Source: an uncultured Roseovarius sp.
Lineage (GTDB): Bacteria > Pseudomonadota > Alphaproteobacteria > Rhodobacterales > Rhodobacteraceae
Assembly: GCA_947499555.1 (NCBI GenBank)
Contig: CANMOU010000001.1
Span: 1 to 64,000, forward strand
Length of the DNA: 64,000 nt
Reading direction: 5' to 3'
Program-made: the position numbers and the translations under genes
Shown here: in pieces, positions 1 to 64,000 of the stretch
How positions within the stretch are numbered: position 1 is the stretch's first letter
How the letters are laid out: each line of letters begins with the position of its first letter
Notes under the pieces: generated by a model
Told to the model about the DNA's origin: nothing
Databases searched by the model: none
What the model saw: the letters and a program-made list of their open reading frames with translations, nothing else

Positions 1-77
1 TAATCAAACCAATCAGATGCGCCAGACCCTCCCTTAGATCAGGCAGCCAACTGACCCAAAACCTCCGACGACGGACA
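1..77 (-). mobile_element. IS3-type orfB remnant (left copy)
   Basis: Read on the minus strand, this stretch aligns without gaps to 6122-6198 on the plus strand, with 68 of 77 bases identical. In the frame that reads VLGQ, a motif usual near the start of IS3-family OrfB, about half the differences are silent third-position changes, so this was probably the coding frame. Both copies share the same internal TGA. It is therefore a decayed transposase fragment running off the left edge. The family assignment rests on the intact orfA near the other copy (5747-6034). Confidence 0.6.
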
Positions 78-525
78 CCAGATTTTCCTGGTGGATAACC
101 CTCGCGTCGACTTCTGGCATTACATAGGACTGTTGGTCAAACAGGCTGATATACAACAAACAATGATTATAAATTTTTCTTTTAATGCTTCCATAATCTA
201 AAACTGATGCGGCAAAGCGTTTTTCTATATTCGCGTCTGGAATTCTATCTTTTATAAAACACAATCGAACGTAACTGAAGCTGTCGCTTACATGGGAAAG
301 TTCGGCATAGGTAGATTGTGTGCAGAAAAATAAATCACCAGCCGAGAGATTCTTTTTGTTGTTAAATACCTTTAGGGATATTTCCCCTTCCAAAATTAGA
401 AAGATATCAAGGCATTCTACATAAATTTGGGTATCGTCAAACTCAGATGACCCGGGAAATTTTGTACTGTTCGCAAAGATAATCTGCAAACAGCCACTTG
501 TAACAATCGTTTGCGCTACGGTCAT
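34..525 (-). pseudogene. AraC-type sensor domain, truncated at IS junction
   Basis: A 163-residue reading frame. Residues about 30-100 look like the cupin-like ligand-binding half of AraC-family regulators: an ILEGEISLKV strand, an LSAGDLFF turn, then further strands. The last 25 or so residues are encoded by the transposase remnant at 1-77, so the C-terminal helix-turn-helix region expected of AraC proteins is absent. A strong Shine-Dalgarno run (GGGGGG) lies 8 bases before the ATG, and the start overlaps the stop of the upstream 64-residue frame, so translation is probably coupled. It may have been the regulator of the neighbouring secretion genes. Whether the remaining sensor is still made and does anything is unknown. 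The AraC assignment is by eye. Confidence 0.5.
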
Positions 526-716
526 AACTTTATCCCCCCAGCGTTCTTAAGTTGATTTTCTAATTTTTTGAGATTGCAATTACAGTTCAGTAAATTTACT
601 GGACCTTTATAATCCACACAAACTCTAAGAACATAATTGAAAAAAACTACCGCAGCGGTTTTCGGTGAGTAGATTCTTGTGCATATATATACACTTTGAA
701 TTCGTTTTGTTTGCAT
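522..716 (-). CDS. small basic Cys-containing protein, unknown
   Basis: A 64-residue frame not recognised as any family. It is basic and has four cysteines, including an NCNC pair near residues 44-47. The start has a good Shine-Dalgarno sequence (GAGGTG, 5 bases before the ATG), and its stop overlaps the ATG of the AraC-like frame by three bases, which is the usual geometry of a coupled pair. AT-rich composition matches the rest of the island. Without a family match it could still be a chance frame. Confidence 0.35.
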   Translation of the reverse strand: MQTKRIQSVYICTRIYSPKTAAVVFFNYVLRVCVDYKGPVNLLNCNCNLKKLENQLKNAGGIKL

Positions 717-893
717 ACACCACCTCTATCGATAGCGTCAAAAAGCCCCCAATCTATTTAACGTTCCCTAGAACCGCTAGCATTTTTTTGAAATGTGGCA
801 AAGTAAACAAAGACGACTAAATAATAAAGTTGCTGTGATCATAATTTGTTCAAATTAAAACCACCTGAGCGTATTCAAATTTTTCACCAGAAA

Positions 894-913
894 AACGGGA
901 CATTCATCCCGTT
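894..913. repeat. Inverted repeat / hairpin upstream of exporter operon
   Basis: A perfect 7-bp inverted repeat (AACGGGA / TCCCGTT) around a 6-base loop. On the minus strand it is followed directly by a short T run, so it could terminate transcripts moving left, insulating the minus-strand pair at 34-716. It lies in the 445-bp AT-rich gap 717-1161, which otherwise holds only the sites listed separately. Confidence 0.4.
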
Positions 914-970
914 ACCAGCCGTAAAACTATTCATCGCCAGGTTTTGAATTCTTGGTCTCTCACGTTTGAA

Positions 971-984
971 TTGAGAGCTCTCAA
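971..984. promoter_or_regulatory. 14-bp perfect palindrome, candidate operator
   Basis: TTGAGAGCTCTCAA is a perfect palindrome 178 bp before the exporter operon start and 12 bp before the 26-bp repeat at 996-1021. Its position suggests a dimeric regulator site. No comparable perfect palindrome stands before the second copy of the 26-bp repeat, so any link to that repeat is unproven. Confidence 0.4.
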
Positions 985-995
985 CCGCTTGCAAA

Positions 996-1021
996 GCAAA
1001 ATTTACAACAAAAATATCCAA
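996..1021 (+). promoter_or_regulatory. 26-bp repeat, copy 1 (upstream of hlyD-like gene)
   Basis: This 26-base block, beginning GCAAAATTTACAAC, recurs at 4776-4801 with a single mismatch. Copy 1 is 140 bp before the exporter operon and copy 2 is 218 bp before the first peptide gene, both on the plus strand. A long, near-identical block in two otherwise unlike intergenic regions fits a shared activator site or promoter. This is inference from position. Confidence 0.55.
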
Positions 1022-1161
1022 CAAAAAATTCCAATATTTTTACTGGCTTTTGAACTATTGTTAGCTTCTCTAAACCAAATTGTATGAAAAATATTTTTGG
1101 GAGACAGAGCATTCAGGGCCGATAACACACTTAAACATGTAGGTTTTTTACAAGGAATATT

Positions 1162-2463
1162 TTGAAGCGTGTCTCTGTCGGTGAATTAAACCTCTCATGT
1201 AAAGAGAAGCTGGCACGCATGACATTATTCAGACAGGAAGCGATACAGGAACAGCGGCAGAGTTTGCATGGCGACGTGTTCCTTCCCATGCCAATGTCTT
1301 TCAAAGTAATTCCGTTTTTGTTGATCGCGCTTTTAAGCCTGATTTTGATAATTCTTTTTACTGGCACTTACTCCAAGGTCGAACGAGTTCAAGGATATCT
1401 TGTGCCAACTAGCGGGTTGGTGAAAATTCAAACTGAACGCTTCGGCATTATTACTGCATTACATGTAAAAGAAGGTGACTATGTCCAGAAGGGTGACCCC
1501 CTTGTAACGGTCGATGCGACCCAGGCGACCGTTGATGGTAGTTCAGTTGAATTCCGAAGCTTGCAATCCCTTGGGAGCCAATATCAAACTATCAAGAGCC
1601 TGATCGTTCTGGAAGAGAATAAGTTAGAGTCAGAAACCGGCAGGCTGGAAGCAGAATTGACGGGTTTAGAGCAAAATATTTCATCGTTTTCCAATCGTCT
1701 TGCTTACCAAAAAGAAATCACCAAGCTTGCTAAAGCCTCATATTTGGATGTGCAAGATATTGCCAAGAAAGGGCTTATTACGAAGTCTGAAATGGCTGGC
1801 AGGCAACGGTCCTGGCTTACCGAACAAGCTGCGCAACAGTTACTTGAGCAAGAACAGCTCCATGCAATGGCAAGATATAAGCAATTGGAGATTGAATTTA
1901 ACCAATTGCCGGATGAGGTTGCTGGTCGAATTGCTCGCCTAAAGGAAGAGCTTCTAAATATCGATATGCGTAAAGCAGAATTGCATGGCAAACAGTCTTA
2001 TCTGGTTAAGGCTCCTGTTGCCGGACGTGTAACGTCGATTACAAGCAACACGATCGGGCAAAATTTACTCCCTCAGCAACCGCTTCTAAGTATCCGGCCT
2101 GAAGGAAGCCATCTTGTTGCCGAATTATTTGTTCCAAGCAGTGCGATTGGTTTTATTGAAAAAGGCCAGGAAGCCCGACTACTCTATGCAGCTTTTCCGT
2201 ATCAACGGTTCGGCAGCTATACAGCAAGAATTACAGATATTACCGAAACAATTCTCACACCGGACGAAGTTGACGCGCCTTTCGCAATCGATCAGCCGGT
2301 TTATCGTGTCAGAGCAGCCCTGGAAACTGAAAAACTGGAAATTGCCGGTAAGTCAATCGCACTGCAACCGGGCATGCAGCTTGATGCAAACATAATTAGA
2401 GAGAAAAGATCTTTCTTAGGGGTTATTCTGGAACCCATTAGAGCATTGAGGGGGCGGACATGA
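1162..2463 (+). CDS. HlyD-family membrane fusion protein of peptide exporter
   Basis: The 433-residue periplasmic adaptor that couples an inner-membrane peptide ABC exporter to an outer-membrane channel. Features: a cytoplasmic N-terminus, one membrane segment at about 48-68 (VIPFLLIALLSLILIILF), a first biotinyl-lipoyl half around 80-120 (VKEGDYVQKGDPL), a long coiled-coil hairpin at about 135-275, the second lipoyl half (VKAPVAGRVTSI), and a beta-barrel domain. It starts at TTG, chosen because AAGGA lies 5 bases upstream and no ATG fits. The stop overlaps the start of the next gene by four bases (ATGA), so adaptor and exporter are co-translated. The type is that of bacteriocin exporters (CvaA-like) rather than large RTX toxin systems. 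Confidence 0.9.
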   Translation: MKRVSVGELNLSCKEKLARMTLFRQEAIQEQRQSLHGDVFLPMPMSFKVIPFLLIALLSLILIILFTGTYSKVERVQGYLVPTSGLVKIQTERFGIITALHVKEGDYVQKGDPLVTVDATQATVDGSSVEFRSLQSLGSQYQTIKSLIVLEENKLESETGRLEAELTGLEQNISSFSNRLAYQKEITKLAKASYLDVQDIAKKGLITKSEMAGRQRSWLTEQAAQQLLEQEQLHAMARYKQLEIEFNQLPDEVAGRIARLKEELLNIDMRKAELHGKQSYLVKAPVAGRVTSITSNTIGQNLLPQQPLLSIRPEGSHLVAELFVPSSAIGFIEKGQEARLLYAAFPYQRFGSYTARITDITETILTPDEVDAPFAIDQPVYRVRAALETEKLEIAGKSIALQPGMQLDANIIREKRSFLGVILEPIRALRGRT

Positions 2464-4652
2464 CGAACGCGCAATCCCTCAGCATGCTCAACCTTTCAGG
2501 CCGCCGACGCCTGCCAGTTATTCGCCAGACGGAAGCTGCAGAATGCGGCCTGGCATCATTGGCTATGGTTGCGGGTTACTTTGGTTTTCAAACCGATCTT
2601 TCAACTTTGCGTCGCCAATTCAATACAAGCATACGAGGCATGTCACTCGCCTCAATAATGCAGGTCGCTGAAAAGCTAAATTTTACAACACGCCCGGTTA
2701 AGTTGCCGCTTGAGGCAATCTCGCAATTGCGGCTTCCAGCAATATTGCATTGGGATGTTAATCACTTCGTGGTTTTAAAAGCCGTCAAAAGTAACAAGCT
2801 GACGATACATAACCCCGCATTCGGTGAAAGAAGTTATAGTTTTGAAGAATTCTCCAAACATTTTACCGGTGTCGCTCTAGAGCTAACCCCAACAGAAAAT
2901 TTCAAAAAGCGGAATGAAAAAAATATCCTGCGTTTATCTGACCTTTGGGGGCGGATGATTGGGTTTAAAACCAGCTTGCTTCAAGTTCTGGTGCTTTCGA
3001 TCGTACTACAGGTTTTTGTTCTCGCCAGTCCCTTTTACCTGCAGATCGCCGTGGATGATGTTGCGGCCAGTTTTGATAGAGATTTATTGCTTATACTAGC
3101 CCTTGGTTTCGGCGGCTTCACAGTTATCAATATGGTGGCGCAGACCCTGCGTGGATATGTCCTGCTTTATTTCGGCAGCATGTTGTCTTTTCAAATGTCA
3201 GGAAACTTGTTTCGCCATCTGTTGCGTCTACCCATTGAATATTTCGAGAAACGACACGTCGGTGACATTCTTTCACGTTTTGATTCAGTCGACCCAATCA
3301 AAAAGATGCTGACTGAAAGCCTGATAGGTGGTCTGATTGATGGGGTCATGGCGATCACCACATTGGTCTTGATGTTCATCTATAGCCCGTTGCTCGCCGT
3401 GATTGCGCTTTTTGCATGGGCGATCTATCTGGCCTTACGTGTCATAACCTATCGCTCCTTCCGCGCATGCCAGGAAGACCTGATTATTTCGGGTGCCAAA
3501 GAACGCACAACGTTCATCGAAAGCGTACGCGGCGTTACATCTTTGAAGTTATTCGGTGGTGAAGATCAGCGATACAATTTCTGGCAAAATCGTTTGGCTG
3601 ATACGATCAATGACAATGCTCGCCTGCAGAAACTCAACATATGGTTTGAAAGCGCCAATATTTTTATATTCGGAATTGAACTCGTACTTTTAATCTACGT
3701 TGCGATTCATCTTGTCTTAAATGGCGGCTTTACGATCGGCATGATCTTCGCTTTTATGGCCTACAAACAAAACTTCACAAAAAACGCAACTGCTTTGGTG
3801 GAAACGGCGATCGAGTATCGATTGCTTGATTTGCACCTGGAACGATTGGCTGATGTTGCGCACGCCGACAAAGAAGAAGTATCTGATCATCTATCCGTCA
3901 GTTTGGTTGATGCAAAACCAATAACCGGATTAATTGAGGTCAAGTCTGTCAGCTACAGCTATTCTACAGATACACCGAATGTACTCCAGAATGTGAATTT
4001 GAAAGTTGAGCCGGGAACCAGCATTGCGATTATTGGATCTTCAGGTTGTGGCAAAAGCACATTGCTGAAGATAATGACCGGCCTCTTCCAGCCGACCGAT
4101 GGCCAGGTACTGATTGATGGAATTCCGTTGACAACCTACGGGCTCCAAACCTTTCGCAAGCAAATTGGTGTCGTTATGCAGGACGATGACCTGTTTGCCG
4201 GGACAATTGCGGAGAACATCTCCTTCTTTGATACCGATATCGATATGGAACGCATAAGTGATGCTGCAAAAGCTGCGATGATCCATGATGAAATAATGGA
4301 TATGCCAATGCGTTACGAAAGTCTTGTCGGTGATATGGGTTCTTCAATGTCTGGCGGACAGAAACAACGATTGATGCTGGCAAGAGCACTTTACCGTAAG
4401 CCTAAAGTTCTCTTTATGGACGAAGGCACCGCGAACCTGGATGTGGCGACAGAACGAGCTGTAAATGCCTCAATTATTGAGCTGGATATAACACGGATCA
4501 TCATTGCACACCGGCCAGAAACCATCCGTATGGCTGATCGGATCGTGGAGATGCATGAAGGATGCCTGAGTGAAATCGAACTCGAAGCAGGCCCGTCACA
4601 AAGGCTACCCGATATCAAGCCGGCCAAAAACCTTCAATCCAGCGCGAGCTAG
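2460..4652 (+). CDS. C39-peptidase ABC exporter (double-glycine peptide processing and secretion)
   Basis: A 730-residue bacteriocin-type exporter that both cleaves double-glycine leaders and pumps out the peptide. An N-terminal C39 domain (about 15-140) carries Cys29 (EAAECGLAS) and His102 (HWDVNHFVV). The third catalytic position reads Asn118 (IHNPAFGE) where the family normally has Asp. A six-helix membrane domain follows at about 165-445. The nucleotide-binding domain has Walker A (GSSGCGKST, near 527), signature MSGGQKQR, Walker B (VLFMDE) and an H-loop (IIIAHRPE). It lies in an operon with the HlyD-like adaptor. No TolC-type gene or peptide-modifying enzyme is nearby. The likely substrate is the peptide at 5020-5115. 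Confidence 0.93.
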   Translation: MTNAQSLSMLNLSGRRRLPVIRQTEAAECGLASLAMVAGYFGFQTDLSTLRRQFNTSIRGMSLASIMQVAEKLNFTTRPVKLPLEAISQLRLPAILHWDVNHFVVLKAVKSNKLTIHNPAFGERSYSFEEFSKHFTGVALELTPTENFKKRNEKNILRLSDLWGRMIGFKTSLLQVLVLSIVLQVFVLASPFYLQIAVDDVAASFDRDLLLILALGFGGFTVINMVAQTLRGYVLLYFGSMLSFQMSGNLFRHLLRLPIEYFEKRHVGDILSRFDSVDPIKKMLTESLIGGLIDGVMAITTLVLMFIYSPLLAVIALFAWAIYLALRVITYRSFRACQEDLIISGAKERTTFIESVRGVTSLKLFGGEDQRYNFWQNRLADTINDNARLQKLNIWFESANIFIFGIELVLLIYVAIHLVLNGGFTIGMIFAFMAYKQNFTKNATALVETAIEYRLLDLHLERLADVAHADKEEVSDHLSVSLVDAKPITGLIEVKSVSYSYSTDTPNVLQNVNLKVEPGTSIAIIGSSGCGKSTLLKIMTGLFQPTDGQVLIDGIPLTTYGLQTFRKQIGVVMQDDDLFAGTIAENISFFDTDIDMERISDAAKAAMIHDEIMDMPMRYESLVGDMGSSMSGGQKQRLMLARALYRKPKVLFMDEGTANLDVATERAVNASIIELDITRIIIAHRPETIRMADRIVEMHEGCLSEIELEAGPSQRLPDIKPAKNLQSSAS

Positions 4653-4703
4653 CGCCCTGGCGGCACGCCAAATCGGTTTCAACAATGATTTCCTGAAAAA
4701 AGC

Positions 4704-4734
4704 GGGCGGTGAGGTACACAACACCTCACCGCCC
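4704..4734. terminator. 12-bp hairpin with ACACAAC loop after the exporter
   Basis: A perfect 12-bp stem, GGGCGGTGAGGT paired with ACCTCACCGCCC, closes a 7-base loop ACACAAC. It lies 51 bp after the exporter stop. There is no T run on the plus strand, while the minus strand has six T after the stem, so it is at best an atypical plus-strand terminator. The same ACACAAC loop closes hairpins before two of the downstream peptide genes, suggesting a related RNA element. Confidence 0.6.
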
Positions 4735-4775
4735 TATGCCTAACAAACCATGAATGGAAATTAGGTGCTCGAAGC

Positions 4776-4801
4776 GCAAAATTTACAACAAAAATGTCCA
4801 A
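4776..4801 (+). promoter_or_regulatory. 26-bp repeat, copy 2 (upstream of peptide genes)
   Basis: Matches 996-1021 at 25 of 26 positions. It precedes the leader and peptide gene at 5020, as copy 1 precedes the exporter operon, which would put exporter and cargo under the same control. The flanks of the two copies differ, so the conserved block itself is likely the functional unit. Confidence 0.55.
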
Positions 4802-4879
4802 TACAGATGACGGAAACGTTACTATCATAAACTTAGATACGATGGAGATAAAATATTTCAAGGACAAACAATCAAAGAG

Positions 4880-5019
4880 CTTCCAGCCAAGATGAGTTGA
4901 CGCTCAACAAGGCGAGAAGGCCGGACATCAACACTGACACCCGGCAATTAAGCGGAGATGATCAGGATACACAACATCCGGTGATCTCTTAAAACCAAAC
5001 CATGAAAAGGAAAACGGAC
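4880..5019 (+). promoter_or_regulatory. Structured 5' leader L1 of peptide gene 1
   Basis: First of three related leaders. L1 and L2 (5174-5312) are nearly identical through their first 80 or so bases. Three hairpins can be drawn: GTTGA-CGC-TCAAC near 4895-4907, GCCGG/CCGGC around 4919-4945, and a larger one with GGAGAT (4954-4959) pairing ATCTCT (4984-4989) and an inner GGAT/ATCC closing the loop ACACAAC (4969-4975). The shared A-rich string ACCAAACCATGAAA and an AAAAGG ribosome site follow. The matching stems in L2 and L3 differ in sequence but still pair, which favours RNA structure over protein coding. Confidence 0.55.
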
Positions 5020-5115
5020 ATGGCTACTATCAGTAAATTCTTGATCGAAACACTTTCTGTAGACGAACTTAAGGCCGTAAGCGGTGGTGATTGGCAAGTC
5101 CCACGTGGTCCCTAA
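5020..5115 (+). CDS. Double-glycine leader peptide precursor, 8-residue predicted core
   Basis: A 31-residue precursor. Residues 1-23 are a classic double-glycine leader (FLIETLSVDELKAVSGG), of the kind cleaved by C39-type exporters such as that at 2460-4652. The predicted mature product after Gly23 is DWQVPRGP, only eight residues, far shorter than typical bacteriocins. It has no Cys, Ser or Thr, so no lanthipeptide rings or disulfides are possible. I chose ATG 5020, with AAAAGG 9 bases upstream. An in-frame ATG at 5002 lacks a ribosome site. A short exported signal or a small antimicrobial are both possible. I know of no named family for it. Confidence 0.72.
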   Translation: MATISKFLIETLSVDELKAVSGGDWQVPRGP

Positions 5116-5133
5116 GTTGGGGTAACCCGTTCA

Positions 5134-5157
5134 GTGGGGCGCTTAACAGCGTCCCAC
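5134..5157. terminator. Hairpin after peptide gene 1
   Basis: GTGGGGCGCT pairs with AGCGTCCCAC around a TAAC loop (10 pairs, one G-T wobble), starting 18 bp after the peptide stop. No T run follows. It may stop or stabilise the short peptide transcript. Confidence 0.5.
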
Positions 5158-5173
5158 ACCTAAGATCAAACAC

Positions 5174-5312
5174 CTTCCAGCCAAAATGAGTTGACGCTCA
5201 ACATGGCGAGAAGGCCGGGCTTCAACACTGATACCCGGCAATTAAGTGGAGATAATCAGAATATTTGCCGTGTGGTTATCTCTCGTAACCAAACCATGAA
5301 AGGATGCTAGAG
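5174..5312 (+). promoter_or_regulatory. Structured 5' leader L2 of peptide gene 2
   Basis: Repeats L1, with the same two upstream hairpins (GTTGA/TCAAC and GCCGGG/CCCGGC). The main stem is GGAGATAA (5248-5255) paired with TTATCTCT (5276-5283). The loop differs from L1 and lacks ACACAAC. The same ACCAAACCATGAAAGGA string carries the ribosome site. A 35-codon frame from ATG 5203 runs through L2, but the equivalent frame in L1 lacks an ATG there. Confidence 0.5.
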
Positions 5313-5462
5313 ATGAATTCCTCCTTATCTAAAGTAAAAAGCCTGCTTCTTGGTGAATTAAAAACCCTGGAAGACCAATACTGCGAAATATGGGAAGAAA
5401 CGGGTGAAAATTTTATCAGTAAAAACCTGTTTCATGAGAAGACCGACGATAAAACACGATAG
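5313..5462 (+). CDS. Small peptide of the secretion island, unknown
   Basis: A 49-residue acidic peptide whose start follows the same leader and AAAGGA ribosome site as the double-glycine peptide. It has no GG cleavage motif: the N-terminal part (SKVKSLLLGELKTLEDQY) looks leader-like and helical, while the rest is charged. It could be a degenerate precursor, a leader-only regulator or an immunity-type small protein. Shared upstream structure is the main support that it is expressed. Confidence 0.45.
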   Translation: MNSSLSKVKSLLLGELKTLEDQYCEIWEETGENFISKNLFHEKTDDKTR

Positions 5463-5550
5463 AGCGCTCTAATAATTCATCTAATAGTTCAAATGACCTT
5501 CTCAAAGAACCTCATGCGAACCCAAACCGCACAGAAAGGTTTGCACACAA

Positions 5551-5637
5551 GATGATAGCCAGCAAATAAGTGGAGGCGATCCGGCACACAACACCCAATC
5601 ACCTCCTGTCCAAACAAACTATAAAAGGATAGTAGGC
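5551..5637 (+). promoter_or_regulatory. Structured 5' leader L3 (diverged)
   Basis: A diverged third leader. GGAGGCGAT (5572-5580) pairs with ATCACCTCC (5598-5606) with one internal mismatch, and the loop region contains ACACAAC (5586-5592). Relative to L1 and L2 several stem pairs have changed on both sides, which is covariation. A CCAAAC string and AAAAGGA ribosome site lead to an ATG at 5638. Confidence 0.45.
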
Positions 5638-5699
5638 ATGAAAAAATTTTATTAGAAATTAGATATCAATCTCAAAAAATACTGCGTCATCCGGGTTAA
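5638..5699 (+). pseudogene. Third peptide frame, broken at an A6 run
   Basis: After leader L3, an ATG is followed by AAAAAATTTT and a stop after five codons (MKKFY). If the A run had one more base, the frame would continue as about 20 residues beginning MKKILLEIRYQS and ending RHPG, with a TAA at 5697-5699. A one-base homopolymer loss, a slippage-controlled frame, or truncation by the adjacent IS insertion could each explain this. No double glycine is visible. Confidence 0.3.
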
Positions 5700-5746
5700 C
5701 TGTGATTTTCAGCGCCCTGAATTTTTAAGCAAAGATTGGAAATTCC

Positions 5747-6034
5747 ATGATTGCCCGGAAAAACTATTCCGACGAGGAAATTTTAAAACTGCTGGATGAG
5801 ATCGAGACCCTTTTGTCCTCCGGCAATGATATCTCCACCGCATGCCAGTCCGCCGGGATCAGCAACGCAACCTACTACAATTGGCGCAAACGCTTTGATG
5901 GCATCGGTCATTCTCAACTGGCTGAGATGAAGACATTGGAAAAAGAGAACGCGCGGTTGAAAAAGATTGTCGTTGAGTTGGAACTCGACAAATTGATCCT
6001 CAAAGAGAGCCTGGAAGAATTAAAGCCGAAGTAA
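5747..6034 (+). mobile_element. IS3-family transposase OrfA
   Basis: A complete 95-residue OrfA. The helix-turn-helix is at about 8-55 (DISTACQSAGISNATYYNWR) and a leucine-zipper-like coiled coil at about 60-93 (ENARLKKIVVELELDKLIL), the standard layout of IS3-group OrfA proteins. OrfB should follow by frameshift but is only a decayed remnant here (6053-6320), so the element cannot move by itself. No clear terminal inverted repeats were found. It marks the right edge of the AT-rich island. Confidence 0.85.
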
Positions 6035-6052
6035 TCAAATGATCCGGTGGTG

Positions 6053-6320
6053 ACGCAGAAATGCCTGCGACGTTTCCAAGAGATTAGTGTCTGTTTTACA
6101 GCGATTTAGAAAAGTTTTGATTGTCCGTCGTCAGAAGTTTTGGGGCAGATGGCTGCCTGAGCTAAGAGAGGATCTGGCTCATCTGGTTGGTTTGATTAAG
6201 CGGCGGATTGCCATTATGGCTGCAATCGCTAGTCCGGTGTTGTGCATGACGGAACTAAAGTGGGTCGCAATTCTCGATAGAGCTTCTATCAATGTCTCTG
6301 CGCGTTGATTCCAGATTTCA
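6053..6320 (+). pseudogene. Decayed IS3-type orfB (right copy)
   Basis: Directly after orfA, sequence resembling the start of an IS3 OrfB can be followed in pieces (TQKCLRRFQEIS, then EVLGQ, then a stretch like the GRYGYR region: CHYGCNR, HDGTKVGRN), broken by frame changes and in-frame stops. The catalytic DDE part is absent. The segment 6122-6198 is repeated in inverted orientation at 1-77. A C9 run at 6326-6334 follows and has no frame to switch. Confidence 0.5.
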
Positions 6321-6403
6321 GGCCACCCCCCCCCATTCGGATGGATAGGATAGACTTCATAGTTCCGCCTAGTCGTCTAAGTGGGAGTTTTTCATTCTTT
6401 CCC

Positions 6404-8032
6404 TTAGTCGATAGTTTCTGCCACGGCAAAGCGCCGGAAAGCGAATTGCAGTGCGACCAATGTCAGAAGTCCGATGAACGTCAGTGTCAGCCAGCTGGCC
6501 AATCCAGGCAGGATCAATGTCGTTCCCATCATTTTGAAAGTGACCAGCCCCACGGCACCCGATGCCGCCACTGCAGCCAAAACGAAAATCGTTTTCGCGA
6601 TAAACTCGACAATTGAACGACCAAGAAATTCGAAATCTGCCCGTCCCATCGCAACGAGCTTTGTCGGAAACAGAAGATGAATTGTGTTCTCGACCGCATA
6701 GATCAGCAACATCAACGGAAGCGCAAAAGCTGCTAAGATCAGTGCAGCTTGTGTCGTGACACTATCCTCAAAGACAAGGGCGCTCGCTATAATTGTCAAA
6801 GCAATGACATAGGCCAGAAGCACCTGAACCACGAGTTGGCCTGCGCAGATGCGCCACGGTGCGATGGGCAGTGTCTTGTAGATTTCCATCCGGCTCAGGT
6901 CACCGCGAAAGTCGCAGACCAGATTGCGGGGTAGGATGAATGCGATGAAGACATAGATAATCATCAACGTCTGTGGTTCCGTGACCGGCGCACCGAGCGC
7001 TAAGAAAATCGGCACAATACAGGCGGCGAGACCGACAAAAATGATGACAAGTTTGAATGAATTCCGCAATGCGTTGAGGACCTGACGCCAGGCAATGGGC
7101 CCCAAGCCACCTACAATTGGTGCACGACGCATTGAGCGCACCTCGGTCCGCTCTGTAGCCCAGAAAGACCCACCTTGTTTGATGCGCTCCCATCGGTCGC
7201 TGCGTCGGGCGTTTTCCGCGAGGGAGCGGTCGGTCGTGCGCGCATCGAGCACGATGACGGCGCGCAACAGCGCCGCATTGATGACGATCGCGACAAGAGC
7301 CCAAAGGGCCATATGTGAAACCGATGGCGCCACGAAAAGTTCAGCAAAGACGATGTAGGGGATCAAGATTATAGTCCCAATCCATGAGTGTCGAAACTCG
7401 GACAGAAGGTCGATGATGCCACGGTCGGGCGTGGCCCATGCATAAAGCAAGGTTGCCACTGCAATTGCGCAAAGCACCACAATAGCGGGCCATCGCATCC
7501 TCGCGAACCTGCTGCCGTCGAGTGCCTGCCCAATCATGCTGATGACGGCGCTGTTCAACTGAACGAACACAAGCGTCAGGAGCGTGGCGATAAAGACAGA
7601 CAGGGCCGATCCTGTTTGTGACGGTGCAATGAGAGTGATGAACACGCTAGTCAAGGTGACGCCAGCGACATAGGCGCCGAACTTATAGAGGATCAAATCC
7701 CGCCGGCGGAACGGCCCAGTAAAGAGAAAATTGATCTCATTCGGTGAAAAATGAAACGTAGGACCAGTCGTCATCAATACGGTGAGTAACGACAGCCCGA
7801 GCATGCTGAGCGGCATAAAAGTGAGGATCTGCTCGCTGAATGCTTGCCGGTCCGGAGACGCGGATCCGAACAAGCTCGTGTCCGGGGAATTGTTTGAAGC
7901 GACCAGGAACCAAATGATCGCGCCGAAAGCAAGCGAGAACAGCAGACCGCGCAAGCTTGCCAACTGGAGCAAGCGCTGGCGTAGACCGCCACGCAGACGC
8001 AACATGAGAAGTTGGCGAAGTGCAGAATCCAT
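6404..8032 (-). CDS. Putative ABC exporter permease
   Basis: A 542-residue polytopic protein with about ten hydrophobic segments, a cytoplasmic arginine-rich linker near 275-300 and no ATPase motifs. It looks like the putative ABC exporter permease group partnered with DrrA-like ATPases. The start lies 3 bp after the stop of the ATPase gene at 8036-8788, so the two form a transcription unit. Substrate unknown. GC content is higher than in the adjoining peptide island, which suggests a different origin. Confidence 0.78.
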   Translation of the reverse strand: MDSALRQLLMLRLRGGLRQRLLQLASLRGLLFSLAFGAIIWFLVASNNSPDTSLFGSASPDRQAFSEQILTFMPLSMLGLSLLTVLMTTGPTFHFSPNEINFLFTGPFRRRDLILYKFGAYVAGVTLTSVFITLIAPSQTGSALSVFIATLLTLVFVQLNSAVISMIGQALDGSRFARMRWPAIVVLCAIAVATLLYAWATPDRGIIDLLSEFRHSWIGTIILIPYIVFAELFVAPSVSHMALWALVAIVINAALLRAVIVLDARTTDRSLAENARRSDRWERIKQGGSFWATERTEVRSMRRAPIVGGLGPIAWRQVLNALRNSFKLVIIFVGLAACIVPIFLALGAPVTEPQTLMIIYVFIAFILPRNLVCDFRGDLSRMEIYKTLPIAPWRICAGQLVVQVLLAYVIALTIIASALVFEDSVTTQAALILAAFALPLMLLIYAVENTIHLLFPTKLVAMGRADFEFLGRSIVEFIAKTIFVLAAVAASGAVGLVTFKMMGTTLILPGLASWLTLTFIGLLTLVALQFAFRRFAVAETID

Positions 8033-8035
8033 CTC

Positions 8036-8788
8036 TTAGACCGCCGCCGCCTCTGAGGTCTGGTCTGGAGCCTGCGTAATTGAGAAATACACTTCTTCAA
8101 GGGCTGAAGTGCTGTCCGTATGGCCAACCTCACTCAGCAGATCTTCCATAGTGCCAAATCGGCGGCACTCACCAAGGTTCAGCACCATAATATGCGTACA
8201 CAAATTCTCGAACAGGCTCAAAAGGTGCGAGCTTATGATAATGGCCGCGCCAGCCTGCGCGCGATCGCGGATTGCTTGTTGAATCCCGCGGATACCCTGG
8301 GGATCTAGCCCCGTCAGGGGTTCATCGAACAGGATCACTTTTGGGTTGTGCAGAAAGGCGCAGGCGATCGCCACCTTTTGCCTCATTCCGCGCGACAAGT
8401 TATGGGTAAGCGTATCGCGCTTGTGTGTGAGTTCGAATGACGCAAGGAGTTCTTCGGCATCCTTTTCGAAGTCTCCAAGTCTGTAAGCTGCCGCCGTGAA
8501 AGCTAGGTGTTCCCAGACCGTCATGGTGTCAAAGAGCCGTGGATCGTCAGGAATATAGCCGAGGTTCTTTTTGGCTTCGATGGGCGCCTGAACAACGTCA
8601 TGGCCAGCAACCAAGAGACTCCCTGAGCTGGGCGGGATAATTCCGCACAAGGTCCGCAAGGTCGTTGTTTTACCCGCCCCATTCGGCCCGAGCAATCCAA
8701 GGATTTGGCCGGGTTCGACCGAAAAGCTGAGGTTCTTCACGGCCGTGAAGCCTTTATATTGCTTGCTGAAGTTCGTGACTGTGATCAT
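8036..8788 (-). CDS. ABC transporter ATP-binding protein
   Basis: A 250-residue ABC ATPase of the ABC-2 exporter type. It has Walker A (GPNGAGKTT), Q-loop, signature NLSRGMRQKVA, Walker B (VILFDEPLTGLD) and H-loop (IIISSH). The signature reads LSRGM instead of LSGGQ, a common variant in this group. I start at ATG 8788 (MITVTNFSKQYKGF): a GTG six codons earlier has no spaced ribosome site. It powers the permease encoded immediately downstream. The substrate cannot be deduced. Confidence 0.88.
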   Translation of the reverse strand: MITVTNFSKQYKGFTAVKNLSFSVEPGQILGLLGPNGAGKTTTLRTLCGIIPPSSGSLLVAGHDVVQAPIEAKKNLGYIPDDPRLFDTMTVWEHLAFTAAAYRLGDFEKDAEELLASFELTHKRDTLTHNLSRGMRQKVAIACAFLHNPKVILFDEPLTGLDPQGIRGIQQAIRDRAQAGAAIIISSHLLSLFENLCTHIMVLNLGECRRFGTMEDLLSEVGHTDSTSALEEVYFSITQAPDQTSEAAAV

Positions 8789-9383
8789 CTGCTCTTTGCC
8801 CAACACTTTCCGGTTTGTCGCCTGCTTAGCGGGCAGGCATGCACGCCAGCACCGCCGCTCAAGTCATCGATGATTTGCACCGATTCATGTCAAATCTAAG
8901 TTCAAAACCGTTGCTCCAGACGGTTATTGTGTCCGGATCAGAGCGAAACTGAGGAAATATATGGTTGGCGGCTTTGTTGAATTAGTCGACGCGCACCTGA
9001 TTAGTGCTGTCGACCGAGAAAACGAATGCCAGTGAAACGAGCTTTCATTACTGAAAGCACTTTCAAATCCCTAATGAGCAGGATCAGCGAGCTTTTCGCA
9101 AACAGATGAGAAGCACTTGACGTAAACACAGCTGTGGTCGAAGCGCCTACGTTCTACCTCGCTAGACCTACCTCAAAGCTCGCGCTCGTAGCGAATGGCA
9201 GGAAAGCGGTTTGCGACTGCAGCGTCGTCGGATGCTTCCGAACGTCTCTTATGGGCCGGGAGCCGATCCGCTCGCCGGAATGTTTGAATATGCGATAAGC
9301 GGACAAAGCTGCCTTAAAATTGAATCACTGGTGTCGCACAACAAGAAACTTGACCAAGTCGGCGAAATTGCAAGAGTTAACCT
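8789..9383. other. 595-bp gap with no recognisable gene
   Basis: No frame here has a ribosome site plus a credible product. I saw no tRNA, strong terminator or clear IS end. It separates the exporter pair from the accessory genes and may hold promoters for both sides. Confidence 0.4.
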
Positions 9384-9773
9384 ATGACACTTCTTGTCGC
9401 CAACGCTCGCTACCTTTGCCTTTCGGCTTGCTTTGTCATCGTGACTTGCTTGCCGGTTGATGCTCGGCAGATTGGGTTTTGGTTCAAGGGAACTCTAGAC
9501 TCTATCGATGGTGGTGGGCGCATAAAGTTCCTGAACGATGAAAAGAGTTACAGGTTGCATGGTATCAAAAGAATACACCCTGTAAGTGACCTAGAGGGAT
9601 TGCAGGGTGAGGAGTTCACTTGCCAAAGACAAGGAAGAGACTTTCCCTTTTTCTGGGTTCAGAAAATTTCTTGCTCTTCGGAGGTAACGGGCAACCTTGC
9701 TACTTACTTGGTCCGCGAAAATCTCGCCAAAATCAGTTGCCCTGATGCTCGCGCTCTTGGACTATGCGAATAA
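9384..9773 (+). CDS. Secreted SNase-like (thermonuclease-fold) protein, probably non-catalytic
   Basis: A 129-residue protein with a signal peptide (cleavage likely after about residue 27, VDARQ). The mature part follows the order of staphylococcal-nuclease-like domains: a GTLDSIDGGGRIKF strand where the family has a GxVxxVxDGDT motif, YRLHGIKRI where it has RLxGIDAPE, and a C-terminal YLVRENLAKI helix where it has LVRxGLA. The usual catalytic Arg/Glu set is not evident, and four cysteines remain in the mature part. It is either a diverged nuclease or a structural relative. The assignment is by motif order only. Confidence 0.45.
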   Translation: MTLLVANARYLCLSACFVIVTCLPVDARQIGFWFKGTLDSIDGGGRIKFLNDEKSYRLHGIKRIHPVSDLEGLQGEEFTCQRQGRDFPFFWVQKISCSSEVTGNLATYLVRENLAKISCPDARALGLCE

Positions 9774-10050
9774 GACCACAAAATTTCTTGTCCGACGTGC
9801 GTCTGCATTGGGCTCAAAGTGGCCCTTAGGCGTAAGACGAACCAATTTCGGCTAAGAGGCCGATTTATACACCAAAAAGTTTGAATTCTTCGCGCAACAT
9901 CCGGGCAGACCTCCAGTTTTAGGACATTCCTCTGGACTTCCCGGTCGAGGTGAGCGTCACTGTTGACCAAAACGCACAACATCTCGTGCCCGGATTGCCG
10001 GGCTTCAGTCAGTGCGGGGCGAGCGGCCTCGATGATTGAATGGAGATGAT

Positions 10051-10320
10051 ATGACCGAGCAACTGACCGACATTTCCGATACTGCATCGCGGTCGAGTAA
10101 ACCGCCGGGTTCAGCGGGCAAAACCAAGCCCGAGGTGTTGCGACAGCTTTTGTCCCGCCGACACGGGGCGACACCTTCGCAAATACAGACCCAACTGGGT
10201 TGGCAGCCGCACACCATACGTGCGGCCATTTCGCGATTGCGCCGATCTGGCCTGTCTGTCGAATTCGACCGATCGGGTAGGGCGGTCCGCTATCGTGCCG
10301 TCCGCCGGAGAAACCAATGA
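10051..10320 (+). CDS. DUF3489 domain protein
   Basis: An 89-residue protein with the DUF3489 winged-helix pattern (RRHGATPSQIQTQLGWQPHT then RAAISRLRRSGL). Such proteins commonly sit before a DUF2924 protein and a large serine recombinase in alphaproteobacterial mobile regions. I start at ATG 10051, preceded by GGAG at 5 bases. A TTG 15 bases earlier has no site. The stop overlaps the next ATG (ATGA). Probably a small DNA-binding accessory of the recombinase. Confidence 0.8.
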   Translation: MTEQLTDISDTASRSSKPPGSAGKTKPEVLRQLLSRRHGATPSQIQTQLGWQPHTIRAAISRLRRSGLSVEFDRSGRAVRYRAVRRRNQ

Positions 10321-10691
10321 AACCGGCTGTCAAAGGCTTGAGCATCAAGCAGTTTGAGGAGTCTGATGCAGCGACGCTCCGGCGGCTTTGGGTCGACGTC
10401 AAAGGCTCGACCCCGCCCACGACGTTTACCGCACGCCGGATGCGCTTGGCCCTCGCCTGGGAGGTACAGGCGGCCTCGACAGGAGGTGAGCCCGTCGGGA
10501 CGCAGCGCAAATGGACACGGTTGCTGAAGGAATGGGGTGGGACAACTCATGAGGTCCTAATGACTGCGGATGGTGGTGCCAGTTGGAAGGGGCAGAACTA
10601 TAGTTCTCTGTCGGCGGTGGCCCGCGCAATGACAGGAACAAACAGGAACGGGCCGAAGTTTTTCGGGCTGCGGGAACAGGAAAAGACATGA
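10317..10691 (+). CDS. DUF2924 domain protein
   Basis: A 124-residue basic protein of the DUF2924 family, recognised by the L-W segment near residue 25, TGTQRKW-like GTQRKWTRLLKEWGG, and the ending YSSLSAVARAMTGTNRNGPKFFGL, which resembles a small DNA-binding fold. It is shorter than many members, which carry an extra N-terminal part. It overlaps both neighbours by four bases, forming one translational unit with DUF3489 and the recombinase. Confidence 0.8.
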   Translation: MKPAVKGLSIKQFEESDAATLRRLWVDVKGSTPPTTFTARRMRLALAWEVQAASTGGEPVGTQRKWTRLLKEWGGTTHEVLMTADGGASWKGQNYSSLSAVARAMTGTNRNGPKFFGLREQEKT

Positions 10692-11307
10692 TCCGTAAAC
10701 GATGCGCAGTTTACACCCGTAAATCGACTGAGGAGGGGCTGGAGCAGGAGTTCAACTCGCTCGACGCGCAGCGAGAGGCCTGTGCCGCTTACATCCTCAG
10801 TCAGAAACAGGAAGGTTGGATGGAACTCTTGGACCGTTACGATGACGGTGGGTTCTCAGGAGGAACGATGGACCGTCCCGGTCTCAGGCAGATGCTGGCG
10901 GATGTGGCAGCTGGCCGTATCGATGTCATTGTCGTCTATAAGGTGGATCGGTTGACGCGATCGCTCTCGGACTTCGCGAAGATGGTCGATTTGTTCGATG
11001 AGGCAGGGGTGTCGTTTCTGTCGGTCACCCAGACCTCATCGCACTTGTCGCAGACGCCCGACGTTGGGCCCACGAACTTCTGGACGGACAGGCGTCAACT
11101 ATTCAGCAGATCACGGAGCGGGAAGGACTGCGCAGCGGTTCCGTCAGCGGTATTCTTCAACTTGCCTGGCTGGCGCCCGACATAACAACAGCGATCCTTG
11201 AGGGTCGCCAGCCATCGGATCTCAAAGCAACAACCTTGCGGGATCTGCCTGACGTACCACTGGATTGGGTTCAACAGCGCGCAATACTCGGCTTTCCAGC
11301 TTTTTGA
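10688..11307 (+). pseudogene. Large serine recombinase, internal deletion and frameshift
   Basis: The first 115 or so residues are a normal resolvase domain (CAVYTRKSTEEGLEQEFNSLDAQREAC with the catalytic Ser, then VYKVDRLTRSLSDF). After SVTQTSSHL the frame leaves the family. In another frame, from 11050 to the stop at 11305-11307, the typical C-terminal tail of this recombinase group reads clearly (RRWAHELLDGQ, REGLRSGSVSGILQLAWLAPD, PLDWVQQRAILGF). The middle, several hundred residues including the zinc-ribbon DNA-binding part, is missing. The gene is inactive, so the DUF3489-DUF2924 cassette cannot be mobilised by it. The tRNA-Tyr gene lies 190 bp further. Confidence 0.85.
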
Positions 11308-11493
11308 GGCTGCTCAAATGGTCTCGAGACCTCACAGCCAACTATCCCACTGAGACTTCTCCCAGAAATGACTGAAATTGCACCAAGTCAGAGGCTCAAG
11401 GCGAGGTCTCTAGTGCTACGATGTCCCGTAACTGTCGGAAAGATAAACACTGTTATGCGCGAGCTTGGTTTGTACGGTTCTGAAAGGACTGAG

Positions 11494-11577
11494 TGGTGGG
11501 CGACCTTGGAATCGAACCAAGCGTGCGTCTCCGCGAGGGAGTTACAGTCCCCTGCCACACCTTGCGGCCTGTCGCCC
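11494..11577 (-). tRNA. tRNA-Tyr (GTA)
   Basis: An 84-base gene including an encoded CCA. The acceptor stem is GGGCGAC/GTCGCCC, the anticodon loop carries GTA, and there is a long variable arm as in bacterial tRNA-Tyr. The 3' end faces left, toward the accessory region with the broken serine recombinase, a common arrangement at island boundaries. I did not find a second copy of the tRNA 3' end within the window. Confidence 0.93.
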
Positions 11578-11683
11578 ACTAGAGGCGCTGTTTAGAAGCG
11601 GGGCGGGAAGCCGTCAACCGTAAAATGGCTTGCGATTACACGGGTCCGGGGCCATTGTCGCGCCTCTGAATGGGAGCGGGCAT

Positions 11684-12469
11684 ATGGCCACGAAAAAACC
11701 GCGTTGGGTGGTGGAAAAAGAACAGGCCAAGAAGGCGGCGGGCGCGGAAACGGTCTGGCTCTTTGGGCTGCATGCGGTGCGCGATGCGCTGCAAAACCCC
11801 AAACGCGAGAAGCTGCGGCTTATTGTGACGAAAAACGCGTCAGATCGGCTGGCTGATGCGATCTCTGCGTCTGGCATCACGCCCGAAATGACCGACCCCC
11901 GGAAATTCACCGCGCCGCTTGATCCGCAATCGGTGCATCAGGGGGCCGCGCTTGAGGTCAGGCCGCTTGATTGGGGCCCGGTCGAGGCGCTGTGCCTTGG
12001 AGACGGAGTTCGACCGCCCCGCGTGATGTTACTCGACCGGGTGACCGATCCGCATAACGTGGGCGCGGTCCTGCGCTCTGCCGAAGTATTCGGGGCTTGC
12101 GCGGTGATCGCGCCGCGCCATCATTCTGCGCCTGAAACCGGGGCACTGGCCAAGACCGCCAGTGGTGCGCTTGAACGTCAGCCCTATCTGAGGGTTCGCA
12201 ACCTGGCGGACACAATCGGGCAATTGCAGTCCATGGGCTACCTCGTGCTGGGCCTCGCGGGGGAGGCGGAAGAGACACTGGAGACGGCTTTGAGCGGTCT
12301 GAGGGACCGCCCTGTCGCGCTTGTTCTGGGTGCGGAAGGGCCGGGCTTGCGGCAAAAGACACGGGAGAGCTGCGACAAATTGGTGCGCATTGCCTTTCCG
12401 GGCAGCTTTGGATCGCTCAATGTCTCAAATGCCGCCGCCATTGCCCTATATGCCTCTCAAACAGAGTGA
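11684..12469 (+). CDS. rlmB: 23S rRNA (guanosine-2'-O)-methyltransferase, TrmH/SpoU family
   Basis: A 261-residue SpoU-type methyltransferase with a substrate-binding N-terminal domain (FGLHAVRDALQNPKREKLRL) and the trefoil-knot SAM domain (LLDRVTDPHNVGAVLRSAEVFG, LVLGAEGPGL, IAFPGSFGSLNVSNAAAIALY). RlmB methylates G2251 of 23S rRNA in E. coli. The start is ATG 11684 with GGGAG 7 bases upstream. A longer frame from 11630 would begin at TTG without a ribosome site. It overlaps the start region of the next gene. Confidence 0.88.
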   Translation: MATKKPRWVVEKEQAKKAAGAETVWLFGLHAVRDALQNPKREKLRLIVTKNASDRLADAISASGITPEMTDPRKFTAPLDPQSVHQGAALEVRPLDWGPVEALCLGDGVRPPRVMLLDRVTDPHNVGAVLRSAEVFGACAVIAPRHHSAPETGALAKTASGALERQPYLRVRNLADTIGQLQSMGYLVLGLAGEAEETLETALSGLRDRPVALVLGAEGPGLRQKTRESCDKLVRIAFPGSFGSLNVSNAAAIALYASQTE

Positions 12470-12483
12470 GCGAAGGACGGCAG

Positions 12484-12810
12484 ATGGGCAAGAAGATAGC
12501 GACCTGTAGCTACTGCGGCACGCGCGCCGTGTTGGTTTTTGACAAGGGGTTGCATGAACTGACCTGCCGGGCCTGCGGCGCGCCGCTTCATGAAATGAAA
12601 TTCATGCCGCAAACCTCTGAAAGAGAAGCAAAAAATACGTCTCTGGCGCGTCAGCCCAGACCCAAGCCCCGACGCAAGGCAGCGTCGGATCACGCCAGAG
12701 CTGAGTGGCGCGATTGGCCTGCGAAGAAACGACCTCGCAAAAGGCGCAAACCCATCGCGCGCCGGGTGCTGGAAGAACTTTGGGATGTGGTGGAAGATAT
12801 TTTTGACTGA
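12484..12810 (+). CDS. Small zinc-ribbon-like conserved hypothetical protein
   Basis: A 108-residue protein. An N-terminal CxxC...CxxC pair (CSYCG at about residue 8 and CRACG at about 29) forms a likely zinc ribbon. A very basic middle follows (KPRRK, KKRPRKRRK), then an acidic C-terminal helix (LEELWDVVEDIFD). ATG 12484 has AAGGA 6 bases upstream and is preferred to a GTG at 12466 that overlaps the rlmB stop. Probably co-transcribed with rlmB. Function not known. Confidence 0.7.
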   Translation: MGKKIATCSYCGTRAVLVFDKGLHELTCRACGAPLHEMKFMPQTSEREAKNTSLARQPRPKPRRKAASDHARAEWRDWPAKKRPRKRRKPIARRVLEELWDVVEDIFD

Positions 12811-12892
12811 GATCAGCAAAAATCTGCCACAGATTAACGTTCTGTTCACACCTATTTTACAAGGTCTTTTTATTCTCAGGATCAGTCCTATC

Positions 12893-12989
12893 TGACATTT
12901 TACGAGGCATCGGTATGGAACTTCGATGCTTCACTTCACTGTCCCTCGTTCCGCGACTGGCGCCCGGATGCTTCCGGGCGCTTTTTTTT
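12893..12989 (+). ncRNA. Candidate trans-acting sRNA (suhB / MmgR-like)
   Basis: A free-standing transcript-like unit between two genes. A weak promoter may end in CTATCT (12888-12893). The body contains ACATTTTACGAGGCAT and a pairing of GCATCG with CGATGC around 12906-12930, then a pyrimidine-rich stretch with CCCTCGTTCCGC. It ends in a perfect terminator at 12960-12989. Order and sequence resemble what I recall of the alphaproteobacterial suhB (alpha-r8, MmgR) sRNA family. That match is from memory and not verified. Confidence 0.5.
12960..12989 (+). terminator. Strong Rho-independent terminator
   Basis: GCGCCCGGA pairs perfectly with TCCGGGCGC around a TGCT loop, followed by eight T. It ends the candidate sRNA and lies 27 bp before the next gene start. 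Confidence 0.9.
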
Positions 12990-13016
12990 GTCAGCACCGC
13001 GCATTAGGGTCCGGCC

Positions 13017-13493
13017 ATGAACGAACGTTATTCCGATCGGTATCTCAAGGATATCCTGAACCGCACGAAACGCGTCGCCCTTGTCGGTGTGTCAATGAAC
13101 CAGGTGCGGCCCAGTTTCTACGTGGCACGCTATCTTAAGCTCAAGGGGTTCGAGGTGATCCCGGTGAATCCGGGCCATGCGGGCAAGCCAGCCTTTGGTC
13201 AGACCGTGGTTGCCAGCCTGAGCGATATCGAGGGCGGGGTCGACATGGTCGATATCTTCCGCCGCTCGGATCATGTGCCCCCGATTGTGGATGAGGCGCT
13301 GGACTGTTTTGCCGATCTGCAGACCATATGGATGCAGATCGGCGTCTGGCATGAGCAGGCCGCCGAGAAAGCGCGGGCACGCGGTGTCGATGTGATCATG
13401 AACCGCTGCCCCAAAATCGAATACCAGCGTCTCTTCGGAGAACTGCGGATGGGTGGGTTCAACACCGGCGTCATCTCATCACGGCTGAACTAG
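13017..13493 (+). CDS. CoA-binding domain protein (YccU-like)
   Basis: A 158-residue Rossmann-fold protein of the CoA-binding-2 family: VALVGVSMNQVRPSFYVARYL near the N-terminus, GFEVIPVNPG at about 46-55, and VDMVDIFRRSDHVPPIVDEA, then IWMQIGV. Members bind CoA thioesters. Their physiological role is mostly undefined. The gene begins right after the terminator at 12960-12989, so its promoter must overlap that region or lie within the sRNA unit. Confidence 0.85.
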   Translation: MNERYSDRYLKDILNRTKRVALVGVSMNQVRPSFYVARYLKLKGFEVIPVNPGHAGKPAFGQTVVASLSDIEGGVDMVDIFRRSDHVPPIVDEALDCFADLQTIWMQIGVWHEQAAEKARARGVDVIMNRCPKIEYQRLFGELRMGGFNTGVISSRLN

Positions 13494-13545
13494 GGCCCGG
13501 TGGTTGCCGTACCGCATGGGTATTTGAGACAAGAAAGAAGCCGGA

Positions 13546-13857
13546 TCAGCTATTGCGGTTGGCTTTTTCGGCAAGCCCCGACTGCGATTGACGCCGGGCA
13601 AGTTCAGCCATCACATCGGCCACCGCGACATCGCGGCTTTTGAGCATGACCAGAAGGTGAAAGAGCACGTCGGCGGCCTCTGAGGTGAGGGGATCTTTGT
13701 CGCCTTTGACGGCTTCAATGATCGCCTCAACCGCCTCTTCGCCGAATTTCTCGGCCACCTTTTCAGGACCTTGCGACAGGAGTTTTGCGGTCCAGCTTTC
13801 GCTAGGCGAGGCCGCCGCGCGGGTCGCGATGATGGCTTCAAGCTCTTCCAGTGTCAT
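13546..13857 (-). CDS. hisE: Phosphoribosyl-ATP pyrophosphatase
   Basis: A 103-residue MazG-like enzyme. It hydrolyses phosphoribosyl-ATP to phosphoribosyl-AMP and PPi, the second step of histidine synthesis. The [18 protein letters not shown] segment and [13 protein letters not shown] carry the metal-binding acidic residues. The start overlaps the hisF stop (ATGA), making this the last gene of the minus-strand his group. HisI (cyclohydrolase) is not in the window. Confidence 0.95.
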
Positions 13858-14618
13858 GCGCCCAGCCTCATTGGTATGCCAGCCGCCGCCATATGCGCCT
13901 TGGCCTCGGCAATGGTGTAGTCGCCAAAGTGAAAGATCGAGGCGGCCAGCACAGCAGACGCGCCGCCTTCGGTCACCCCTTCGACAAGATGATCCAGCGT
14001 GCCCACGCCGCCCGAGGCGATGACCGGGATGCTGAGGGCATCAGAAATGGCCCGGGTCAGGGGCAGGTTGAAGCCTGCGCGCGTCCCATCGCGATCCATG
14101 GATGTGAGAAGGATCTCACCGGCGCCCTTGGACTGGACAAGCTCGGCGAATTCCACCGCATCAATGCCCGTGGGTCTGCGCCCGCCATGGGTGAAGATTT
14201 CCCATTTACCGGGGCTGACGGTTTTGGCATCTACGGCGACCACAATGCATTGTGAGCCAAACTGATCTGCGGCCTCGGCCACCACATCGGGATTGGCCAC
14301 GGCGGCGGAGTTGAACGAGACCTTGTCGGCCCCTGCAAGCAACAGGTTGCGCACATCCCCTGCCGTGCGCACGCCGCCACCCACGGTGAGCGGGATATAG
14401 CATTGCTCGGCGGTGCGCGTCACCACATCCATCATCACGCCGCGATTCTCGTGAGTCGCGTGGATATCCAGAAAACACAGCTCATCCGCGCCTGCCGCAT
14501 CATAGGCCCGTGCCGCATCCACAGGGTCACCCGCATCGCGCAGGTTGACGAAGTTCACGCCCTTCACCACACGGCCATCGGCCACGTCAAGGCAAGGTAT
14601 GATCCGGGTTTTGAGCAT
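13854..14618 (-). CDS. hisF: Imidazole glycerol phosphate synthase, cyclase subunit
   Basis: A 254-residue (beta/alpha)8 barrel. With HisH it converts PRFAR and ammonia into imidazole glycerol phosphate and AICAR. Key motifs: [19 protein letters not shown] with the catalytic Asp near residue 11, LTVGGGVRT, and [11 protein letters not shown] with the second Asp near 130, then VIASGGVGT. The start is set at MLKTRIIPC, the family start. A 24-codon upstream extension is not conserved in style. Confidence 0.96.
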
Positions 14619-14718
14619 GGCACCGCTTATGTAACAAGTCTCACGCGCTTGTTTATGGGCATTTGCCGCGCTTTGCCAGAGAGTTGGCACGACGCGTTTT
14701 CAAAGAGGGGAATGTCAG

Positions 14719-15174
14719 ATGCGGAAACTTTTATTGGCAGGGAGCATGATGCTTATGGCGCAAGGGGCAATGGCGGGGTCAGACGAGATTGTAAAGGTGA
14801 AAGCCAGCGGTGATGTGGCCACGACGATGGATGTGCTTCAAGCCGCTGTTGAGGGGGCGGGCGCCACGGTCTTTGCCCGTGTGGATCATGCCGGTGGGGC
14901 AGCGAAGGTTGATCTGGAACTGGCCGACTCGCAGCTTTTGATCTTTGGCAATCCCAAACTTGGCACGCCCGCGATGCAGGATGATCCACTGGCGGGGCTC
15001 TTTCTGCCGCTCAAAGTACTGGTATATGAGGATGCCGACGGGCAGGTCTGGCTGGCCTATGAGGACCCCAAGGAGATGCTGGATGACCTGTCGGGCATCA
15101 ATCTGGAAGCGGAATACATCAAGAAAATGACCGGTGCCTTAGGCAAGCTGACGGGCAAGGCGGCGGGCGGTTAA
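14719..15174 (+). CDS. Exported DUF302 domain protein
   Basis: A 151-residue protein with a Sec signal peptide ([20 protein letters not shown]) and one DUF302 domain: [61 protein letters not shown]. The domain is widespread and its biochemical role is not settled. It is inserted, in the opposite direction, between hisF and hisA, and its stop overlaps the hisA stop by four bases (convergent). Confidence 0.85.
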
Positions 15175-15893
15175 CGTTTCAAAGCGCCCAATGCCTCTTT
15201 GAGGTTGATAGCCCCATCATAGAGCGCGCGGCCGGAGATCGCACCGTTGAGGGCCGCGCCGCAATCGCGCAGTGCGATCAGGTCGTCCAGAGAACTGACG
15301 CCGCCCGAAGCAATGACGGGGATTGATACCGAACGGGCCAGATCGGCGGTGGCCTCGATATTGGGGCCTTGCATGGCCCCGTCGCGGTTGATGTCGGTGT
15401 AGATGATCGCCGCCACGCCCGCATCTTCAAAGGATTTGGCGAGGTCCGTGACCATCACATCGGTCTCCTCCGCCCAGCCTTTGGTCGCGACGCGGCCATT
15501 GCGGGCATCAATGCCGACCGCGACTTGGCCGGGGAAGGTTTTGGCGGCCTCGCGCACCAGATCGGGGTTTTCCACCGCCACCGTGCCCAGGATCACCCGC
15601 GCCAGTCCCTTGTCGAGCCAGCGCTCAATGGTGGCCATATCGCGAATGCCTCCGCCCAGTTGCGCAGGCACTTTCGTGGCCTTCAGAATTGCCTCCACCG
15701 GCGCGGCATTGACCGGTTCCCCGGCAAAAGCCCCATTGAGGTCAACCAGATGCAGCCATTCACAGCCTGCCTCGACAAAGGCCATGGCCTGGGCTGCGGG
15801 GTCGTCATTAAAGACAGTTGCCTGATCCATCTCACCTTTGACAAGGCGCACGGCCTGGCCGTCTTTGAGATCAATCGCGGGGTAGAGGATCAT
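15171..15893 (-). CDS. hisA: Phosphoribosylformimino-5-aminoimidazole carboxamide ribotide isomerase
   Basis: A 240-residue barrel enzyme that isomerises ProFAR to PRFAR. Motifs: [20 protein letters not shown] with the catalytic Asp, [19 protein letters not shown], and [14 protein letters not shown] start at MILYPAIDL. The 20 residues upstream are not family-like. The neighbours on either side (DUF302, DUF2147) run opposite, so hisA must have its own promoter in the gap shared with the DUF2147 gene at 16029. Confidence 0.96.
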
Positions 15894-16028
15894 GGGCTTG
15901 GGTCCGTAGAAATGGCTTTGCCGCGATGTGCCATGTGTGCTGGTGATTTGCAACGCGACGTGGCGTCAGACTTGATCGAAAGGCCCGATCCACTCAAGTT
16001 GCGCGCATCAAATCGGGAGGAGAGACCC

Positions 16029-16421
16029 ATGAAGACGATTGCACTGGCCGCGGTGGCCACCTTGATGAGCGCGGGCGTGGCATTTGCCGCCGATCCGCTG
16101 GAAGGCTTCTGGCGCACGGCCAAGGACGATAACGGCGAGTCCGGCCTGATCCATGTGACACCTTGTGGTGCGAAACTCTGCGGCAAGCTCGTCAAAGCTT
16201 ATGATGCCAACGGCAAGGAAATGGCGTCGGACAATATCGGTCGGAACATCATTTCCGAAACCGTCAGCAAGGGTGGCGGCTCTTACAAGGGCAAGATCTA
16301 CAGCCCTGATCGCAACAAGACCTACAATTCCAAACTGTCGCTTTCAGGTAAGAGCCTGAAAGTCTCGGGATGTGTTCTGGGCATCTGCCGGGACGGCGGA
16401 ACCTGGAGCAAGGTCAAGTAA
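16029..16421 (+). CDS. Exported DUF2147 protein
   Basis: A 130-residue protein with a signal peptide (MKTIALAAVATLMSAGVAFA) and a DUF2147 domain: DPLEGFWRTAKDDNGESG, VTPCGAKLCGKLV, KTYNSKLSLSGKSLKVSGCV. The two cysteine pairs (PCGAKLC; CVLGIC) are usual for the family. GGGAGG stands before ATG 16029. A much longer open frame from 15369 is antisense to hisA and is not the gene. It is probably a periplasmic protein, with role unknown. Confidence 0.85.
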   Translation: MKTIALAAVATLMSAGVAFAADPLEGFWRTAKDDNGESGLIHVTPCGAKLCGKLVKAYDANGKEMASDNIGRNIISETVSKGGGSYKGKIYSPDRNKTYNSKLSLSGKSLKVSGCVLGICRDGGTWSKVK

Positions 16422-16446
16422 GACAGACTCTGTCTCGGGTGCCGCT

Positions 16447-17085
16447 TCAAGGCGCCCATTGCAGAAAGTTGGAAATGATCGCCAGGCCCGTGGCCTGGCT
16501 TTTTTCCGGGTGGAACTGTGTGCCGATGATGTTGTCGCGGCCCACAACGGCGGTGACGTCCTCGCCATATCCGACATGTGCCAGACGCGTCGCCGGGTCA
16601 TCCACGCGAAACTGGTAGGAATGCACGAAATAGGCGTGATCGCCGGTCTTCACGCCGTCCAGAACCGGGTGATCACTGTCAATCACCAGATCGTTCCAGC
16701 CCATATGCGGCACTTTCATATCCGGGCTGCCGGGGTCTAGCGCGCCCACCGTGCCGGCAATCCAGTCAAAGCCGGGCGTCTCGGTATATTCCAGGCCGCG
16801 ACTGGCCAGCATTTGCATGCCGATGCAAATTCCCATGAACGGGCGGCCATGGGTAATCACCGCCTCTTCAATGGCCTCAAACACGCCTCGGTGGTCAAAA
16901 AGTGCCTGCCGGCAAGCCGGAAAGGCCCCGTCGCCGGGCAAAACCACCCGCGTGGCGTTGCGCACCACATCCGGATCAGACGTGACCACGACGTCGCCCG
17001 CGCCCAGATCGGTGGCCATGCGCTGAAACGCCTTTTCCGCCGAGTGCAGGTTCCCGGACTCGTAATCGACAATAGCGGTTGCCAT
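16447..17085 (-). CDS. hisH: Imidazole glycerol phosphate synthase, glutaminase subunit
   Basis: A 212-residue class I glutamine amidotransferase that supplies ammonia to HisF. Motifs: IVDYESGNLHS, the oxyanion region PGDGAF, the nucleophile in MGICIGMQML, and the His-Glu pair in TQFHPEKSQ. It starts 6 bp after the hisB stop and is surely co-transcribed with it. Confidence 0.96.
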   Translation of the reverse strand: MATAIVDYESGNLHSAEKAFQRMATDLGAGDVVVTSDPDVVRNATRVVLPGDGAFPACRQALFDHRGVFEAIEEAVITHGRPFMGICIGMQMLASRGLEYTETPGFDWIAGTVGALDPGSPDMKVPHMGWNDLVIDSDHPVLDGVKTGDHAYFVHSYQFRVDDPATRLAHVGYGEDVTAVVGRDNIIGTQFHPEKSQATGLAIISNFLQWAP

Positions 17086-17090
17086 GGGGC

Positions 17091-17678
17091 CTACAGCGTC
17101 CCTTTGGTGGACGGGATGGCATCGGCCTTGCGCGGATCCACCTCCAATGCATCCCGCAGCGCCCGCGCCACGGCCTTGAACGCCGCCTCGGCGATGTGGT
17201 GGCTGTTGATCCCGTGCAGCTGATCCACATGCAGCGTGATGCCGCCATGGCTGCTGAAGGCCTGGAAGAATTCACGCACAAGCTCGCAATCGAACGTGCC
17301 GATCTTGGGCGTGGGAAGGTCCACATGCCACACCAGATAAGGCCGCCCAGACAGGTCAAGCGCGGCACGCACGAGCGCGTCATCCATCGGCAAAAGGCAG
17401 GCTCCGTAGCGCCGGATGCCCTTCTTGTCGCCCACAGCTTGCGTCAGCGCCTGGCCCAGGGCGATGCCCACATCCTCGACCGTGTGATGGTCATCAATGT
17501 GCAGATCGCCTTTGCAACGCACGGTCATATCAATGAGCGAATGCCGCGCCAGCTGATCCAGCATATGGTCAAAAAACCCCACACCCGTGGTGTTGTCATA
17601 CGTCCCGGTGCCATCGAGAGTGATGTCGACGGAGATATCCGTTTCCGCCGTCTTGCGGGTGATCTTGGCCTGTCGCAT
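17091..17678 (-). CDS. hisB: Imidazoleglycerol-phosphate dehydratase
   Basis: A 195-residue monofunctional dehydratase with two half-domains, each with manganese-binding histidines: [15 protein letters not shown] and [17 protein letters not shown] in the first, [13 protein letters not shown] and [17 protein letters not shown] in the second. It carries no histidinol-phosphatase domain, as usual outside enterobacteria. It is first of the hisB-hisH pair, and the tRNA-Gly gene lies upstream on the same strand. Confidence 0.96.
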
Positions 17679-17841
17679 GGGCTTATTCCACTATGAATAC
17701 CGGGTGCTTATAGGCGCGCGGCGGTGGCAGGCCAAGAGGGGTAAATTCTGGCGCTTTTTCGCTGTGGCGTTGCTGCAAATTGGGGGATGCACCGAAAATC
17801 GGGCATTCGCCCTCAAATTCGATCAGATTTCGTTAGAAAAT

Positions 17842-17916
17842 TGGAGCGGGCGATGAGATTCGAACTCACGACCCTTACCTTGGCAAGGTAATGCTCTACC
17901 CCTGAGCTACGCCCGC
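17842..17916 (-). tRNA. tRNA-Gly (GCC)
   Basis: A 75-base gene with encoded CCA. The acceptor stem is GCGGGCG/CGCCCGC, the D-loop contains TAGCTCAGGGGTAGAGC, the anticodon is GCC and the T-loop is GTTCGAATC. It is on the same strand as hisB, with 160 bp between. Confidence 0.95.
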
Positions 17917-18030
17917 GTCCGATGGGTGAGGTGGGAGATATAAAGTCTCACACCGCCCTGCAAGGGAAAACCGCAGGGGTGCGGCACTTTTTTGCTGGCT
18001 GTTCTGGGCCTGCCCGGCCTTCGTGACGCT

Positions 18031-18165
18031 CTATTGGCTAAAGCGCATCACCAGTTCTGCATAAATCAGCGTTGAACTGAGAAGAAGCACGCCCAGAAAC
18101 ATCATGCGACGCTTCAAGCTTGGTGTTGTGCGATCTTCGGTCTCTTGGTTTTCGAAACGGGTCAC
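18031..18165 (-). CDS. Small single-membrane-span protein (44 residues)
   Basis: Starts at GTG with AGGAG 8 bases upstream. A polar, acidic N-terminus (NQETEDRTTPS) is followed by KRR and one hydrophobic span (MMFLGVLLLSSTLIYAELV) ending RFSQ, giving an N-in topology by the positive-inside rule. Such tiny proteins are easily missed. The good ribosome site and clean domain layout support it. No function known. Confidence 0.6.
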   Translation of the reverse strand: MTRFENQETEDRTTPSLKRRMMFLGVLLLSSTLIYAELVMRFSQ

Positions 18166-18256
18166 GCCGCGTCTCCTGTATCAGTGCATTTACGGCAGCT
18201 AATAGTCGAATCGTATGGCGTTTGAGGGGGTCTCGCAACAAAAACCGGACGAAAAT

Positions 18257-18285
18257 CCCCCGGCGGCGGAAATCCGCGCCGGGGG
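18257..18285 (-). terminator. Terminator of the GMC oxidoreductase gene
   Basis: CCCCCGGCG pairs with CGCCGGGGG, with a further short inner stem. On the minus strand it is followed by ATTTT, 10 bp after the oxidoreductase stop. Confidence 0.75.
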
Positions 18286-18294
18286 TGTTTTCAA

Positions 18295-19866
18295 TCAAAG
18301 GTTGCCGGCAGACATCTCTGAGGCGATGTGATCGGCCTGTCGGATGGCCAATGCCACGATGGTGAGCGTCGGATTTTCCGCCGCACCGGTGGTGAATTGC
18401 GACCCGTCCGAGATGAAAAGGTTCGCGATATCATGGGTTTGTCCCCATTTATTGCAGACCCCGTCCTCCGGCTTCTCCGACATCCGGTTGGTACCCAGAT
18501 TGTGCGTGCTGGGGTAGGGGGGCGTCGGGAAGGTCCGCGTGGCCCCCACCGCATCATAGACCGCAGCGCCTTGTTTATAAGCGTGATTGCGCATGGCGAT
18601 GTCATTTGGGTGATCATCGAAATGCACATTTGGCACTGGTAGACCGTATTGGTCCTTGACGTCCGTGTTGAGCGTTACGCGGTTCGTGGCCTGAGGCATA
18701 TCTTCGCCCACAATCCACATCCCGGCCATGTTTTCATACTGATCAAGTGCGGATGTGAATTCACGCCCCCATGCACCAGGATCCAGGAACGCCGCCATAA
18801 AGGGCAGTCCCAGTCCCAGGGTTTCCAGCTCATAACCGCCGACAAACCCACGGCTTGGATCATGACGGGACTCGTCCTGGATGATCCCGGCCATGGTGGT
18901 GCCGCGCCAGAACTTCACCGGCTTGTCGAAGACCGCATAGACCGACCCGGTCATATGGCGCATGTAGTGACGACCTACGTGATCAGAGCTGTTGGCCAGC
19001 CCGTTGGGGAACATGCTGGACGCTGAGTTCAGCAGCAGCCGAGGCGATTCAAACGAGTTGCCCGCGACGCAGACGATGCGTGCTTTCTGCATCTGCAGAT
19101 TACCGTCCGCGTCGAAATACTCCACGCCCGTGACCTTGCCGCTGTCATCGTGCAGGATACGCGCCACATGAGATTGCGGACGCACTTCGAGGTTCCCGGT
19201 GGCCTCGCCCTCTTCGATGTCATGATAGCCTGCGGACCATTTGGCGCCCCATTTGCAGCCCTGGAAGCAGAAGCCGGTTTGCTGGCACATTGTCCGGTCC
19301 GTGTTCTCGGCCGAGGATATGGCCATGCGGCCCGTGTGCACTTCTTTGTAACCAAGCGCCTTGGCGCCGGCTTCAAAGACTTTGAAGTTGTTGTTGCCGG
19401 GAAGGCCCGGGCGATCGCCTGTGCGCGTCACATGCAGCTTGTCTTCGGCCTTCGTGTACCATGGATCCATTTCCGCGGCATCAATCGGCCAGTCGAGCAG
19501 GGTTGCCCCTTCCACGTCGCCATAGGTGGTTTTGGCTTTCCACTCATGCTCCTGGAAACGCAGCGAGGCGCCCGCCCAGTGCTGAGTGGTGCCGCCCACG
19601 GATTTCACGATCCAGGCCGGAAGCCCGGAGAAATCCTTGGCCACGCGCCAGTCGCCCGATGTGGTGCGGGCATCCAGCCATGCGAGTTGTCCGAAGCTGT
19701 CCCATTCATCGTTGATGAAATCCTCGGGGTAATGTCTGCCGCCGGCCTCCAAAGCCACGACGCTGACGCCTTTTTGCGCCAGTTCATTGGCCAGAACGCC
19801 GCCGCCCGCGCCGGTGCCGACGATAACGACCACACTGTCGTCGGTGAGATCAAATGGTGCACTCAT
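18295..19866 (-). CDS. GMC-family FAD oxidoreductase (gluconate/sorbose dehydrogenase-like large subunit)
   Basis: A 523-residue GMC oxidoreductase. The N-terminal FAD motif is GTGAGGGVLANELAQKG with ALEAGG at the second strand. VKSVGGTTQHWAGASLRF is the GMC signature. Four closely spaced cysteines occur around 195-205 (CQQTGFCFQGCKWG), and the C-terminus carries THNLGTNRMS and ENPTLTIVALAIRQADHI. It resembles the large subunit of membrane-linked gluconate or sorbitol dehydrogenases that pair with a Tat-exported subunit 3, which is the next gene upstream. No signal peptide is seen, so it may be co-exported with that partner. The sugar substrate cannot be told. Confidence 0.85.
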   Translation of the reverse strand: MSAPFDLTDDSVVVIVGTGAGGGVLANELAQKGVSVVALEAGGRHYPEDFINDEWDSFGQLAWLDARTTSGDWRVAKDFSGLPAWIVKSVGGTTQHWAGASLRFQEHEWKAKTTYGDVEGATLLDWPIDAAEMDPWYTKAEDKLHVTRTGDRPGLPGNNNFKVFEAGAKALGYKEVHTGRMAISSAENTDRTMCQQTGFCFQGCKWGAKWSAGYHDIEEGEATGNLEVRPQSHVARILHDDSGKVTGVEYFDADGNLQMQKARIVCVAGNSFESPRLLLNSASSMFPNGLANSSDHVGRHYMRHMTGSVYAVFDKPVKFWRGTTMAGIIQDESRHDPSRGFVGGYELETLGLGLPFMAAFLDPGAWGREFTSALDQYENMAGMWIVGEDMPQATNRVTLNTDVKDQYGLPVPNVHFDDHPNDIAMRNHAYKQGAAVYDAVGATRTFPTPPYPSTHNLGTNRMSEKPEDGVCNKWGQTHDIANLFISDGSQFTTGAAENPTLTIVALAIRQADHIASEMSAGNL

Positions 19867-19880
19867 TGGTCAATCCTCCC

Positions 19881-20408
19881 TCAACCGATCCACGAAATGT
19901 CATCAAAACCGCGGTTGATGTAGCCGCCTTTGGAGAAGCTTTCGCCCTCGTACCCAAAGATCGGCCAGACCGCTTTTTGATTGTACAGGCCGGTGACGAG
20001 CCCGCCTCTGATGCGTTGGAAGAAGGGGTCATCTTCCATCGAGCGCAGCACATCCACCCGGTCACGCTCCCAGCCGACGGCGGCGTAATCGGCGCCTTTC
20101 ATGTCGTTCGCCGCGGCGTTCAAAGCGGCGATACCGGCCTCAATACCTTCGGCATTCTCAGCTGTGTCATACCCTTTGACAGCGGCCACGTAGAATTCAT
20201 CGGCGACACGGTCATGCGGATAGATGTCGCGCGCCATTTGCACCAACGTGGCAAAGCTTTCCGGTTTCAGAGCCTCAAGTTCTGCGGCCCAGGCCCCGTC
20301 AGCCCCGGCAATGTAGCCTGCGCCCAGCACGAAAGCCCCCAAGGCTGTTGTGCCTTTCAGAAGCTCGCGCCGGGTCAGCGTTCTGAGCGATTTGGTTTGG
20401 GTACTCAA
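19881..20408 (-). CDS. Tat-exported gluconate 2-dehydrogenase subunit 3-like protein
   Basis: A 175-residue protein with a twin-arginine signal (TLTRRELLKGTTALGAFVLGAG). The rest is helical and matches the small subunit of membrane-bound sugar dehydrogenases (VQMARDIYPHDRVADEFYV; GLVTGLYNQKAVWPIFGYEG; GGYINRGFDDISW). It lies 14 bp before the GMC gene and probably carries that folded, FAD-loaded partner through the Tat pore. The cytochrome c subunit usually present in such complexes is not next to them. Confidence 0.83.
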   Translation of the reverse strand: MSTQTKSLRTLTRRELLKGTTALGAFVLGAGYIAGADGAWAAELEALKPESFATLVQMARDIYPHDRVADEFYVAAVKGYDTAENAEGIEAGIAALNAAANDMKGADYAAVGWERDRVDVLRSMEDDPFFQRIRGGLVTGLYNQKAVWPIFGYEGESFSKGGYINRGFDDISWIG

Positions 20409-20496
20409 CGTTATGTCCTCCCTTGTGTCTGCGTGTTTCTTGTTGTTTTTGGCAGATTGGCCCGCTCACGCCGCGCTGGCATCTCTGCGATTTGTG

Positions 20497-20892
20497 TCAC
20501 TTGAAGCGCCCCGCACGCTCGAGAACTTCAATCTCGTAGCCATCAGGATCGGTGATGAAGAAAAACTTGCCCACGAGTTCGCCATCCGGTGCGAATTCAA
20601 CCACTTTGCGTGGCTCAAGTCCTGCCGCGATGAAACGGGCGTGTTCGGCTTCGACGTTTTCGACGGAGACAGCGAAATGTCCGTAGCCGGACCCCAGCTC
20701 ATAGGGCTCGGACTGGTCCTTGTTGATGGTCAATTCCAGTTCGAACTCGGATTCCGGGTTGCTTAGGTAAACAAGCGTGAAATTGGTGAAATCCAGCCGG
20801 TCGGCCACATCCAGATCAAAAGCGGTCTTGTAGAATTCCAGCGACCGCGTCTCGTCAAGAACGCGGATCATACTGTGGATTGCTTTGGCCAT
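20497..20892 (-). CDS. gloA: Lactoylglutathione lyase (glyoxalase I)
   Basis: A 131-residue VOC-fold protein that would isomerise the glutathione hemithioacetal of methylglyoxal. Motifs: the first metal site near HSMIRVLDETRSLEFYKTAF, FELELTINKD with the Glu ligand, GYGHFAVSV with the second His, and FFITDPDGYEIEVLE with the last Glu. The length fits single-domain GloA. Confidence 0.85.
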   Translation of the reverse strand: MAKAIHSMIRVLDETRSLEFYKTAFDLDVADRLDFTNFTLVYLSNPESEFELELTINKDQSEPYELGSGYGHFAVSVENVEAEHARFIAAGLEPRKVVEFAPDGELVGKFFFITDPDGYEIEVLERAGRFK

Positions 20893-20991
20893 TGGCTCCT
20901 CCGAACGAAAGGTGTTCCTCAGAGCCTAACAGTGGGTCCAAGCAGGCAGGTAGTAATTGGTTACTACAGTGCTCCGGGCAGGCTTGTCGTT

Positions 20992-21285
20992 TTACTCGGC
21001 GGCGATCTGTTCTGCATGGGGTGCGTTCTGTGCGTCCTGCCAAACCAAACAGGTACAGCGCAGAAGGGACGTGAAATTCTTGGGTTCCCCATGTAATTCA
21101 AGCACTTCGCCATGCAGTTTCGACACGAAAGCCGGTGTGGTTACATCCTCGTTCGCGGCAATTTCATCGAGAATACGCCAGAACGACTTTTCCAGCCGAA
21201 TACTGGTGCTCTGGCCATTCAAACGCATACTGCGGGTTTCGAGTTCGTATCGCTCCGGGTCCTGCCCGGCAAAAATACGGCACAT
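20992..21285 (-). CDS. Ribbon-helix-helix domain protein
   Basis: A 97-residue protein with an N-terminal MCRIFAGQDPERYE and a ribbon-helix-helix core (RSMRLNGQSTSIRLEKSFWRILDEIA) followed by VTTPAFVSKLHGEV. It matches the RHH family common in roseobacters, probably a small DNA-binding regulator. The start is set at MCRIFAG, which has GGAGG upstream. Targets are unknown. It stands alone between the glyoxalase and MAPEG genes. Confidence 0.8.
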   Translation of the reverse strand: MCRIFAGQDPERYELETRSMRLNGQSTSIRLEKSFWRILDEIAANEDVTTPAFVSKLHGEVLELHGEPKNFTSLLRCTCLVWQDAQNAPHAEQIAAE

Positions 21286-21389
21286 GTCACTTCCTCCCAA
21301 AAGGTCCAAGGCCCGATGTCATGGTCCCCATGATGCATCAGAAATTGCAGTCTTGAAAGGGTTTTGAAGCCAGGCCGACTTTGGGCAGC

Positions 21390-21779
21390 TCAGATCACGA
21401 CATGTGCGATATTGGCCAACGCCGCGACGGCAATCATAATCAGGGTCAGAAGCATGCCAATGACACGCAGTGGAATGCGTTGCGGAGAGCTGCCCAAACC
21501 CACGGCATGGCTGATGCGACCGGCCAGCAACATCACACCCAGAACATGCAGGGCCCAGCCCGGCGCGCCTTGTAGCTCGGCTGCCATCAAAAGGATCAGA
21601 CCCAGAGGCGCATATTCTGCGCAATTTGCCTGCACCCGCATCTTTTTCAAAAGCAGGCTGTCGTCCTTGTGGCCGACTGAAACTTTCGCGGTTTGCCGGT
21701 GGCGTATGACGCGGCCGCTCAGGATCAGGAAAAGCAGCGCTAGAAGGCCCGCATAAAGAGGAGAGACATCGACGGTCAA
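21390..21779 (-). CDS. MAPEG-family membrane protein
   Basis: A 129-residue protein with four membrane spans: LYAGLLALLFLILSGRVI, AEYAPLGLILLMAAEL, GWALHVLGVMLLAGRI, and a C-terminal span VIGMLLTLIMIAVAALANI. The pattern and the KMRVQANCAEYAPLGL loop are those of MAPEG (glutathione-linked membrane) proteins. The TTG at 21779 is chosen because AAGGA lies 7 bases before it and because the family starts there. An upstream ATG would overlap the phosphoesterase gene and add a non-family tail. Confidence 0.78.
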   Translation of the reverse strand: MTVDVSPLYAGLLALLFLILSGRVIRHRQTAKVSVGHKDDSLLLKKMRVQANCAEYAPLGLILLMAAELQGAPGWALHVLGVMLLAGRISHAVGLGSSPQRIPLRVIGMLLTLIMIAVAALANIAHVVI

Positions 21780-21801
21780 GAAGCGTTCCTTTTCTGCAGT
21801 C

Positions 21802-22620
21802 TCACGGGTCAGAAGACCTACCGACAGGTGCAGATAGTTCGAAATCTTCGGTATGCACGACCACACCGTCATCTGTTGAAATCACAATGCCATAGGCTCC
21901 CGGCTCATCGATGGAGACGTCATGGGCTTTTGATGACAGGGCCATGGGCATCTGGTGACACGTACTCTTGAGCATCGCCACCGGGATCTGGCGATCACCA
22001 GCAACCGTCAGGCTGGCATGGATTGTGCGGTGAACGTGGCCTGCAATGATCTGCACCACGTTGGGATGCCGCCCCAAAGCTTCGGCAAACTCTGCCTTGT
22101 TGGCCAGGTCAATGCTGTCCATACCCGGAAAACCGGTCTGCACTGGCGGATGGTGCAGGGCGAGGATGACCCGCCGTCCCGCTGATGACAAGATGGCCGC
22201 GTCCATCCAGTCCAGCCGGTGCTTGCATAGCAACCCGCCATGGATGTTGGCGGCTTGCTCATCCAACGTGTCCAGCAGGATCAGACGTGTCTGGTCAAGG
22301 TCGACAACCTCTTGCACGTACCCTTCGGCGGTCACGGCAACATTATGAAAAACCTCAAGAAAAGCTGCGCGCCTGTCATGATTCCCAAGTGTCATACTTA
22401 GGGGGAGAGGGCAGTCAGCCAGAATAGCATGCAATCGAATGTACTCTTCTGGCGTCCCGCGATGAGCCAGATCTCCGGTGATCACCACGCGCTCGGCATC
22501 AGGATGGTGCTTGATTGCATGTTCAAGTCCCCGGGAAAACCGTTCGTAGGGATCAAGGCCAATGATCGTTTCGCCTTTGGGCAGGACGTGAATGTCGGTG
22601 AATACGAGAAGCTTTTTCAT
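21802..22620 (-). CDS. Calcineurin-like metallophosphoesterase (CpdA-like)
   Basis: A 272-residue class III cyclic-nucleotide phosphodiesterase-type protein. The metal-site motifs appear in order: VFTDIHVL (D-x-H), VITGDLAHRG (GDxxH-like), TLGNHDRR (GNHD), LALHHPP and AGHVHR (GHxH). The family includes CpdA (cAMP phosphodiesterase) and glycerophosphodiesterases. The true substrate is open. It starts at MKKLLVFTD. Confidence 0.85.
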   Translation of the reverse strand: MKKLLVFTDIHVLPKGETIIGLDPYERFSRGLEHAIKHHPDAERVVITGDLAHRGTPEEYIRLHAILADCPLPLSMTLGNHDRRAAFLEVFHNVAVTAEGYVQEVVDLDQTRLILLDTLDEQAANIHGGLLCKHRLDWMDAAILSSAGRRVILALHHPPVQTGFPGMDSIDLANKAEFAEALGRHPNVVQIIAGHVHRTIHASLTVAGDRQIPVAMLKSTCHQMPMALSSKAHDVSIDEPGAYGIVISTDDGVVVHTEDFELSAPVGRSSDP

Positions 22621-22692
22621 GAACCCGCCCCGCAACGCAAACCGCCCAAATCATGGTCGGATTCGCGCAGTTTTGAAAGAGCGTTTTTCGCC

Positions 22693-23184
22693 TTACCAGC
22701 CGTCCGGAACAGGGTTCTCGGCCAGAACCTGATTGAGCTGTGTTCTGGTGGCCTCATCCACATGAGGCAGCATCACGCGCGTTGTGTAATTGCCGTAGAG
22801 CTTGCCATCGGCGCTATAGGTCCAATCGGCAATCTGCGCCTCGGTGAACTCTACCATGTCGCCCGCGTGTTGGCCGGGCATGGCGGTGGGTTCATTGGCC
22901 AGAATGCCGACAAACCCCTCGCCACGTTCGGCGAAGGGCACAATCCAGATCACTTCGGATTGGTCAGTTTCAGCATTGAACTCAACCTTAAGACCGGCGC
23001 CCTGAACCGATTGGCCATCCGGGCCTTTCGTATTTGCCAGAAACTGCGGCAATGACACCCGGGCCTCTGCGATCGCGGCCTGCATTTCCGGGTCCTGTTG
23101 GCCAAACTGGACAACGTCATCGCCAGCCAAACCTGCGATTGGTGTCAGAAGCGCGAACGCAAAAACGGCAAGAAAATGTTTCAT
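22693..23184 (-). CDS. Exported DUF2314 protein
   Basis: A 163-residue protein with a signal peptide ending near SLAGDD (FALLTPIAGLAG) and a DUF2314 domain: DPEMQAAIAEARVSLPQFLA, WIVPFAERGEGFVGILANEP, and VEFTEAQIADWTY. Periplasmic. The role of this domain is unknown. It lies between the phosphoesterase and pyruvate carboxylase genes on the same strand. Confidence 0.82.
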   Translation of the reverse strand: MKHFLAVFAFALLTPIAGLAGDDVVQFGQQDPEMQAAIAEARVSLPQFLANTKGPDGQSVQGAGLKVEFNAETDQSEVIWIVPFAERGEGFVGILANEPTAMPGQHAGDMVEFTEAQIADWTYSADGKLYGNYTTRVMLPHVDEATRTQLNQVLAENPVPDGW

Positions 23185-23251
23185 TACAAACCTTTCCAGT
23201 CAATTCCGTGCTTTACCGGCTAACAGGTCATTCGGGCCGGAATGTGACGGA

Positions 23252-26200
23252 TCATTCGAATTCAATAAGCAGATCCTTGGCGTCAATCTGGCTGCCCGCC
23301 TGCACGTGAACAGCCTTGATTACCGCGTCCCGCTCTGCATGCAGACCGGTCTCCATTTTCATGGCCTCGATGGTGAGAAGCAGATCACCGGTGCTGACCG
23401 ATTGACCGGCTTTTGCGCCCACGGTGGCCACAACACCCGGCATCGGCGCGCCCAGGTGATTGGTGTTGCCGACCTCTGCCTTGGGCCGTTCGGCCACGGT
23501 GGCTTTGACCCGACGGTCCGGCACACGGATCGTGCGCGGCTGACCGTTAAGTTCAAAGAACACGCGCGCCTGTCCGTCTTCGCGGGTCTCGCCCACGGCC
23601 ACAAGCCGGATTTCAAGCGTCTTGCCAGGGTCTATTTCGGCGGTGATTTCCTCATTGGTATCCATGCCATAGAAGAAAGTCTTCGTCGGAAGTGTCCGCA
23701 CCGGCCCATATTCGACATGGCGTTCCATGTAATCGGTAAAGACCTTGGGATACATCATGTAGCCCATCAGATCCTCGTCATCGATGCTCACGCCCAAAGC
23801 TTTCTCGACACTAGCTTTCTCAGCCTCAAGGTCAGCAGGCTCCAGCAAGGTTCCGGGCCGCACCGTGATCGGCTCTTCGCCCTTGAGCACTTTCTTCACG
23901 ATGGCCTCGGGGAAGCCACCATGGGCCTGACCGACATAGCCTTTCATCAGGGTGATCACACTTTCGGGGAAGCTCACCTCGGTTTCGGGGTTGAGCACAT
24001 CTTCGCATGTCAAACCTTGGGTCACCATCATCAGCGCCAGATCACCCACGGTTTTCGCAATTGGCGTCACCTTGATCACATCGCCGAACATCTGGTTCAC
24101 CTCGGCATAGGTGCGCGCGATGTCATGCCAGCGGTCTTCCAACCCCATGGACCGCGCCTGCGCCTTGAGGTTGGTGAACTGGCCGCCGGGCATCTCGTGC
24201 AGGTACACTTCAGAGGCAGGTGACTGCATGCCGGATTCAAAGGCGGCGTAGTGGTCGCGCACGGATTCCCAGTAGTTCGAGATTTGCCGGATCGCGCCGA
24301 TGTCGAGGCCCGTGTCGCGGTCGGTGTGCCGCAGCGCCTCAACAACTGACCCCAGCGTGGCTTGGCTGGTGTTGCCCGACAGCGCATCCATGGCACAATC
24401 GACTGCATCCACACCCACTTCCGAGGCCGCCAGGATCGTCGCAATGGCGGTGCCGGCGGTATCATGGGTGTGGAAGTGGATGGGCAGGCCCACCTCTTCC
24501 TTCAGCGCCTTGAAGAGGATTGTGGCGGTGGCCGGTTTCATCAGCCCGCCCATGTCTTTCAGACACAGGATATGCGTGCCCGCCGCCTTCAATTCCTTGG
24601 CCATGTCGAGGTAGTATTTCAGGTCATACTTTGACCGGTTAGGATCGAGGATATCGCCGGTGTAGCAAATCGCCGCCTCTAGGATTTTGCCCGACTCGCG
24701 CACCGCATCCATCGACACGCGCATGTTTTCGGTCCAGTTGAGCGGATCGAAGACGCGGAAAATGTCGACGCCGACATCGGCAGCGCGCTCGACAAAGGCT
24801 TTGACCACATTGTCGGGGTAGTTGGTGTACCCAACCCCATTCGAGCCGCGCAGGAGCATCTGCGTCAGAAGGTTCGGCATGGCCGCGCGCAAATCGCGCA
24901 GCCGCTGCCAGGGACATTCGCCAAGGAACCGGTAGGCCACGTCAAAGGTCGCGCCGCCCCAGCATTCCATCGAGAAAAGCCCAGGTAAATCATGGGCATA
25001 GTTGGGTGCAGCCTCGATCATATCGATCGAGCGCATACGTGTGGCCAGAAGCGACTGATGGCTGTCACGCATCGTCGTGTCGGTGATCAGAAGTCGCTTT
25101 TGCGCGGCCATCCAATCGGCCACGGCCTGTGCGCCATCCCGCTCAAGGATCTGCTTTGCACCGTCCGAAATCTCGGTGTTGGCAGGCTTCGGTGCGCGTG
25201 GCAGGGCCAGATCCGGGCGCGGCAGAGGGCGCCCTTCGACTTCGGGATGCCCATTGACCGTGATGTCGGCAATATAGGTGAGAACCTTGGTGCCCCGGTC
25301 GCGCCGCGCCTCGAACTCAAAAAGCTGTGGCGTCGTGTCGATAAACTTGGTTGTGTATTCGTTCGACAGGAAGGTCGGGTGCTTCAGCAGGTTCTCGACA
25401 AAGGCGATGTTGGTCGACACCCCGCGAATACGGAACTCGCGCAGCGCCCGGTCCATCCGGGCAATCGCCCCCTGAGGCGTCTGCGCATGCGCCGTGATTT
25501 TCACCAGCAGCGAGTCGTAATAACGCGTGATCACACTGCCCGAATAGGCCGTGCCGCCATCAAGCCGGATGCCCATGCCTGTCGCTTCACGGAAGGCGGT
25601 GATCCGGCCGTAATCGGGGATGAAGTTGTTTTGCGGATCCTCGGTCGTGATCCGGGTCTGGATCGCGTGGCCATTGAGGCTGATCTCATCCTGGGATTTC
25701 TTGCGCGTGGCCTCGGCCAGCGTCTTGCCTTCGGCGATCTTGATCTGCGCCTGTACGATGTCGATGCCGGTGACTTCCTCGGTGACGGTGTGCTCCACCT
25801 GCACACGCGGGTTCACCTCGATGAAGTAGAACTGGCCGGTATCCATATCCATCAGGAATTCGACCGTGCCGGCGCATTCGTAATTCACATGCTTGCAGAT
25901 CTTGTAGCCCAGTTCGCAAATCTCGGCGCGTTGTTCGTCGTTGAGATAGGGGGCAGGGGCGCGTTCCACGACCTTTTGGTTGCGCCGCTGAACCGAGCAG
26001 TCCCGCTCAAAGAGGTGGTACATATTGCCATGCGTGTCGCCGAGGATCTGAACCTCGACATGGCGCGCCCGGATGATCATCTTTTCAAGATAACCTTCAC
26101 CGTTCCCGAAAGCCGCTTCCGCCTCACGGCGGCCTTCTCGTACTTTTTCTTCAAGCTCATCCGCCGAATTAATGGGCCGCATCCCGCGCCCGCCGCCGCC

Positions 26201-26692
26201 CCAGGAGGCTTTGAGCATCATCGGATAGCCGATCTCATCGGCCTGTTTGCGGATGAGCGCCATATCATCGCCGAGCACTTCGGTCGCGGGAATCACCGGC
26301 ACGCCGGCCTCAATCGCCACCTTGCGCGCGCTGGCCTTGTCGCCAAGCGCCCGCATGGTCGCAGCTTTGGGTCCGATGAACGTGATCCCGTTGGCCTCGC
26401 AGGCATCCACAAGTGCGGGGTTTTCCGACAGAAGCCCATAGCCCGGGTGAATGGCATCCGCGCCGGATTTTTTGGCGACACGGATGATCTCATCAATTGA
26501 CAGATACGCCGCCACCGGCCCAAGGCCCTCGCCAATCCTGTAGGCTTCATCCGCCTTGAACCGGTGCAGGCCAAGCTTGTCCTCCTCGGCAAAGACCGCG
26601 ACTGTGCGTTTTCCCATTTCATTGGCGGCGCGCATGATGCGGATGGCAATCTCGCCCCGGTTGGCAATCAGGATTTTGGTGAATTCGGCCAT
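23252..26692 (-). CDS. pyc: Pyruvate carboxylase
   Basis: A 1146-residue, single-chain biotin enzyme making oxaloacetate from pyruvate, bicarbonate and ATP. Biotin carboxylase part (1-460): ILIANRGEIAIRIMRAANEMG, the glycine-rich ATP loop SWGGGGRGM, and FIEVNPRVQVEHTVTEE. Carboxyltransferase part (about 540-810): TTMRDSHQSLLATRMR and LCLKDMGGLMKP. The C-terminal biotinyl domain has EAMKMETG with biotinylated Lys1112. The start is at MAEFTKILIANRGE. The 20 residues before it are not family-like. An open frame of 502 codons antisense to it is a coding shadow. Confidence 0.97.
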   Translation of the reverse strand: MAEFTKILIANRGEIAIRIMRAANEMGKRTVAVFAEEDKLGLHRFKADEAYRIGEGLGPVAAYLSIDEIIRVAKKSGADAIHPGYGLLSENPALVDACEANGITFIGPKAATMRALGDKASARKVAIEAGVPVIPATEVLGDDMALIRKQADEIGYPMMLKASWGGGGRGMRPINSADELEEKVREGRREAEAAFGNGEGYLEKMIIRARHVEVQILGDTHGNMYHLFERDCSVQRRNQKVVERAPAPYLNDEQRAEICELGYKICKHVNYECAGTVEFLMDMDTGQFYFIEVNPRVQVEHTVTEEVTGIDIVQAQIKIAEGKTLAEATRKKSQDEISLNGHAIQTRITTEDPQNNFIPDYGRITAFREATGMGIRLDGGTAYSGSVITRYYDSLLVKITAHAQTPQGAIARMDRALREFRIRGVSTNIAFVENLLKHPTFLSNEYTTKFIDTTPQLFEFEARRDRGTKVLTYIADITVNGHPEVEGRPLPRPDLALPRAPKPANTEISDGAKQILERDGAQAVADWMAAQKRLLITDTTMRDSHQSLLATRMRSIDMIEAAPNYAHDLPGLFSMECWGGATFDVAYRFLGECPWQRLRDLRAAMPNLLTQMLLRGSNGVGYTNYPDNVVKAFVERAADVGVDIFRVFDPLNWTENMRVSMDAVRESGKILEAAICYTGDILDPNRSKYDLKYYLDMAKELKAAGTHILCLKDMGGLMKPATATILFKALKEEVGLPIHFHTHDTAGTAIATILAASEVGVDAVDCAMDALSGNTSQATLGSVVEALRHTDRDTGLDIGAIRQISNYWESVRDHYAAFESGMQSPASEVYLHEMPGGQFTNLKAQARSMGLEDRWHDIARTYAEVNQMFGDVIKVTPIAKTVGDLALMMVTQGLTCEDVLNPETEVSFPESVITLMKGYVGQAHGGFPEAIVKKVLKGEEPITVRPGTLLEPADLEAEKASVEKALGVSIDDEDLMGYMMYPKVFTDYMERHVEYGPVRTLPTKTFFYGMDTNEEITAEIDPGKTLEIRLVAVGETREDGQARVFFELNGQPRTIRVPDRRVKATVAERPKAEVGNTNHLGAPMPGVVATVGAKAGQSVSTGDLLLTIEAMKMETGLHAERDAVIKAVHVQAGSQIDAKDLLIEFE

Positions 26693-26857
26693 GGCCAGTT
26701 CCTCGGTCTTTTGTTTTTGGCAGCCTGCGGCGGCGCGCAGAACACGCTGCAACGCAGCGCTTTCGCGCAGCTTGTAAGATTTGTGAAAGGATTGCGCAAT
26801 CCGGCAAACTGGGTATCGGCGGTCTGGGCGAATTTTCCACCGAACCGGGTAGGGAGA

Positions 26858-27997
26858 CTACCCGGCTGGAATGAGCCGCTTATGCGCCTCGGTCGGGTTT
26901 GAGATGCCAAGCTGGCCCATATTGGCCTCAAGATCCGATTTCAGGATATGGACAAGATGCTCGGGCCCCGCTTTGCCCAAGGCCGCAAGTGCGTAGTGCC
27001 AGCCGCGACCCATCATCACCATATCGGCCCCGAGTGCCATGGCGCGCAAGATATCAAGCCCGCCTTCCACCCCGCCATCGAGGATGATGGGAAGGGTGGT
27101 GGCCATACGGATTTCGGGCAGCATCTCGATCGTGGCCGGGGCGGCATCAAACTGACGTCCGGCGTGGTTCGAAATCCAGATGGCATCAATGCCTTCGGCC
27201 TCTAGCTTGGGCACCTCCGCAGGATCCAGAACGCCCTTGACCATCAAAGGCCCGTCCCAGTTTTCCCGCAGCCAGCGCAGGTAGTCCCAATCCGGCGACG
27301 TGCGTAGAAGGTAGCCGGCATGTTTGTTCGACGGCAGGCCCTTGGTGGCAGGTGTGTAATCCTCGATCAGCCGCATACGTGGCATGCCACGCTGCGCCAT
27401 GCCCATAGCCCAGGCCGGGCACAGCATGATCTGGGTCAGAATTTTCGGTGTGATTCTAGGCGGTTGGGTGAGACCGGAGCGAACCTGTCTCTCCCTTCGG
27501 CTGCCGACCGGTACGTCGACCGTCATGACGAGTGTCGAGAACCCCGCCGCCTTGGCGCGCTTGAGCATGTCGCTGCGGATCTCCGCGTCACGGGGCGGAT
27601 ACATCTGAAACCAGGCATGCTCACCAAGCGCGGGCGAGACATCCTCGGGCGTCTGGCTGGCAACGGTTGAAAGCGAATAGGGGATGTTTGCCTGGGCCGC
27701 TGCGCGCGCCAGCATCTGCTCGGCCCCGGGCCAGATCAGCCCCGACATGCCGACGGGTGCGATGCCCACTGGCAGGTCAAACTTTTGGCCCAGAAATTCG
27801 ATATCCGTCGTCACCTGCGGTTCGCCATGCAGGACCGAGGGCATGAGCATGACCTCGTCAAGCTTTGAGCGATTGCGCCGTGTCGTGCGCTCAACCCCGG
27901 TGCCGCTGTCGAGATACTCCCAGACAAAATAGGGAACACGCCAACGCGCTTTTGCACGCAGGTCTGCGAGGGCGGGGTATCGGGCGTCGAGTGACAT
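26858..27997 (-). CDS. lldD: FMN-dependent alpha-hydroxy-acid oxidase (L-lactate dehydrogenase-like)
   Basis: A 379-residue barrel flavoprotein. Motifs: ARWRVPYFVWEYLDSG, the FMN region PVGIAPVGMSGLIWPGAE, FQMYPPRD, TLVMTVDVPVGSRRERQVRSG, and the catalytic-His segment WISNHAGRQFDAAPATIE (family SNHGGRQ; here Ala replaces the first Gly), then LDGGVEGGLDILRAMALGAD. It oxidises an L-2-hydroxy acid such as lactate, passing electrons to quinone or oxygen. The substrate is inferred from the family. Starting at MSLDARYP gives the normal length. Confidence 0.85.
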   Translation of the reverse strand: MSLDARYPALADLRAKARWRVPYFVWEYLDSGTGVERTTRRNRSKLDEVMLMPSVLHGEPQVTTDIEFLGQKFDLPVGIAPVGMSGLIWPGAEQMLARAAAQANIPYSLSTVASQTPEDVSPALGEHAWFQMYPPRDAEIRSDMLKRAKAAGFSTLVMTVDVPVGSRRERQVRSGLTQPPRITPKILTQIMLCPAWAMGMAQRGMPRMRLIEDYTPATKGLPSNKHAGYLLRTSPDWDYLRWLRENWDGPLMVKGVLDPAEVPKLEAEGIDAIWISNHAGRQFDAAPATIEMLPEIRMATTLPIILDGGVEGGLDILRAMALGADMVMMGRGWHYALAALGKAGPEHLVHILKSDLEANMGQLGISNPTEAHKRLIPAG

Positions 27998-28113
27998 GAG
28001 CGGAGCGATAGCAGGGGATGGAGAATGCGGGAAGTGGAAAAGCGCACAATTGTTAAGGAACACAACGCGAACATTCACTTTAACTTTTTCTTCACCTGCG
28101 TTACCGTCCGCCC

Positions 28114-30531
28114 ATGAGCAGTTTTGACGAATCTGAGGCATTTGAAACGGCCTCTCTTTCGGCGCGGGCAATGGCGGCGCGGCCGATGCCATATCTCGAT
28201 GACCTCAACCCAGCCCAACGCGAGGCGGTTGAAAAGCTGGAGGGCCCTGTCCTGATGCTGGCGGGCGCGGGGACGGGCAAGACCAAGGCACTGACCACGC
28301 GGATGGTGCATCTGCTGAACACAGGGACCGCGCGGCCTAACGAGATTTTGGCCGTCACCTTCACCAACAAAGCGGCACGCGAGATGAAGAACCGCGTCGG
28401 CCGGATGATGGGTGAGGCCGTGGAGGGGATGCCGTGGCTGGGCACATTCCATTCGATCTGTGTGAAGCTTTTGCGGCGGCATGCGGAGCTTGTCGATCTG
28501 AAGTCCAACTTCACCATCCTCGACACCGATGATCAACTGCGCCTGCTCAAGCAACTCGTCGCGGCGGCCAATATCGATGACAAACGCTGGCCCGCGCGGC
28601 AACTGGCCGGGATCATTGATCAGTGGAAGAACCGCGCCTGGACGCCAGAGCAGGTTCCCGCCTCGGAGGCCAGCGCCTATGACGGCAAGGGTGTTGCGCT
28701 ATATGCCCAGTACCAGACCCGCTTGATTGAGCTAAACGCCGTGGATTTCGGCGATCTGCTGCTTCACATGGTCACTATTTTCCAAAAACATGACGATGTG
28801 CTGGATCAGTACCGCCGCTGGTTTCGCTATATCCTGGTTGACGAGTACCAGGATACAAACGTGGCGCAGTATCTTTGGCTGCGGCTTCTGGCAGGTGGGC
28901 ACAAGAACATCTGCTGTGTGGGCGATGACGATCAGTCGATCTATGGCTGGCGCGGCGCCGAAGTGGGCAATATCCTGCGGTTTGAAAAGGATTTTCCCGG
29001 TGCGCATGTGGTGCGGCTGGAGCAGAATTACCGCTCGACCCCGCATATCCTGGCCGCTGCCTCAGGCGTGATTGCGGGCAACAAGGATCGGCTTGGCAAG
29101 GAGCTTTGGACCGAGGCCGAGGAGGGCGAGAAAGTTCGTCTTATTGGCCATTGGGATGGCGAGGAAGAGGCCCGCTGGATTGGCGAAGAGGTCGAGGCGA
29201 TGCAGAGTGGCACGCGGGGGATGGAGCCGCGGAGTCTGGATCACATGGCCATCCTCGTGCGTGCCAGCCACCAGATGCGTGCTTTCGAGGATCGGTTTCT
29301 CACCATTGGCCTGCCGTATCGTGTTATCGGTGGGCCGCGCTTTTATGAACGGATGGAGATCCGCGATGCGATGGCCTATTTCCGGCTTGTGGTGTCGCCT
29401 GCTGATGATCTGGCGTTCGAGCGGATCGTGAACACGCCCAAGCGCGGCCTTGGTGACAAGGCGCAGCAGAAAATTCAGGTATGTGCAAAGCAACTTGACG
29501 TCTCGCTGTTAGAGGGGGCAGCGATCTTGCTGGAAGAGAAGGGGTTGTCGGGCAAGGGTGCCATGGAGCTTGGCAAACTGATTGATGGATTTCACCGCTG
29601 GAGGCATTTAGCTAGCGCTCAGAAACTCAACCATATTGAGTTGGCCGAGATGATCCTTGATGAGAGCGGCTACACAGAGATGTACTTGGCTCCTCTTACT
29701 GATGAAGAGCTTAAGTTGGATCCATTGCCTCCTAGAAAATCACGAGATCACGAGGCAGGTGGGCGTCTAGAAAACCTAAAAGAACTGATCGCACAATTGC
29801 AGGACTACGAAAATCTCAGCGGCTTTTTGGAACATGTGAGCCTCAATCTTGAAAATGCGAAAGACGATGAGACAGAGAAGGTGTCGATCATGACACTTCA
29901 CCAGGCAAAGGGCACCGAGTATCCAGTCGTTTTCCTTCCTGGCTGGGAAGATGGGCTTTTCCCGTCGCAGCGCTCGATGGATGAGGTTGGGGCAAAAGGC
30001 CTAGAAGAGGAACGTCGCCTTGCATATGTTGGGCTTACGCGGGCAGAACGTGTTTGCACCGTTAGTTTTGCATCAAATAGATTAGTTTTTTACGGTGATC
30101 GACGAGGTTGGCAAAGCCAGATGCCGTCTCGCTTTATTGACGAACTGCCCGAAGACCACGTGGATGTCCTCACCCCACCCGGCCTTTACGGCGGAGGCTA
30201 TGGCGCGGCAGGCATGGGGGGTGCTGATTTCGGCTCAAACATCGAGGACCGCGCGGCGGAGGCCAACGTCTACAATTCTCCGGGTTGGAAGCGCCTTCAG
30301 GCACGGGCGACGGAACGGCCGCTCAGCCAGCCGAAGGAAAGCCGCAACATGGTCATCGACGCGCAGGCCATCAGCGCTCACACCATGGGCGAGCGTGTGT
30401 TTCATCAGAAATTCGGCTATGGTGCGATCATTGGGATTGAAGGCGATAAGCTTGAAATCGATTTTGAAAAGGCCGGGGTGAAGAAGGTGGTTGCGCGTTT
30501 TGTGACGGGTGCAGACGACATCCCCTTTTGA
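28114..30531 (+). CDS. uvrD: UvrD/PcrA-type DNA helicase
   Basis: An 805-residue superfamily 1 helicase for nucleotide-excision and mismatch repair. Motifs in order: LNPAQREAV (Q), Walker A AGAGTGKT at 50-57, VTFTNKAAREMKNR (Ia), VDEYQDTN (II), VGDDDQSIYGWRGAE (III), LEQNYRST (IV), VSIMTLHQAKGTEYPVVF (V) and RRLAYVGLTRA (VI), and a C-terminal Tudor-like end (GERVFHQKFGYGAI). From about 29480 to 30130 the base use shifts to lower GC, with TTA, AGA, CTA and TTT-rich codons, while both ends are GC-rich. This looks like a recombined segment. The protein stays intact. Confidence 0.95.
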   Translation: MSSFDESEAFETASLSARAMAARPMPYLDDLNPAQREAVEKLEGPVLMLAGAGTGKTKALTTRMVHLLNTGTARPNEILAVTFTNKAAREMKNRVGRMMGEAVEGMPWLGTFHSICVKLLRRHAELVDLKSNFTILDTDDQLRLLKQLVAAANIDDKRWPARQLAGIIDQWKNRAWTPEQVPASEASAYDGKGVALYAQYQTRLIELNAVDFGDLLLHMVTIFQKHDDVLDQYRRWFRYILVDEYQDTNVAQYLWLRLLAGGHKNICCVGDDDQSIYGWRGAEVGNILRFEKDFPGAHVVRLEQNYRSTPHILAAASGVIAGNKDRLGKELWTEAEEGEKVRLIGHWDGEEEARWIGEEVEAMQSGTRGMEPRSLDHMAILVRASHQMRAFEDRFLTIGLPYRVIGGPRFYERMEIRDAMAYFRLVVSPADDLAFERIVNTPKRGLGDKAQQKIQVCAKQLDVSLLEGAAILLEEKGLSGKGAMELGKLIDGFHRWRHLASAQKLNHIELAEMILDESGYTEMYLAPLTDEELKLDPLPPRKSRDHEAGGRLENLKELIAQLQDYENLSGFLEHVSLNLENAKDDETEKVSIMTLHQAKGTEYPVVFLPGWEDGLFPSQRSMDEVGAKGLEEERRLAYVGLTRAERVCTVSFASNRLVFYGDRRGWQSQMPSRFIDELPEDHVDVLTPPGLYGGGYGAAGMGGADFGSNIEDRAAEANVYNSPGWKRLQARATERPLSQPKESRNMVIDAQAISAHTMGERVFHQKFGYGAIIGIEGDKLEIDFEKAGVKKVVARFVTGADDIPF

Positions 30532-30601
30532 TGCGGTGGATTGACCGCCACACCTCGATCACAGATAGAATGCCGAAGTTAGCTTTGGTTTGGGGAATGC
30601 A

Positions 30602-30943
30602 ATGAAACGCTTGGTTTGGATCGCTCTGCTAGTGGGGACTGCAGGTCTTGCCACTGCGCATTCGCAGATGGACGAAACGCTGCCGGTTGATGGTGCGGTT
30701 CTGACAGCAGTGCCACAGGAAATTGTTCTCAGATTCGACGATGCGATCCGGCTTGTGACCGTGAAAATGACCCATGACAACGCGCATACCGAAGCGCTCG
30801 ACCTTGGTGAGCAGGAGGATTTTGGCAACGAATTCGCTTTGCCCGCCTTTGCCAAGGGGGCAGGGCAGTATCAGGTGGACTGGCGTGGGTTGGGCGCCGA
30901 CGGGCATATTATGAAGGGCCAGTTCAGCTTCACTGTAGAGTGA
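30602..30943 (+). CDS. copC: CopC-domain periplasmic copper-binding protein
   Basis: A 113-residue protein with a signal peptide (MKRLVWIALLVGTAGLATA) followed by the CopC fold: mature HSQMDETLPVDGAVL with an N-terminal His, VLRFDDAIRLVTVKMTHD, and GQYQVDWRGLGADGHIMKGQFSFTV with the second His. The His at the mature N-terminus and the DGH suit Cu(II) binding. ATG 30602 follows GGGGAA. The copD gene begins 3 bp after its stop, so it is a copCD operon. Confidence 0.88.
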   Translation: MKRLVWIALLVGTAGLATAHSQMDETLPVDGAVLTAVPQEIVLRFDDAIRLVTVKMTHDNAHTEALDLGEQEDFGNEFALPAFAKGAGQYQVDWRGLGADGHIMKGQFSFTVE

Positions 30944-30946
30944 CGC

Positions 30947-31801
30947 ATGTCAGATGTCTGGACCCTTCTTCTCACCCTGAACACCGCCGGGCTTTATGCG
31001 GCGGCTTTGGTCTCTTTCGGGTCTGTCATGGTTGGGTTCGCATTCACCCGCATTCTGCGGCGCGGCTTTTACCGCGATGTGACATTGATCTGGGCCCTGT
31101 TGGGTGGTGTCTTTTCCGCCGCTGATCTGGCGCTGCGCGCCGCCGCCTTGACAGGCGATGCATCGGGCCTGCGTGACCCGGAGATGCTGGCGCTGATCTG
31201 GAACACACCCGTGGGCGATGCCGCACTTTGGCGCTTTGTCGGGTTCGGCTTGATCCTGATCGGGGCGGTTCTGGGGCGTGCGGGGGCGTGGCTTGCCCTG
31301 TCGGGCGGTGCATTGGTGATGTGTGCGTTCACGATTACCGGGCATGTTGCGGAACAGGAACAAATCTGGCCGCGGATCATCCTTTATCTGCACCTCAGCG
31401 CAGCGGCCTTCTGGGTTGGCATTCTGGCACCGCTTCGGCGGCTGGCGCGCGACCGAGACAAATTGGAAATCGCCGCGCAACTCGGGCATGAGTTCGGGCG
31501 CGCTGCATTGGCCGTTCTCCCCGTTTTGGTTGTCGCAGGTCTGATTATGGCGTGGCTGTTGACCGGAACCTGGAACATACTTTTTGAGCCATATGGGCTT
31601 GCTTTGCTTGGGAAAATCGCTCTGGTGGCCGTGCTCCTGGGCTTGGGTGCCGCCAACAAGACCCGCCATGTGCCCGCGATGCGAAATGGCGATGCAGAGG
31701 CGGCAGATGCACTGGCCCGTGTTATTCGCCTGGAACAGGTTGCAATCGCCTTGGTGTTGCTTGTCACGGCAGCCCTGACCGTTGTGATCGGAGCGCCCTA
31801 A
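30947..31801 (+). CDS. copD: CopD-family copper-transport membrane protein
   Basis: A 284-residue protein with about eight membrane spans, starting [25 protein letters not shown]. The conserved [19 protein letters not shown] segment near 145-165 carries the likely metal-handling His, with ITGHVAEQE shortly before. Together with CopC it is thought to bring copper into the cytoplasm. The stop overlaps the convergent lipB stop by four bases. Confidence 0.87.
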
Positions 31802-32487
31802 GCCGCGCCAAAGATATCTTCAAAGGTTCGTTTGAGGGCCACATCCACATCCCCCATTGTCACCGGCAAGCCAAGATCGACCAGGCTTGTGACACCGTGC
31901 TGAGATATCCCGCAAGGCACGATCCCGTCAAAATGGCTCAGGTCCGGCTCTACGTTGATAGAAATGCCGTGAAAGCTGATCCACTTGCGCAGGCGGATGC
32001 CGATGGCGGCGATCTTGTCTTCTGGCTTGACCCCCGCAGCGGTCAGAGGCTTGTCATCCCGCGTGACCCAGACGCCCACGCGGCCTTCTCGTATTTCGCC
32101 TTTGACGTTGAACTGCTCCAGCGTGGCGATCACCCAGCTTTCCAGCTGTTTGACAAAGGCCCGCACATCATGACCACGCTTGCCCACATCCAGCATGACG
32201 TAGATCACCCGCTGCCCCGGGCCGTGATAGGTGTATTGCCCGCCGCGTTTTGTCTCAAACACGTCAAAGCGTTCGGGATCGGTCAGATCGCGGGCTTTGG
32301 CCGAGGTTCCGGCGGTGTAAAGCGGGGGGTGTTCAAGAAGCCAAATGGCCTCGGGCGCGGTTTCGTCCGCGATTCGCGCCACCCGCGCCTCCATCGCCGC
32401 TTCTGCCTCGCGATAGCCCACAAGCCCGTCAGATACGTGCCATTGCACGATGTTTTGAGCGGATTGCGGCGGATCAGGCAGGAACAA
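31798..32487 (-). CDS. lipB: Octanoyl-[acyl-carrier-protein]-protein N-octanoyltransferase
   Basis: A 229-residue enzyme that moves octanoate from ACP to lipoyl domains, first step of lipoate synthesis. Motifs: [59 protein letters not shown] with the catalytic Lys, and [13 protein letters not shown] with the nucleophilic Cys. The start codon is TTG at 32487. No better ATG exists upstream of the conserved region, so the exact start is less sure than the function. Confidence 0.94.
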
Positions 32488-32568
32488 AGCGGGATTCTTT
32501 CGTGTCCAGGGACATAACTGTGCTACGCTTCTAACAATTTAGGGCTGTAATTTTAAAGGAGACCTGGG

Positions 32569-33909
32569 ATGTTTTCAAAACGTGTTGCCATGATTTTTGT
32601 AGCGGGAGCGGTCGGCGTGACCCCTGCAACGCAATCCTCTGCGGATTTGGCCGATGGGCTTGTTGGCGGTGTCGTTGGTGGCGTCGTTGGTGGTGTGATT
32701 GTCAACGAAGGGATCAAGAGCCGCGAACGTCAGCGTCAGCAACAAAGACAAGTCGTGACGAAGCGCACCCCGACCTACAACAGCGCGGCGCGCGCTGCGA
32801 CGCGCGAAGAGCAGGTGGCGCTGAACTATTTCGGCTTCCCGGCAGGGGCGCCGGATGGCGTGCGCGGGCGAAACACGCGCAACGCGATCTCACAGTACCA
32901 GGCACATATGACCTACCCGATCACGGGCGCATTGTCGCCTTATGAGCGGGATTTTCTAGTCGGATCCTATTACCGGGCACAATCCGGTGGCGCGGCGACC
33001 ACGCAGTTGATTGCGCAACGCGGACAGGGTACTCGCGGCTTGCTTTATGCCTACCGTGATGAAGCGACCGGGGGCGGTCTTAACGGCACGGTTGCCGCGA
33101 CAAACAACGCAGGCACTATTTCGACGACGCCAGAGACCAGCCTTGCGGCAACCGAACCTGCGCAAGACAGCGGCTCTGCCTTGCCAAACCTCTTTGCCGA
33201 TGGGGCGAAAGGGCCATCGCTTGCCTCGCATTGCAGCCGGGTTGGGCTGGTGACCAATGCCAATGGCGGGTTTGTGACCCAAGCTAGCATGACCGATGCC
33301 AGTTTCGCGTTGAGCGAGCAGTTCTGCCTTGCGCGGACCTACGCCATTGCCGATGGCGAAGAGCTGGCCTCTCGCGTGGAGGGTCTGAGCCAGGCGTCGC
33401 TGGATCAGCAATGTGCCGCCTTTGGCCCGGCCATGAAAAAACAGCTCGCGGCTTTGTCATTGCAGTCGCAGGAAGATGTACTGGCCGAAGTGAGCAAGTT
33501 CATCCTCGATACAGGCATGGATCCTGCGCAGCTTTCGGGCACGGCGAGGATTTGTCTGTCCGTGGGGTACCGCACAGATGCGATGGACGTGGCCGCCGGC
33601 TCTGCGCTTCTGCTCACGGCGCTGGGAGATCGTGGGTATGCCGAGCTTCTGGGCCATCACCTGAACGAAGGGTTTGGCACGGCGAAACGGCCCGATCTTG
33701 CGGTCAGTTGGTACGAAACGGGCATTTCTGCGGTTGAGGCCAGCGGCAAACCCATCTTTGTGCCGGGAGACGGGGAACGGACCGGCCTTATTCGCAAGGC
33801 GGTCTACCAGGCCAATGGCGTGGATGAGAAAGCGCGCAGCCTGACCGGCGAAGATGAAGGTAACGTGCAATCCGTCTCAACCCTGCCAACCTTTACGATC
33901 ACGGAATAA
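32569..33909 (+). CDS. Exported peptidoglycan-binding-domain protein
   Basis: A 446-residue protein. The N-terminal signal region (MFSKRVAMIFVAGAVGV) is followed by a glycine-valine stretch with the repeated GGVV unit (GLVGGVVGGVVGGVIVNEG) and a Gln/Arg-rich linker. A peptidoglycan_binding_1-like unit lies at about 80-130 (EEQVALNYFGFPAGAPDGVRGRNTRNAISQYQ). The remaining 300 residues are alpha-helical with several conserved-looking cysteines and no recognised domain. Probably cell-envelope located. Function unknown. Confidence 0.72.
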   Translation: MFSKRVAMIFVAGAVGVTPATQSSADLADGLVGGVVGGVVGGVIVNEGIKSRERQRQQQRQVVTKRTPTYNSAARAATREEQVALNYFGFPAGAPDGVRGRNTRNAISQYQAHMTYPITGALSPYERDFLVGSYYRAQSGGAATTQLIAQRGQGTRGLLYAYRDEATGGGLNGTVAATNNAGTISTTPETSLAATEPAQDSGSALPNLFADGAKGPSLASHCSRVGLVTNANGGFVTQASMTDASFALSEQFCLARTYAIADGEELASRVEGLSQASLDQQCAAFGPAMKKQLAALSLQSQEDVLAEVSKFILDTGMDPAQLSGTARICLSVGYRTDAMDVAAGSALLLTALGDRGYAELLGHHLNEGFGTAKRPDLAVSWYETGISAVEASGKPIFVPGDGERTGLIRKAVYQANGVDEKARSLTGEDEGNVQSVSTLPTFTITE

Positions 33910-33999
33910 TCCAATTTAGCCTTTGCGCCATTTTCTGGTGCAAAGGCCCTTCACAAGCCCAGATGGCGTTGCTATAGCGTCGCGCACCAATCACGATGT

Positions 34000-34086
34000 G
34001 CGGTCGTGGCGGAATTGGTAGACGCGCAGCGTTGAGGTCGCTGTGGGGTAACACCCGTGGAGGTTCGAGTCCTCTCGACCGCACCA
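34000..34086 (+). tRNA. tRNA-Leu (GAG)
   Basis: An 87-base gene with encoded CCA. The acceptor stem is GCGGTCG/CGACCGC, the D-loop holds GGCGGAATTGGTAGACGC, the anticodon is GAG, and the long class II variable arm and T-loop GTTCGAGTC are present. Confidence 0.95.
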
Positions 34087-34109
34087 TTTTCCCGAACAAA
34101 TTTCTGTTC

Positions 34110-34952
34110 TCAGCTTGCGTGGCCAATTTCTTTCAGCCGTTGCTGAAGAAACTCTCCTGCGGTTTGCGTGGCCAGTTGGACTTCGGGCCGGGGATGCATG
34201 AAGAGAGGCAGAGAGTAGCGGGCCTTGTTTTCCTGACGGGGCGGGTTAATGACGCGGTGAACGGTTGAGGGGTAATACCCATGGCTGGCCTGTTCGAGCA
34301 TGTCACCCGCATTGACATTGATGAACCCCGTGCCACAGGGAATGTCGTGCCAACCCCCGTCCACATCCTGCGCCTGCAGGCCGGGCTCAGAGCCAGTGAC
34401 CAGAAGCGTGATGAGGTTGATGTCACCATGCGCCGCGGCCCGAACCTCTCCGGGCTCAACATCATCGGGCAGGGGCGGGTAGTGCAGGACCCGTAACAGA
34501 TGATCCTGAGAGTCTTTGACCATTTCGGTGAAGGGCATCGAGAGTTTCGCGGCGACCTCTGGGGGCGTGACCTGATCAAGCCATCCCAAGAGGGTTTCAC
34601 CAAGCCCGATAAGGCTTGCATGAAAGGCACGCGTGACAGCGCCACATTCCGGAGGGACGACCCGCGACTGGTAGACATGAAAGAATTCCTTCAGGTCTTT
34701 TTGTGTGCGCCCCTTTGCGTTCTCGGATTTGTACCCGAAATATCCCGCCGGATCGTCGCCGGGCGTTGCGTCGTTGTGTTTGGCCTCGGATGAGAAATAA
34801 CGTGACCACACATCATACATGTCCGTGATCTCGGACATGTCGATATCGTGGTCCTTGATCACGGCAAACCCGGTGCCCCGCAAGGACCTGGCAAAAAGCT
34901 CTGGCGCGTCGGGGTCGTTGGGGTTGATGGCAAGAACTTCGAAATCGGACAT
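34110..34952 (-). CDS. 2-oxoglutarate/Fe(II)-dependent oxygenase, isopenicillin N synthase-like
   Basis: A 280-residue non-haem iron oxygenase. The N-terminal DIOX_N part (TGFAVIKDHDIDMSEITDMYDVW; KEFFHVYQS) precedes the jelly-roll core with AAHGDINLITLLV (His and Asp ligands), STVHRVINPP (second His) and ARYSLPLF (Arg binding the co-substrate). The substrate is not predictable. Members act on small metabolites or peptides. The start is MSDFEVLAINPND. A longer frame would overlap the divergent patatin gene. Confidence 0.87.
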   Translation of the reverse strand: MSDFEVLAINPNDPDAPELFARSLRGTGFAVIKDHDIDMSEITDMYDVWSRYFSSEAKHNDATPGDDPAGYFGYKSENAKGRTQKDLKEFFHVYQSRVVPPECGAVTRAFHASLIGLGETLLGWLDQVTPPEVAAKLSMPFTEMVKDSQDHLLRVLHYPPLPDDVEPGEVRAAAHGDINLITLLVTGSEPGLQAQDVDGGWHDIPCGTGFINVNAGDMLEQASHGYYPSTVHRVINPPRQENKARYSLPLFMHPRPEVQLATQTAGEFLQQRLKEIGHAS

Positions 34953-35105
34953 GCGCGGGACCTTTTTGGGAAATCTGACTGACTGTGACGATATCGGCAG
35001 GTTGGATCGGTTCAAGGCGAAATTGGCGCCAACCTCTGCGCCCCCGTTCAAATGGCCGAAAAACACTCTATGTTTAGGGCAGACCATAGCGGGAAAGACA
35101 GGCCA

Positions 35106-36227
35106 ATGTCGAAAGAGCACGGACGCAGTTCACGCCATGAAAAGGCGATCAACCTGGCGCTACAGGGCGGCGGCTCTCACGGGGCGTTCACCTGGGGTGT
35201 TCTGGACCGGATGTTCGAAGAGGACAGGCTTTGGATAGAAGGCATCAGCGGGACATCTGCCGGTGCAATGAACGCTGTTGTGGCCACCCAGGGCATGTAT
35301 GACGATGGCGCGCGCGGGGCGCAGGTGGCGCTTGAGGAATTCTGGAATGCGGTCAGCCGCGCGGGGCAACTTAGCCCGATCAAAAGAACACCTTGGGACG
35401 TCGCGTCTGGCTCTTGGTCGCTTGATGCCTCGCCGGGGTATCTGTGGATGGATCTGCTGTCGCGCATGGCATCGCCCTATGACCTGAATCCTCTTGATTA
35501 CAACCCGTTGCGCGACATTGTTGAGGATTTCATCGACTTCGAAAAAGTCGCTGGTTGCGATGACATGGGGCTCTATATCTCTGCCACGAATGTCGAGACC
35601 GGCCATGCGCGGATCTTTCACCGGCACGAGATCACTCTGGATGTTGTGATGGCATCGGCCTGTCTGCCGCATCTCTTTCGCGCCGTGGAAATTGATGGCG
35701 TGCCTTATTGGGATGGCGGATTTATGGGCAATCCGGTGCTCTTTCCTTTCATCGATCATTCGCCCAGCCCCGATATCCTGATTGTGCAGATCAATCCCTT
35801 GCGGCGTCCGGGCACCCCCAGACGCGCCCGCGATATCCAGAACAGGCTTAACGAGATTACCTTCAATGCCTCCATGTTGAGGGATGTGCGGACCATTGAC
35901 TTAATTGATGGGCTGATCGAGGACGGGCAGCTTTCCGAGCGTGAGTTTCGTCGGATCTACCTGCATATGATCGATGGTTGTGATGACATGCTGGCTCTTG
36001 ATGCGTCATCAAAACTGAATTCTGAGTGGGCGTTTCTGTGCCATTTGCGCGATATCGGTCGGGCCCATGCTGATCGCTGGCTCAAGGCGCATTTTGATCA
36101 GATCGAGGTCGAGTCCACGCTGAATCTCGATGCGCTTTTTGGTGATGTGGATGTGCTTTCCGCAAACAATGTTCTCGAGCTGGAACCACAAAGACAAGCG
36201 CGGGCAAAGCGCGGGAAAGGCGGGTGA
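35106..36227 (+). CDS. Patatin-like phospholipase
   Basis: A 373-residue acyl hydrolase with the patatin motifs: oxyanion loop NLALQGGGSHGAF, nucleophile elbow ISGTSAGAMNAV (GTSAG), and the catalytic Asp in YWDGGFMGNP (DGG). It probably cleaves phospholipid acyl chains in the cytoplasm. No signal peptide. ATG 35106 is used. Earlier ATGs at 35052 and 35070 lack ribosome sites and lie in the divergent promoter region with the oxygenase gene. Confidence 0.88.
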   Translation: MSKEHGRSSRHEKAINLALQGGGSHGAFTWGVLDRMFEEDRLWIEGISGTSAGAMNAVVATQGMYDDGARGAQVALEEFWNAVSRAGQLSPIKRTPWDVASGSWSLDASPGYLWMDLLSRMASPYDLNPLDYNPLRDIVEDFIDFEKVAGCDDMGLYISATNVETGHARIFHRHEITLDVVMASACLPHLFRAVEIDGVPYWDGGFMGNPVLFPFIDHSPSPDILIVQINPLRRPGTPRRARDIQNRLNEITFNASMLRDVRTIDLIDGLIEDGQLSEREFRRIYLHMIDGCDDMLALDASSKLNSEWAFLCHLRDIGRAHADRWLKAHFDQIEVESTLNLDALFGDVDVLSANNVLELEPQRQARAKRGKGG

Positions 36228-36270
36228 TCAGCGGATAGGCCGGTTACAGAGACGACCAGGAACGAAAAAA

Positions 36271-36292
36271 CCCCCGGACGGCCGTCCGGGGG
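36271..36292. terminator. Bidirectional terminator between patatin and OMP genes
   Basis: CCCCCGGACG pairs with CGTCCGGGGG around GC, flanked by A6 on the left and TTTTCTT on the right, so it works for both converging genes. Confidence 0.88.
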
Positions 36293-36316
36293 TTTTCTTA
36301 TTGGATCAAGTCGCGC

Positions 36317-36904
36317 TTAGAAGCGGAACGTGCCACGCACCTGGAATGTGGTTGCGTCTACGTCGATCCCTGTCGAGTTGAAGTTGTCGAACTCGTGGTA
36401 CAGCACTTCGCCACCCAGCGAGAATTGCTGCGTCAGCAGGTGCTCGTAGCCCGCGCCGACGAAGTAGCCGTCATCGTTGCTCAGCACATCCGTGTCAGCA
36501 TTGGCGTAACCGGCGGTTGCGTAAAGCAGGCCGTTGCCGATCTTGTAGCCGCCGCGCAGTTTGGCACGGAAGACATTCTCAACCGTTGCGGCACCGCCGA
36601 GGTTGATGTCCGCGAAGTCGTAGTCAAGACCACCACCGACAACCCAGTTGCCGAGATCATAGTCATAGCCGGCGACGATACCGCCGATAAAGTCGTCGCC
36701 ATCAACACCTGCGGTATTGGTGTCAACATTTGCGTAGCCGAGCTGACCACCGACATAGAAGCCGGTCCAGTTTGGCGTGGCAGGCGCCACAGGTGCTGCG
36801 GGTGCCAGAGTTGGTTCAGCAGCAGGTTCAGTTACGTTGCCTGCAAACGCCGCGCTCGAGGCAAATGCCAGAGCCGCTGCGAGGGGAATTGATTTGTAAT
36901 TCAT
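36317..36904 (-). CDS. Outer-membrane beta-barrel protein
   Basis: A 195-residue porin-family protein of the small Omp25/OmpA-like barrel group. The signal peptide (IPLAAALAFASSAAFAG) is followed by a Pro/Ala linker (AAPVAPATP) and eight amphipathic strands (WTGFYVGGQLGYAN, GGIVAGYDYDLGNWVVGGGL, KLRGGYKIGNGLLYATAGYA), with a C-terminal Phe (FQVRGTFRF) as needed for BAM recognition. AAAGGA precedes the start. The 5' UTR contains a strong hairpin (36927-36946). Confidence 0.9.
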   Translation of the reverse strand: MNYKSIPLAAALAFASSAAFAGNVTEPAAEPTLAPAAPVAPATPNWTGFYVGGQLGYANVDTNTAGVDGDDFIGGIVAGYDYDLGNWVVGGGLDYDFADINLGGAATVENVFRAKLRGGYKIGNGLLYATAGYANADTDVLSNDDGYFVGAGYEHLLTQQFSLGGEVLYHEFDNFNSTGIDVDATTFQVRGTFRF

Positions 36905-36926
36905 AAGTTATGTCCTTTGCTCACGT

Positions 36927-36946
36927 CCGCCCCGTGTCCGGGGCGG
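36927..36946 (-). promoter_or_regulatory. 5' UTR hairpin of the OMP gene
   Basis: CCGCCCCG pairs perfectly with CGGGGCGG around a four-base loop, 22 bases before the start codon of the outer-membrane protein and just 5' of its AAAGGA site. Such stems stabilise OMP mRNAs or control access of ribosomes and sRNAs. The role here is inferred. Confidence 0.5.
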
Positions 36947-37113
36947 TCTCACTACTCGTGATACGCGGCATATAGGCACCCGGATCAGAGTTTGAAGCAT
37001 CAGATTCAAAATCTCCCAAATTCGTGATAATCCGCCTAGTATCGGCGCTAAAATGCCGAAATTAAAAAACTTTCCTGTCATGAAGAAAGCCCTGGATGGG
37101 CGTGGGGATACGA

Positions 37114-38340
37114 ATGCAAAGCTACCGAAACTCACAAGACGCGCCGCCCATCATGCAGGGCACTCCGCCGCCACCTGAGTGGCGTCTGCCGATAATCGAC
37201 TGGGATCGTCCACCATGGAATCGCTGGGCTTTCCAGCATGTGCGAGAGTTTCTGCCAACGGCCGCCGTGCCTTGTGCCGTGTCACCTTCGCATTTGGAGA
37301 ATGCGCTGCAGGCGATTGAAGATATCCGCTTTGACGCCTCCTATGGCGGCAGCACGATTTCTGAATGGCTCGATTATGACTATACAGATGGCTTTCTGGT
37401 GATGCTGGATGGCAAGGTTTTGCATGAAAGCTACTGGAACGGAATGACGCCAACCACGGTGCACCTGGCGCAATCCGTTTCAAAATCCGTCACGTCAACG
37501 GCAGCAGCAAGTCTTATTGCAGAGGGCTTGCTGGATCCGTTGGCACCGGTGACCGATCCATTGCCTGAGCTGTCTAAGACAGCCTGGGCCGGCGCGACCT
37601 TGCAACAGGTCATGGACATGACGTCTGGCGTGCGTTTCGACGAATCTGATTACGCCAATCGCGCCAGCGACATCGGAAAAATGGATGTCGCGGCGAATTG
37701 GAAACCCGTACCGGAGGGCTATGAGGATGAGCAATGGCCGGCCTGCATTCATGACCATATACTTTCGCTGACCAAACGTGAGGCCCCGCATGGGGCGCGT
37801 TTCGAGTATCGATCCATTGAAACAGACGTGCTGGCCCACGCGATGGAACGTGTCACCGGGCAGCGTTTGCCGCAGATCGTGTCAGAGAGACTGTGGCAGC
37901 CTTTGGGGGCCGAGACCGAGGCCTGTTTCACAGTGGATGCGTCAGGCTATGCATTGTCCTGCGGGGGCTTTAACGCCAGTCTGCGGGATTTCGCGCGACT
38001 TGGCCAAGCCTATCTCGACGATGGCCGGGTCGGCGACCGGCAGGTTATTCCGAAGCTCTGGGTCGATGATGTCCGGCGCGGTGATCATGGGCTTTTCAAC
38101 GATGTTGGTCGAGAGGCTTTGCCAAACGGGCGGTACAGAAACCAGTTCTGGATCGAAGACGCAGACCGTGATGGTCATCTGAGTCTCGGGGTCTTTGGGC
38201 AGTTCATCTATGTCTCGCCAGAGCGGGGCATGGTCTTTGTCAAACTCTCGACCTGGCCGGATTTTCTTGATGTTGATCGCAAGAGAAACTTCCTTGCCGC
38301 TTGCCATGCCATCGCCCGTGAATTCGGGCGTGATGTTTAA
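37114..38340 (+). CDS. Serine hydrolase of the beta-lactamase / penicillin-binding class C family
   Basis: A 408-residue protein with the class C serine motifs: SVSK (Ser121 and Lys124, the SxxK pair), YRSIETD as the YxN-type motif, and a C-terminal GVFGQFIYVSPERGMVFVKLS in place of KTG. Family members include esterases and amidases, and 6-aminohexanoate-dimer hydrolase-like enzymes share this layout. No signal peptide, so likely cytoplasmic. ATG 37114 has GGGGA at 5 bases. The ATG at 37096 has none. Confidence 0.85.
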   Translation: MQSYRNSQDAPPIMQGTPPPPEWRLPIIDWDRPPWNRWAFQHVREFLPTAAVPCAVSPSHLENALQAIEDIRFDASYGGSTISEWLDYDYTDGFLVMLDGKVLHESYWNGMTPTTVHLAQSVSKSVTSTAAASLIAEGLLDPLAPVTDPLPELSKTAWAGATLQQVMDMTSGVRFDESDYANRASDIGKMDVAANWKPVPEGYEDEQWPACIHDHILSLTKREAPHGARFEYRSIETDVLAHAMERVTGQRLPQIVSERLWQPLGAETEACFTVDASGYALSCGGFNASLRDFARLGQAYLDDGRVGDRQVIPKLWVDDVRRGDHGLFNDVGREALPNGRYRNQFWIEDADRDGHLSLGVFGQFIYVSPERGMVFVKLSTWPDFLDVDRKRNFLAACHAIAREFGRDV

Positions 38341-38348
38341 CGGCTCAC

Positions 38349-39848
38349 TCAGGCGCGGACGGTCTTGATCAGGCTGGCCAGCTTCAGCCGCTGGATCTTG
38401 CCGGACGGGCCTTTGGGCAATTCATCAAGGAAATGCACCACATCCGGTGTCTTGAACGGGCCAAGCCGTTCCTGGCAAAGCGAGATGAGGGCCGCAGAAG
38501 TCAGCCCGGAGCCGGATCTCACGCGCACGGCGGCCTCGATGGTTTCGCCGTAGCGGCTGCAGGCGCGGGCAAAGGCGGCGGCCTCTACCACGTCGGGATG
38601 GGTGTAGAGCGCCTCATCCACTTCGCGCGGGGCGATGTTTTCTCCACCCTTGATGATCAGCTCTTTCAGGCGTCCTGTCACATACACATAGCCTTCGGGG
38701 TCCATCCTCGCGAGATCGCCTGTGCGCAGCCAGTCGTTGCGAAACGTATCTGCCGTGGCGTCGGGGTTTTTCAGGTATTCCACCATGATATTTGGGCCAC
38801 GGACAACGATCTCCCCCTCAGTCCCCGGCGGGACCGGGGTGCCGGTTGTGTCGTGGATGGCCACTTCGCACCCAAATGCGACGCCCGGAGACCCGATCTT
38901 GCGTGTCCCAGGGGGCAGGGGATTTGACAGGATTTGTGCCGCTGTCTCGGTCAGCCCCATCGTTTCGATTATGGGGATGTCAAAGCGGGTCTCGAACGAC
39001 GATTGCGTCTCGACCGCCAGTGCCGATGACGCAGACCGGCCGAAGCGGATGCGCGCCCGACACTCTGGCGCGGGCTGAGCCTCGCCATGCAGGAGATGAG
39101 AAATGATCGTCGGCACGACCGAGAACCAGGTGATCTGGGCCCGGTCGGACTGCGCCCAGAAATTCGAGGCAGAGAACTTTGGCACAAGTGCAAAGGATCC
39201 CCCAGAAACTAGGCTGCCCATCACCGTCACGCAAAGCCCGTTGATGTGATAGGCGGGCAGCACGCAGAAGCCACGATCCTCTGGGCCCAGGTTATGTGCG
39301 ATGGCTGTCGTCCACCCGCCGGCCAAAAGGCTTGCGTGACTGTGCACAACCCCCTTGGGACGCCCAGTTGTGCCCGAGGTGTACATGAGTAGCGCGTCAT
39401 CATCCGGGCGCAGCTTGTGCAGTGTCGCGGCGGCGTTTTCGTCGAGCGAAAGTGCCTTGATGCCAGTCACATTGGCCATGTCGAAAAGCGAGGCGCAGTC
39501 GGGATGCACATACCCAAAACGCGCCTCGGAATGTTCAAGCGCGAATGCGATGGCATCGCGCCCCGCGGCCAGGTTGATCATCGTCGCGCGGAAGCCGCCG
39601 TAGAGCGCCCCGAAAAAGGCCGTAAGGCTTTCAAGGCTGTTGGGTGCAAGGACCACAACGCTTTCGCCTTTCTTGCATCCAAGCGAGGTCAGATGAGTCG
39701 CAAAACCCTGCGCCTGATTGCGCAGTTTTTCCCAGCCGAGCTGTTCTCCGGTGTCGGGGAGCACAATGGCGATGTCCGGGGATCCTGCACGCGTATCCAG
39801 CCAATCGCGCACCGTGCCGCCGGGAGGTTCTGTGCGCGAAAGTTTCAT
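38349..39848 (-). CDS. AMP-forming acyl-CoA synthetase
   Basis: A 499-residue ANL-superfamily ligase. Motifs: LMYTSGTTGRPKGVVHSH (P-loop), a GLTETAAQ aromatic-pocket motif, WLRTGDLARMDPEGYVYVTGRLKELIIKGGENI and the C-terminal catalytic Lys in PKGPSGKIQRLKL. It activates a carboxylate to its CoA thioester. It overlaps the next gene upstream (acylating aldehyde dehydrogenase) by four bases and lies in the Tct-transporter operon, so ligase plus dehydrogenase would turn an imported acid into an aldehyde. This is the logic of the SauT/SauS sulfoacetate route, but the substrate is not proven. Confidence 0.88.
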   Translation of the reverse strand: MKLSRTEPPGGTVRDWLDTRAGSPDIAIVLPDTGEQLGWEKLRNQAQGFATHLTSLGCKKGESVVVLAPNSLESLTAFFGALYGGFRATMINLAAGRDAIAFALEHSEARFGYVHPDCASLFDMANVTGIKALSLDENAAATLHKLRPDDDALLMYTSGTTGRPKGVVHSHASLLAGGWTTAIAHNLGPEDRGFCVLPAYHINGLCVTVMGSLVSGGSFALVPKFSASNFWAQSDRAQITWFSVVPTIISHLLHGEAQPAPECRARIRFGRSASSALAVETQSSFETRFDIPIIETMGLTETAAQILSNPLPPGTRKIGSPGVAFGCEVAIHDTTGTPVPPGTEGEIVVRGPNIMVEYLKNPDATADTFRNDWLRTGDLARMDPEGYVYVTGRLKELIIKGGENIAPREVDEALYTHPDVVEAAAFARACSRYGETIEAAVRVRSGSGLTSAALISLCQERLGPFKTPDVVHFLDELPKGPSGKIQRLKLASLIKTVRA

Positions 39849-41248
39849 CGGCCTGCCTGGTCCCAGTAGCCTGTGAATATGTCATCGAGCGTTGGCTCAC
39901 GCGCGGGAATCTCACGCACGATCTTGGTGGATTGCATAAAGTGCTTCCAATGCACGTTCTCGTCCACGGCGTTGCCGCCCCAGGCCCCGCAGCCCATGGA
40001 CAGCGAAAAGGGCATGCCATTGGTAAAGGCCCCGCCGGTGGCAAAGGTATGCGCCTGGTTGACGATGACGCGGCTGGTGGGGATGGCGCGCGCCAGTGTC
40101 AGCGCCCGGTCATCCCTGGCCGAATGCAGGCCGACGGAATGGCCCGCCCCTTGGTGCAGCTGAATCTTGCGGGTGGTTTCGACCGCCTCGTCAAAATCGC
40201 GCGCCCGGTAGAGGGCAAGAACCCGGCTCAGCTTTTCGCCGCTGAGCGGATGATCGGGGCCAATGCCCGAGGTTGGCACGGCGATGTATTCTGTGCCTTC
40301 GGGCACCTGACCCGCCAGCCCAAGAGCTTCGATCATGGGCTGCGCATCCCGGGCGATGACAGCGCGGTTCAGATGGCCGTCGGGCCAAAGCCGTGCGACG
40401 ACACCCGCTTCATCCTCAACCACGGCGCCTCCGGCTTTTGCCATGGCCGCGACAAAGTCTGCATAGACGGCATCAACGACCACAACCGCGTTTTCAGACG
40501 AACAGGATGTGGCATTGTCAAAAGTCTTGGACGCGCGGATTTTCTCGGCTGCGGCCTCAAGATCGGCGGTTTCATCGACGATCACAGTCACATTGCCTGC
40601 GCCCACCGCCACAGCAGGCGTACCGCAGGTCTGCGCGCGCACGACATTGTTCTGACTGCCCGTGGCGACAACCTTGTCGCAGGTTTCCATTAGGCGCTGG
40701 GTTTTTTCCTTTGACCCCGGAGCCGGAATCATCTGCACCAGATCAGGATCTTCACCAATCTTGGCGAATTCCGCGTGAATGTAGCCCAGCAGTGTTTCGC
40801 AAGAGGCGACGCCTTTGGGTGAGGGAGCCACAACGATGGCATTTCCGCATTTCAGAGCATTGATGATATTGTTGGCCGGTGTGGCCGCAGGATTGGTCGA
40901 GGGCACGATCGCGCCGATGACACCCATGGCGCGCGCCAGTTCCGTAATGCCGTCTTCAGCATCATCCCGGATCACGCCAAAGGTTTTCACATCTTTGATG
41001 TCACGCATAAGACCCAAGGTCTTGCGGTGGTTCTTGGTGATCTTGTCGGGCACATTGCCCAGCCCGGTTGTCTCAACCGCCAGCTCCGCCAAGGTTTTGT
41101 TGCGCGTTGGTTCCATGATCGCCCAGGCAGCGGCCTGTGCCGCGCGGTCATACCGCTCTTGGCTGCCTTCGACCTCATACCGTGCCTGCGCGGCGCGCGC
41201 GCGGGCGATGATCGCGTCAAGCTCGGCTATCGGGTCAGGGGCGTTCAT
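39845..41248 (-). CDS. CoA-acylating aldehyde dehydrogenase (sulfoacetaldehyde/acetaldehyde dehydrogenase-like)
   Basis: A 467-residue dehydrogenase of the acylating (EutE/AdhE/SauS) group. NAD-binding part: VIGAIVPSTNPAATPANNII and VVAPSPKGVASC. The catalytic Cys lies in FDNATSCSSENAVVV, and the ending GCGAWGGNAVDENVHWKHF is typical of the sulfoacetaldehyde-type enzymes. It interconverts an acyl-CoA and its aldehyde with NAD(P)H. The ATG at 41248 is used. The longer frame into the TctC gene is discarded. Gene context with a CoA ligase and a carboxylate importer supports reduction of an imported acid. Confidence 0.86.
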   Translation of the reverse strand: MNAPDPIAELDAIIARARAAQARYEVEGSQERYDRAAQAAAWAIMEPTRNKTLAELAVETTGLGNVPDKITKNHRKTLGLMRDIKDVKTFGVIRDDAEDGITELARAMGVIGAIVPSTNPAATPANNIINALKCGNAIVVAPSPKGVASCETLLGYIHAEFAKIGEDPDLVQMIPAPGSKEKTQRLMETCDKVVATGSQNNVVRAQTCGTPAVAVGAGNVTVIVDETADLEAAAEKIRASKTFDNATSCSSENAVVVVDAVYADFVAAMAKAGGAVVEDEAGVVARLWPDGHLNRAVIARDAQPMIEALGLAGQVPEGTEYIAVPTSGIGPDHPLSGEKLSRVLALYRARDFDEAVETTRKIQLHQGAGHSVGLHSARDDRALTLARAIPTSRVIVNQAHTFATGGAFTNGMPFSLSMGCGAWGGNAVDENVHWKHFMQSTKIVREIPAREPTLDDIFTGYWDQAGR

Positions 41249-41307
41249 CAAGATCAGGTCCGTTCGGCTTTGGGCAGGGTGGGTCGGAAACCCACCCTGC
41301 GATTGGT

Positions 41308-42276
41308 TCAGAGGCCGGCGAGCAGCTCTTTGAGTGTTTCTTCGCGCGCCTTCCACATCTCAAGCACCTCGTCGCGGGTCATGATATGCATCGGGCTGCC
41401 GCCTGCTTTCATGCGCTTGGCGACACGTTCGTTTTCGAACATCGCAGGCACGGTTTCGGCCAGTTTGTCGATGATGCCTTGCGGGGTGCCTTTGGGCACC
41501 ATCACACCACGGAAGTTCACGCTGGCATTGTCGATCTCGTAGCCTTGCTCTTTCATCGTCGGCACGTCGGGCAGGAATTCGTTGCGTTCGAGATCAAAGA
41601 CACCAAGGATTTTGACATTGCCCGCTTCCTGCGCGCGGAATGCATCAGACAGGTTGTTCACCCCGCCCAGCACTTCGCCGGCAATCACCGCTTTCATCGC
41701 GCCTGCACCACCTTTGTTGTTGGGGATATAGGCCAGTTTCACGCCTGCAGCCTTCTCAAGCTGAAGGGCGGCGATGTGGTGGCCCACGAAGAGGCCGGCA
41801 CCGGAAAAGGTGAGTTTGCCGGGATTTTCCTTGGCGTAATTCACCACGTCTTCCATGGAATTGAATTCGCTGTCAGCGGCGACGACAAATACCGCCGGAT
41901 CCGCGCCCCAGTTGGCGATGGGTTCAAAGTTCTCGGTAGAGTACTCAACACCGCCCTCGATCGATTGGGCGATGAAATGCGGCACATTGTAGGCGGCCAG
42001 CGTGTAGCCATCCGCATCGGCCTGTGTGGCAAACCAGTTCCAGCCAACGCGCCCACCGGCGCCGGGTTTATTGATGATGGCGATGGGCATGCCAAGCGCA
42101 TCCTCGTTGCCTGCTGTCATTGTCACGATCCGCGCCTGAAAGTCTGTCGCGCCGCCCGCGCCGTAGCTGACCATCAGCATGACGGGTCGCTCGGGATAGC
42201 TTGCGTGACCATCGGCAAACGCGCCGCCGGTCAATGTCATCAGGGCAATGGATGCCGCTGCGAGTAGTTTCTTCAT
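41308..42276 (-). CDS. tctC: Tripartite tricarboxylate transporter, periplasmic binding protein
   Basis: A 322-residue Bug/TctC protein. The signal peptide (MKKLLAAASIALMTLTGGAFA) precedes the two-lobed binding fold with YPERPVMLMVSYGAGGATD, NKPGAGGRVGWNWFATQ, and LPDVPTMKEQGYEI. It captures an organic acid in the periplasm for the TctAB permease encoded downstream of its promoter region. First gene of the strand-minus group after TctA and TctB. Confidence 0.93.
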   Translation of the reverse strand: MKKLLAAASIALMTLTGGAFADGHASYPERPVMLMVSYGAGGATDFQARIVTMTAGNEDALGMPIAIINKPGAGGRVGWNWFATQADADGYTLAAYNVPHFIAQSIEGGVEYSTENFEPIANWGADPAVFVVAADSEFNSMEDVVNYAKENPGKLTFSGAGLFVGHHIAALQLEKAAGVKLAYIPNNKGGAGAMKAVIAGEVLGGVNNLSDAFRAQEAGNVKILGVFDLERNEFLPDVPTMKEQGYEIDNASVNFRGVMVPKGTPQGIIDKLAETVPAMFENERVAKRMKAGGSPMHIMTRDEVLEMWKAREETLKELLAGL

Positions 42277-42315
42277 GGTAGTTCCTCCCTTTGGATTGAT
42301 CTGCCGCTTTGCGGT

Positions 42316-42780
42316 TCAGAATAAGATTTCTTTTGGCGTGAAAACGTTGAGAAGCAGGGCGAAAAGCCCATACATGACCACCAGGAAACCGGCGGTGATG
42401 ATCGCTCTTTTGATCCATGTGCGCAGCTCTGAATGGGGTGCGGGATCATAAAGCGTGAGCAGGATGAAGAAGGCGATGGTCGACGCGGTGTAAAATCCCA
42501 AGGCCTTCGCGGCCCAGAAGACGTAGATCAGCGCCACGATGAACCCGGGCAAGATATTGATCATCGCCTCGCGGCTAAGTCCGTTGCCCACCTTGGTGCG
42601 CCCCAGAACAGCCTTACCAAAGGTCCAGAGCGCCAGAACCACGAACACGGTTGAGATCAGGCGCGGGAACAAAAACGCATCTGCTGGTTTCTGCGTGTAG
42701 CTGATATAGGCCACAGCGACACCAACGGCGGCAACAAGCCCGCTGGCGATGATGTGCTGAGAGCGCGGCAGATCGGTCAT
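42316..42780 (-). CDS. tctB: Tripartite tricarboxylate transporter, small membrane subunit
   Basis: A 154-residue protein with four membrane spans (IIASGLVAAVGVAVAYIS; RLISTVFVVLALWTFG; ILPGFIVALIYVFWAAKAL and STIAFFILLTLY, then AIITAGFLVVMYGLFALLL) in the usual TctB arrangement. It overlaps the tctA stop by four bases. Confidence 0.9.
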   Translation of the reverse strand: MTDLPRSQHIIASGLVAAVGVAVAYISYTQKPADAFLFPRLISTVFVVLALWTFGKAVLGRTKVGNGLSREAMINILPGFIVALIYVFWAAKALGFYTASTIAFFILLTLYDPAPHSELRTWIKRAIITAGFLVVMYGLFALLLNVFTPKEILF

Positions 42781-44315
42781 GACAGGCTCTCCTCTTTCAG
42801 CACGGCGTCATCCTTGGTGGTGTAGCGGCGGTCCCGCAACTCCATCCAGAGCGAATAGCCTACAGAGGCAACGACGATGGCAATCAGCACCAGATTGAGC
42901 GTGCCGGAGAAGAAGTATTCTCCCATGCTGGAGGTCGCGTTGGCGATCATCGAGCCTTGGATGAAGTTGGCCTCTGCAATGGGTCCAAGGATCAGGCCAA
43001 GCACCAAAGGAGCAGCGGAAAAGCCGAAGCGCTCCAGGAAATACATGCCCGTGCCAAGCGCCATCATGACATACACATCCCCCATGGAGTTCTGCACCGA
43101 ATAGCTGCCGAAAAGTGCAAGGCCGAGCACCACTGCGGCCATGACGGCGTTTGGCACCTGCGCCACGCGTGCGGCCAAGCCGGCCACGTAGAGGCCAAAG
43201 ATACACATCAGGATCTGGCCGATCAGCATAGAGTTGATGAAGGTCCAAGCGACGTCGGGGTAGTTGTCAAAAAGATCACTGCCGGGGAAAATACCGTGGA
43301 TCAGCAGACCACCCAGGAGCACGGCAGCCGTCGGCGAGCCTGGGATCGACAGTGTCAGAAGCGGCACAAGAGACGGGCCGACCATCGCGTTATTTGCGCT
43401 TTCCGCTGCAATCACACCTTCAGGGTGGCCCGTGCCGAACTTCTCCCTCTCAGGGCTGGTCTTTTTGGCCTGATCATACGCCACGAGCCCGGCGATCTGG
43501 CCACCCACACCCGGGATGAGGCCGATGATCGATCCGGTGATCGTCCCGATCGAAAGGGCCCGGAAGCGGCCAAAAACCTCGCGGAAGGCCGCGCCGATGG
43601 GGTGTTTCTTGACCGCGATAACCTCGGCGTCCAGTCGCTTGCGCCCTTTGGCAAACATCGTGATCACTTGCGGAATGGCGAAGAGGCCGATCAAAGCGGG
43701 GATCACGTTGATGCCACCGGCAACCGCGTCGTGAAAGATGAACCTTTGCGCGCCCATGATGTCGTCAAATCCGATGGTCGCGAGCCAAAGGCCGATGCAG
43801 CCCGACAGCAAGCCCTTGACGACGGAGCTTGAATCAAGCGATCCGATCACCGTCACGCCAAGGATGGCCAACCAGAACAGGTGGCTCGGACCAAAGGCCA
43901 GTGCCCATTGTGCCAGAACCGGTGTGAGGAAAATCAGCAGCATCACGCCAAAGATGCCGCCGACGGCCGAGGCCAGGAAAGACAGCTGCAACGCACGCGC
44001 GCCCTGGCCTTTCTGGGCCATCGTATGGCCATCAAGCGTTGTCGCGATATTGGCCGGGGCGCCCGGAATCTTCAGCAAAATCGCACTCACCGCCCCGCCT
44101 GCCACGGTCGAGGTATAGGCAGCTCCCAAGAGGATCAGACCTTGTGCTGGTTCAAGCCGGAAGGTGAAGGGAATAAGAAGCGCCACGGCCATGGTTGGTG
44201 ACAGACCGGGCGTCGCGCCCAGGATCAATCCGCCGATGGTGCCGATAAGCAGTAGCGCAAAATTGATCGGCGTGAACACGTCGCCCATATAGGTCAAAAA
44301 TTCCACCGCGGACAT
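42777..44315 (-). CDS. tctA: Tripartite tricarboxylate transporter, large membrane subunit
   Basis: A 512-residue permease with about 11-12 spans and the TctA signature GLILGATPGLSPTMAVALLIPFT, repeated in the second half as GTITGSIIGLIPGVGGQIAGL. It drives sodium- or proton-linked uptake of the acid caught by TctC. First gene of the operon tctA-tctB-tctC-aldehyde dehydrogenase-CoA ligase, opposite to the LacI gene. Confidence 0.95.
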   Translation of the reverse strand: MSAVEFLTYMGDVFTPINFALLLIGTIGGLILGATPGLSPTMAVALLIPFTFRLEPAQGLILLGAAYTSTVAGGAVSAILLKIPGAPANIATTLDGHTMAQKGQGARALQLSFLASAVGGIFGVMLLIFLTPVLAQWALAFGPSHLFWLAILGVTVIGSLDSSSVVKGLLSGCIGLWLATIGFDDIMGAQRFIFHDAVAGGINVIPALIGLFAIPQVITMFAKGRKRLDAEVIAVKKHPIGAAFREVFGRFRALSIGTITGSIIGLIPGVGGQIAGLVAYDQAKKTSPEREKFGTGHPEGVIAAESANNAMVGPSLVPLLTLSIPGSPTAAVLLGGLLIHGIFPGSDLFDNYPDVAWTFINSMLIGQILMCIFGLYVAGLAARVAQVPNAVMAAVVLGLALFGSYSVQNSMGDVYVMMALGTGMYFLERFGFSAAPLVLGLILGPIAEANFIQGSMIANATSSMGEYFFSGTLNLVLIAIVVASVGYSLWMELRDRRYTTKDDAVLKEESLS

Positions 44316-44358
44316 CCTCCCCCACGTCGCGAAAGTGATTGACCAATCAGGTTACGTA

Positions 44359-44386
44359 ATGAAAATAGTTTTGCAAATGTTTTCAT
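44359..44386. promoter_or_regulatory. Candidate LacI-family operator
   Basis: An inverted repeat, ATGAAAA (44359-44365) and TTTTCAT (44380-44386), lies in the 95-bp gap between tctA and the lacI-type gene, with TTACGTAA just before it and TGATTgaccAATCA at 44336-44349. LacI-family proteins bind such symmetrical sites near their own gene. Which element is the operator is not decided. Confidence 0.5.
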
Positions 44387-44410
44387 TTTTGGACCTGAAT
44401 GCGCTTTTAA

Positions 44411-45451
44411 ATGTCTGTAAAGAAAAATAAAAAAGCTGATATTCTTGCTGTCGCAAAGGCCGCGCGCGTGTCACCGTCAACTGTGTCGCGCAGCTTCAAT
44501 CACCCCGAATTGGTCAAGGCCAATACCCGAAAAAAGATCGACGCGGCCGTGCGCAGGCTGGGCTACATCCGCAACCGCGCGGCGCAGACAATTCATGGCA
44601 TTCGCAGCGGAACCATCGGGCTGATCGTGCCAACGATTGACCATGCGATTTTTGCTGAACTGGTTCAGAGCTTTTCTGATGCGGTCGAAGAATTGGGTTT
44701 CACGATCTTGCTTGCCTCGCATGGCTACAGTCTGGATCGGGAATATGCCCTGACGCGCAAGATGCTGGAGCATCGTGTGGACGGTATGGCACTTATCGGT
44801 ATTGAACATTCCGAAGACACCTATGGGCTTCTTGCCCAGCAGGCGATGCCCAGTGTGCTGTTGTGGAATTATGCCAAAGACGCGCGCCTGACCTGCGTGG
44901 GCTCAGACAACTTGGCGGCGGGAAAACTGATCGGCACTCATATCGCCAATCTGGGGCACCGGAATGTCGCCACGTTGTTTCCGCCGCTTGCCGGCAATGA
45001 CCGCGCGCAGCTGCGGTTTGATGGAGTGACGCAGGCCTTGGCCGAGGGTGGCGTTGTTCCGAGGAACGATTGGACGCTTGAAACACCCTATAGCGTGGCT
45101 GCCGCGAAAGAGGCGGTTGACGCGCTGATCTCCGATGCCGCGCGCCCCACGGCAATCATTTGCGGCAATGACGTGTTGGCCTGGGGCGTGATTCACGGTC
45201 TGATGAGAAAGGGTTTGCGCGTGCCGCAGGATTTGAGCGTGACCGGCATTGGCGATTTCAAGGGCTCCAAAGAATTTGAGCCGGGATTGACGACCGTCCG
45301 TATTCCGGCCCGCCAGATCGGCGCACAGGGCGCAAAGCGCATTGTCGAGGCCGTGATCTCGGAAGCACCCGTCGTCGTCGGCGATCTCATTCCACCAGAG
45401 CTTATTGTGCGCGCCACGAGTGCCGATCTTTCCAATTTGACCAAATTTTAA
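44411..45451 (+). CDS. LacI-family transcriptional regulator
   Basis: A 346-residue repressor. N-terminal helix-turn-helix and hinge: DILAVAKAARVSPSTVSRSFNHPELV then RRLGYIRNRAAQ. The periplasmic-binding-like effector domain follows (GTIGLIVPTIDHAIFAELV; GMALIGIEHSED; AIICGNDVLAWGVIHGL). It is transcribed away from the tct operon and most likely controls it in response to the imported acid or its product. The subfamily resembles GntR/GluR-type acid-responsive LacI regulators. Confidence 0.9.
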   Translation: MSVKKNKKADILAVAKAARVSPSTVSRSFNHPELVKANTRKKIDAAVRRLGYIRNRAAQTIHGIRSGTIGLIVPTIDHAIFAELVQSFSDAVEELGFTILLASHGYSLDREYALTRKMLEHRVDGMALIGIEHSEDTYGLLAQQAMPSVLLWNYAKDARLTCVGSDNLAAGKLIGTHIANLGHRNVATLFPPLAGNDRAQLRFDGVTQALAEGGVVPRNDWTLETPYSVAAAKEAVDALISDAARPTAIICGNDVLAWGVIHGLMRKGLRVPQDLSVTGIGDFKGSKEFEPGLTTVRIPARQIGAQGAKRIVEAVISEAPVVVGDLIPPELIVRATSADLSNLTKF

Positions 45452-45619
45452 GCACCCGTGGGCGACAATTTGCCAGCGCACCAAAACTGAGGATAGCAAC
45501 CACAGTTTGGCCACATTTTCCAACGACTTCAGGAGTGTGGATGCGGGGCTTTCTGCCTCGGCTCAGGCCAGCACATGCACGCTTTGCAGGCGTTTTCAGG
45601 GTTTTCGGGGGACAACGAT

Positions 45620-46501
45620 ATGAAACCAACAGTGATCGGAATCGGTGCGCAGAAATGTGCGTCCTCCTGGGTCCATTCGGTCCTGGGTGTGCATCCGCAA
45701 GTTGGCGTCTCAGACCCCAAGGAAGTTGATTTTTTCAGCTATTACTTTGACCGTGGCTACCAATGGTATGAGCGGCATTTCAGCCATCTGTCGGATTGTC
45801 CTGCGCGGGTGGATACCTCTCCGTCCTATTTCTATGACCCGCGCGCGCCAAAACGCGCCTGGCGCTATGACCAGGATCTTAAGGTGATTGCGCTTTTGCG
45901 TGATCCGGTCGAGCGGGCCTACTCCAACCATCTTCACGAAGTGATCAAGGGCCATATTGAGCCGGTGAGCTTCGAAGAAGGGCTGCGAAACAATCCGACC
46001 TATCTTGAGCAAGGCCGCTACCACACGCATCTGAGACGATGGATCGATACGTTCGGACCCGAACAGGTGCTTGTTCTGCTTGCCGAAGAGGTTTTTGCAG
46101 ATCCCGTGCGATCGGCGGCCCGGCTTTATGAATTTGTCGGCGTGAATACGAGTTTTGTTTCCGCCGTTGCATCGGAGCGACGGAATGTCAGCGACGTGGC
46201 GCGATCGCCGGGCTTGCGGCGGGCATTGCGCAGCGGTGGTGATTTCATGCGCCGCGTGGGTCTTGAGGAACAGCTTGTCCGCCTGAAATCAGCCAGTCCG
46301 GTGGCGGGGCTGCTTAAGATCAACAGCAGTGACATTCGCTCACAAGTCGCGCCGATGAAGGAAGTGACGCGGCTTCGGCTGGCCGAATATTTTGCACCAG
46401 AGGTGCTGGACCTCGCGGATCTGCTCGGGCGCCGCTCATTGCCATGGCCGACATGGGAGAGTGCGGTCAGCGAACTCGCCCAGACCCCCGTTGCAAGCTG
46501 A
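45620..46501 (+). CDS. Sulfotransferase (EPS locus, 1)
   Basis: A 293-residue PAPS-dependent sulfotransferase. The 5' phosphosulfate loop is IGIGAQKCASSWVHSVL at residues about 6-22, and the 3' phosphate site is VIALLRDPVERAYSNHLHE. It resembles heparan/carbohydrate sulfotransferases. ATG 45620 follows GGGGGA at 8 bases. It is the first plus-strand gene of the polysaccharide locus and likely sulfates sugar residues of the polymer or its lipid-linked unit. Confidence 0.87.
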   Translation: MKPTVIGIGAQKCASSWVHSVLGVHPQVGVSDPKEVDFFSYYFDRGYQWYERHFSHLSDCPARVDTSPSYFYDPRAPKRAWRYDQDLKVIALLRDPVERAYSNHLHEVIKGHIEPVSFEEGLRNNPTYLEQGRYHTHLRRWIDTFGPEQVLVLLAEEVFADPVRSAARLYEFVGVNTSFVSAVASERRNVSDVARSPGLRRALRSGGDFMRRVGLEEQLVRLKSASPVAGLLKINSSDIRSQVAPMKEVTRLRLAEYFAPEVLDLADLLGRRSLPWPTWESAVSELAQTPVAS

Positions 46502-46562
46502 AGATCTTTTTCGGCCCTAATTGAAAGATAGGCGATTGGCTTTGACTTTGATTGAACGAGAT

Positions 46563-48800
46563 ATGCTGACGCCGCCGAAAGGCGATGGAAACGAACCGCC
46601 CAGCATTGGGCATGTCGTCTCGTCGGTGGTCAAAGCGGTGCGTCGGAACCTCTGGTTGCTGGGTGCATCTGTTTTTGCCTGCCTGCTGCTTTCGCTCATC
46701 AGTATCGTAGTGATGACACCGGTCTACACGGCTACCGCCACCATCTACATCGATCCGCGTGAAAGTCGGGGATTTCAGGAGGCCGGTGGCATCTTGCTCA
46801 GCTCTGACGCGCTTGTTGTGGACTCGGAGGTAGAGATTTTGATGTCCAACGCCTTGGCCGAGCGTGTCGTGGCAAAACTCGGTCTGGCCAAGGTCGATCC
46901 GGCGGAAGAGGAAGACGCCGAAGGCCTCAATTTCACAGCGCGGCTAAAATCTCTTTTTGTCTCGGAGGACGACCAGACCGGCGTACTTAGCCCGGAAGAG
47001 GCCGCCAAGCGACGCGCAGTGTCGAAACTGCGCCGCTCAATGGAAATCGGCCGGTTGGGCAACACGTATGTCATCGAAATTACGTCAAAACACACCGACA
47101 AAGAGCGCGTTGCGGCGATCGCCAATGCCTATACCGAAGAATATCTGACCAGCGGTCTCGAAGTTCAGGCGGAGCGTCTGGCGCAACTCAACAGCTGGTC
47201 TTCTACGGCCCTGCGCGACGCCGTAGAAGAACTGGAGCTTGCCGAACAGGAGGTGAGCCAGTTTCGTCTTGTTAACCAGATCGACTCGGGCGACAGACAG
47301 GTGGTTGGTGCGGAATTGTCAGAGCTTAACACCGCACTTGTCACCTTGCGAAATGAGCGGTTCGAAAAAGAACTGCTGCTGGAACGTGTGCGTAAAGTCC
47401 TGGATGAAGACGGGACTGCCACGGATGTGACAGAGATCGGTGCGGCCGAAATCGAACAAATCCGCTCGGAAATCCTGCAGGCCGAGATCGCCTTCGCCCG
47501 CATGACGGCGAATGGGACGCGCAGTTCGCTTCAGGCGGATATTCTGACTCGAGAGCTTGAGGCCATGAAGGCGCAGCTTGCCACGCAATATGAACGAATT
47601 GCACGAGAGCTAGAAACCCAGATCGAGTTCTCTCTCGCCGAGGAGAAACTGCTGGCAGATCGGGGAGAGGCCCTGAGAGAAGACGTCGCGACGGTTTCCG
47701 AGAAAGAGGCAAAACTGCGCGAACTGCAGATGCGCGCCAACGGCGCACGTGCCGTCTATCAGGCGCTGCTGACACGGTTTCACGAAACCTCTGACGATTT
47801 CGCTTATAACACCAGCTCTGCAAGAGTTCTGACCGCAGCGCAGGTGCCAGCGGGGCCAAGCGCACCGCAGACGTCGAAAATTCTGGCTCTTGGTCTTGTG
47901 GCAGGTGTTTTTCTGGCGCTCGTGGCGATCTTCCTGCTCGAACAGCTGGATAACAGAATTCGGCAACCGCGCCAGATCGAGGCGCTGGGCCTGCGGTACA
48001 TCGGCGCAATCCCTCGCATGTCCGGGCCAACTTTGCCCTTTGGCCTGTCGCGATTTTGGGATCGTCACAACGTAAACGCGCCGACGCTGACCGGTGCGCG
48101 GCAAGACCGCGACATGGCACAGTTGAGCTATGCGGTGGACTTCCCACTATCCGAATTCTCTGAAACCGTGCGGTCCATAGTCTTTGACGCTGTCGCCAGC
48201 AACCCATCCGCAGACAAAGCGCAGATCATCGCTGTGACATCGACATCGCCGGGGCAGGGAAAATCGACACTCGCCGCGAACATCGCCGCTTACTATGCCA
48301 AGCAGGGCAAGCGCGCGCATCTGATCGATTTTGACCTGAAGAATCCTGATTTGTCCAAGGTCTTTGCCACGCGACGGGTCGAAGACAAATCAGGCTCGGG
48401 CGAAGAAGAGGCAATCCAGGGCGGCAAGACCATCACCGATTTTGATTTCTCCGGCAGGGTCGAAGACTCCAATGCTGCGGACATGATTGAGTTGATAAAT
48501 CCGGGCACCATCGTGAAATACCTTGAAAGTCTGAAGGCCGAGTATGACGTTGTTGTGCTCGATATCGGTTCACTCAGTGGAAGCTCTGATGCGCGTATGT
48601 GCGCTGACCTCGCAGATTATGTCGTTCTTGCTGTCCAGTGGGGTTTGAACACGATCGAGGAGTTCGAGCTGTCGCTGGCACGCGGCCTGAACCGCACGGG
48701 CAAATCTGTCGGGGCCGTTCTGACAATGGTGCCCTCGTCTGCAGAGCTGGAAAAGACCGCGCCGGGTGATGCGTCGGTACGCTCGCAGGCTGCGGCGTGA
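46563..48800 (+). CDS. Polysaccharide co-polymerase / BY-kinase-like (Wzc, GumC type)
   Basis: A 745-residue chain-length regulator. An N-terminal Wzz domain with membrane span near 32-52 (WLLGASVFACLLLSLISIV), a long periplasmic coiled coil, and a second span (ILALGLVAGVFLALVAIFLLEQ) with the Pro-rich boundary. The cytoplasmic kinase-like domain has Walker A STSPGQGKSTLAANIA (Lys near 566), a modified Walker A' HLIDFDLKNPD, and Walker B VVVLDIGS. The C-terminus (SSAELEKTAPGDASVRSQAAA) has no tyrosine cluster, so autophosphorylation of the classic type is unlikely. Start uncertain: ATG 46563 is used, and TTG 46521 is in frame. Confidence 0.88.
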   Translation: MLTPPKGDGNEPPSIGHVVSSVVKAVRRNLWLLGASVFACLLLSLISIVVMTPVYTATATIYIDPRESRGFQEAGGILLSSDALVVDSEVEILMSNALAERVVAKLGLAKVDPAEEEDAEGLNFTARLKSLFVSEDDQTGVLSPEEAAKRRAVSKLRRSMEIGRLGNTYVIEITSKHTDKERVAAIANAYTEEYLTSGLEVQAERLAQLNSWSSTALRDAVEELELAEQEVSQFRLVNQIDSGDRQVVGAELSELNTALVTLRNERFEKELLLERVRKVLDEDGTATDVTEIGAAEIEQIRSEILQAEIAFARMTANGTRSSLQADILTRELEAMKAQLATQYERIARELETQIEFSLAEEKLLADRGEALREDVATVSEKEAKLRELQMRANGARAVYQALLTRFHETSDDFAYNTSSARVLTAAQVPAGPSAPQTSKILALGLVAGVFLALVAIFLLEQLDNRIRQPRQIEALGLRYIGAIPRMSGPTLPFGLSRFWDRHNVNAPTLTGARQDRDMAQLSYAVDFPLSEFSETVRSIVFDAVASNPSADKAQIIAVTSTSPGQGKSTLAANIAAYYAKQGKRAHLIDFDLKNPDLSKVFATRRVEDKSGSGEEEAIQGGKTITDFDFSGRVEDSNAADMIELINPGTIVKYLESLKAEYDVVVLDIGSLSGSSDARMCADLADYVVLAVQWGLNTIEEFELSLARGLNRTGKSVGAVLTMVPSSAELEKTAPGDASVRSQAAA

Positions 48801-48810
48801 GGGTTGCATC

Positions 48811-49713
48811 ATGAGCTATCCTCAAACTGCCGTTGCGGTTTTCGCGCATAACGAGAAAGACAGCATCGCCGCCAGCATTGCGGCCATTCAGAAGGCCGGT
48901 CTTGGGCCGCATGACCCGGTTTTCATTCTGATAAATGGCACCACGGATGAGACGGAAACAATTGTCAGGACTCTGGCTGACGAGGATGCGCGTATCCGTC
49001 CGGTCGTGATCGCACTGGGTGATAAGGCCAATGCGTGGAGCTTTTACGTTAACCATCTAGCGCCTGACACAAGTGATCTGCATGTTTTCATCGACGGTGA
49101 TGTTGAGGTGTCGGAAGGCTCTTTCGATGAAATTCGCGCGGCCTTAGCGGTGCATCCCGAAGCTCTCGCGGCCTCGACCCTGCCGAGGGGCGGGCGGACT
49201 GCAAACGCCTGGGCGCAGCGCATTCTTTCTCATCACGGATTGCCGGGCAATTTTTACGCCCTGCGCGGTGAAACCCTGCAGAAGATCAGGGCGCGGGGGA
49301 TCAACATGCCCGTTGGTCTGATTGGCGACGATCCGTTTCTGCGGTGGCTTTTGCTCAGCGGGCTAGAACCCGGTGCGATGCCGGATCCGGGCAGGATCAG
49401 ACCTGTTCCGATGGCACATTTCACCTATCGCTCCATTCCCATGACAAGCTGGCAGGGCCTGCGGGCGCTCTGGGCAAGGCAAATGCGCTACCAGTTGCGG
49501 GACCTTCAGATGAACCTGTTGCGCTCACATTTGACGACTTATGGTCTGTCGGCTATGCCGCGCCGCATCGACAGCCTTTATGATCGCGCGACACCATTAA
49601 TGGCGCTCAGAGGGCAGATCAAGCTTCGGAAACTGGCCTTTCTTTACACCTACTGGCGTGCCCGGGCGAGCCGCGCCCGCCCACTTCGTGCAGCACCCTG
49701 GTACGAAGAATGA
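48811..49713 (+). CDS. Family 2 glycosyltransferase
   Basis: A 300-residue GT-A glycosyltransferase. VAVFAHNEKDSIAASIAAI opens the Rossmann-like half, HVFIDGDVEVSEGSFDEIR holds the metal-binding DxD, and GDDPFLRWLL is the acceptor region. ATG 48811 follows GAGGG at 7 bases. It adds a sugar in the exopolysaccharide repeat unit. Acceptor and donor are unknown. It lies between the co-polymerase and a sulfotransferase gene. Confidence 0.83.
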   Translation: MSYPQTAVAVFAHNEKDSIAASIAAIQKAGLGPHDPVFILINGTTDETETIVRTLADEDARIRPVVIALGDKANAWSFYVNHLAPDTSDLHVFIDGDVEVSEGSFDEIRAALAVHPEALAASTLPRGGRTANAWAQRILSHHGLPGNFYALRGETLQKIRARGINMPVGLIGDDPFLRWLLLSGLEPGAMPDPGRIRPVPMAHFTYRSIPMTSWQGLRALWARQMRYQLRDLQMNLLRSHLTTYGLSAMPRRIDSLYDRATPLMALRGQIKLRKLAFLYTYWRARASRARPLRAAPWYEE

Positions 49714-49743
49714 ACCTTTAGGCAGGCAGAAGGTGACGCGCGC

Positions 49744-50631
49744 ATGTTGCTGAATAAAGGAAAGACACGCCATAAGGTGCGTGATGCGAAACAGCTCGGA
49801 CGGGATTTTGCGCCGGATTTCTTTGTGATCGGGGCGATGAAGGCCGGGACAACAACCCTCAACAGGTATCTCGATCAGCGCAGCGACATCGGCATGGCGC
49901 GGATCAAGGAGACCGATTATTTCCTGCAAGATGCGCATACCGGCTTGGGGCCGGACTGGTACCGTTCTCAGTTTGATCTGACCCGCGTCTGTCTGGGAGA
50001 GGCGTCGCCGAATTACACCAAGCATGACATATTCCCGAATGTGCCGGAGCGTATATTCGCCGCCGCGCCGAAGGCCAAATTCATCTTTAGCGCGCGGGAT
50101 CCCATCGACAGGTTTGCTTCGCATTACCGTCATTCCTGGCTGCACGGTCACATGCGCGTGCCGCCCGAAGAGCTGATGGCGAGTGACAATGGTCGGCATA
50201 TGATCTCTTGCAGTTCCTATGCCGCGCAGTTGGACAAATACCTTGCCTTGTTTGATCGCGAGCAATTCCTGATCATCGATTTTGATCTGTTGTGTTCGAA
50301 ACCCCAGAGCGTGCTTGATGAGATCGCTGGCTTTCTGGGGTTGGCGGTTGAAGACGCGGCGGAAGTGTTGGCCGCCAACACGGCAGATCAGGTCGCGCGC
50401 ATTCCACCTTTCATAAAACGCGCAGCGCGGTCGAAACTGGCGCGACGCGTTGATCGTTTTATCCCAGATGGGACACGGCAAGCGCTGGGCCGCGCGCTCG
50501 CACGGCGTGACCCGATACCTGTTCCGACGCTTGGTGATGATGTCTTGGAAGAGGCCAAGACCCAGCTCCGCGCGGATGCAGCACGTTTTCGCAAATTAGC
50601 GAACCGGGAGTTTTCCCAATGGTGCGTTTGA
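49744..50631 (+). CDS. Sulfotransferase (EPS locus, 2)
   Basis: A 295-residue sulfotransferase. The phosphosulfate loop is FFVIGAMKAGTTTLNRYL, the 3' site FIFSARDPIDRFASHYRHSW, and QFLIIDFDLLCSKPQSVLDEIAGFLGL matches the C-terminal half of the carbohydrate sulfotransferase group. The gene overlaps the start of the next one by 13 bp. It is one of three sulfotransferases in this locus, which points to several sulfated positions. Confidence 0.88.
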   Translation: MLLNKGKTRHKVRDAKQLGRDFAPDFFVIGAMKAGTTTLNRYLDQRSDIGMARIKETDYFLQDAHTGLGPDWYRSQFDLTRVCLGEASPNYTKHDIFPNVPERIFAAAPKAKFIFSARDPIDRFASHYRHSWLHGHMRVPPEELMASDNGRHMISCSSYAAQLDKYLALFDREQFLIIDFDLLCSKPQSVLDEIAGFLGLAVEDAAEVLAANTADQVARIPPFIKRAARSKLARRVDRFIPDGTRQALGRALARRDPIPVPTLGDDVLEEAKTQLRADAARFRKLANREFSQWCV

Positions 50632-52034
50632 CGGCTCTGCTGTGTCTGGCACTTGCGTTTTCGGGCCTCAATGCGACCAGCCTATTCGCCGGGCCGGATT
50701 TGTCGCGCTATACGCCGATCCTTATCGAGGAATTTGACCGCCCGCTCAGCCGTTTTGATGGAACGACCGGGGTCTGGCGTGACTATCCGAGACGCCAGAA
50801 ATACATCGGGAATGGGCCGCCGTCGCTTTATGTCAACCCATCGATGACGCGCCGGGACGGCACGCCGCTTGGACTTGATCCATTCGACATCAGGGACGGG
50901 CACCTGCACATCTCAGCGGCACCAATTCCAGACGCGGTTCTGAAGGATGTGCATGCGCTGCTGCGTGCAGCTGGGTACAAAGACGAAGCGGTCCGTAAAG
51001 TGCGCTATTTTTCCGGATCGCTTTCAACCTTCTCAAGCTGGTCTCAGACCTATGGGTATTTCGAAATGCGGGCGCGCCTGCCGGAGGGCGCAGGCCATTG
51101 GGCCGCGTTTTGGCTTGTGCCTTCTGTCAATGGATGGCCGCCTGAAATCGATGTATTTGAAGTTCTGGGTCGCGAAAACGGAAGCAAGGGCAGGGGATCA
51201 CCCGATAACCGTGTCCATATGCGCGTGCATTTCGACGAGATCGCAGCCGATGGCACACATGCTCCTGAGCCGGTCCTGAGCAATCCTTTTGATTTGGTCG
51301 ATGGCATCGACAAACCGGCCATAAGGCGTGAGCGTTCGATAGGGCCGCGCTTTACGTTCGCCAAGACGCTTGACGTCGAAAAGACCTTTGGTCGCCAGAT
51401 ATTCGATGAATTCAACACCTATGCGTTGAGTTGGTCCAAAGATGAGATCATCTGGTGGTTCGGTCCGTCACATGAAGAGTTGACAGAGGCTTACCGCACG
51501 CCCACCCCGCGAGACGTGAATGGCCCGATGGCGGTGATCTTCAATGACCAGATCGGGGGCAAATGGGCCGGTCCGCCAGACCCGGCAAAGGATGCGGAGA
51601 CCTTCGCCAACGATTTTGTCATCGACTACGTTAAGGTTTACGTGGAAACGCCTGAAACGCAGATGATTTTCGATGCGGGTGAGGTGCGCGGGGGCATCGC
51701 AGATGACCATATCATTGGCGGCGGTGTGGATCAGGTTTTTTATCCTGGCTCCGGGTTTGACATTCTGACCGGCGGTGGCGGATCGGATCAATTCGTTATC
51801 CTGGGGGATAGCGGTTCAAAACTGATCACGGATTTTGCGCCCGACGATGTGCTGGTTCTGCACGGCTGGACCTTCGGTACCGCCGCCGAGGCCTTGCGAC
51901 GCACAGAGCAGGTCGGGGACGATCTTTGGCTGATCGACGAACAAGAGCCGCAAGCGCCGCAGACGCTTATTCTACGCGATACAAGACGCGTCGATATCGG
52001 TGCTGAGAACTTCGACGTTGGGCCGCGCGGATGA
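50619..52034 (+). CDS. GH16 family glycanase with RTX-like C-terminal repeats
   Basis: A 471-residue secreted glycoside hydrolase. Sec signal at 1-24 (MVRLTALLCLALAFSGLNAT). The GH16 jelly roll holds the catalytic EIDVFE at 176-181. The C-terminus carries glycine-aspartate repeats (GGGVDQVFYPGSGFDILTGGGGSDQF) as in calcium-binding RTX proteins, then a beta-rich end. It probably trims or cleaves the polymer, like ExsH or ExoK for succinoglycan. Having both a Sec signal and RTX repeats is unusual, as RTX enzymes normally leave by type I secretion. Confidence 0.83.
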   Translation: MVRLTALLCLALAFSGLNATSLFAGPDLSRYTPILIEEFDRPLSRFDGTTGVWRDYPRRQKYIGNGPPSLYVNPSMTRRDGTPLGLDPFDIRDGHLHISAAPIPDAVLKDVHALLRAAGYKDEAVRKVRYFSGSLSTFSSWSQTYGYFEMRARLPEGAGHWAAFWLVPSVNGWPPEIDVFEVLGRENGSKGRGSPDNRVHMRVHFDEIAADGTHAPEPVLSNPFDLVDGIDKPAIRRERSIGPRFTFAKTLDVEKTFGRQIFDEFNTYALSWSKDEIIWWFGPSHEELTEAYRTPTPRDVNGPMAVIFNDQIGGKWAGPPDPAKDAETFANDFVIDYVKVYVETPETQMIFDAGEVRGGIADDHIIGGGVDQVFYPGSGFDILTGGGGSDQFVILGDSGSKLITDFAPDDVLVLHGWTFGTAAEALRRTEQVGDDLWLIDEQEPQAPQTLILRDTRRVDIGAENFDVGPRG

Positions 52035-53326
52035 CGAGCACCGCCTTCGCTCAGATTGGTGCACCCAGGGCACCCGCCTTGCGTCACGCAAAGCCCGGAA
52101 GCATCCTTTGGGCCGGGGCCGTATATGATCTGGGGCTGGCGACCCTGATCATTCTGGCAGGCAGTCAGGGCGTTCACCGTTTCTTGCCAACCTTGCTGCT
52201 TTGGGCGGCCATCTACGCGATGATTTCGCTCAAATATGCCACGCAGTTACGGGTGCTTCTTCATGTCTTGCGCCAGAACATTGCGATCATGGCCTTTCCC
52301 GTCATTGCCGCGCTCTCGACGATCTGGTCGGTTGCGCCGGGTGCTTCGGCCTATGCGGCGATGCAGCTTGTCGTGACCTATCTGGCGGCCATATGGCTCG
52401 GTTGGCGTTACCGCCCCAAGGATATCGCCCTGATCGTCCTTTTGGCATTGTCTCCTTTGATTTTGCTTTCGCTGGTGAACTGGGCCACGGGCATGTTTGG
52501 TGAGGTTTATTCCTATACCGGCGGGCTATTGGGGATATTCAGCAACAAGAACACGCTGGGACGGATGTGCCTGCTTCTGGGGATTGTCACGATCGCCTTG
52601 ATCATCGGTCGCAAACCACAGCCATTCAGCCTGCTGTTCCTAATGGGGATATTCCTGATGGCGGCCCTTGCGCTGTTCCTGTCCAAATCAGCCACGTCTG
52701 CGATTGTCATGATGGCGTCGGCGGGCTTCTTTGTCCTGCTCACGCAGCACCGCTACCCGGCCAGCCTGCGCCTGGCGCTTCTGCTTGGGGCAAGCTGCAT
52801 TGTGCTGACAACGCTTGTGTCCATGGCAGTTGGCGGCTTCGATCCGATTGAAGAGGTGTTGGAGGCGTTTGGCAAAAGCTCAAATCTGACTGGTCGGACA
52901 ACACTTTGGGATATCGCGACCCATCAGATCGCCGAAGCGCCTTGGCTCGGCGTGGGTTTTGATGCCTATTGGGATACCGGGTCTTTCTTAGCTGTCGACC
53001 TGGTGCAACGCGCCTATGGCGATGGTCTTATCAGCTTTCACAACTTCATTCTGGATATTTGGGTCAATCTTGGTGTTCCGGGCCTAATTGGAATTGCGGT
53101 CACGCTTGGCTCGATCACCTCGGTCCTCGTGCGGTATTACGCGCTTTCAAATGACGTCTGGCCGGCGATGGCGCTGACGCTGCTGGTTGCCGGGATTGGC
53201 GTGGCGTTCTTTAACCCTCTGCTGCATGCCCAACATGGCAACCTGATTATGATCTTCGTCGCCCTCGCGGTGTCAGCGCGCATTGAGATCAACCGGATTT
53301 CGCGCGAAGCAACGCAGAACCGCTAG
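52031..53326 (+). CDS. O-antigen-ligase / Wzy-type polymerase
   Basis: A 431-residue protein with about 11 membrane spans and a large outside loop at about 275-330 with the Wzy_C motifs (GRTTLWDIATHQIAEAPWLG then FHNFILDIWVNLGVPGLIG). Such proteins link repeat units on the periplasmic side. ATGA overlap with the GH16 gene. Its place next to Wzx- and Wzc-like genes makes it the likely polymerase of the exopolysaccharide. Confidence 0.85.
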   Translation: MTSTAFAQIGAPRAPALRHAKPGSILWAGAVYDLGLATLIILAGSQGVHRFLPTLLLWAAIYAMISLKYATQLRVLLHVLRQNIAIMAFPVIAALSTIWSVAPGASAYAAMQLVVTYLAAIWLGWRYRPKDIALIVLLALSPLILLSLVNWATGMFGEVYSYTGGLLGIFSNKNTLGRMCLLLGIVTIALIIGRKPQPFSLLFLMGIFLMAALALFLSKSATSAIVMMASAGFFVLLTQHRYPASLRLALLLGASCIVLTTLVSMAVGGFDPIEEVLEAFGKSSNLTGRTTLWDIATHQIAEAPWLGVGFDAYWDTGSFLAVDLVQRAYGDGLISFHNFILDIWVNLGVPGLIGIAVTLGSITSVLVRYYALSNDVWPAMALTLLVAGIGVAFFNPLLHAQHGNLIMIFVALAVSARIEINRISREATQNR

Positions 53327-54288
53327 GCCGCGAGCCGATGCCGCATCGCATCAACACGGTTCAGGATCTGCGTCTGCCGGTTTCGCAAGATGCGATCACC
53401 GCTTAGGAAACCTTCAAGCCGCGCCGCCCGCTTCAGATCACGCACCAGCATCATTTCAATTGCGGGCGACAAACGAGAGACCCACTTTCGTGCGCGTGCT
53501 TTTTCTTCTTCCGGCACCACCGCCGCAACGCGGGTGCCGGGTGTCGCCTTGTGGCCGGGTGTTTCTGCGCTTTCCGGTGTCCTGACCCTGAGCAGGGCGC
53601 GTTTGATTTGGCCCAGCCGTTTGCGGGTTTCTTTCATGCTGACCAGGAAATCCTCGAAGCCAATCTCAAGTTCAAGCGAGTCGGCCCAGTCGAACCATTT
53701 ATGGTTGTTGAAGGTGGGCGAAATCCTGACCGGTACAAAGGGAACGCGAAAGGCATCCGCAATGATTGCACCATGTAGCGACTCCGCCAGCACCATCTTG
53801 GCGCGTGCAAGCTGCAGAATAACGTCATGGCTGTCACCAGCCGGAGAGAGATAGGTGACGCCGGCACGCTCGGCGATGCGTTTCCAGTTCAGTGGCAGTT
53901 TTGCGGTGCCTACATGCGGTATGAACACCGTCTCGCCGGTTGTGCTGAAATCCTGAAATTCATCAAAGGTCGACACCATCGCGGCCGGATCGGTGATAGC
54001 GTCGTCAGGCGCAAGGCCCAAAAGCTCCGCTGTGCGCGGGCCACGAACAAAGCCAATCTCGGTTCCCTTGGGCAGTTCGCTCGGCACCACGCCATAGCCA
54101 GAGCCGCTGCCCATCACCAGCACCTTCCGGTGGCCTTCGAGGTTCTGTCGCCAAAGGATGCTGCCGATGCCGAAAAGGGTGGTATCGGGTGCAATCGTTG
54201 CATGATCGGGAAAGAGCGTGTCCCAGAACCAAGCATTCATGTCGTCGCCAAAGTTGCCGCCTTCCACATTGCAGTAAAATAGTTTCAT
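53323..54288 (-). CDS. Polysaccharide pyruvyl transferase
   Basis: A 321-residue member of the pyruvyltransferase family (ExoV/CsaB-like). MKLFYCNVEGGNFGDDMNAWFW, VMGSGSGYGVVP, GFVRGPRT and the C-terminal AESLHGAIIADAFRVPFVPV are the family motifs. It would put pyruvate ketals on sugars from PEP. The start lies in an ATGA overlap with the flippase gene, so the two are coupled. The stop overlaps the convergent wzy stop by four bases. Confidence 0.88.
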   Translation of the reverse strand: MKLFYCNVEGGNFGDDMNAWFWDTLFPDHATIAPDTTLFGIGSILWRQNLEGHRKVLVMGSGSGYGVVPSELPKGTEIGFVRGPRTAELLGLAPDDAITDPAAMVSTFDEFQDFSTTGETVFIPHVGTAKLPLNWKRIAERAGVTYLSPAGDSHDVILQLARAKMVLAESLHGAIIADAFRVPFVPVRISPTFNNHKWFDWADSLELEIGFEDFLVSMKETRKRLGQIKRALLRVRTPESAETPGHKATPGTRVAAVVPEEEKARARKWVSRLSPAIEMMLVRDLKRAARLEGFLSGDRILRNRQTQILNRVDAMRHRLAA

Positions 54289-55700
54289 GCATTCGCCCCC
54301 GCGTTTGAGTTTTCTGGCCCGCCGCGCCGTTGCCACCGCAAAATTGCGCCTACAGCCGAGACATCCATGCCTGTTATCCGCAGGCAGATCGCCCATCTCA
54401 GCGCCTGCAGCCCGACCATGGTGATGGCAAAGCCGCCCGCCGTGGCGCCAAGCGCTTCCATCCCACCTGCAACAAGCAGCGGGACGCCATATAGCGCCGT
54501 GACCGGCAATGCGATCAATGCGCCAAGGCTGGTCAGGAAGAACGCCCTGCGCTTGTCGAAAAGCTGCATGATCAAGGCCGTGTTCCCGAAAAACGCGCCC
54601 GCCAGAGGAATAAGGAAGAGCCACCAGATCACGGTTGCGGCTTCGGTGTAGTCTGGACCGAAAAGTCCGATGACGAGTGGCATGAAGAGCCAAAGGAAGA
54701 CTGCACCGCCCGCGATAAGGACAAGCTTTATCGCGCCGGAAATGGCTATGAAATGCAACGAACGTTCGTCTGTTTTCGTATCACGGCCATCCGACAGGCA
54801 ATTGGAGATCGCGCGTGAGATTTTCGGTGCGAAAGAGGTTTCAACAGCATTCACAGCGAAATTGAGGAATGTCACGATGCTAAGCGCCACGGCCATTTGC
54901 GCAACGCCAACTGCGCCCAGAGGCAGGGCTGCAAGCAGAAGAAGCACATCGCGCAGCCGGTCGCTTAGCAGTCGGTTTGGCGCAAGCAAGAGCCCCGTTG
55001 ATATCCAGCGACGCCAGCCAGAGACGTCTGGTTCCGCCTCATCCATGAAATCAAAGAAGCGGCGCAATAGCGAAAACTGCACGACGGCAATAAGAATGGT
55101 GATTACCAGATAGATTCCCACGACAACCGCAAGCGAAAGCGTCAGGCCGCTGAACCAAGTTACCCCTAGAACGAGGCAGAAAACCACCGGGCGCAATAGC
55201 ATGCCTGGCACCTGACTTCGGACAACCTGATCGAGGGCCACGGCCTGCGCGGCGTTGGTTGCATTCCATCCCATGACAGGAATCATCGCAGCTGCCAGAA
55301 AGATCGCTGCTGGGTAGCTGCTTGTGATCTCTGGATTGCGCAGCCAGATGAGCGCAAGATAGGCAATGACAACCGGAGCGCACATGCAGAAAAGCACGCG
55401 TCGGCTGACAACAACAAACCCTGCCGCCTTGGCGTCATCGCCCGTGGTGCGGGCGCGCACGACTTCGCGGATCGCTGTCGCGCCGATGTTGAGGGTCGAC
55501 AGGTAAGCGGCGACGAACACACCAGACCAGAGCGTCCAGACCAGGCCAAATTCCTGTGGGTTCAGCATGCGGGCCAAAAGCACGGTGTAGGCCAGCGTGC
55601 CCAACGCGCCCAGAACACGGGCCACAATCATCACGCCGGCAGAGCCACTGGCGCGCAGGGTCTCAGAGCCCGACATCGTTTTCAGCGTTGCCGCGATCAT
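54285..55700 (-). CDS. Wzx-type polysaccharide flippase
   Basis: A 471-residue MOP-superfamily protein with about 12-14 membrane spans, beginning ASGSAGVMIVARVLGALGTLAYTVLLARMLNPQEFG, the family opening. It flips lipid-linked repeat units to the periplasm for polymerisation. Two adjacent ATGs are possible: 55700 (used) or 55676. Promoter in the 410-bp gap before the divergent exoY-like gene. Confidence 0.86.
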   Translation of the reverse strand: MIAATLKTMSGSETLRASGSAGVMIVARVLGALGTLAYTVLLARMLNPQEFGLVWTLWSGVFVAAYLSTLNIGATAIREVVRARTTGDDAKAAGFVVVSRRVLFCMCAPVVIAYLALIWLRNPEITSSYPAAIFLAAAMIPVMGWNATNAAQAVALDQVVRSQVPGMLLRPVVFCLVLGVTWFSGLTLSLAVVVGIYLVITILIAVVQFSLLRRFFDFMDEAEPDVSGWRRWISTGLLLAPNRLLSDRLRDVLLLLAALPLGAVGVAQMAVALSIVTFLNFAVNAVETSFAPKISRAISNCLSDGRDTKTDERSLHFIAISGAIKLVLIAGGAVFLWLFMPLVIGLFGPDYTEAATVIWWLFLIPLAGAFFGNTALIMQLFDKRRAFFLTSLGALIALPVTALYGVPLLVAGGMEALGATAGGFAITMVGLQALRWAICLRITGMDVSAVGAILRWQRRGGPENSNAGANA

Positions 55701-56111
55701 TTCCGCAAGGCCATTCTGGCATGCATTCCTGAACCCTCCCGGTCTTTATCTTCCGTCTCGCTGTGGCAGTTTTGGACATGCGGGAATGCCGCAATGCAGA
55801 ATCAGCCTTGGCATGTCGTCAGCCCACGGTCTTTAGTTAACGGGAAAATGCGGCTGAAATTGGGACGGTTTGTGCAAGTGGCGCGTACCGGCGAATTGCG
55901 GCTTGCTTAAAAATTATGTGGTCGAGATGGCGGTTTTTCTGGGATTTTTCGAAATTTGCTCAAATTTAAGGCAATCTCGGCGAGACTCTGCCAATTCCGA
56001 TGTTGGGCGGCGGAAATTGGTTAATGCCTTCCAATTCCAGCCTTAGTTACGACACATTTCAGCACTTTGTAGGCTCGGCACTGGACGAAAAAACATCCGG
56101 GGGGATGACCC
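55701..56111. promoter_or_regulatory. Divergent promoter region of the EPS locus
   Basis: A 411-bp gap, visibly more AT-rich than its neighbours, between the flippase and exoY-like genes, which point away from each other. It contains several short AT blocks (TTAAAAATTATG, AAATTTGCTCAAATTTAAGG) and TTCCAATTCC twice (56029-56038; similar at 55990). No frame with a ribosome site is seen. It most likely carries the promoters and regulator sites of both halves of the locus. Confidence 0.5.
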
Positions 56112-56804
56112 ATGACCGCCTACAGAGCCAAGGCGAAGGAAGACGAAACGCACTACGTCTCCGCGCCAGCTGAAACTTTCAATCTGCCTGTGGGGGGCAG
56201 TGTGAAACGCGCTTTTGACGTCGTGTTCAGTCTGATCGCGATCCTGAGTACGTTGCCTTTCTTCATTGTTCTGCCAATTTTGATCAAGATCGCATCGCCT
56301 GGGCCGGTTTTCTATTCGCACATCCGTATCGGGTACGGGGGTAAGGCCTTTCCATGTCTGAAGTTTCGCACCATGGTGCTGAATGCGGACAGTCTTTTGA
56401 AAGAGCATCTCGCGACAAATCCCGAGGCACGTGAAGAATGGGAAAAGCATCGCAAGCTCAAGGATGATCCGCGCGTGATCCCCTTTGTCGGGTCGCTCAT
56501 GCGTCGCCTGAGCTTTGATGAATTGCCGCAATTTTTCAATGTTTTGCGCGGCGAAATGAGTGTGGTCGGACCACGGCCGTTGACGGTTGGCGAGGTCAAG
56601 GACTATGGCGAGGCCGCCCGCCGGTACAAGGCCGCGCGCCCCGGCATTACTGGCCTTTGGCAGGTCTCGGGGCGCAGCGATGTGTCCTTCGGAGAACGGA
56701 TCGAACTGGACTGTCGATACGTTGCGACCTGCTCTTTGAGCAGTGACGTGCAACTCATCGCGCGCACCATCGGTGTCCTGCTGAACCGCAAAGGGGCGTA
56801 TTAG
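56112..56804 (+). CDS. exoY: Undecaprenyl-phosphate sugar-1-phosphate transferase (ExoY-like)
   Basis: A 230-residue initiating glycosyltransferase. One N-terminal membrane segment (VVFSLIAILSTLPFFIVLPILI) precedes the catalytic domain: KRAFDVVFSLI, SHIRIGYGGKAFPCLKFRTMV, RRLSFDELPQFFNVLRGEMSVVGPRPL and PGITGLWQVSGRSD. It moves galactose- or glucose-1-phosphate onto undecaprenyl phosphate, starting each repeat unit. It matches ExoY rather than the larger multi-span WbaP. RBS: the GGGG run 8 bases before the start. Confidence 0.92.
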   Translation: MTAYRAKAKEDETHYVSAPAETFNLPVGGSVKRAFDVVFSLIAILSTLPFFIVLPILIKIASPGPVFYSHIRIGYGGKAFPCLKFRTMVLNADSLLKEHLATNPEAREEWEKHRKLKDDPRVIPFVGSLMRRLSFDELPQFFNVLRGEMSVVGPRPLTVGEVKDYGEAARRYKAARPGITGLWQVSGRSDVSFGERIELDCRYVATCSLSSDVQLIARTIGVLLNRKGAY

Positions 56805-56934
56805 CCCGCCGCAGCGGCCTGGTCACGAACCGCTTTTGCAATCAACGGATTTGAACCAAGAGCATACCAAATGAACATTCCAAATTCCGAATTCCCTACT
56901 ATAGTTGGCGCAACTGGTATCGGGGGGGTATGTT

Positions 56935-57114
56935 TTGAAGGGGCTGTTGCTGTTGGCGCCGGTGCTAAGCTGCGCGCTTGCGTTGATCGTGTATATGTCG
57001 GGGGGCGGTTTCTGGATGATCCTCGTGGCCTTCTTCCTTGCAGGCCCATTGCTGGTGTTGCTCATCGGGCTTGTCTTGGATCGGCGACCCAATGACGGTG
57101 GAGACCCCAAATAG
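56935..57114 (+). CDS. Small two-span membrane protein of the EPS locus
   Basis: A 59-residue protein with two hydrophobic spans (LLLLAPVLSCALALIVYM; WMILVAFFLAGPLLVLLIGLVL) and a charged tail (DRRPNDGGDPK). I use TTG 56935, preceded by a GGGGGGG run. The stop overlaps the next gene's start region by 23 bp, so it belongs to the exo operon. No function known. It may help anchor or regulate the initiating enzyme. Confidence 0.55.
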   Translation: MKGLLLLAPVLSCALALIVYMSGGGFWMILVAFFLAGPLLVLLIGLVLDRRPNDGGDPK

Positions 57115-58150
57115 CGCCTGGATACCGGACCCGGAAAATGCGCCGGATGTGGTTGATCCGGCAAACATCCTGGTGGTGCTGCCCGCCCTGAACGAGGCTG
57201 ACCATATCGAAAGCTGCCTGCGATCCTTGATGCGTCCGGCACGCTGGATGGCGAAATGCCGTATCGTTGTTGCGGACGGCGGAAGTACTGATGGAACACA
57301 AGAAATCGTGGGCCAGCTGGCGGCGGAATTTCCCAATCTGCATATCGTCGACAATCCAGGGCGCTTGCAGTCTGCGGGGGTGAACGTGGCAGTGGACCAT
57401 TTCGCGGAACCGCATCATCAGCTTCTTGTGCGGTGTGACGTGCATGCGATCTATCCTCCGGGATATGTACAAGCGCTGGCCGCTGAACAAGTCCGCGTCA
57501 AAGCCGCCTCGGTCGTGACCGCCATGGACGCCACAGGGCAGAATGGATTCCCAAAGGCCGCAGCCTGGATCGTGGACACGCCTCTTGGGTCGGGCGGATC
57601 GGCGCATCGCGGCGGGCAGAAGGCGCAGTTTGTCGATCACGGCCATCATGCTGCCTTTGACATCAACTGGTTTCAACGGGTTGGTGGCTACAACCCTGAG
57701 ATCAGCCATAATGAAGACGCAGAGTATGACACGCGCCTGGTGCGTTCAGGCGGGCGCATCTGGCTGACCGATCGGACCCGGATCGCGTATAAGATGCGCC
57801 CGACAGTGGCCGCTCTTTGGTGTCAATACTGGAACTACGGCCATGGCCGCGCCAACACGCTGAGCCTGCACCGTTCACGGCCCCGACTGCGGCAGCTTAT
57901 ACCTGTCTTGAACCTTGTGCTTCTCGCGCTCTCCGCGCTGCTCTTGCCGTTCAGCGCTTTGGGCCTTGTGTGGCCTTTGCTCTATTTGGGCTTGCTCCTG
58001 TCCACGTCGCTTGTCGCGATACTGGCACTGGGAAGCCGCGAAGGGCTTTGGGCAGGGATTGCTCTGGGCACCATGCATCTTTCCTGGGCGCTTGGGTTTC
58101 TGAGCCGGATCGTCTTTGGCGCAGGTGCAGGGCAAAAGCAGGCGGGCTGA
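57092..58150 (+). CDS. Glycosyltransferase family 2 (ExoA-like)
   Basis: A 352-residue GT. ILVVLPALNEADHIESCLRSL, IVVADGGSTDGTQEIV and VRCDVHAIYPPGYV (DxD-like) form the catalytic domain. HNEDAEYDTRLVRSGGRIWLTD is the acceptor motif, and the C-terminal part has two or three membrane spans (LVLLALSALLLPFSALGLVWP). It resembles ExoA, which adds the second sugar of succinoglycan as a beta-1,3-glucosyltransferase. Specificity here is inferred. Confidence 0.85.
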   Translation: MTVETPNSAWIPDPENAPDVVDPANILVVLPALNEADHIESCLRSLMRPARWMAKCRIVVADGGSTDGTQEIVGQLAAEFPNLHIVDNPGRLQSAGVNVAVDHFAEPHHQLLVRCDVHAIYPPGYVQALAAEQVRVKAASVVTAMDATGQNGFPKAAAWIVDTPLGSGGSAHRGGQKAQFVDHGHHAAFDINWFQRVGGYNPEISHNEDAEYDTRLVRSGGRIWLTDRTRIAYKMRPTVAALWCQYWNYGHGRANTLSLHRSRPRLRQLIPVLNLVLLALSALLLPFSALGLVWPLLYLGLLLSTSLVAILALGSREGLWAGIALGTMHLSWALGFLSRIVFGAGAGQKQAG

Positions 58151-58155
58151 CAGAG

Positions 58156-59052
58156 ATGAAGCGGCACAGCATTGATATCTGCATCTGCACATATCGCCGG
58201 GCGCATCTGGCGCGGACGCTGAAATCGTTGGCAGAGATGGATGTTCCACCTTTTGCCGATATTCGTGTGCTCGTCGCCGACAATGACACCGCGCCGACGG
58301 CCAAGTCGATTGTCGAGGCGCATCAAGATTTGCCGTTCGATGTCGTCTATATCCACGCCCCTGCGCGCAACATCTCAATCGCGCGAAACGCCCTGCTTGA
58401 TGGATCAGCCGCCAATCTTGTCGCCTGGATCGACGACGACGAGACAGTTGAGAGGACCTGGCTGACATGTCTCTTCGAGGCTTTGCAGAGGGACCAGTTC
58501 ACGGCTGTTTTCGGACCGGCAATTGCCGTCTACCCGCCGGATGCACCGCCGCACCTGCGCGATGGTGATTTCCATTCCAATCGCCCGGTTCGCCGGAATG
58601 GCGAGGTGCGCACCGGGCATACCTGCAATGCGCTCGTAGATATGCGCGATCCGATCGTTCGTGCGCTTCGTTTCGACCTCGCCAAGGGTAGGACGGGCGG
58701 CGAAGACACGGACTATTTCCACCGGCTCTGGCGAGAAGGGGCCCGCATGGGGATCGCCGACAAGGCCGAGGTTTTCGAAGACGTGGTGCCGGCCCGTTTG
58801 CGGATCGGCTGGATCATTCGGCGAAGCTTTAATTCCGGTCACATCTTTGGTGAATTGTCGCGTGGTGATGCGAGCCTACTCGCGCTGCCGAGGCTTGTGA
58901 TGACCGCGCTGGCAAAGACGATGTACTGTCTTGTCGTAGCAGGCCTGAACCTGGGCTTTGCGACAAGGCGGCTTTGGTGGTTGCGTCGAGGTGCTATGCA
59001 TATGGGCGTTTTGGCTGGTCTTGTGCGTCTCAGAGCGAAGCCGCAATACTAG
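58156..59052 (+). CDS. Glycosyltransferase family 2 (ExoM-like)
   Basis: A 298-residue GT. IDICICTYRRAHLARTLKSL opens the fold, VAWIDDDETVERTWL carries the metal-binding Asp cluster, and GGEDTDYFHRLWREGARMGI is the acceptor region. It resembles ExoM, a beta-1,4-glucosyltransferase of succinoglycan synthesis. It begins 5 bp after the ExoA-like gene. The stop overlaps the convergent glycosyltransferase. Confidence 0.84.
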   Translation: MKRHSIDICICTYRRAHLARTLKSLAEMDVPPFADIRVLVADNDTAPTAKSIVEAHQDLPFDVVYIHAPARNISIARNALLDGSAANLVAWIDDDETVERTWLTCLFEALQRDQFTAVFGPAIAVYPPDAPPHLRDGDFHSNRPVRRNGEVRTGHTCNALVDMRDPIVRALRFDLAKGRTGGEDTDYFHRLWREGARMGIADKAEVFEDVVPARLRIGWIIRRSFNSGHIFGELSRGDASLLALPRLVMTALAKTMYCLVVAGLNLGFATRRLWWLRRGAMHMGVLAGLVRLRAKPQY

Positions 59053-60229
59053 GCTTTGGCTTTTCTCTGGATGAAGAACCAACCGCATTCGCAGGCTCGA
59101 TTGCCTCTTCCACAAGGTTCCAAAGCGTGCCTCGTGGCTCGATGAACACATCATCCGGCAGGCCAAGCAAACGCGTTCTCGCCTCGGTGATCGGTGTGCG
59201 ATCCTTCAAGAGCGTCTCAATCAATTCCGGCAAAGAGCGCTCTATTGGCTCGGCCAGCACAAATCCAGACTGACGCGTCTCAATCCAGTGACCGGTTTGC
59301 GAGGCTTTCGGTGCCACGGGCGGACATCCGTACCAGCCGCCTTCATATAGTCGGTTGGGCAAGAGCCACTGGGAATTCAGACCGGCATCCATGAAATCCC
59401 CGGCCCAGACAATGTCGACATCGCCGTAGATCGTTTCAAGCTCATCAGGCCAGCTGTAGCGCCCACCGAAACGCAGTCCGGGATGGGCATCGATGATTGC
59501 CTGAAAATCCGTGATTTCCGCAGTCGCAGGATAGCCTCGGAGATAAATCTCGATCTCTCCTGCGAAACGTTCCGACAGATCGGCCAGCAACAGCAGTGAT
59601 CTTCGGCAGCGCAGATTGCCAAACCAGCCGATGCGCAGCTTCGTCTGAGCCGTACTTGCCTGTCTGGGGCGGGCACCAATGGCGTCTTGCAGTCGGTTTT
59701 CCAGAAGCCTTGAGCCTTTGAATTCCGGGTAGTGGCGTTCGAAATGCTCGGTCAGAAATGCAGGTGATGACACCCAGGCGCTGGTGCATTGCCGCAGGGC
59801 TCTGCGCTCGATGGCGCGAAAAATCGTGCCAACCTGATCTCGTCGTGCGACCAAACGGTGGATGTCCAGACATTCATAAACCACAGGGGTCGACAAACCG
59901 GCGCGACGGCGTGCGAAAAGCGCGGTGAGCAACATGTCGAGATTCCGCGCGACGATGAGATCGGCGTCATTTAGCTCGGCCCCTTGCGCGATCTTTGCAC
60001 CGCGGAAGACCGACGCCGCGCGGCGCAGATATCCATTGTCGTAGGTGCGACCCAAATCCGCGACAACCCAATTTGGGCGGGATTGATCGGTGCGATAGCT
60101 TGCAAAGCCGGCAACTGATATCCCGTCGCGCTCAAATCCAGCGACACGTCGCTTAATTGCGGCATCGTTCCAGTCATGCGCGAAATACGCGACGCGGACA
60201 GGCGCGGGGCCTTTAGCTGATCTGGGCAT
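59030..60229 (-). CDS. Glycosyltransferase (GT4/GT-B type)
   Basis: A 399-residue GT-B protein. The N-terminal half has VRVAYFAHDWNDAAIKRRVAGF and DADLIVARNLDMLL. The C-terminal half has LRIGWFGNLR at the donor-domain start and VDIVWAGDFM and NRLYEGGWYGCPPVA near the nucleotide-sugar site. This resembles ExoL-type proteins. ATG 60229 (MPRSAKG) is used, and a longer frame would start inside the neighbouring sulfotransferase. The start lies within the last codons of that gene, implying coupled translation. Confidence 0.8.
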   Translation of the reverse strand: MPRSAKGPAPVRVAYFAHDWNDAAIKRRVAGFERDGISVAGFASYRTDQSRPNWVVADLGRTYDNGYLRRAASVFRGAKIAQGAELNDADLIVARNLDMLLTALFARRRAGLSTPVVYECLDIHRLVARRDQVGTIFRAIERRALRQCTSAWVSSPAFLTEHFERHYPEFKGSRLLENRLQDAIGARPRQASTAQTKLRIGWFGNLRCRRSLLLLADLSERFAGEIEIYLRGYPATAEITDFQAIIDAHPGLRFGGRYSWPDELETIYGDVDIVWAGDFMDAGLNSQWLLPNRLYEGGWYGCPPVAPKASQTGHWIETRQSGFVLAEPIERSLPELIETLLKDRTPITEARTRLLGLPDDVFIEPRGTLWNLVEEAIEPANAVGSSSREKPKPSIAASL

Positions 60230-61052
60230 TCTGCAATGACTTTGCGCTAGCATAGATCGCCATGTCGGCAGCGCACATCTCGCTCAGCCTGTCCATCTGC
60301 GCAGGGCTGAAATCGACCCTGGGGCCTTTCGCCTGATTGTAGGTGTGAAGTGTAAGTGCCGCGCCAAAGACACTCTCGAAGGCATTCGCGAAGCCCCCGA
60401 TCTCATCAAGAAAGCCAATAAGCGCAAAATCTTTCAGAGCCTCTGTCGCTTTTGCCAGATACGCGGCGTCCTCTCCGACGGGGATCGATGCGGTGCCCGA
60501 CAGGTAGCGAAGATAAGTGGTTGTGTGCGCCCGCGCGATCGGGCTTTCCAGCCACTGCTCGGGGTCTGGGTCTGCAATCCCCGCGGCGACGGCCATCCGG
60601 TAGTTTGAGATCGTCCGCGCAACGGGTTCACGCATGATGGTCAATAGTTTGTAACGCTTCAAAAGATGCGTCCGCACACGTTCTGTCAGCAAGACATGCC
60701 CGTGCATGAGGTCGGTGTTCCAGCAGCCATGTGTCAGAAGCAGGCGTTCACGCAAGTCAAATGTCAGATGCCCATGCTCAAGGTCATCGTGGCACAGCCA
60801 GGCGTCGTCCTTTCCAAACTCCAGAACGGCAGCCGCTCGCCGGGTCGAAAGCGCATCAATGACACCCACGCGCTTGTGGATCGGCACGGTTGCGTAAAGG
60901 GCCTCTGAAAGCGACGTCCCGCCGCATTTCGGCAGATGCAGAAATATCGCCGGGTGGCGCAGGCCGGCACCCAGGATAGAACGCCGGATCCGCCCCGAAT
61001 AAACGCGCGATCGTCGTGTCGCGCGGCTTTGCGAGACATCCAGTAAGCTCAT
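60213..61052 (-). CDS. Sulfotransferase-family protein (EPS locus, 3)
   Basis: A 279-residue protein with the PAPS loop IFLHLPKCGGTSLSEAL, the 3' phosphate motif LLTIMREPVARTISNYRM, and a C-terminal half like heparan-sulfate 2-O-sulfotransferases (HTYNQAKGPRVDF). Third sulfotransferase of the locus. ATG 61052 has a G-run 8 bases upstream, and a GTG three codons earlier is the alternative. It is co-oriented with and overlaps the GT-B gene. Confidence 0.82.
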   Translation of the reverse strand: MSLLDVSQSRATRRSRVYSGRIRRSILGAGLRHPAIFLHLPKCGGTSLSEALYATVPIHKRVGVIDALSTRRAAAVLEFGKDDAWLCHDDLEHGHLTFDLRERLLLTHGCWNTDLMHGHVLLTERVRTHLLKRYKLLTIMREPVARTISNYRMAVAAGIADPDPEQWLESPIARAHTTTYLRYLSGTASIPVGEDAAYLAKATEALKDFALIGFLDEIGGFANAFESVFGAALTLHTYNQAKGPRVDFSPAQMDRLSEMCAADMAIYASAKSLQNAQIS

Positions 61053-61208
61053 TGGCAGCACCCCCCGAAATGGGTCATTTCAGTGGTGCCGTACTCCCTC
61101 GAAAAAGTGGCAAGAATGCGTCGGCACGCCCCCGATGCGATATGTCAGCGAGGAATCGCCGCCAGGCGATGAATTTCTGAGCGTTTTCTGAAAGTTGGTG
61201 CGCGGCAG

Positions 61209-61865
61209 CTATTCGGCTGCGGGCTTCAGGCTGCTGATCAGGTGGTAGAATTTTTCGCCCTGCACGGCCACATGCGCCCGTATCAGATTGGCTGCTGTAT
61301 CGCCATCACCATCGTGCAAAGCTGCAACGATCTGGGCGTGCTCGACCTTGGATTGCCTCAGGCGGCCACGCGCGCGGAGTTGAGCGCGCCTGAAAGGCTG
61401 AAGGCGGCGTTGCAATCGCAGACATTCCTGTTCCAGAAAACGGTTCCCGGATTGCTGGTAGAGAAAGGCGTGAAATTGTTCGTTTTCACGGTAGTTTCCG
61501 TCAGTGTCCTGCGCCTCTACCGCTGCATCACAACGCGCATTGATCGCTCGTAACTCTGATAAGGCTTCATCGGACATCCGGGACGCCGCAAGCCGCGCGC
61601 TTGTCGCCTCAAGCTCTGCCATGACTTCAAACATTTCGATCAGCTCGATAGGTCCCGGCTGACGTACGAACACACCGCGCCGTGGCAGCTGATCCACAAG
61701 GCCCGACTGGGAAAGTCTTTGCAGTGCCTCGCGAACGGGGGTGCGGGAGACATCAAACCGCTCAGATAGCTGTACTTCGTCAAGCCGTTGGCCATCACCA
61801 AAAGTACCGTCGAAAATAAGCCCTTCCAGCTCATCTGCGATAATATCTGCGCGTTTTCGTTCCAT
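61209..61865 (-). CDS. GntR-family regulator, FadR/FCD subgroup
   Basis: A 218-residue regulator. The N-terminal winged helix (LIFDGTFGDGQRLDEVQLSERFDVSRTPVREALQRLSQSGLV) is followed by an all-helical FCD effector domain with the metal/ligand His pattern (NEQFHAFLYQQSGN, RAHVAVQGEKFY). Divergent from the TRAP transporter genes, with the palindrome at 61912-61921 between them. Such regulators usually respond to small carboxylates carried by the transporter they control. Confidence 0.88.
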   Translation of the reverse strand: MERKRADIIADELEGLIFDGTFGDGQRLDEVQLSERFDVSRTPVREALQRLSQSGLVDQLPRRGVFVRQPGPIELIEMFEVMAELEATSARLAASRMSDEALSELRAINARCDAAVEAQDTDGNYRENEQFHAFLYQQSGNRFLEQECLRLQRRLQPFRRAQLRARGRLRQSKVEHAQIVAALHDGDGDTAANLIRAHVAVQGEKFYHLISSLKPAAE

Positions 61866-61911
61866 GATTTGGCATTATCATTCTCGCCTTTAGTGCGCAA
61901 GACCAGATTTC

Positions 61912-61921
61912 TTGTATACAA
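61912..61921. promoter_or_regulatory. GntR/FCD operator-like palindrome
   Basis: TTGTATACAA is a perfect 10-bp palindrome in the gap between the divergent GntR and TRAP genes. It fits the TnGTnnnACnA form of FadR-subgroup sites, which makes it a good candidate operator for the regulator encoded alongside. Confidence 0.65.
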
Positions 61922-61999
61922 AAATATTGACTTTGAACGCACAACGGCCATGCTGAATTTGGTCCGATCCAGATTCGGAAACCCAAAGGGAGGAATGCA

Positions 62000-62986
62000 A
62001 TGACTATTAAGTTCACCGCCACTGTGGCGGCGACCGCGCTTTTGGCAGGCAGCCTGGCCGCCGGAGCGACCGAACTCCGACTATCGCATCAGTGGTCCAC
62101 ATCCGATGTGCGCCATCAGGTCGCACAGATCGTGGCGGATGAGGTGGCCGCGGCGGATGTTGATCTTGAAATCAAGATTTTCCCGTCAAAATCACTCTTT
62201 AAGCCGCGGGAGCAATATAAACCCCTCAGCCGCGGTCAGCTGGACATGACGGTATTTCCGCTCAGCTATGCTGGTGGTCAGCGTCCGGAGTTCAATCTGA
62301 CTTTGATGCCCGGTTTGGTGAAAAACCACGACCATGCCGCGCGGCTGAATGAAAGCGAGTTCATGGGCAAGTTGGAAGGCTTGATGGCAGAGGACGACGT
62401 GAAGGTTCTCGTGCATGGCTACCTTGCCGGTGGCTTTGTCGGCAAAGACAAATGCATCACCAGCCCCGATGATGTTCAGGGTCAGCAAACGCGCGCCGCG
62501 GGAAAGGCATTTGAACAGATGCTCGCCGGGGCAGGGGCCTCGATCGCTTCGATGGCGTCCTCAGAGATATATAATGCCATGCAGACAGGTGTCTTGACGG
62601 CGGCCAATACTTCTTCTTCATCCTTCGTCAGCTACCGCATCTACGAGCAGGTGGCCTGCTACACGCCCGCCAGCGACTTTGCGCTGTGGTTCATGTATCA
62701 GCCGCTTCTGATGAACAAATCCACCTTTGATGGCCTGACGGAAGAGCAGCAGGCGGCGATTATGGCCGGTGCCGAGAAAGCAGAGGCGTTCTATCTTGAA
62801 GAGGCCAAGAAGCAGGATGCGGAATCGGCAAAAATCTTCGCCGATAACGGTGTTGAAATCGCCAACATGACCTTGGAAGAGTTCGATGCCTGGCGCGCCC
62901 TGGCGCAAGAGACATCTTACAAGGCATTTGTTGAAGACACACCAGGTGGTCAGGCTTTACTTGACCTGGCCCTTTCGGTCGAGTGA
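62000..62986 (+). CDS. dctP: TRAP transporter substrate-binding protein (DctP family)
   Basis: A 328-residue periplasmic receptor. The signal peptide (ATVAATALLAGSLAAGATE) precedes the DctP fold: LRLSHQWSTSDVRHQVAQ, a region around 70-90 (KSLFKPREQYKPLSRGQLDM), and NAMQTGVLTAANTSSSSFVSYRIYEQ. It should bind a carboxylate or related acid. GGGAGG lies before ATG 62000. It heads dctP-dctQ-dctM. Substrate unknown. Confidence 0.9.
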   Translation: MTIKFTATVAATALLAGSLAAGATELRLSHQWSTSDVRHQVAQIVADEVAAADVDLEIKIFPSKSLFKPREQYKPLSRGQLDMTVFPLSYAGGQRPEFNLTLMPGLVKNHDHAARLNESEFMGKLEGLMAEDDVKVLVHGYLAGGFVGKDKCITSPDDVQGQQTRAAGKAFEQMLAGAGASIASMASSEIYNAMQTGVLTAANTSSSSFVSYRIYEQVACYTPASDFALWFMYQPLLMNKSTFDGLTEEQQAAIMAGAEKAEAFYLEEAKKQDAESAKIFADNGVEIANMTLEEFDAWRALAQETSYKAFVEDTPGGQALLDLALSVE

Positions 62987-63048
62987 TCAACACTTGAGCG
63001 GGGCCGCTCGATGCGGCCCCAAACGACCATTGAAAGCAGGAGTGAGCC

Positions 63049-63597
63049 ATGGCTGGCCATAGCAACGCCGCGGTCGCACGCGCCGGTGAAAACCTCTTTT
63101 TGCGCGCCGTTGCAGGGCTCTCGACACTGGCAGGATGGTGCTCTGCCGGGATGATCGTCACCGCTGTGCTTATCACCTGCCAGATGATCTATGTGCGTTT
63201 TGTGCTCAACGGGTCGACAGTCTGGCAAACCGAGGCGGTGATCTACCTGGTCATAGCGGCAACGCTGATTGGCCTGCCTTATGTGCAGCGTCTGCGTGGT
63301 CATGTGAATGTTGATCTCATTCCCTTGGCTCTGCCGCCCAAGGCGCGTTTTGGCCTTGCGATGATCACCCTGAGCCTGTCGATCCTGATCGTGGCCGTGA
63401 TGCTGTATTACGGATATGACTACTGGCACTTTGCCTGGGAACGCGGATGGCGCTCTGACACGGTTTGGGGGGTCCGACTCTGGATCCCTTATCTTGCGAT
63501 ACCGGTGGGTTTTGGCCTTCTGCTCTTGCAGCTTGTGGCGGATATGGTCGCGGTGATTATCGGGGTCGATAAGCCCTTCGGATTGGAGGACGACTGA
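63049..63597 (+). CDS. dctQ: TRAP transporter small permease (DctQ family)
   Basis: A 182-residue four-span protein (STLAGWCSAGMIVTAVLITC; VIYLVIAATLIGLPYVQ; ITLSLSILIVAVMLYYGYDY; IPYLAIPVGFGLLLLQLVAD) with the DctQ RGHVNVDLI motif near residue 82. It scaffolds the large permease. Stop and dctM start overlap (TGATG), so translation is coupled. Confidence 0.92.
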   Translation: MAGHSNAAVARAGENLFLRAVAGLSTLAGWCSAGMIVTAVLITCQMIYVRFVLNGSTVWQTEAVIYLVIAATLIGLPYVQRLRGHVNVDLIPLALPPKARFGLAMITLSLSILIVAVMLYYGYDYWHFAWERGWRSDTVWGVRLWIPYLAIPVGFGLLLLQLVADMVAVIIGVDKPFGLEDD

Positions 63598-64000
63598 TGG
63601 ATCCTCTCGTCCTTGGCGCGCTGGTTGCCTTTTTCACAATTTTTGTGCTCTTCTCCGGCGTTTCGGTCGCGCTGGGCCTGCTCATTGTCTCTGCCGGGTT
63701 CCTGATCGTCTTTGACGGCATGCGCTCGTTAGAGCTGATGCCGGAAATCCTGTTTGGCAAGCTTGATAACTTCGCTCTGCTGTCGATTCCGATGTTTATT
63801 ATCATGGGCGCGTCCATTGCCTCGACCCGGGCAGGCGCAGACCTTTACGAGGCGCTGGAGCGCTGGCTCACACGCGTGCCGGGTGGGCTTGTGGTTTCGA
63901 ACCTGGGGGCATGTGCCCTCTTTTCGGCCATGTCCGGATCGTCGCCCGCAACCTGTGCGGCCATCGGCAAGATGGGCATTCCCGAAATGCGAAAGCGCGG
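63597..64000 (+). CDS. dctM: TRAP transporter large permease (DctM family), partial
   Basis: The first 134 residues of the ion-coupled TRAP permease, cut by the window edge. It starts PLVLGALVAFFTIFVLFSGVSVALG and continues through GKLDNFALLSIPMFIIMGASIAST and LFSAMSGSSPATCAAIGKMGIPEM, the family's early spans and signature loop. The stop codon lies outside the window. Confidence 0.92.
   Translation, partial: MDPLVLGALVAFFTIFVLFSGVSVALGLLIVSAGFLIVFDGMRSLELMPEILFGKLDNFALLSIPMFIIMGASIASTRAGADLYEALERWLTRVPGGLVVSNLGACALFSAMSGSSPATCAAIGKMGIPEMRKR

Follow-up and report, generated by a model that had tools for sequence, protein, structure and literature searches.

Export of double-glycine (GG) peptides through C39 transporters is already known in Gram-negatives, and the cores of streptococcal pheromones of the ComC and BlpC types, at about 17-27 residues, are longer than eight. 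The window analyzed here, a 64,000-nt stretch of a Roseovarius contig, encodes a GG peptide with a predicted core of eight residues, DWQVPRGP, beside a C39 exporter. An octapeptide would, to our knowledge, be shorter than any known double-glycine product, and no description of this system or of an octapeptide C39 product was recognized among the literature matches listed. The peptide gene is the first of three modules with a repeated 5′ leader, and this array, with its shared box, is absent from the initial annotation of the locus. Our favored reading, held without strong confidence and at slightly less than even chances, is a working secretion cassette that releases the 8-mer.

The open reading frame with a GG leader and eight-residue core named in the initial annotation was found at 5020-5115 (forward strand, as are all features below unless stated). 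Its 31-residue translation is MATISKFLIETLSVDELKAVSGG|DWQVPRGP, where the bar marks the predicted cut between a 23-residue leader and the core. The start at 5020 was preferred over that at 5002 because AAAGG lies 9 nt 5′ of its ATG, a spacing that modules 2 and 3 share. The leader ends in GG and scores 17.2 bits against TIGR01847 (cut-off 15.7); in a six-frame search of the 3.73-Mb genome, the peptide was the sole reported match to this model at E<=10 (15.9 bits, E 0.17). The Bacteriocin_IIc and CCRG-2 models score it below their cut-offs. Leader residues V, L, L, and I occupy positions -4, -7, -12, and -15, which PMC7018657 names for known GG leaders. A strict leader pattern, written with this very peptide in view, had one match in the window and none in any of 60 simulated windows, and a loose pattern gave no excess (8 matches vs a simulated mean of 12.7).

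Cleavage after GG and export of the core are predictions from the sequence. The core contains no Ser, Thr, Cys, or Lys, the residues needed for lanthionine or the usual graspetide links, and the computed monoisotopic mass of unmodified DWQVPRGP is 953.472 ([M+H]+ 954.479). In its own genome, the 31-residue peptide has elsewhere one weak match only, which has an internal stop (E 0.38). A homologous leader beside exporters of this type had been proposed as a check, and the outcome was divided: the leader type recurs beside related exporters, and the 31-mer itself has no homologue in plasmids (other genomes were searched by exporter).

The HlyD-type adaptor gene (1162-2463; PF13437, 65.4 bits, cut-off 22.2; alternative start ATG 1219) is present upstream as previously described, mostly outside the interval 2460-5115 given then. 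It overlaps by 4 nt the exporter gene (2460-4652), which encodes 730 aa with Peptidase_C39 (PF03412), ABC_membrane (PF00664), and ABC_tran (PF00005) domains, each above cut-off, and thus has the architecture of a peptidase-containing ABC transporter. Both genes are intact, and outer-membrane factor genes occur elsewhere in the genome. The proposed pairing of peptide and exporter is well supported, as the leader and the exporter domains score above cut-off and, among 70 matches to the exporter in the genome, the only one spanning the C39 region is the gene beside the peptide. In alignments, the active-site residues Gln23, Cys29, and His102 are kept, and the usual Asp is Asn118. Asn occurs at this position in two of 24 aligned exporters (the window and L029) and Asp in 22; in a separate alignment, the C39 domain was unrecovered for seven of the 24 loci (L009, L017, L023, L030, L034, L035, L040). 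The best-scoring model, TIGR03796 (NHLP bacteriocin exporter), reaches 543.8 bits, short of its cut-off of 853.3, so the protein is not assigned to that family. In the exporter tree, which leaves out L012, L030, L040, L034, and L035, the window protein is sister to that of Eilatimonas (local support 0.998; identity 64%) and groups apart from the Rhodobacter and Paracoccus exporters. L034 and L035, relatives that come from the genus and the family of the window itself, have exporter identities of 35% and 38%.

Exporter relatives were found in 867 plasmid records, all below 60% identity and with Escherichia and Klebsiella foremost, and none in viral contigs. The view that C39 substrates belong mainly to Firmicutes is therefore too narrow, as two Rhodobacterales plasmid loci with GA peptides also indicate. 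A motif scan beside related exporters covered 28 loci, 11 of them plasmid records out of the 867, and found GG or GA peptides at 15 of the 28. It gave 27 matches, of which L032:9004-9327 was dropped since it resembles part of an HlyD gene; the 26 accepted matches have cores of 28-104 residues. The scan did not recognize the exporter in L034, L035, and L040, so peptides there went uncounted, and its sensitivity was limited, as it missed annotated bacteriocin or bacteriocin-like peptides in L067 and L070. Candidates with cores of 57 and 74 residues did appear in L034 and L035 under a looser pattern, whose shortest accepted core was 21. Open reading frames with 1-18-residue "cores" under this pattern were judged to be chance because they had no acidic leader consensus, lay far from the exporter, or fell inside other genes. 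Against the accepted cores, the eight residues here are an outlier, which agrees with the earlier remark on their unusual shortness and separates the peptide from the class II microcins by core length.

The repeated leaders place the peptide gene in a modular array. A 26-nt box upstream of hlyD (996-1021) recurs with one mismatch upstream of module 1 (4776-4801) and may coregulate the exporter operon and the peptide module. Between them, 3′ of the exporter gene, lies a 12-bp hairpin (4704-4734), a candidate terminator that lacks a T run on the forward strand. The module 1 leader RNA (4871-5007) is predicted to form three stem-loops and is 84% identical to that of module 2 (5165-5301); shuffled sequences folded as well in 0 of 200 cases for 4872-5020 (z -3.57) and in 1 of 200 for the module 2 leader (z -3.42). 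A 10-bp hairpin, also a candidate terminator, starts 18 nt past the peptide stop codon (5134-5157; fold of 5108-5165, z -3.16, 1 of 200 shuffles as good). Module 2 continues with a 49-aa open reading frame without a GG motif (5313-5462), which matches no family and no plasmid sequence. The module 3 leader (5520-5637) is diverged (z -1.77, 9 of 200 shuffles as good), and its open reading frame (5638-5655) is broken by a stop at codon 6.

Conservation of leader structure across the modules is suggested at most, since the consensus fold has two-sided changes in three of 26 pairs, its covariation term is unfavorable (+2.78), and copy 3 loses five of seven pairs in the first stem and three of five in the second. 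Homology among the module products fell short of significance, as the fraction of shuffles scoring as well was 0.08 (modules 1-2), 0.32 (1-3), and 0.18 (2-3), and 0.17-0.27 at the DNA level. An Rfam search over 1-6500 gave no match at E<=1, and sigma-70 promoter-like matches were in no excess (6 vs a shuffle mean of 9.3).

The cassette is low in GC, has IS3-type ends on both flanks, and was probably acquired horizontally. The contig starts inside one terminal end (1-77, reverse strand), which forms an inverted repeat with a diverged copy at 6122-6198. Ends like 1-77 also close other contigs of the genome, and in plasmids an IS3 family transposase is annotated under four of 15 matches to this end. 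Next to this end, on the reverse strand, lies a cupin-like and possibly AraC-type gene that is cut at the IS end, leaving its N-terminal part (78-525, about 149 codons); the product scores below cut-off against both Cupin_2 (E 0.019) and a model of AraC-type regulators (E 0.0022) and has no plasmid match at E<=0.01. A transposase remnant (HTH_Tnp_1, 5747-6034; PF01527, 54.6 bits, cut-off 24.1) lies on the other side, and in this strain the island shows signs of partial decay. The end of another contig, C3, carries an AraC-type DNA-binding fragment that was considered as the possible remainder of the gene cut at 77. No duplication is shared by the bases that flank the two IS ends, and given the usual size of AraC-type regulators, a linker would be missing.

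If the cassette works, HlyD, the C39 exporter, and an outer-membrane factor encoded elsewhere would form a type I secretion channel, the peptide leader would dock on the C39 domain, and a cut after GG during transport would release DWQVPRGP. Secretion of the 8-mer is favored by the TIGR01847 match, the V/L/L/I spacing, the sole C39-covering exporter with Gln, Cys, and His kept, the hlyD overlap, the outer-membrane factor genes, the Eilatimonas sister exporter, the hairpin past the stop, the shared box, and the GG or GA peptides at related loci. Against it stand the core length, Asn for the catalytic Asp, the peptide's want of a homologue, the gene cut at the IS end, the broken module 3, a module 2 without GG, and no receptor identified in the scan of six proteins encoded between 34 and 6034. 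The main alternative is a decayed cassette whose precursor once had a core of normal length, microcin-like or modified, with the eight residues left as a truncation stub while exporter and HlyD are still undegraded. We regard this as a serious though lesser possibility. The core lengths at related loci, the longer precursors and the ATP-grasp maturase relative beside the Eilatimonas exporter, the cut cupin-like gene, and the stop in module 3 near the transposase remnant all point that way, as does another frame that is open across the leader end and beyond (5091-5189, 32 codons). This frame is nevertheless a poor candidate core because it spans the 5134-5157 hairpin and, from 5165, enters the leader repeat of module 2. 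The leader, ribosome-binding spacing, exporter, and HlyD are moreover all intact, and the hairpin is placed as expected for the end of a 31-codon gene.

The folded 5′ leader, the hairpin past the stop, and module 2 directly after it would also fit a regulatory leader open reading frame, in which translation over the folded leader and hairpin controls module 2 and GG is incidental. This is very improbable, as a GG leader would hardly arise by chance beside this exporter and module 2 carries its own leader RNA copy. We likewise think it highly unlikely that the core belongs to a modified-peptide precursor whose enzyme is elsewhere or lost beyond the contig edge. The closest exporter relative does adjoin candidate modification genes, and window base 1, within an IS end, is also the first base of the contig. 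The core, however, has none of the four residues listed above, and the genome has no match at E<=0.01 to TIGR04187, the ATP-grasp maturase family tested. As none of the six scanned proteins is a modification enzyme either, the earlier statement to that effect stands within this scope.

For a working 8-mer, the likeliest role would be that of an extracellular signal or cue, because neither an immunity gene nor a tailoring enzyme was recognized and eight residues are too few for a resemblance to pore formers. The initial annotation went further in preferring a signal to a toxin, which the locus does not bear out: the scanned proteins include no receptor, two-component gene, or intact regulator, and the peptide may be the remnant of a longer precursor. 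The fuller proposal, an unmodified Gram-negative octapeptide pheromone exported by a C39 transporter from a modular array of structured leader RNAs with variable small open reading frames and one operator box common to exporter and peptide, is rather doubtful. Real secretion of the octapeptide would make it an unusually small C39 cargo for a Gram-negative; it would also offer a compact, testable candidate for peptide signaling in a bacterial group studied mostly through acyl-homoserine lactones. If it is a stub, a secretion island has been caught while decaying. The arrangement of leader-RNA modules hints at a way for these cassettes to exchange cargo.

Among known systems, the locus resembles class II microcin or colicin V-type secretion in exporter architecture, HlyD adaptor, and the hydrophobic spacing of the GG leader. 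It differs in its eight-residue core, in the repeated leader RNAs that precede different small open reading frames, and in having no recognized immunity gene (the adjacent module 2 product matches no family, and the contig edge limits the view upstream). Streptococcal GG pheromones share C39 export of a small unmodified peptide and a possible signaling role, but no two-component gene was found here among the six scanned proteins. The Rhodobacter sp. CZR27 and Paracoccus liaowanqingii plasmid loci (L038, L039) are likewise Rhodobacterales, with HlyD, a C39 exporter, and an upstream GA peptide; their exporters, however, are 43-44% identical to that of the window and belong to another clade, and their basic cores of 32-35 residues are followed by response regulator and ATP-binding protein genes. 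Closest is the graspetide-like locus of Eilatimonas milleporae (L010), which has HlyD, a C39 exporter (64% identity), and GG precursors. Its DNA shows no similarity to the leader RNAs and box of the window, and unlike the window it carries cores of 37-38 residues, an ATP-grasp maturase relative (below cut-off), and JmjC-type and 2OG oxygenase genes.

The ORF at 5020-5115 translates to MATISKFLIETLSVDELKAVSGGDWQVPRGP, a 31-residue precursor with the predicted core DWQVPRGP, and its leader passes the TIGR01847 model (17.2 bits, cut-off 15.7), bearing out the initial annotation of a GG-leader peptide with an eight-residue core. When the 3.73-Mb genome was searched in six frames, with 11 candidates scored, it was the sole TIGR01847 match at E ≤ 10 (15.9 bits, E 0.17). 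Scores against Pfam Bacteriocin_IIc (12.4, cut-off 27.1) and the CCRG-2 model (17.7, cut-off 24) fell below cut-off. A strict leader pattern, devised with knowledge of this peptide, has a single hit in the window, and none of 60 simulated windows contained it; a loose pattern was not enriched in the window relative to simulated ones. The leader carries V, L, L, and I at positions -4, -7, -12, and -15, which are described as contacting the peptidase domain in one account (PMC7018657).

All three domains are present in the exporter (2460-4652), and among 70 genome matches to it only its own covers the C39 region. The pairing of the peptide with a C39 exporter, as had been proposed, is well supported. 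The HlyD gene (1162-2463), which lies mostly outside the initially annotated region, shares 4 nt with the exporter gene, and a 12-bp hairpin lies 3' of the latter. Cys29 and His102 are retained, while Asn118 replaces the usual Asp, as in one other of the 24 aligned exporters (L029, genome G521) and none of the remaining 22. Papain-type proteases have Asn at the catalytic position where Asp is usual in C39 exporters, and by this analogy the peptidase is plausibly active. Near this one Asn-bearing C39 exporter, the L029 locus encodes five GG/GA precursors whose cores differ widely, one of them being strongly proline-rich. Outer-membrane factor candidates are present in the window's genome.

These features are best explained by type I secretion in which the leader is removed at GG. 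The precursor would dock on the C39 domain of the exporter and be cut there at GG, and the octapeptide would exit via the exporter, HlyD, and an outer-membrane factor. That the 8-mer is released, and that it may serve as a signal, is an inference.

A 26-nt box lies ahead of both hlyD (996-1021) and the peptide gene (4776-4801), with one mismatch between the copies and no further genome copy at E ≤ 1; its presence at both sites suggests joint regulation of exporter and peptide. A leader RNA predicted to fold is present in three tandem copies at 4871-5637, each followed by a different small ORF. The 137-nt module 1 leader, from 4871, sits between box and peptide gene; that of module 2 (5165-5301) is 84% identical to it, and no other close copy turned up in the genome. 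Module 3 has a more diverged copy (about 5520-5637) in which most of the first two stems are broken. Folding beat shuffles in 200/200, 199/200, and 191/200 cases for copies 1 to 3, and the consensus fold, built from three copies only, has two-sided changes in 3 of 26 pairs and an unfavourable covariation term. The module 2 ORF encodes 49 residues without GG, the module 3 ORF has a stop at codon 6, and pairwise similarity among the ORFs of the three modules was not significant.

Motif hits at 15 of 28 exporter loci gave 26 accepted cores of 28 to 104 residues, and a looser pattern added one of 21. The eight-residue core falls outside this range and is indeed unusual, as initially noted. A search of 72,556 plasmids (E ≤ 10) gave no match to the peptide or to the module 2 ORF, and elsewhere in its own genome the peptide has a single weak match (E 0.38) with a stop inside. 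On plasmids of two Rhodobacterales, Rhodobacter sp. CZR27 (L038 4522-4695) and Paracoccus liaowanqingii (L039 4483-4635), the HlyD and C39 exporter genes are preceded by a GA peptide whose core is strongly basic and rich in Ser and Asn.

The chief alternative is decay, by which a once longer precursor belongs to a degenerating cassette; the longer cores of relatives, the broken module 3, the GG-less module 2, and the cut cupin-like neighbour favour it. A 10-bp hairpin starts 18 nt past the peptide stop codon, a position consistent with a 31-codon gene ending there. The ORF at 5091-5189, open for 32 codons in another frame, was considered as a lost core and rejected because it spans this hairpin and runs into the next leader repeat. 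It is less likely that the peptide ORF is regulatory, or that the core is the precursor of a modified product.

Horizontal acquisition of the cassette is the simplest reading of its origin. GC content is 35-50% across 1-6400 (400-base steps) versus 58% for 12,001-64,000, and IS3-type ends lie at 1-77, the contig edge, and at 6122-6198; the same end was found at further contig ends in this genome. Counting the window's own genome, exporter relatives occur in 2/85 genus, 2/295 family, and 6/385 class genomes (thresholds E 1e-100, 1e-130, and 1e-170). A short-pattern scan of 84,980 species genomes, of limited reach, gave 11 exporter loci, the best in Eilatimonas milleporae (64%). A FastTree phylogeny of 24 exporters places that of the window with Eilatimonas (local support 0.998), apart from Rhodobacter and Paracoccus; it left out two more distant relatives, one from the same genus as the window (35%) and one from the same family (38%). 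The cupin-like gene adjoining the cassette is interrupted at the IS end and is perhaps an AraC-type regulator, for which models score below cut-off. At the end of contig C3 (L057 12082-12402), a C-terminal AraC-type DNA-binding fragment is truncated by this IS at its opposite end; whether or not it once completed the gene at 78-525 in the window, it is a candidate for the missing half.

Like the window, the Eilatimonas locus (L010 8250-12737) combines a C39 exporter with GG precursors, but it has two of them, with cores of 37-38 residues. It also has an ATP-grasp peptide maturase relative (below family cut-off) and JmjC-type and 2OG-oxygenase genes. GG peptides and C39 exporters in Gram-negatives were screened earlier in 79 genomes (Dirix et al. 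2004, cited in PMC9746304), HetC is described as a cyanobacterial C39 exporter of unknown substrate (PMC10986499), and C39 exporters are the commonest listed neighbours of ATP-grasp peptide loci (PMC8939145). This kind of system is therefore already known. Nothing among the literature matches listed was recognised as this system, and what is unusual here is the eight-residue core together with the repeated leader modules.
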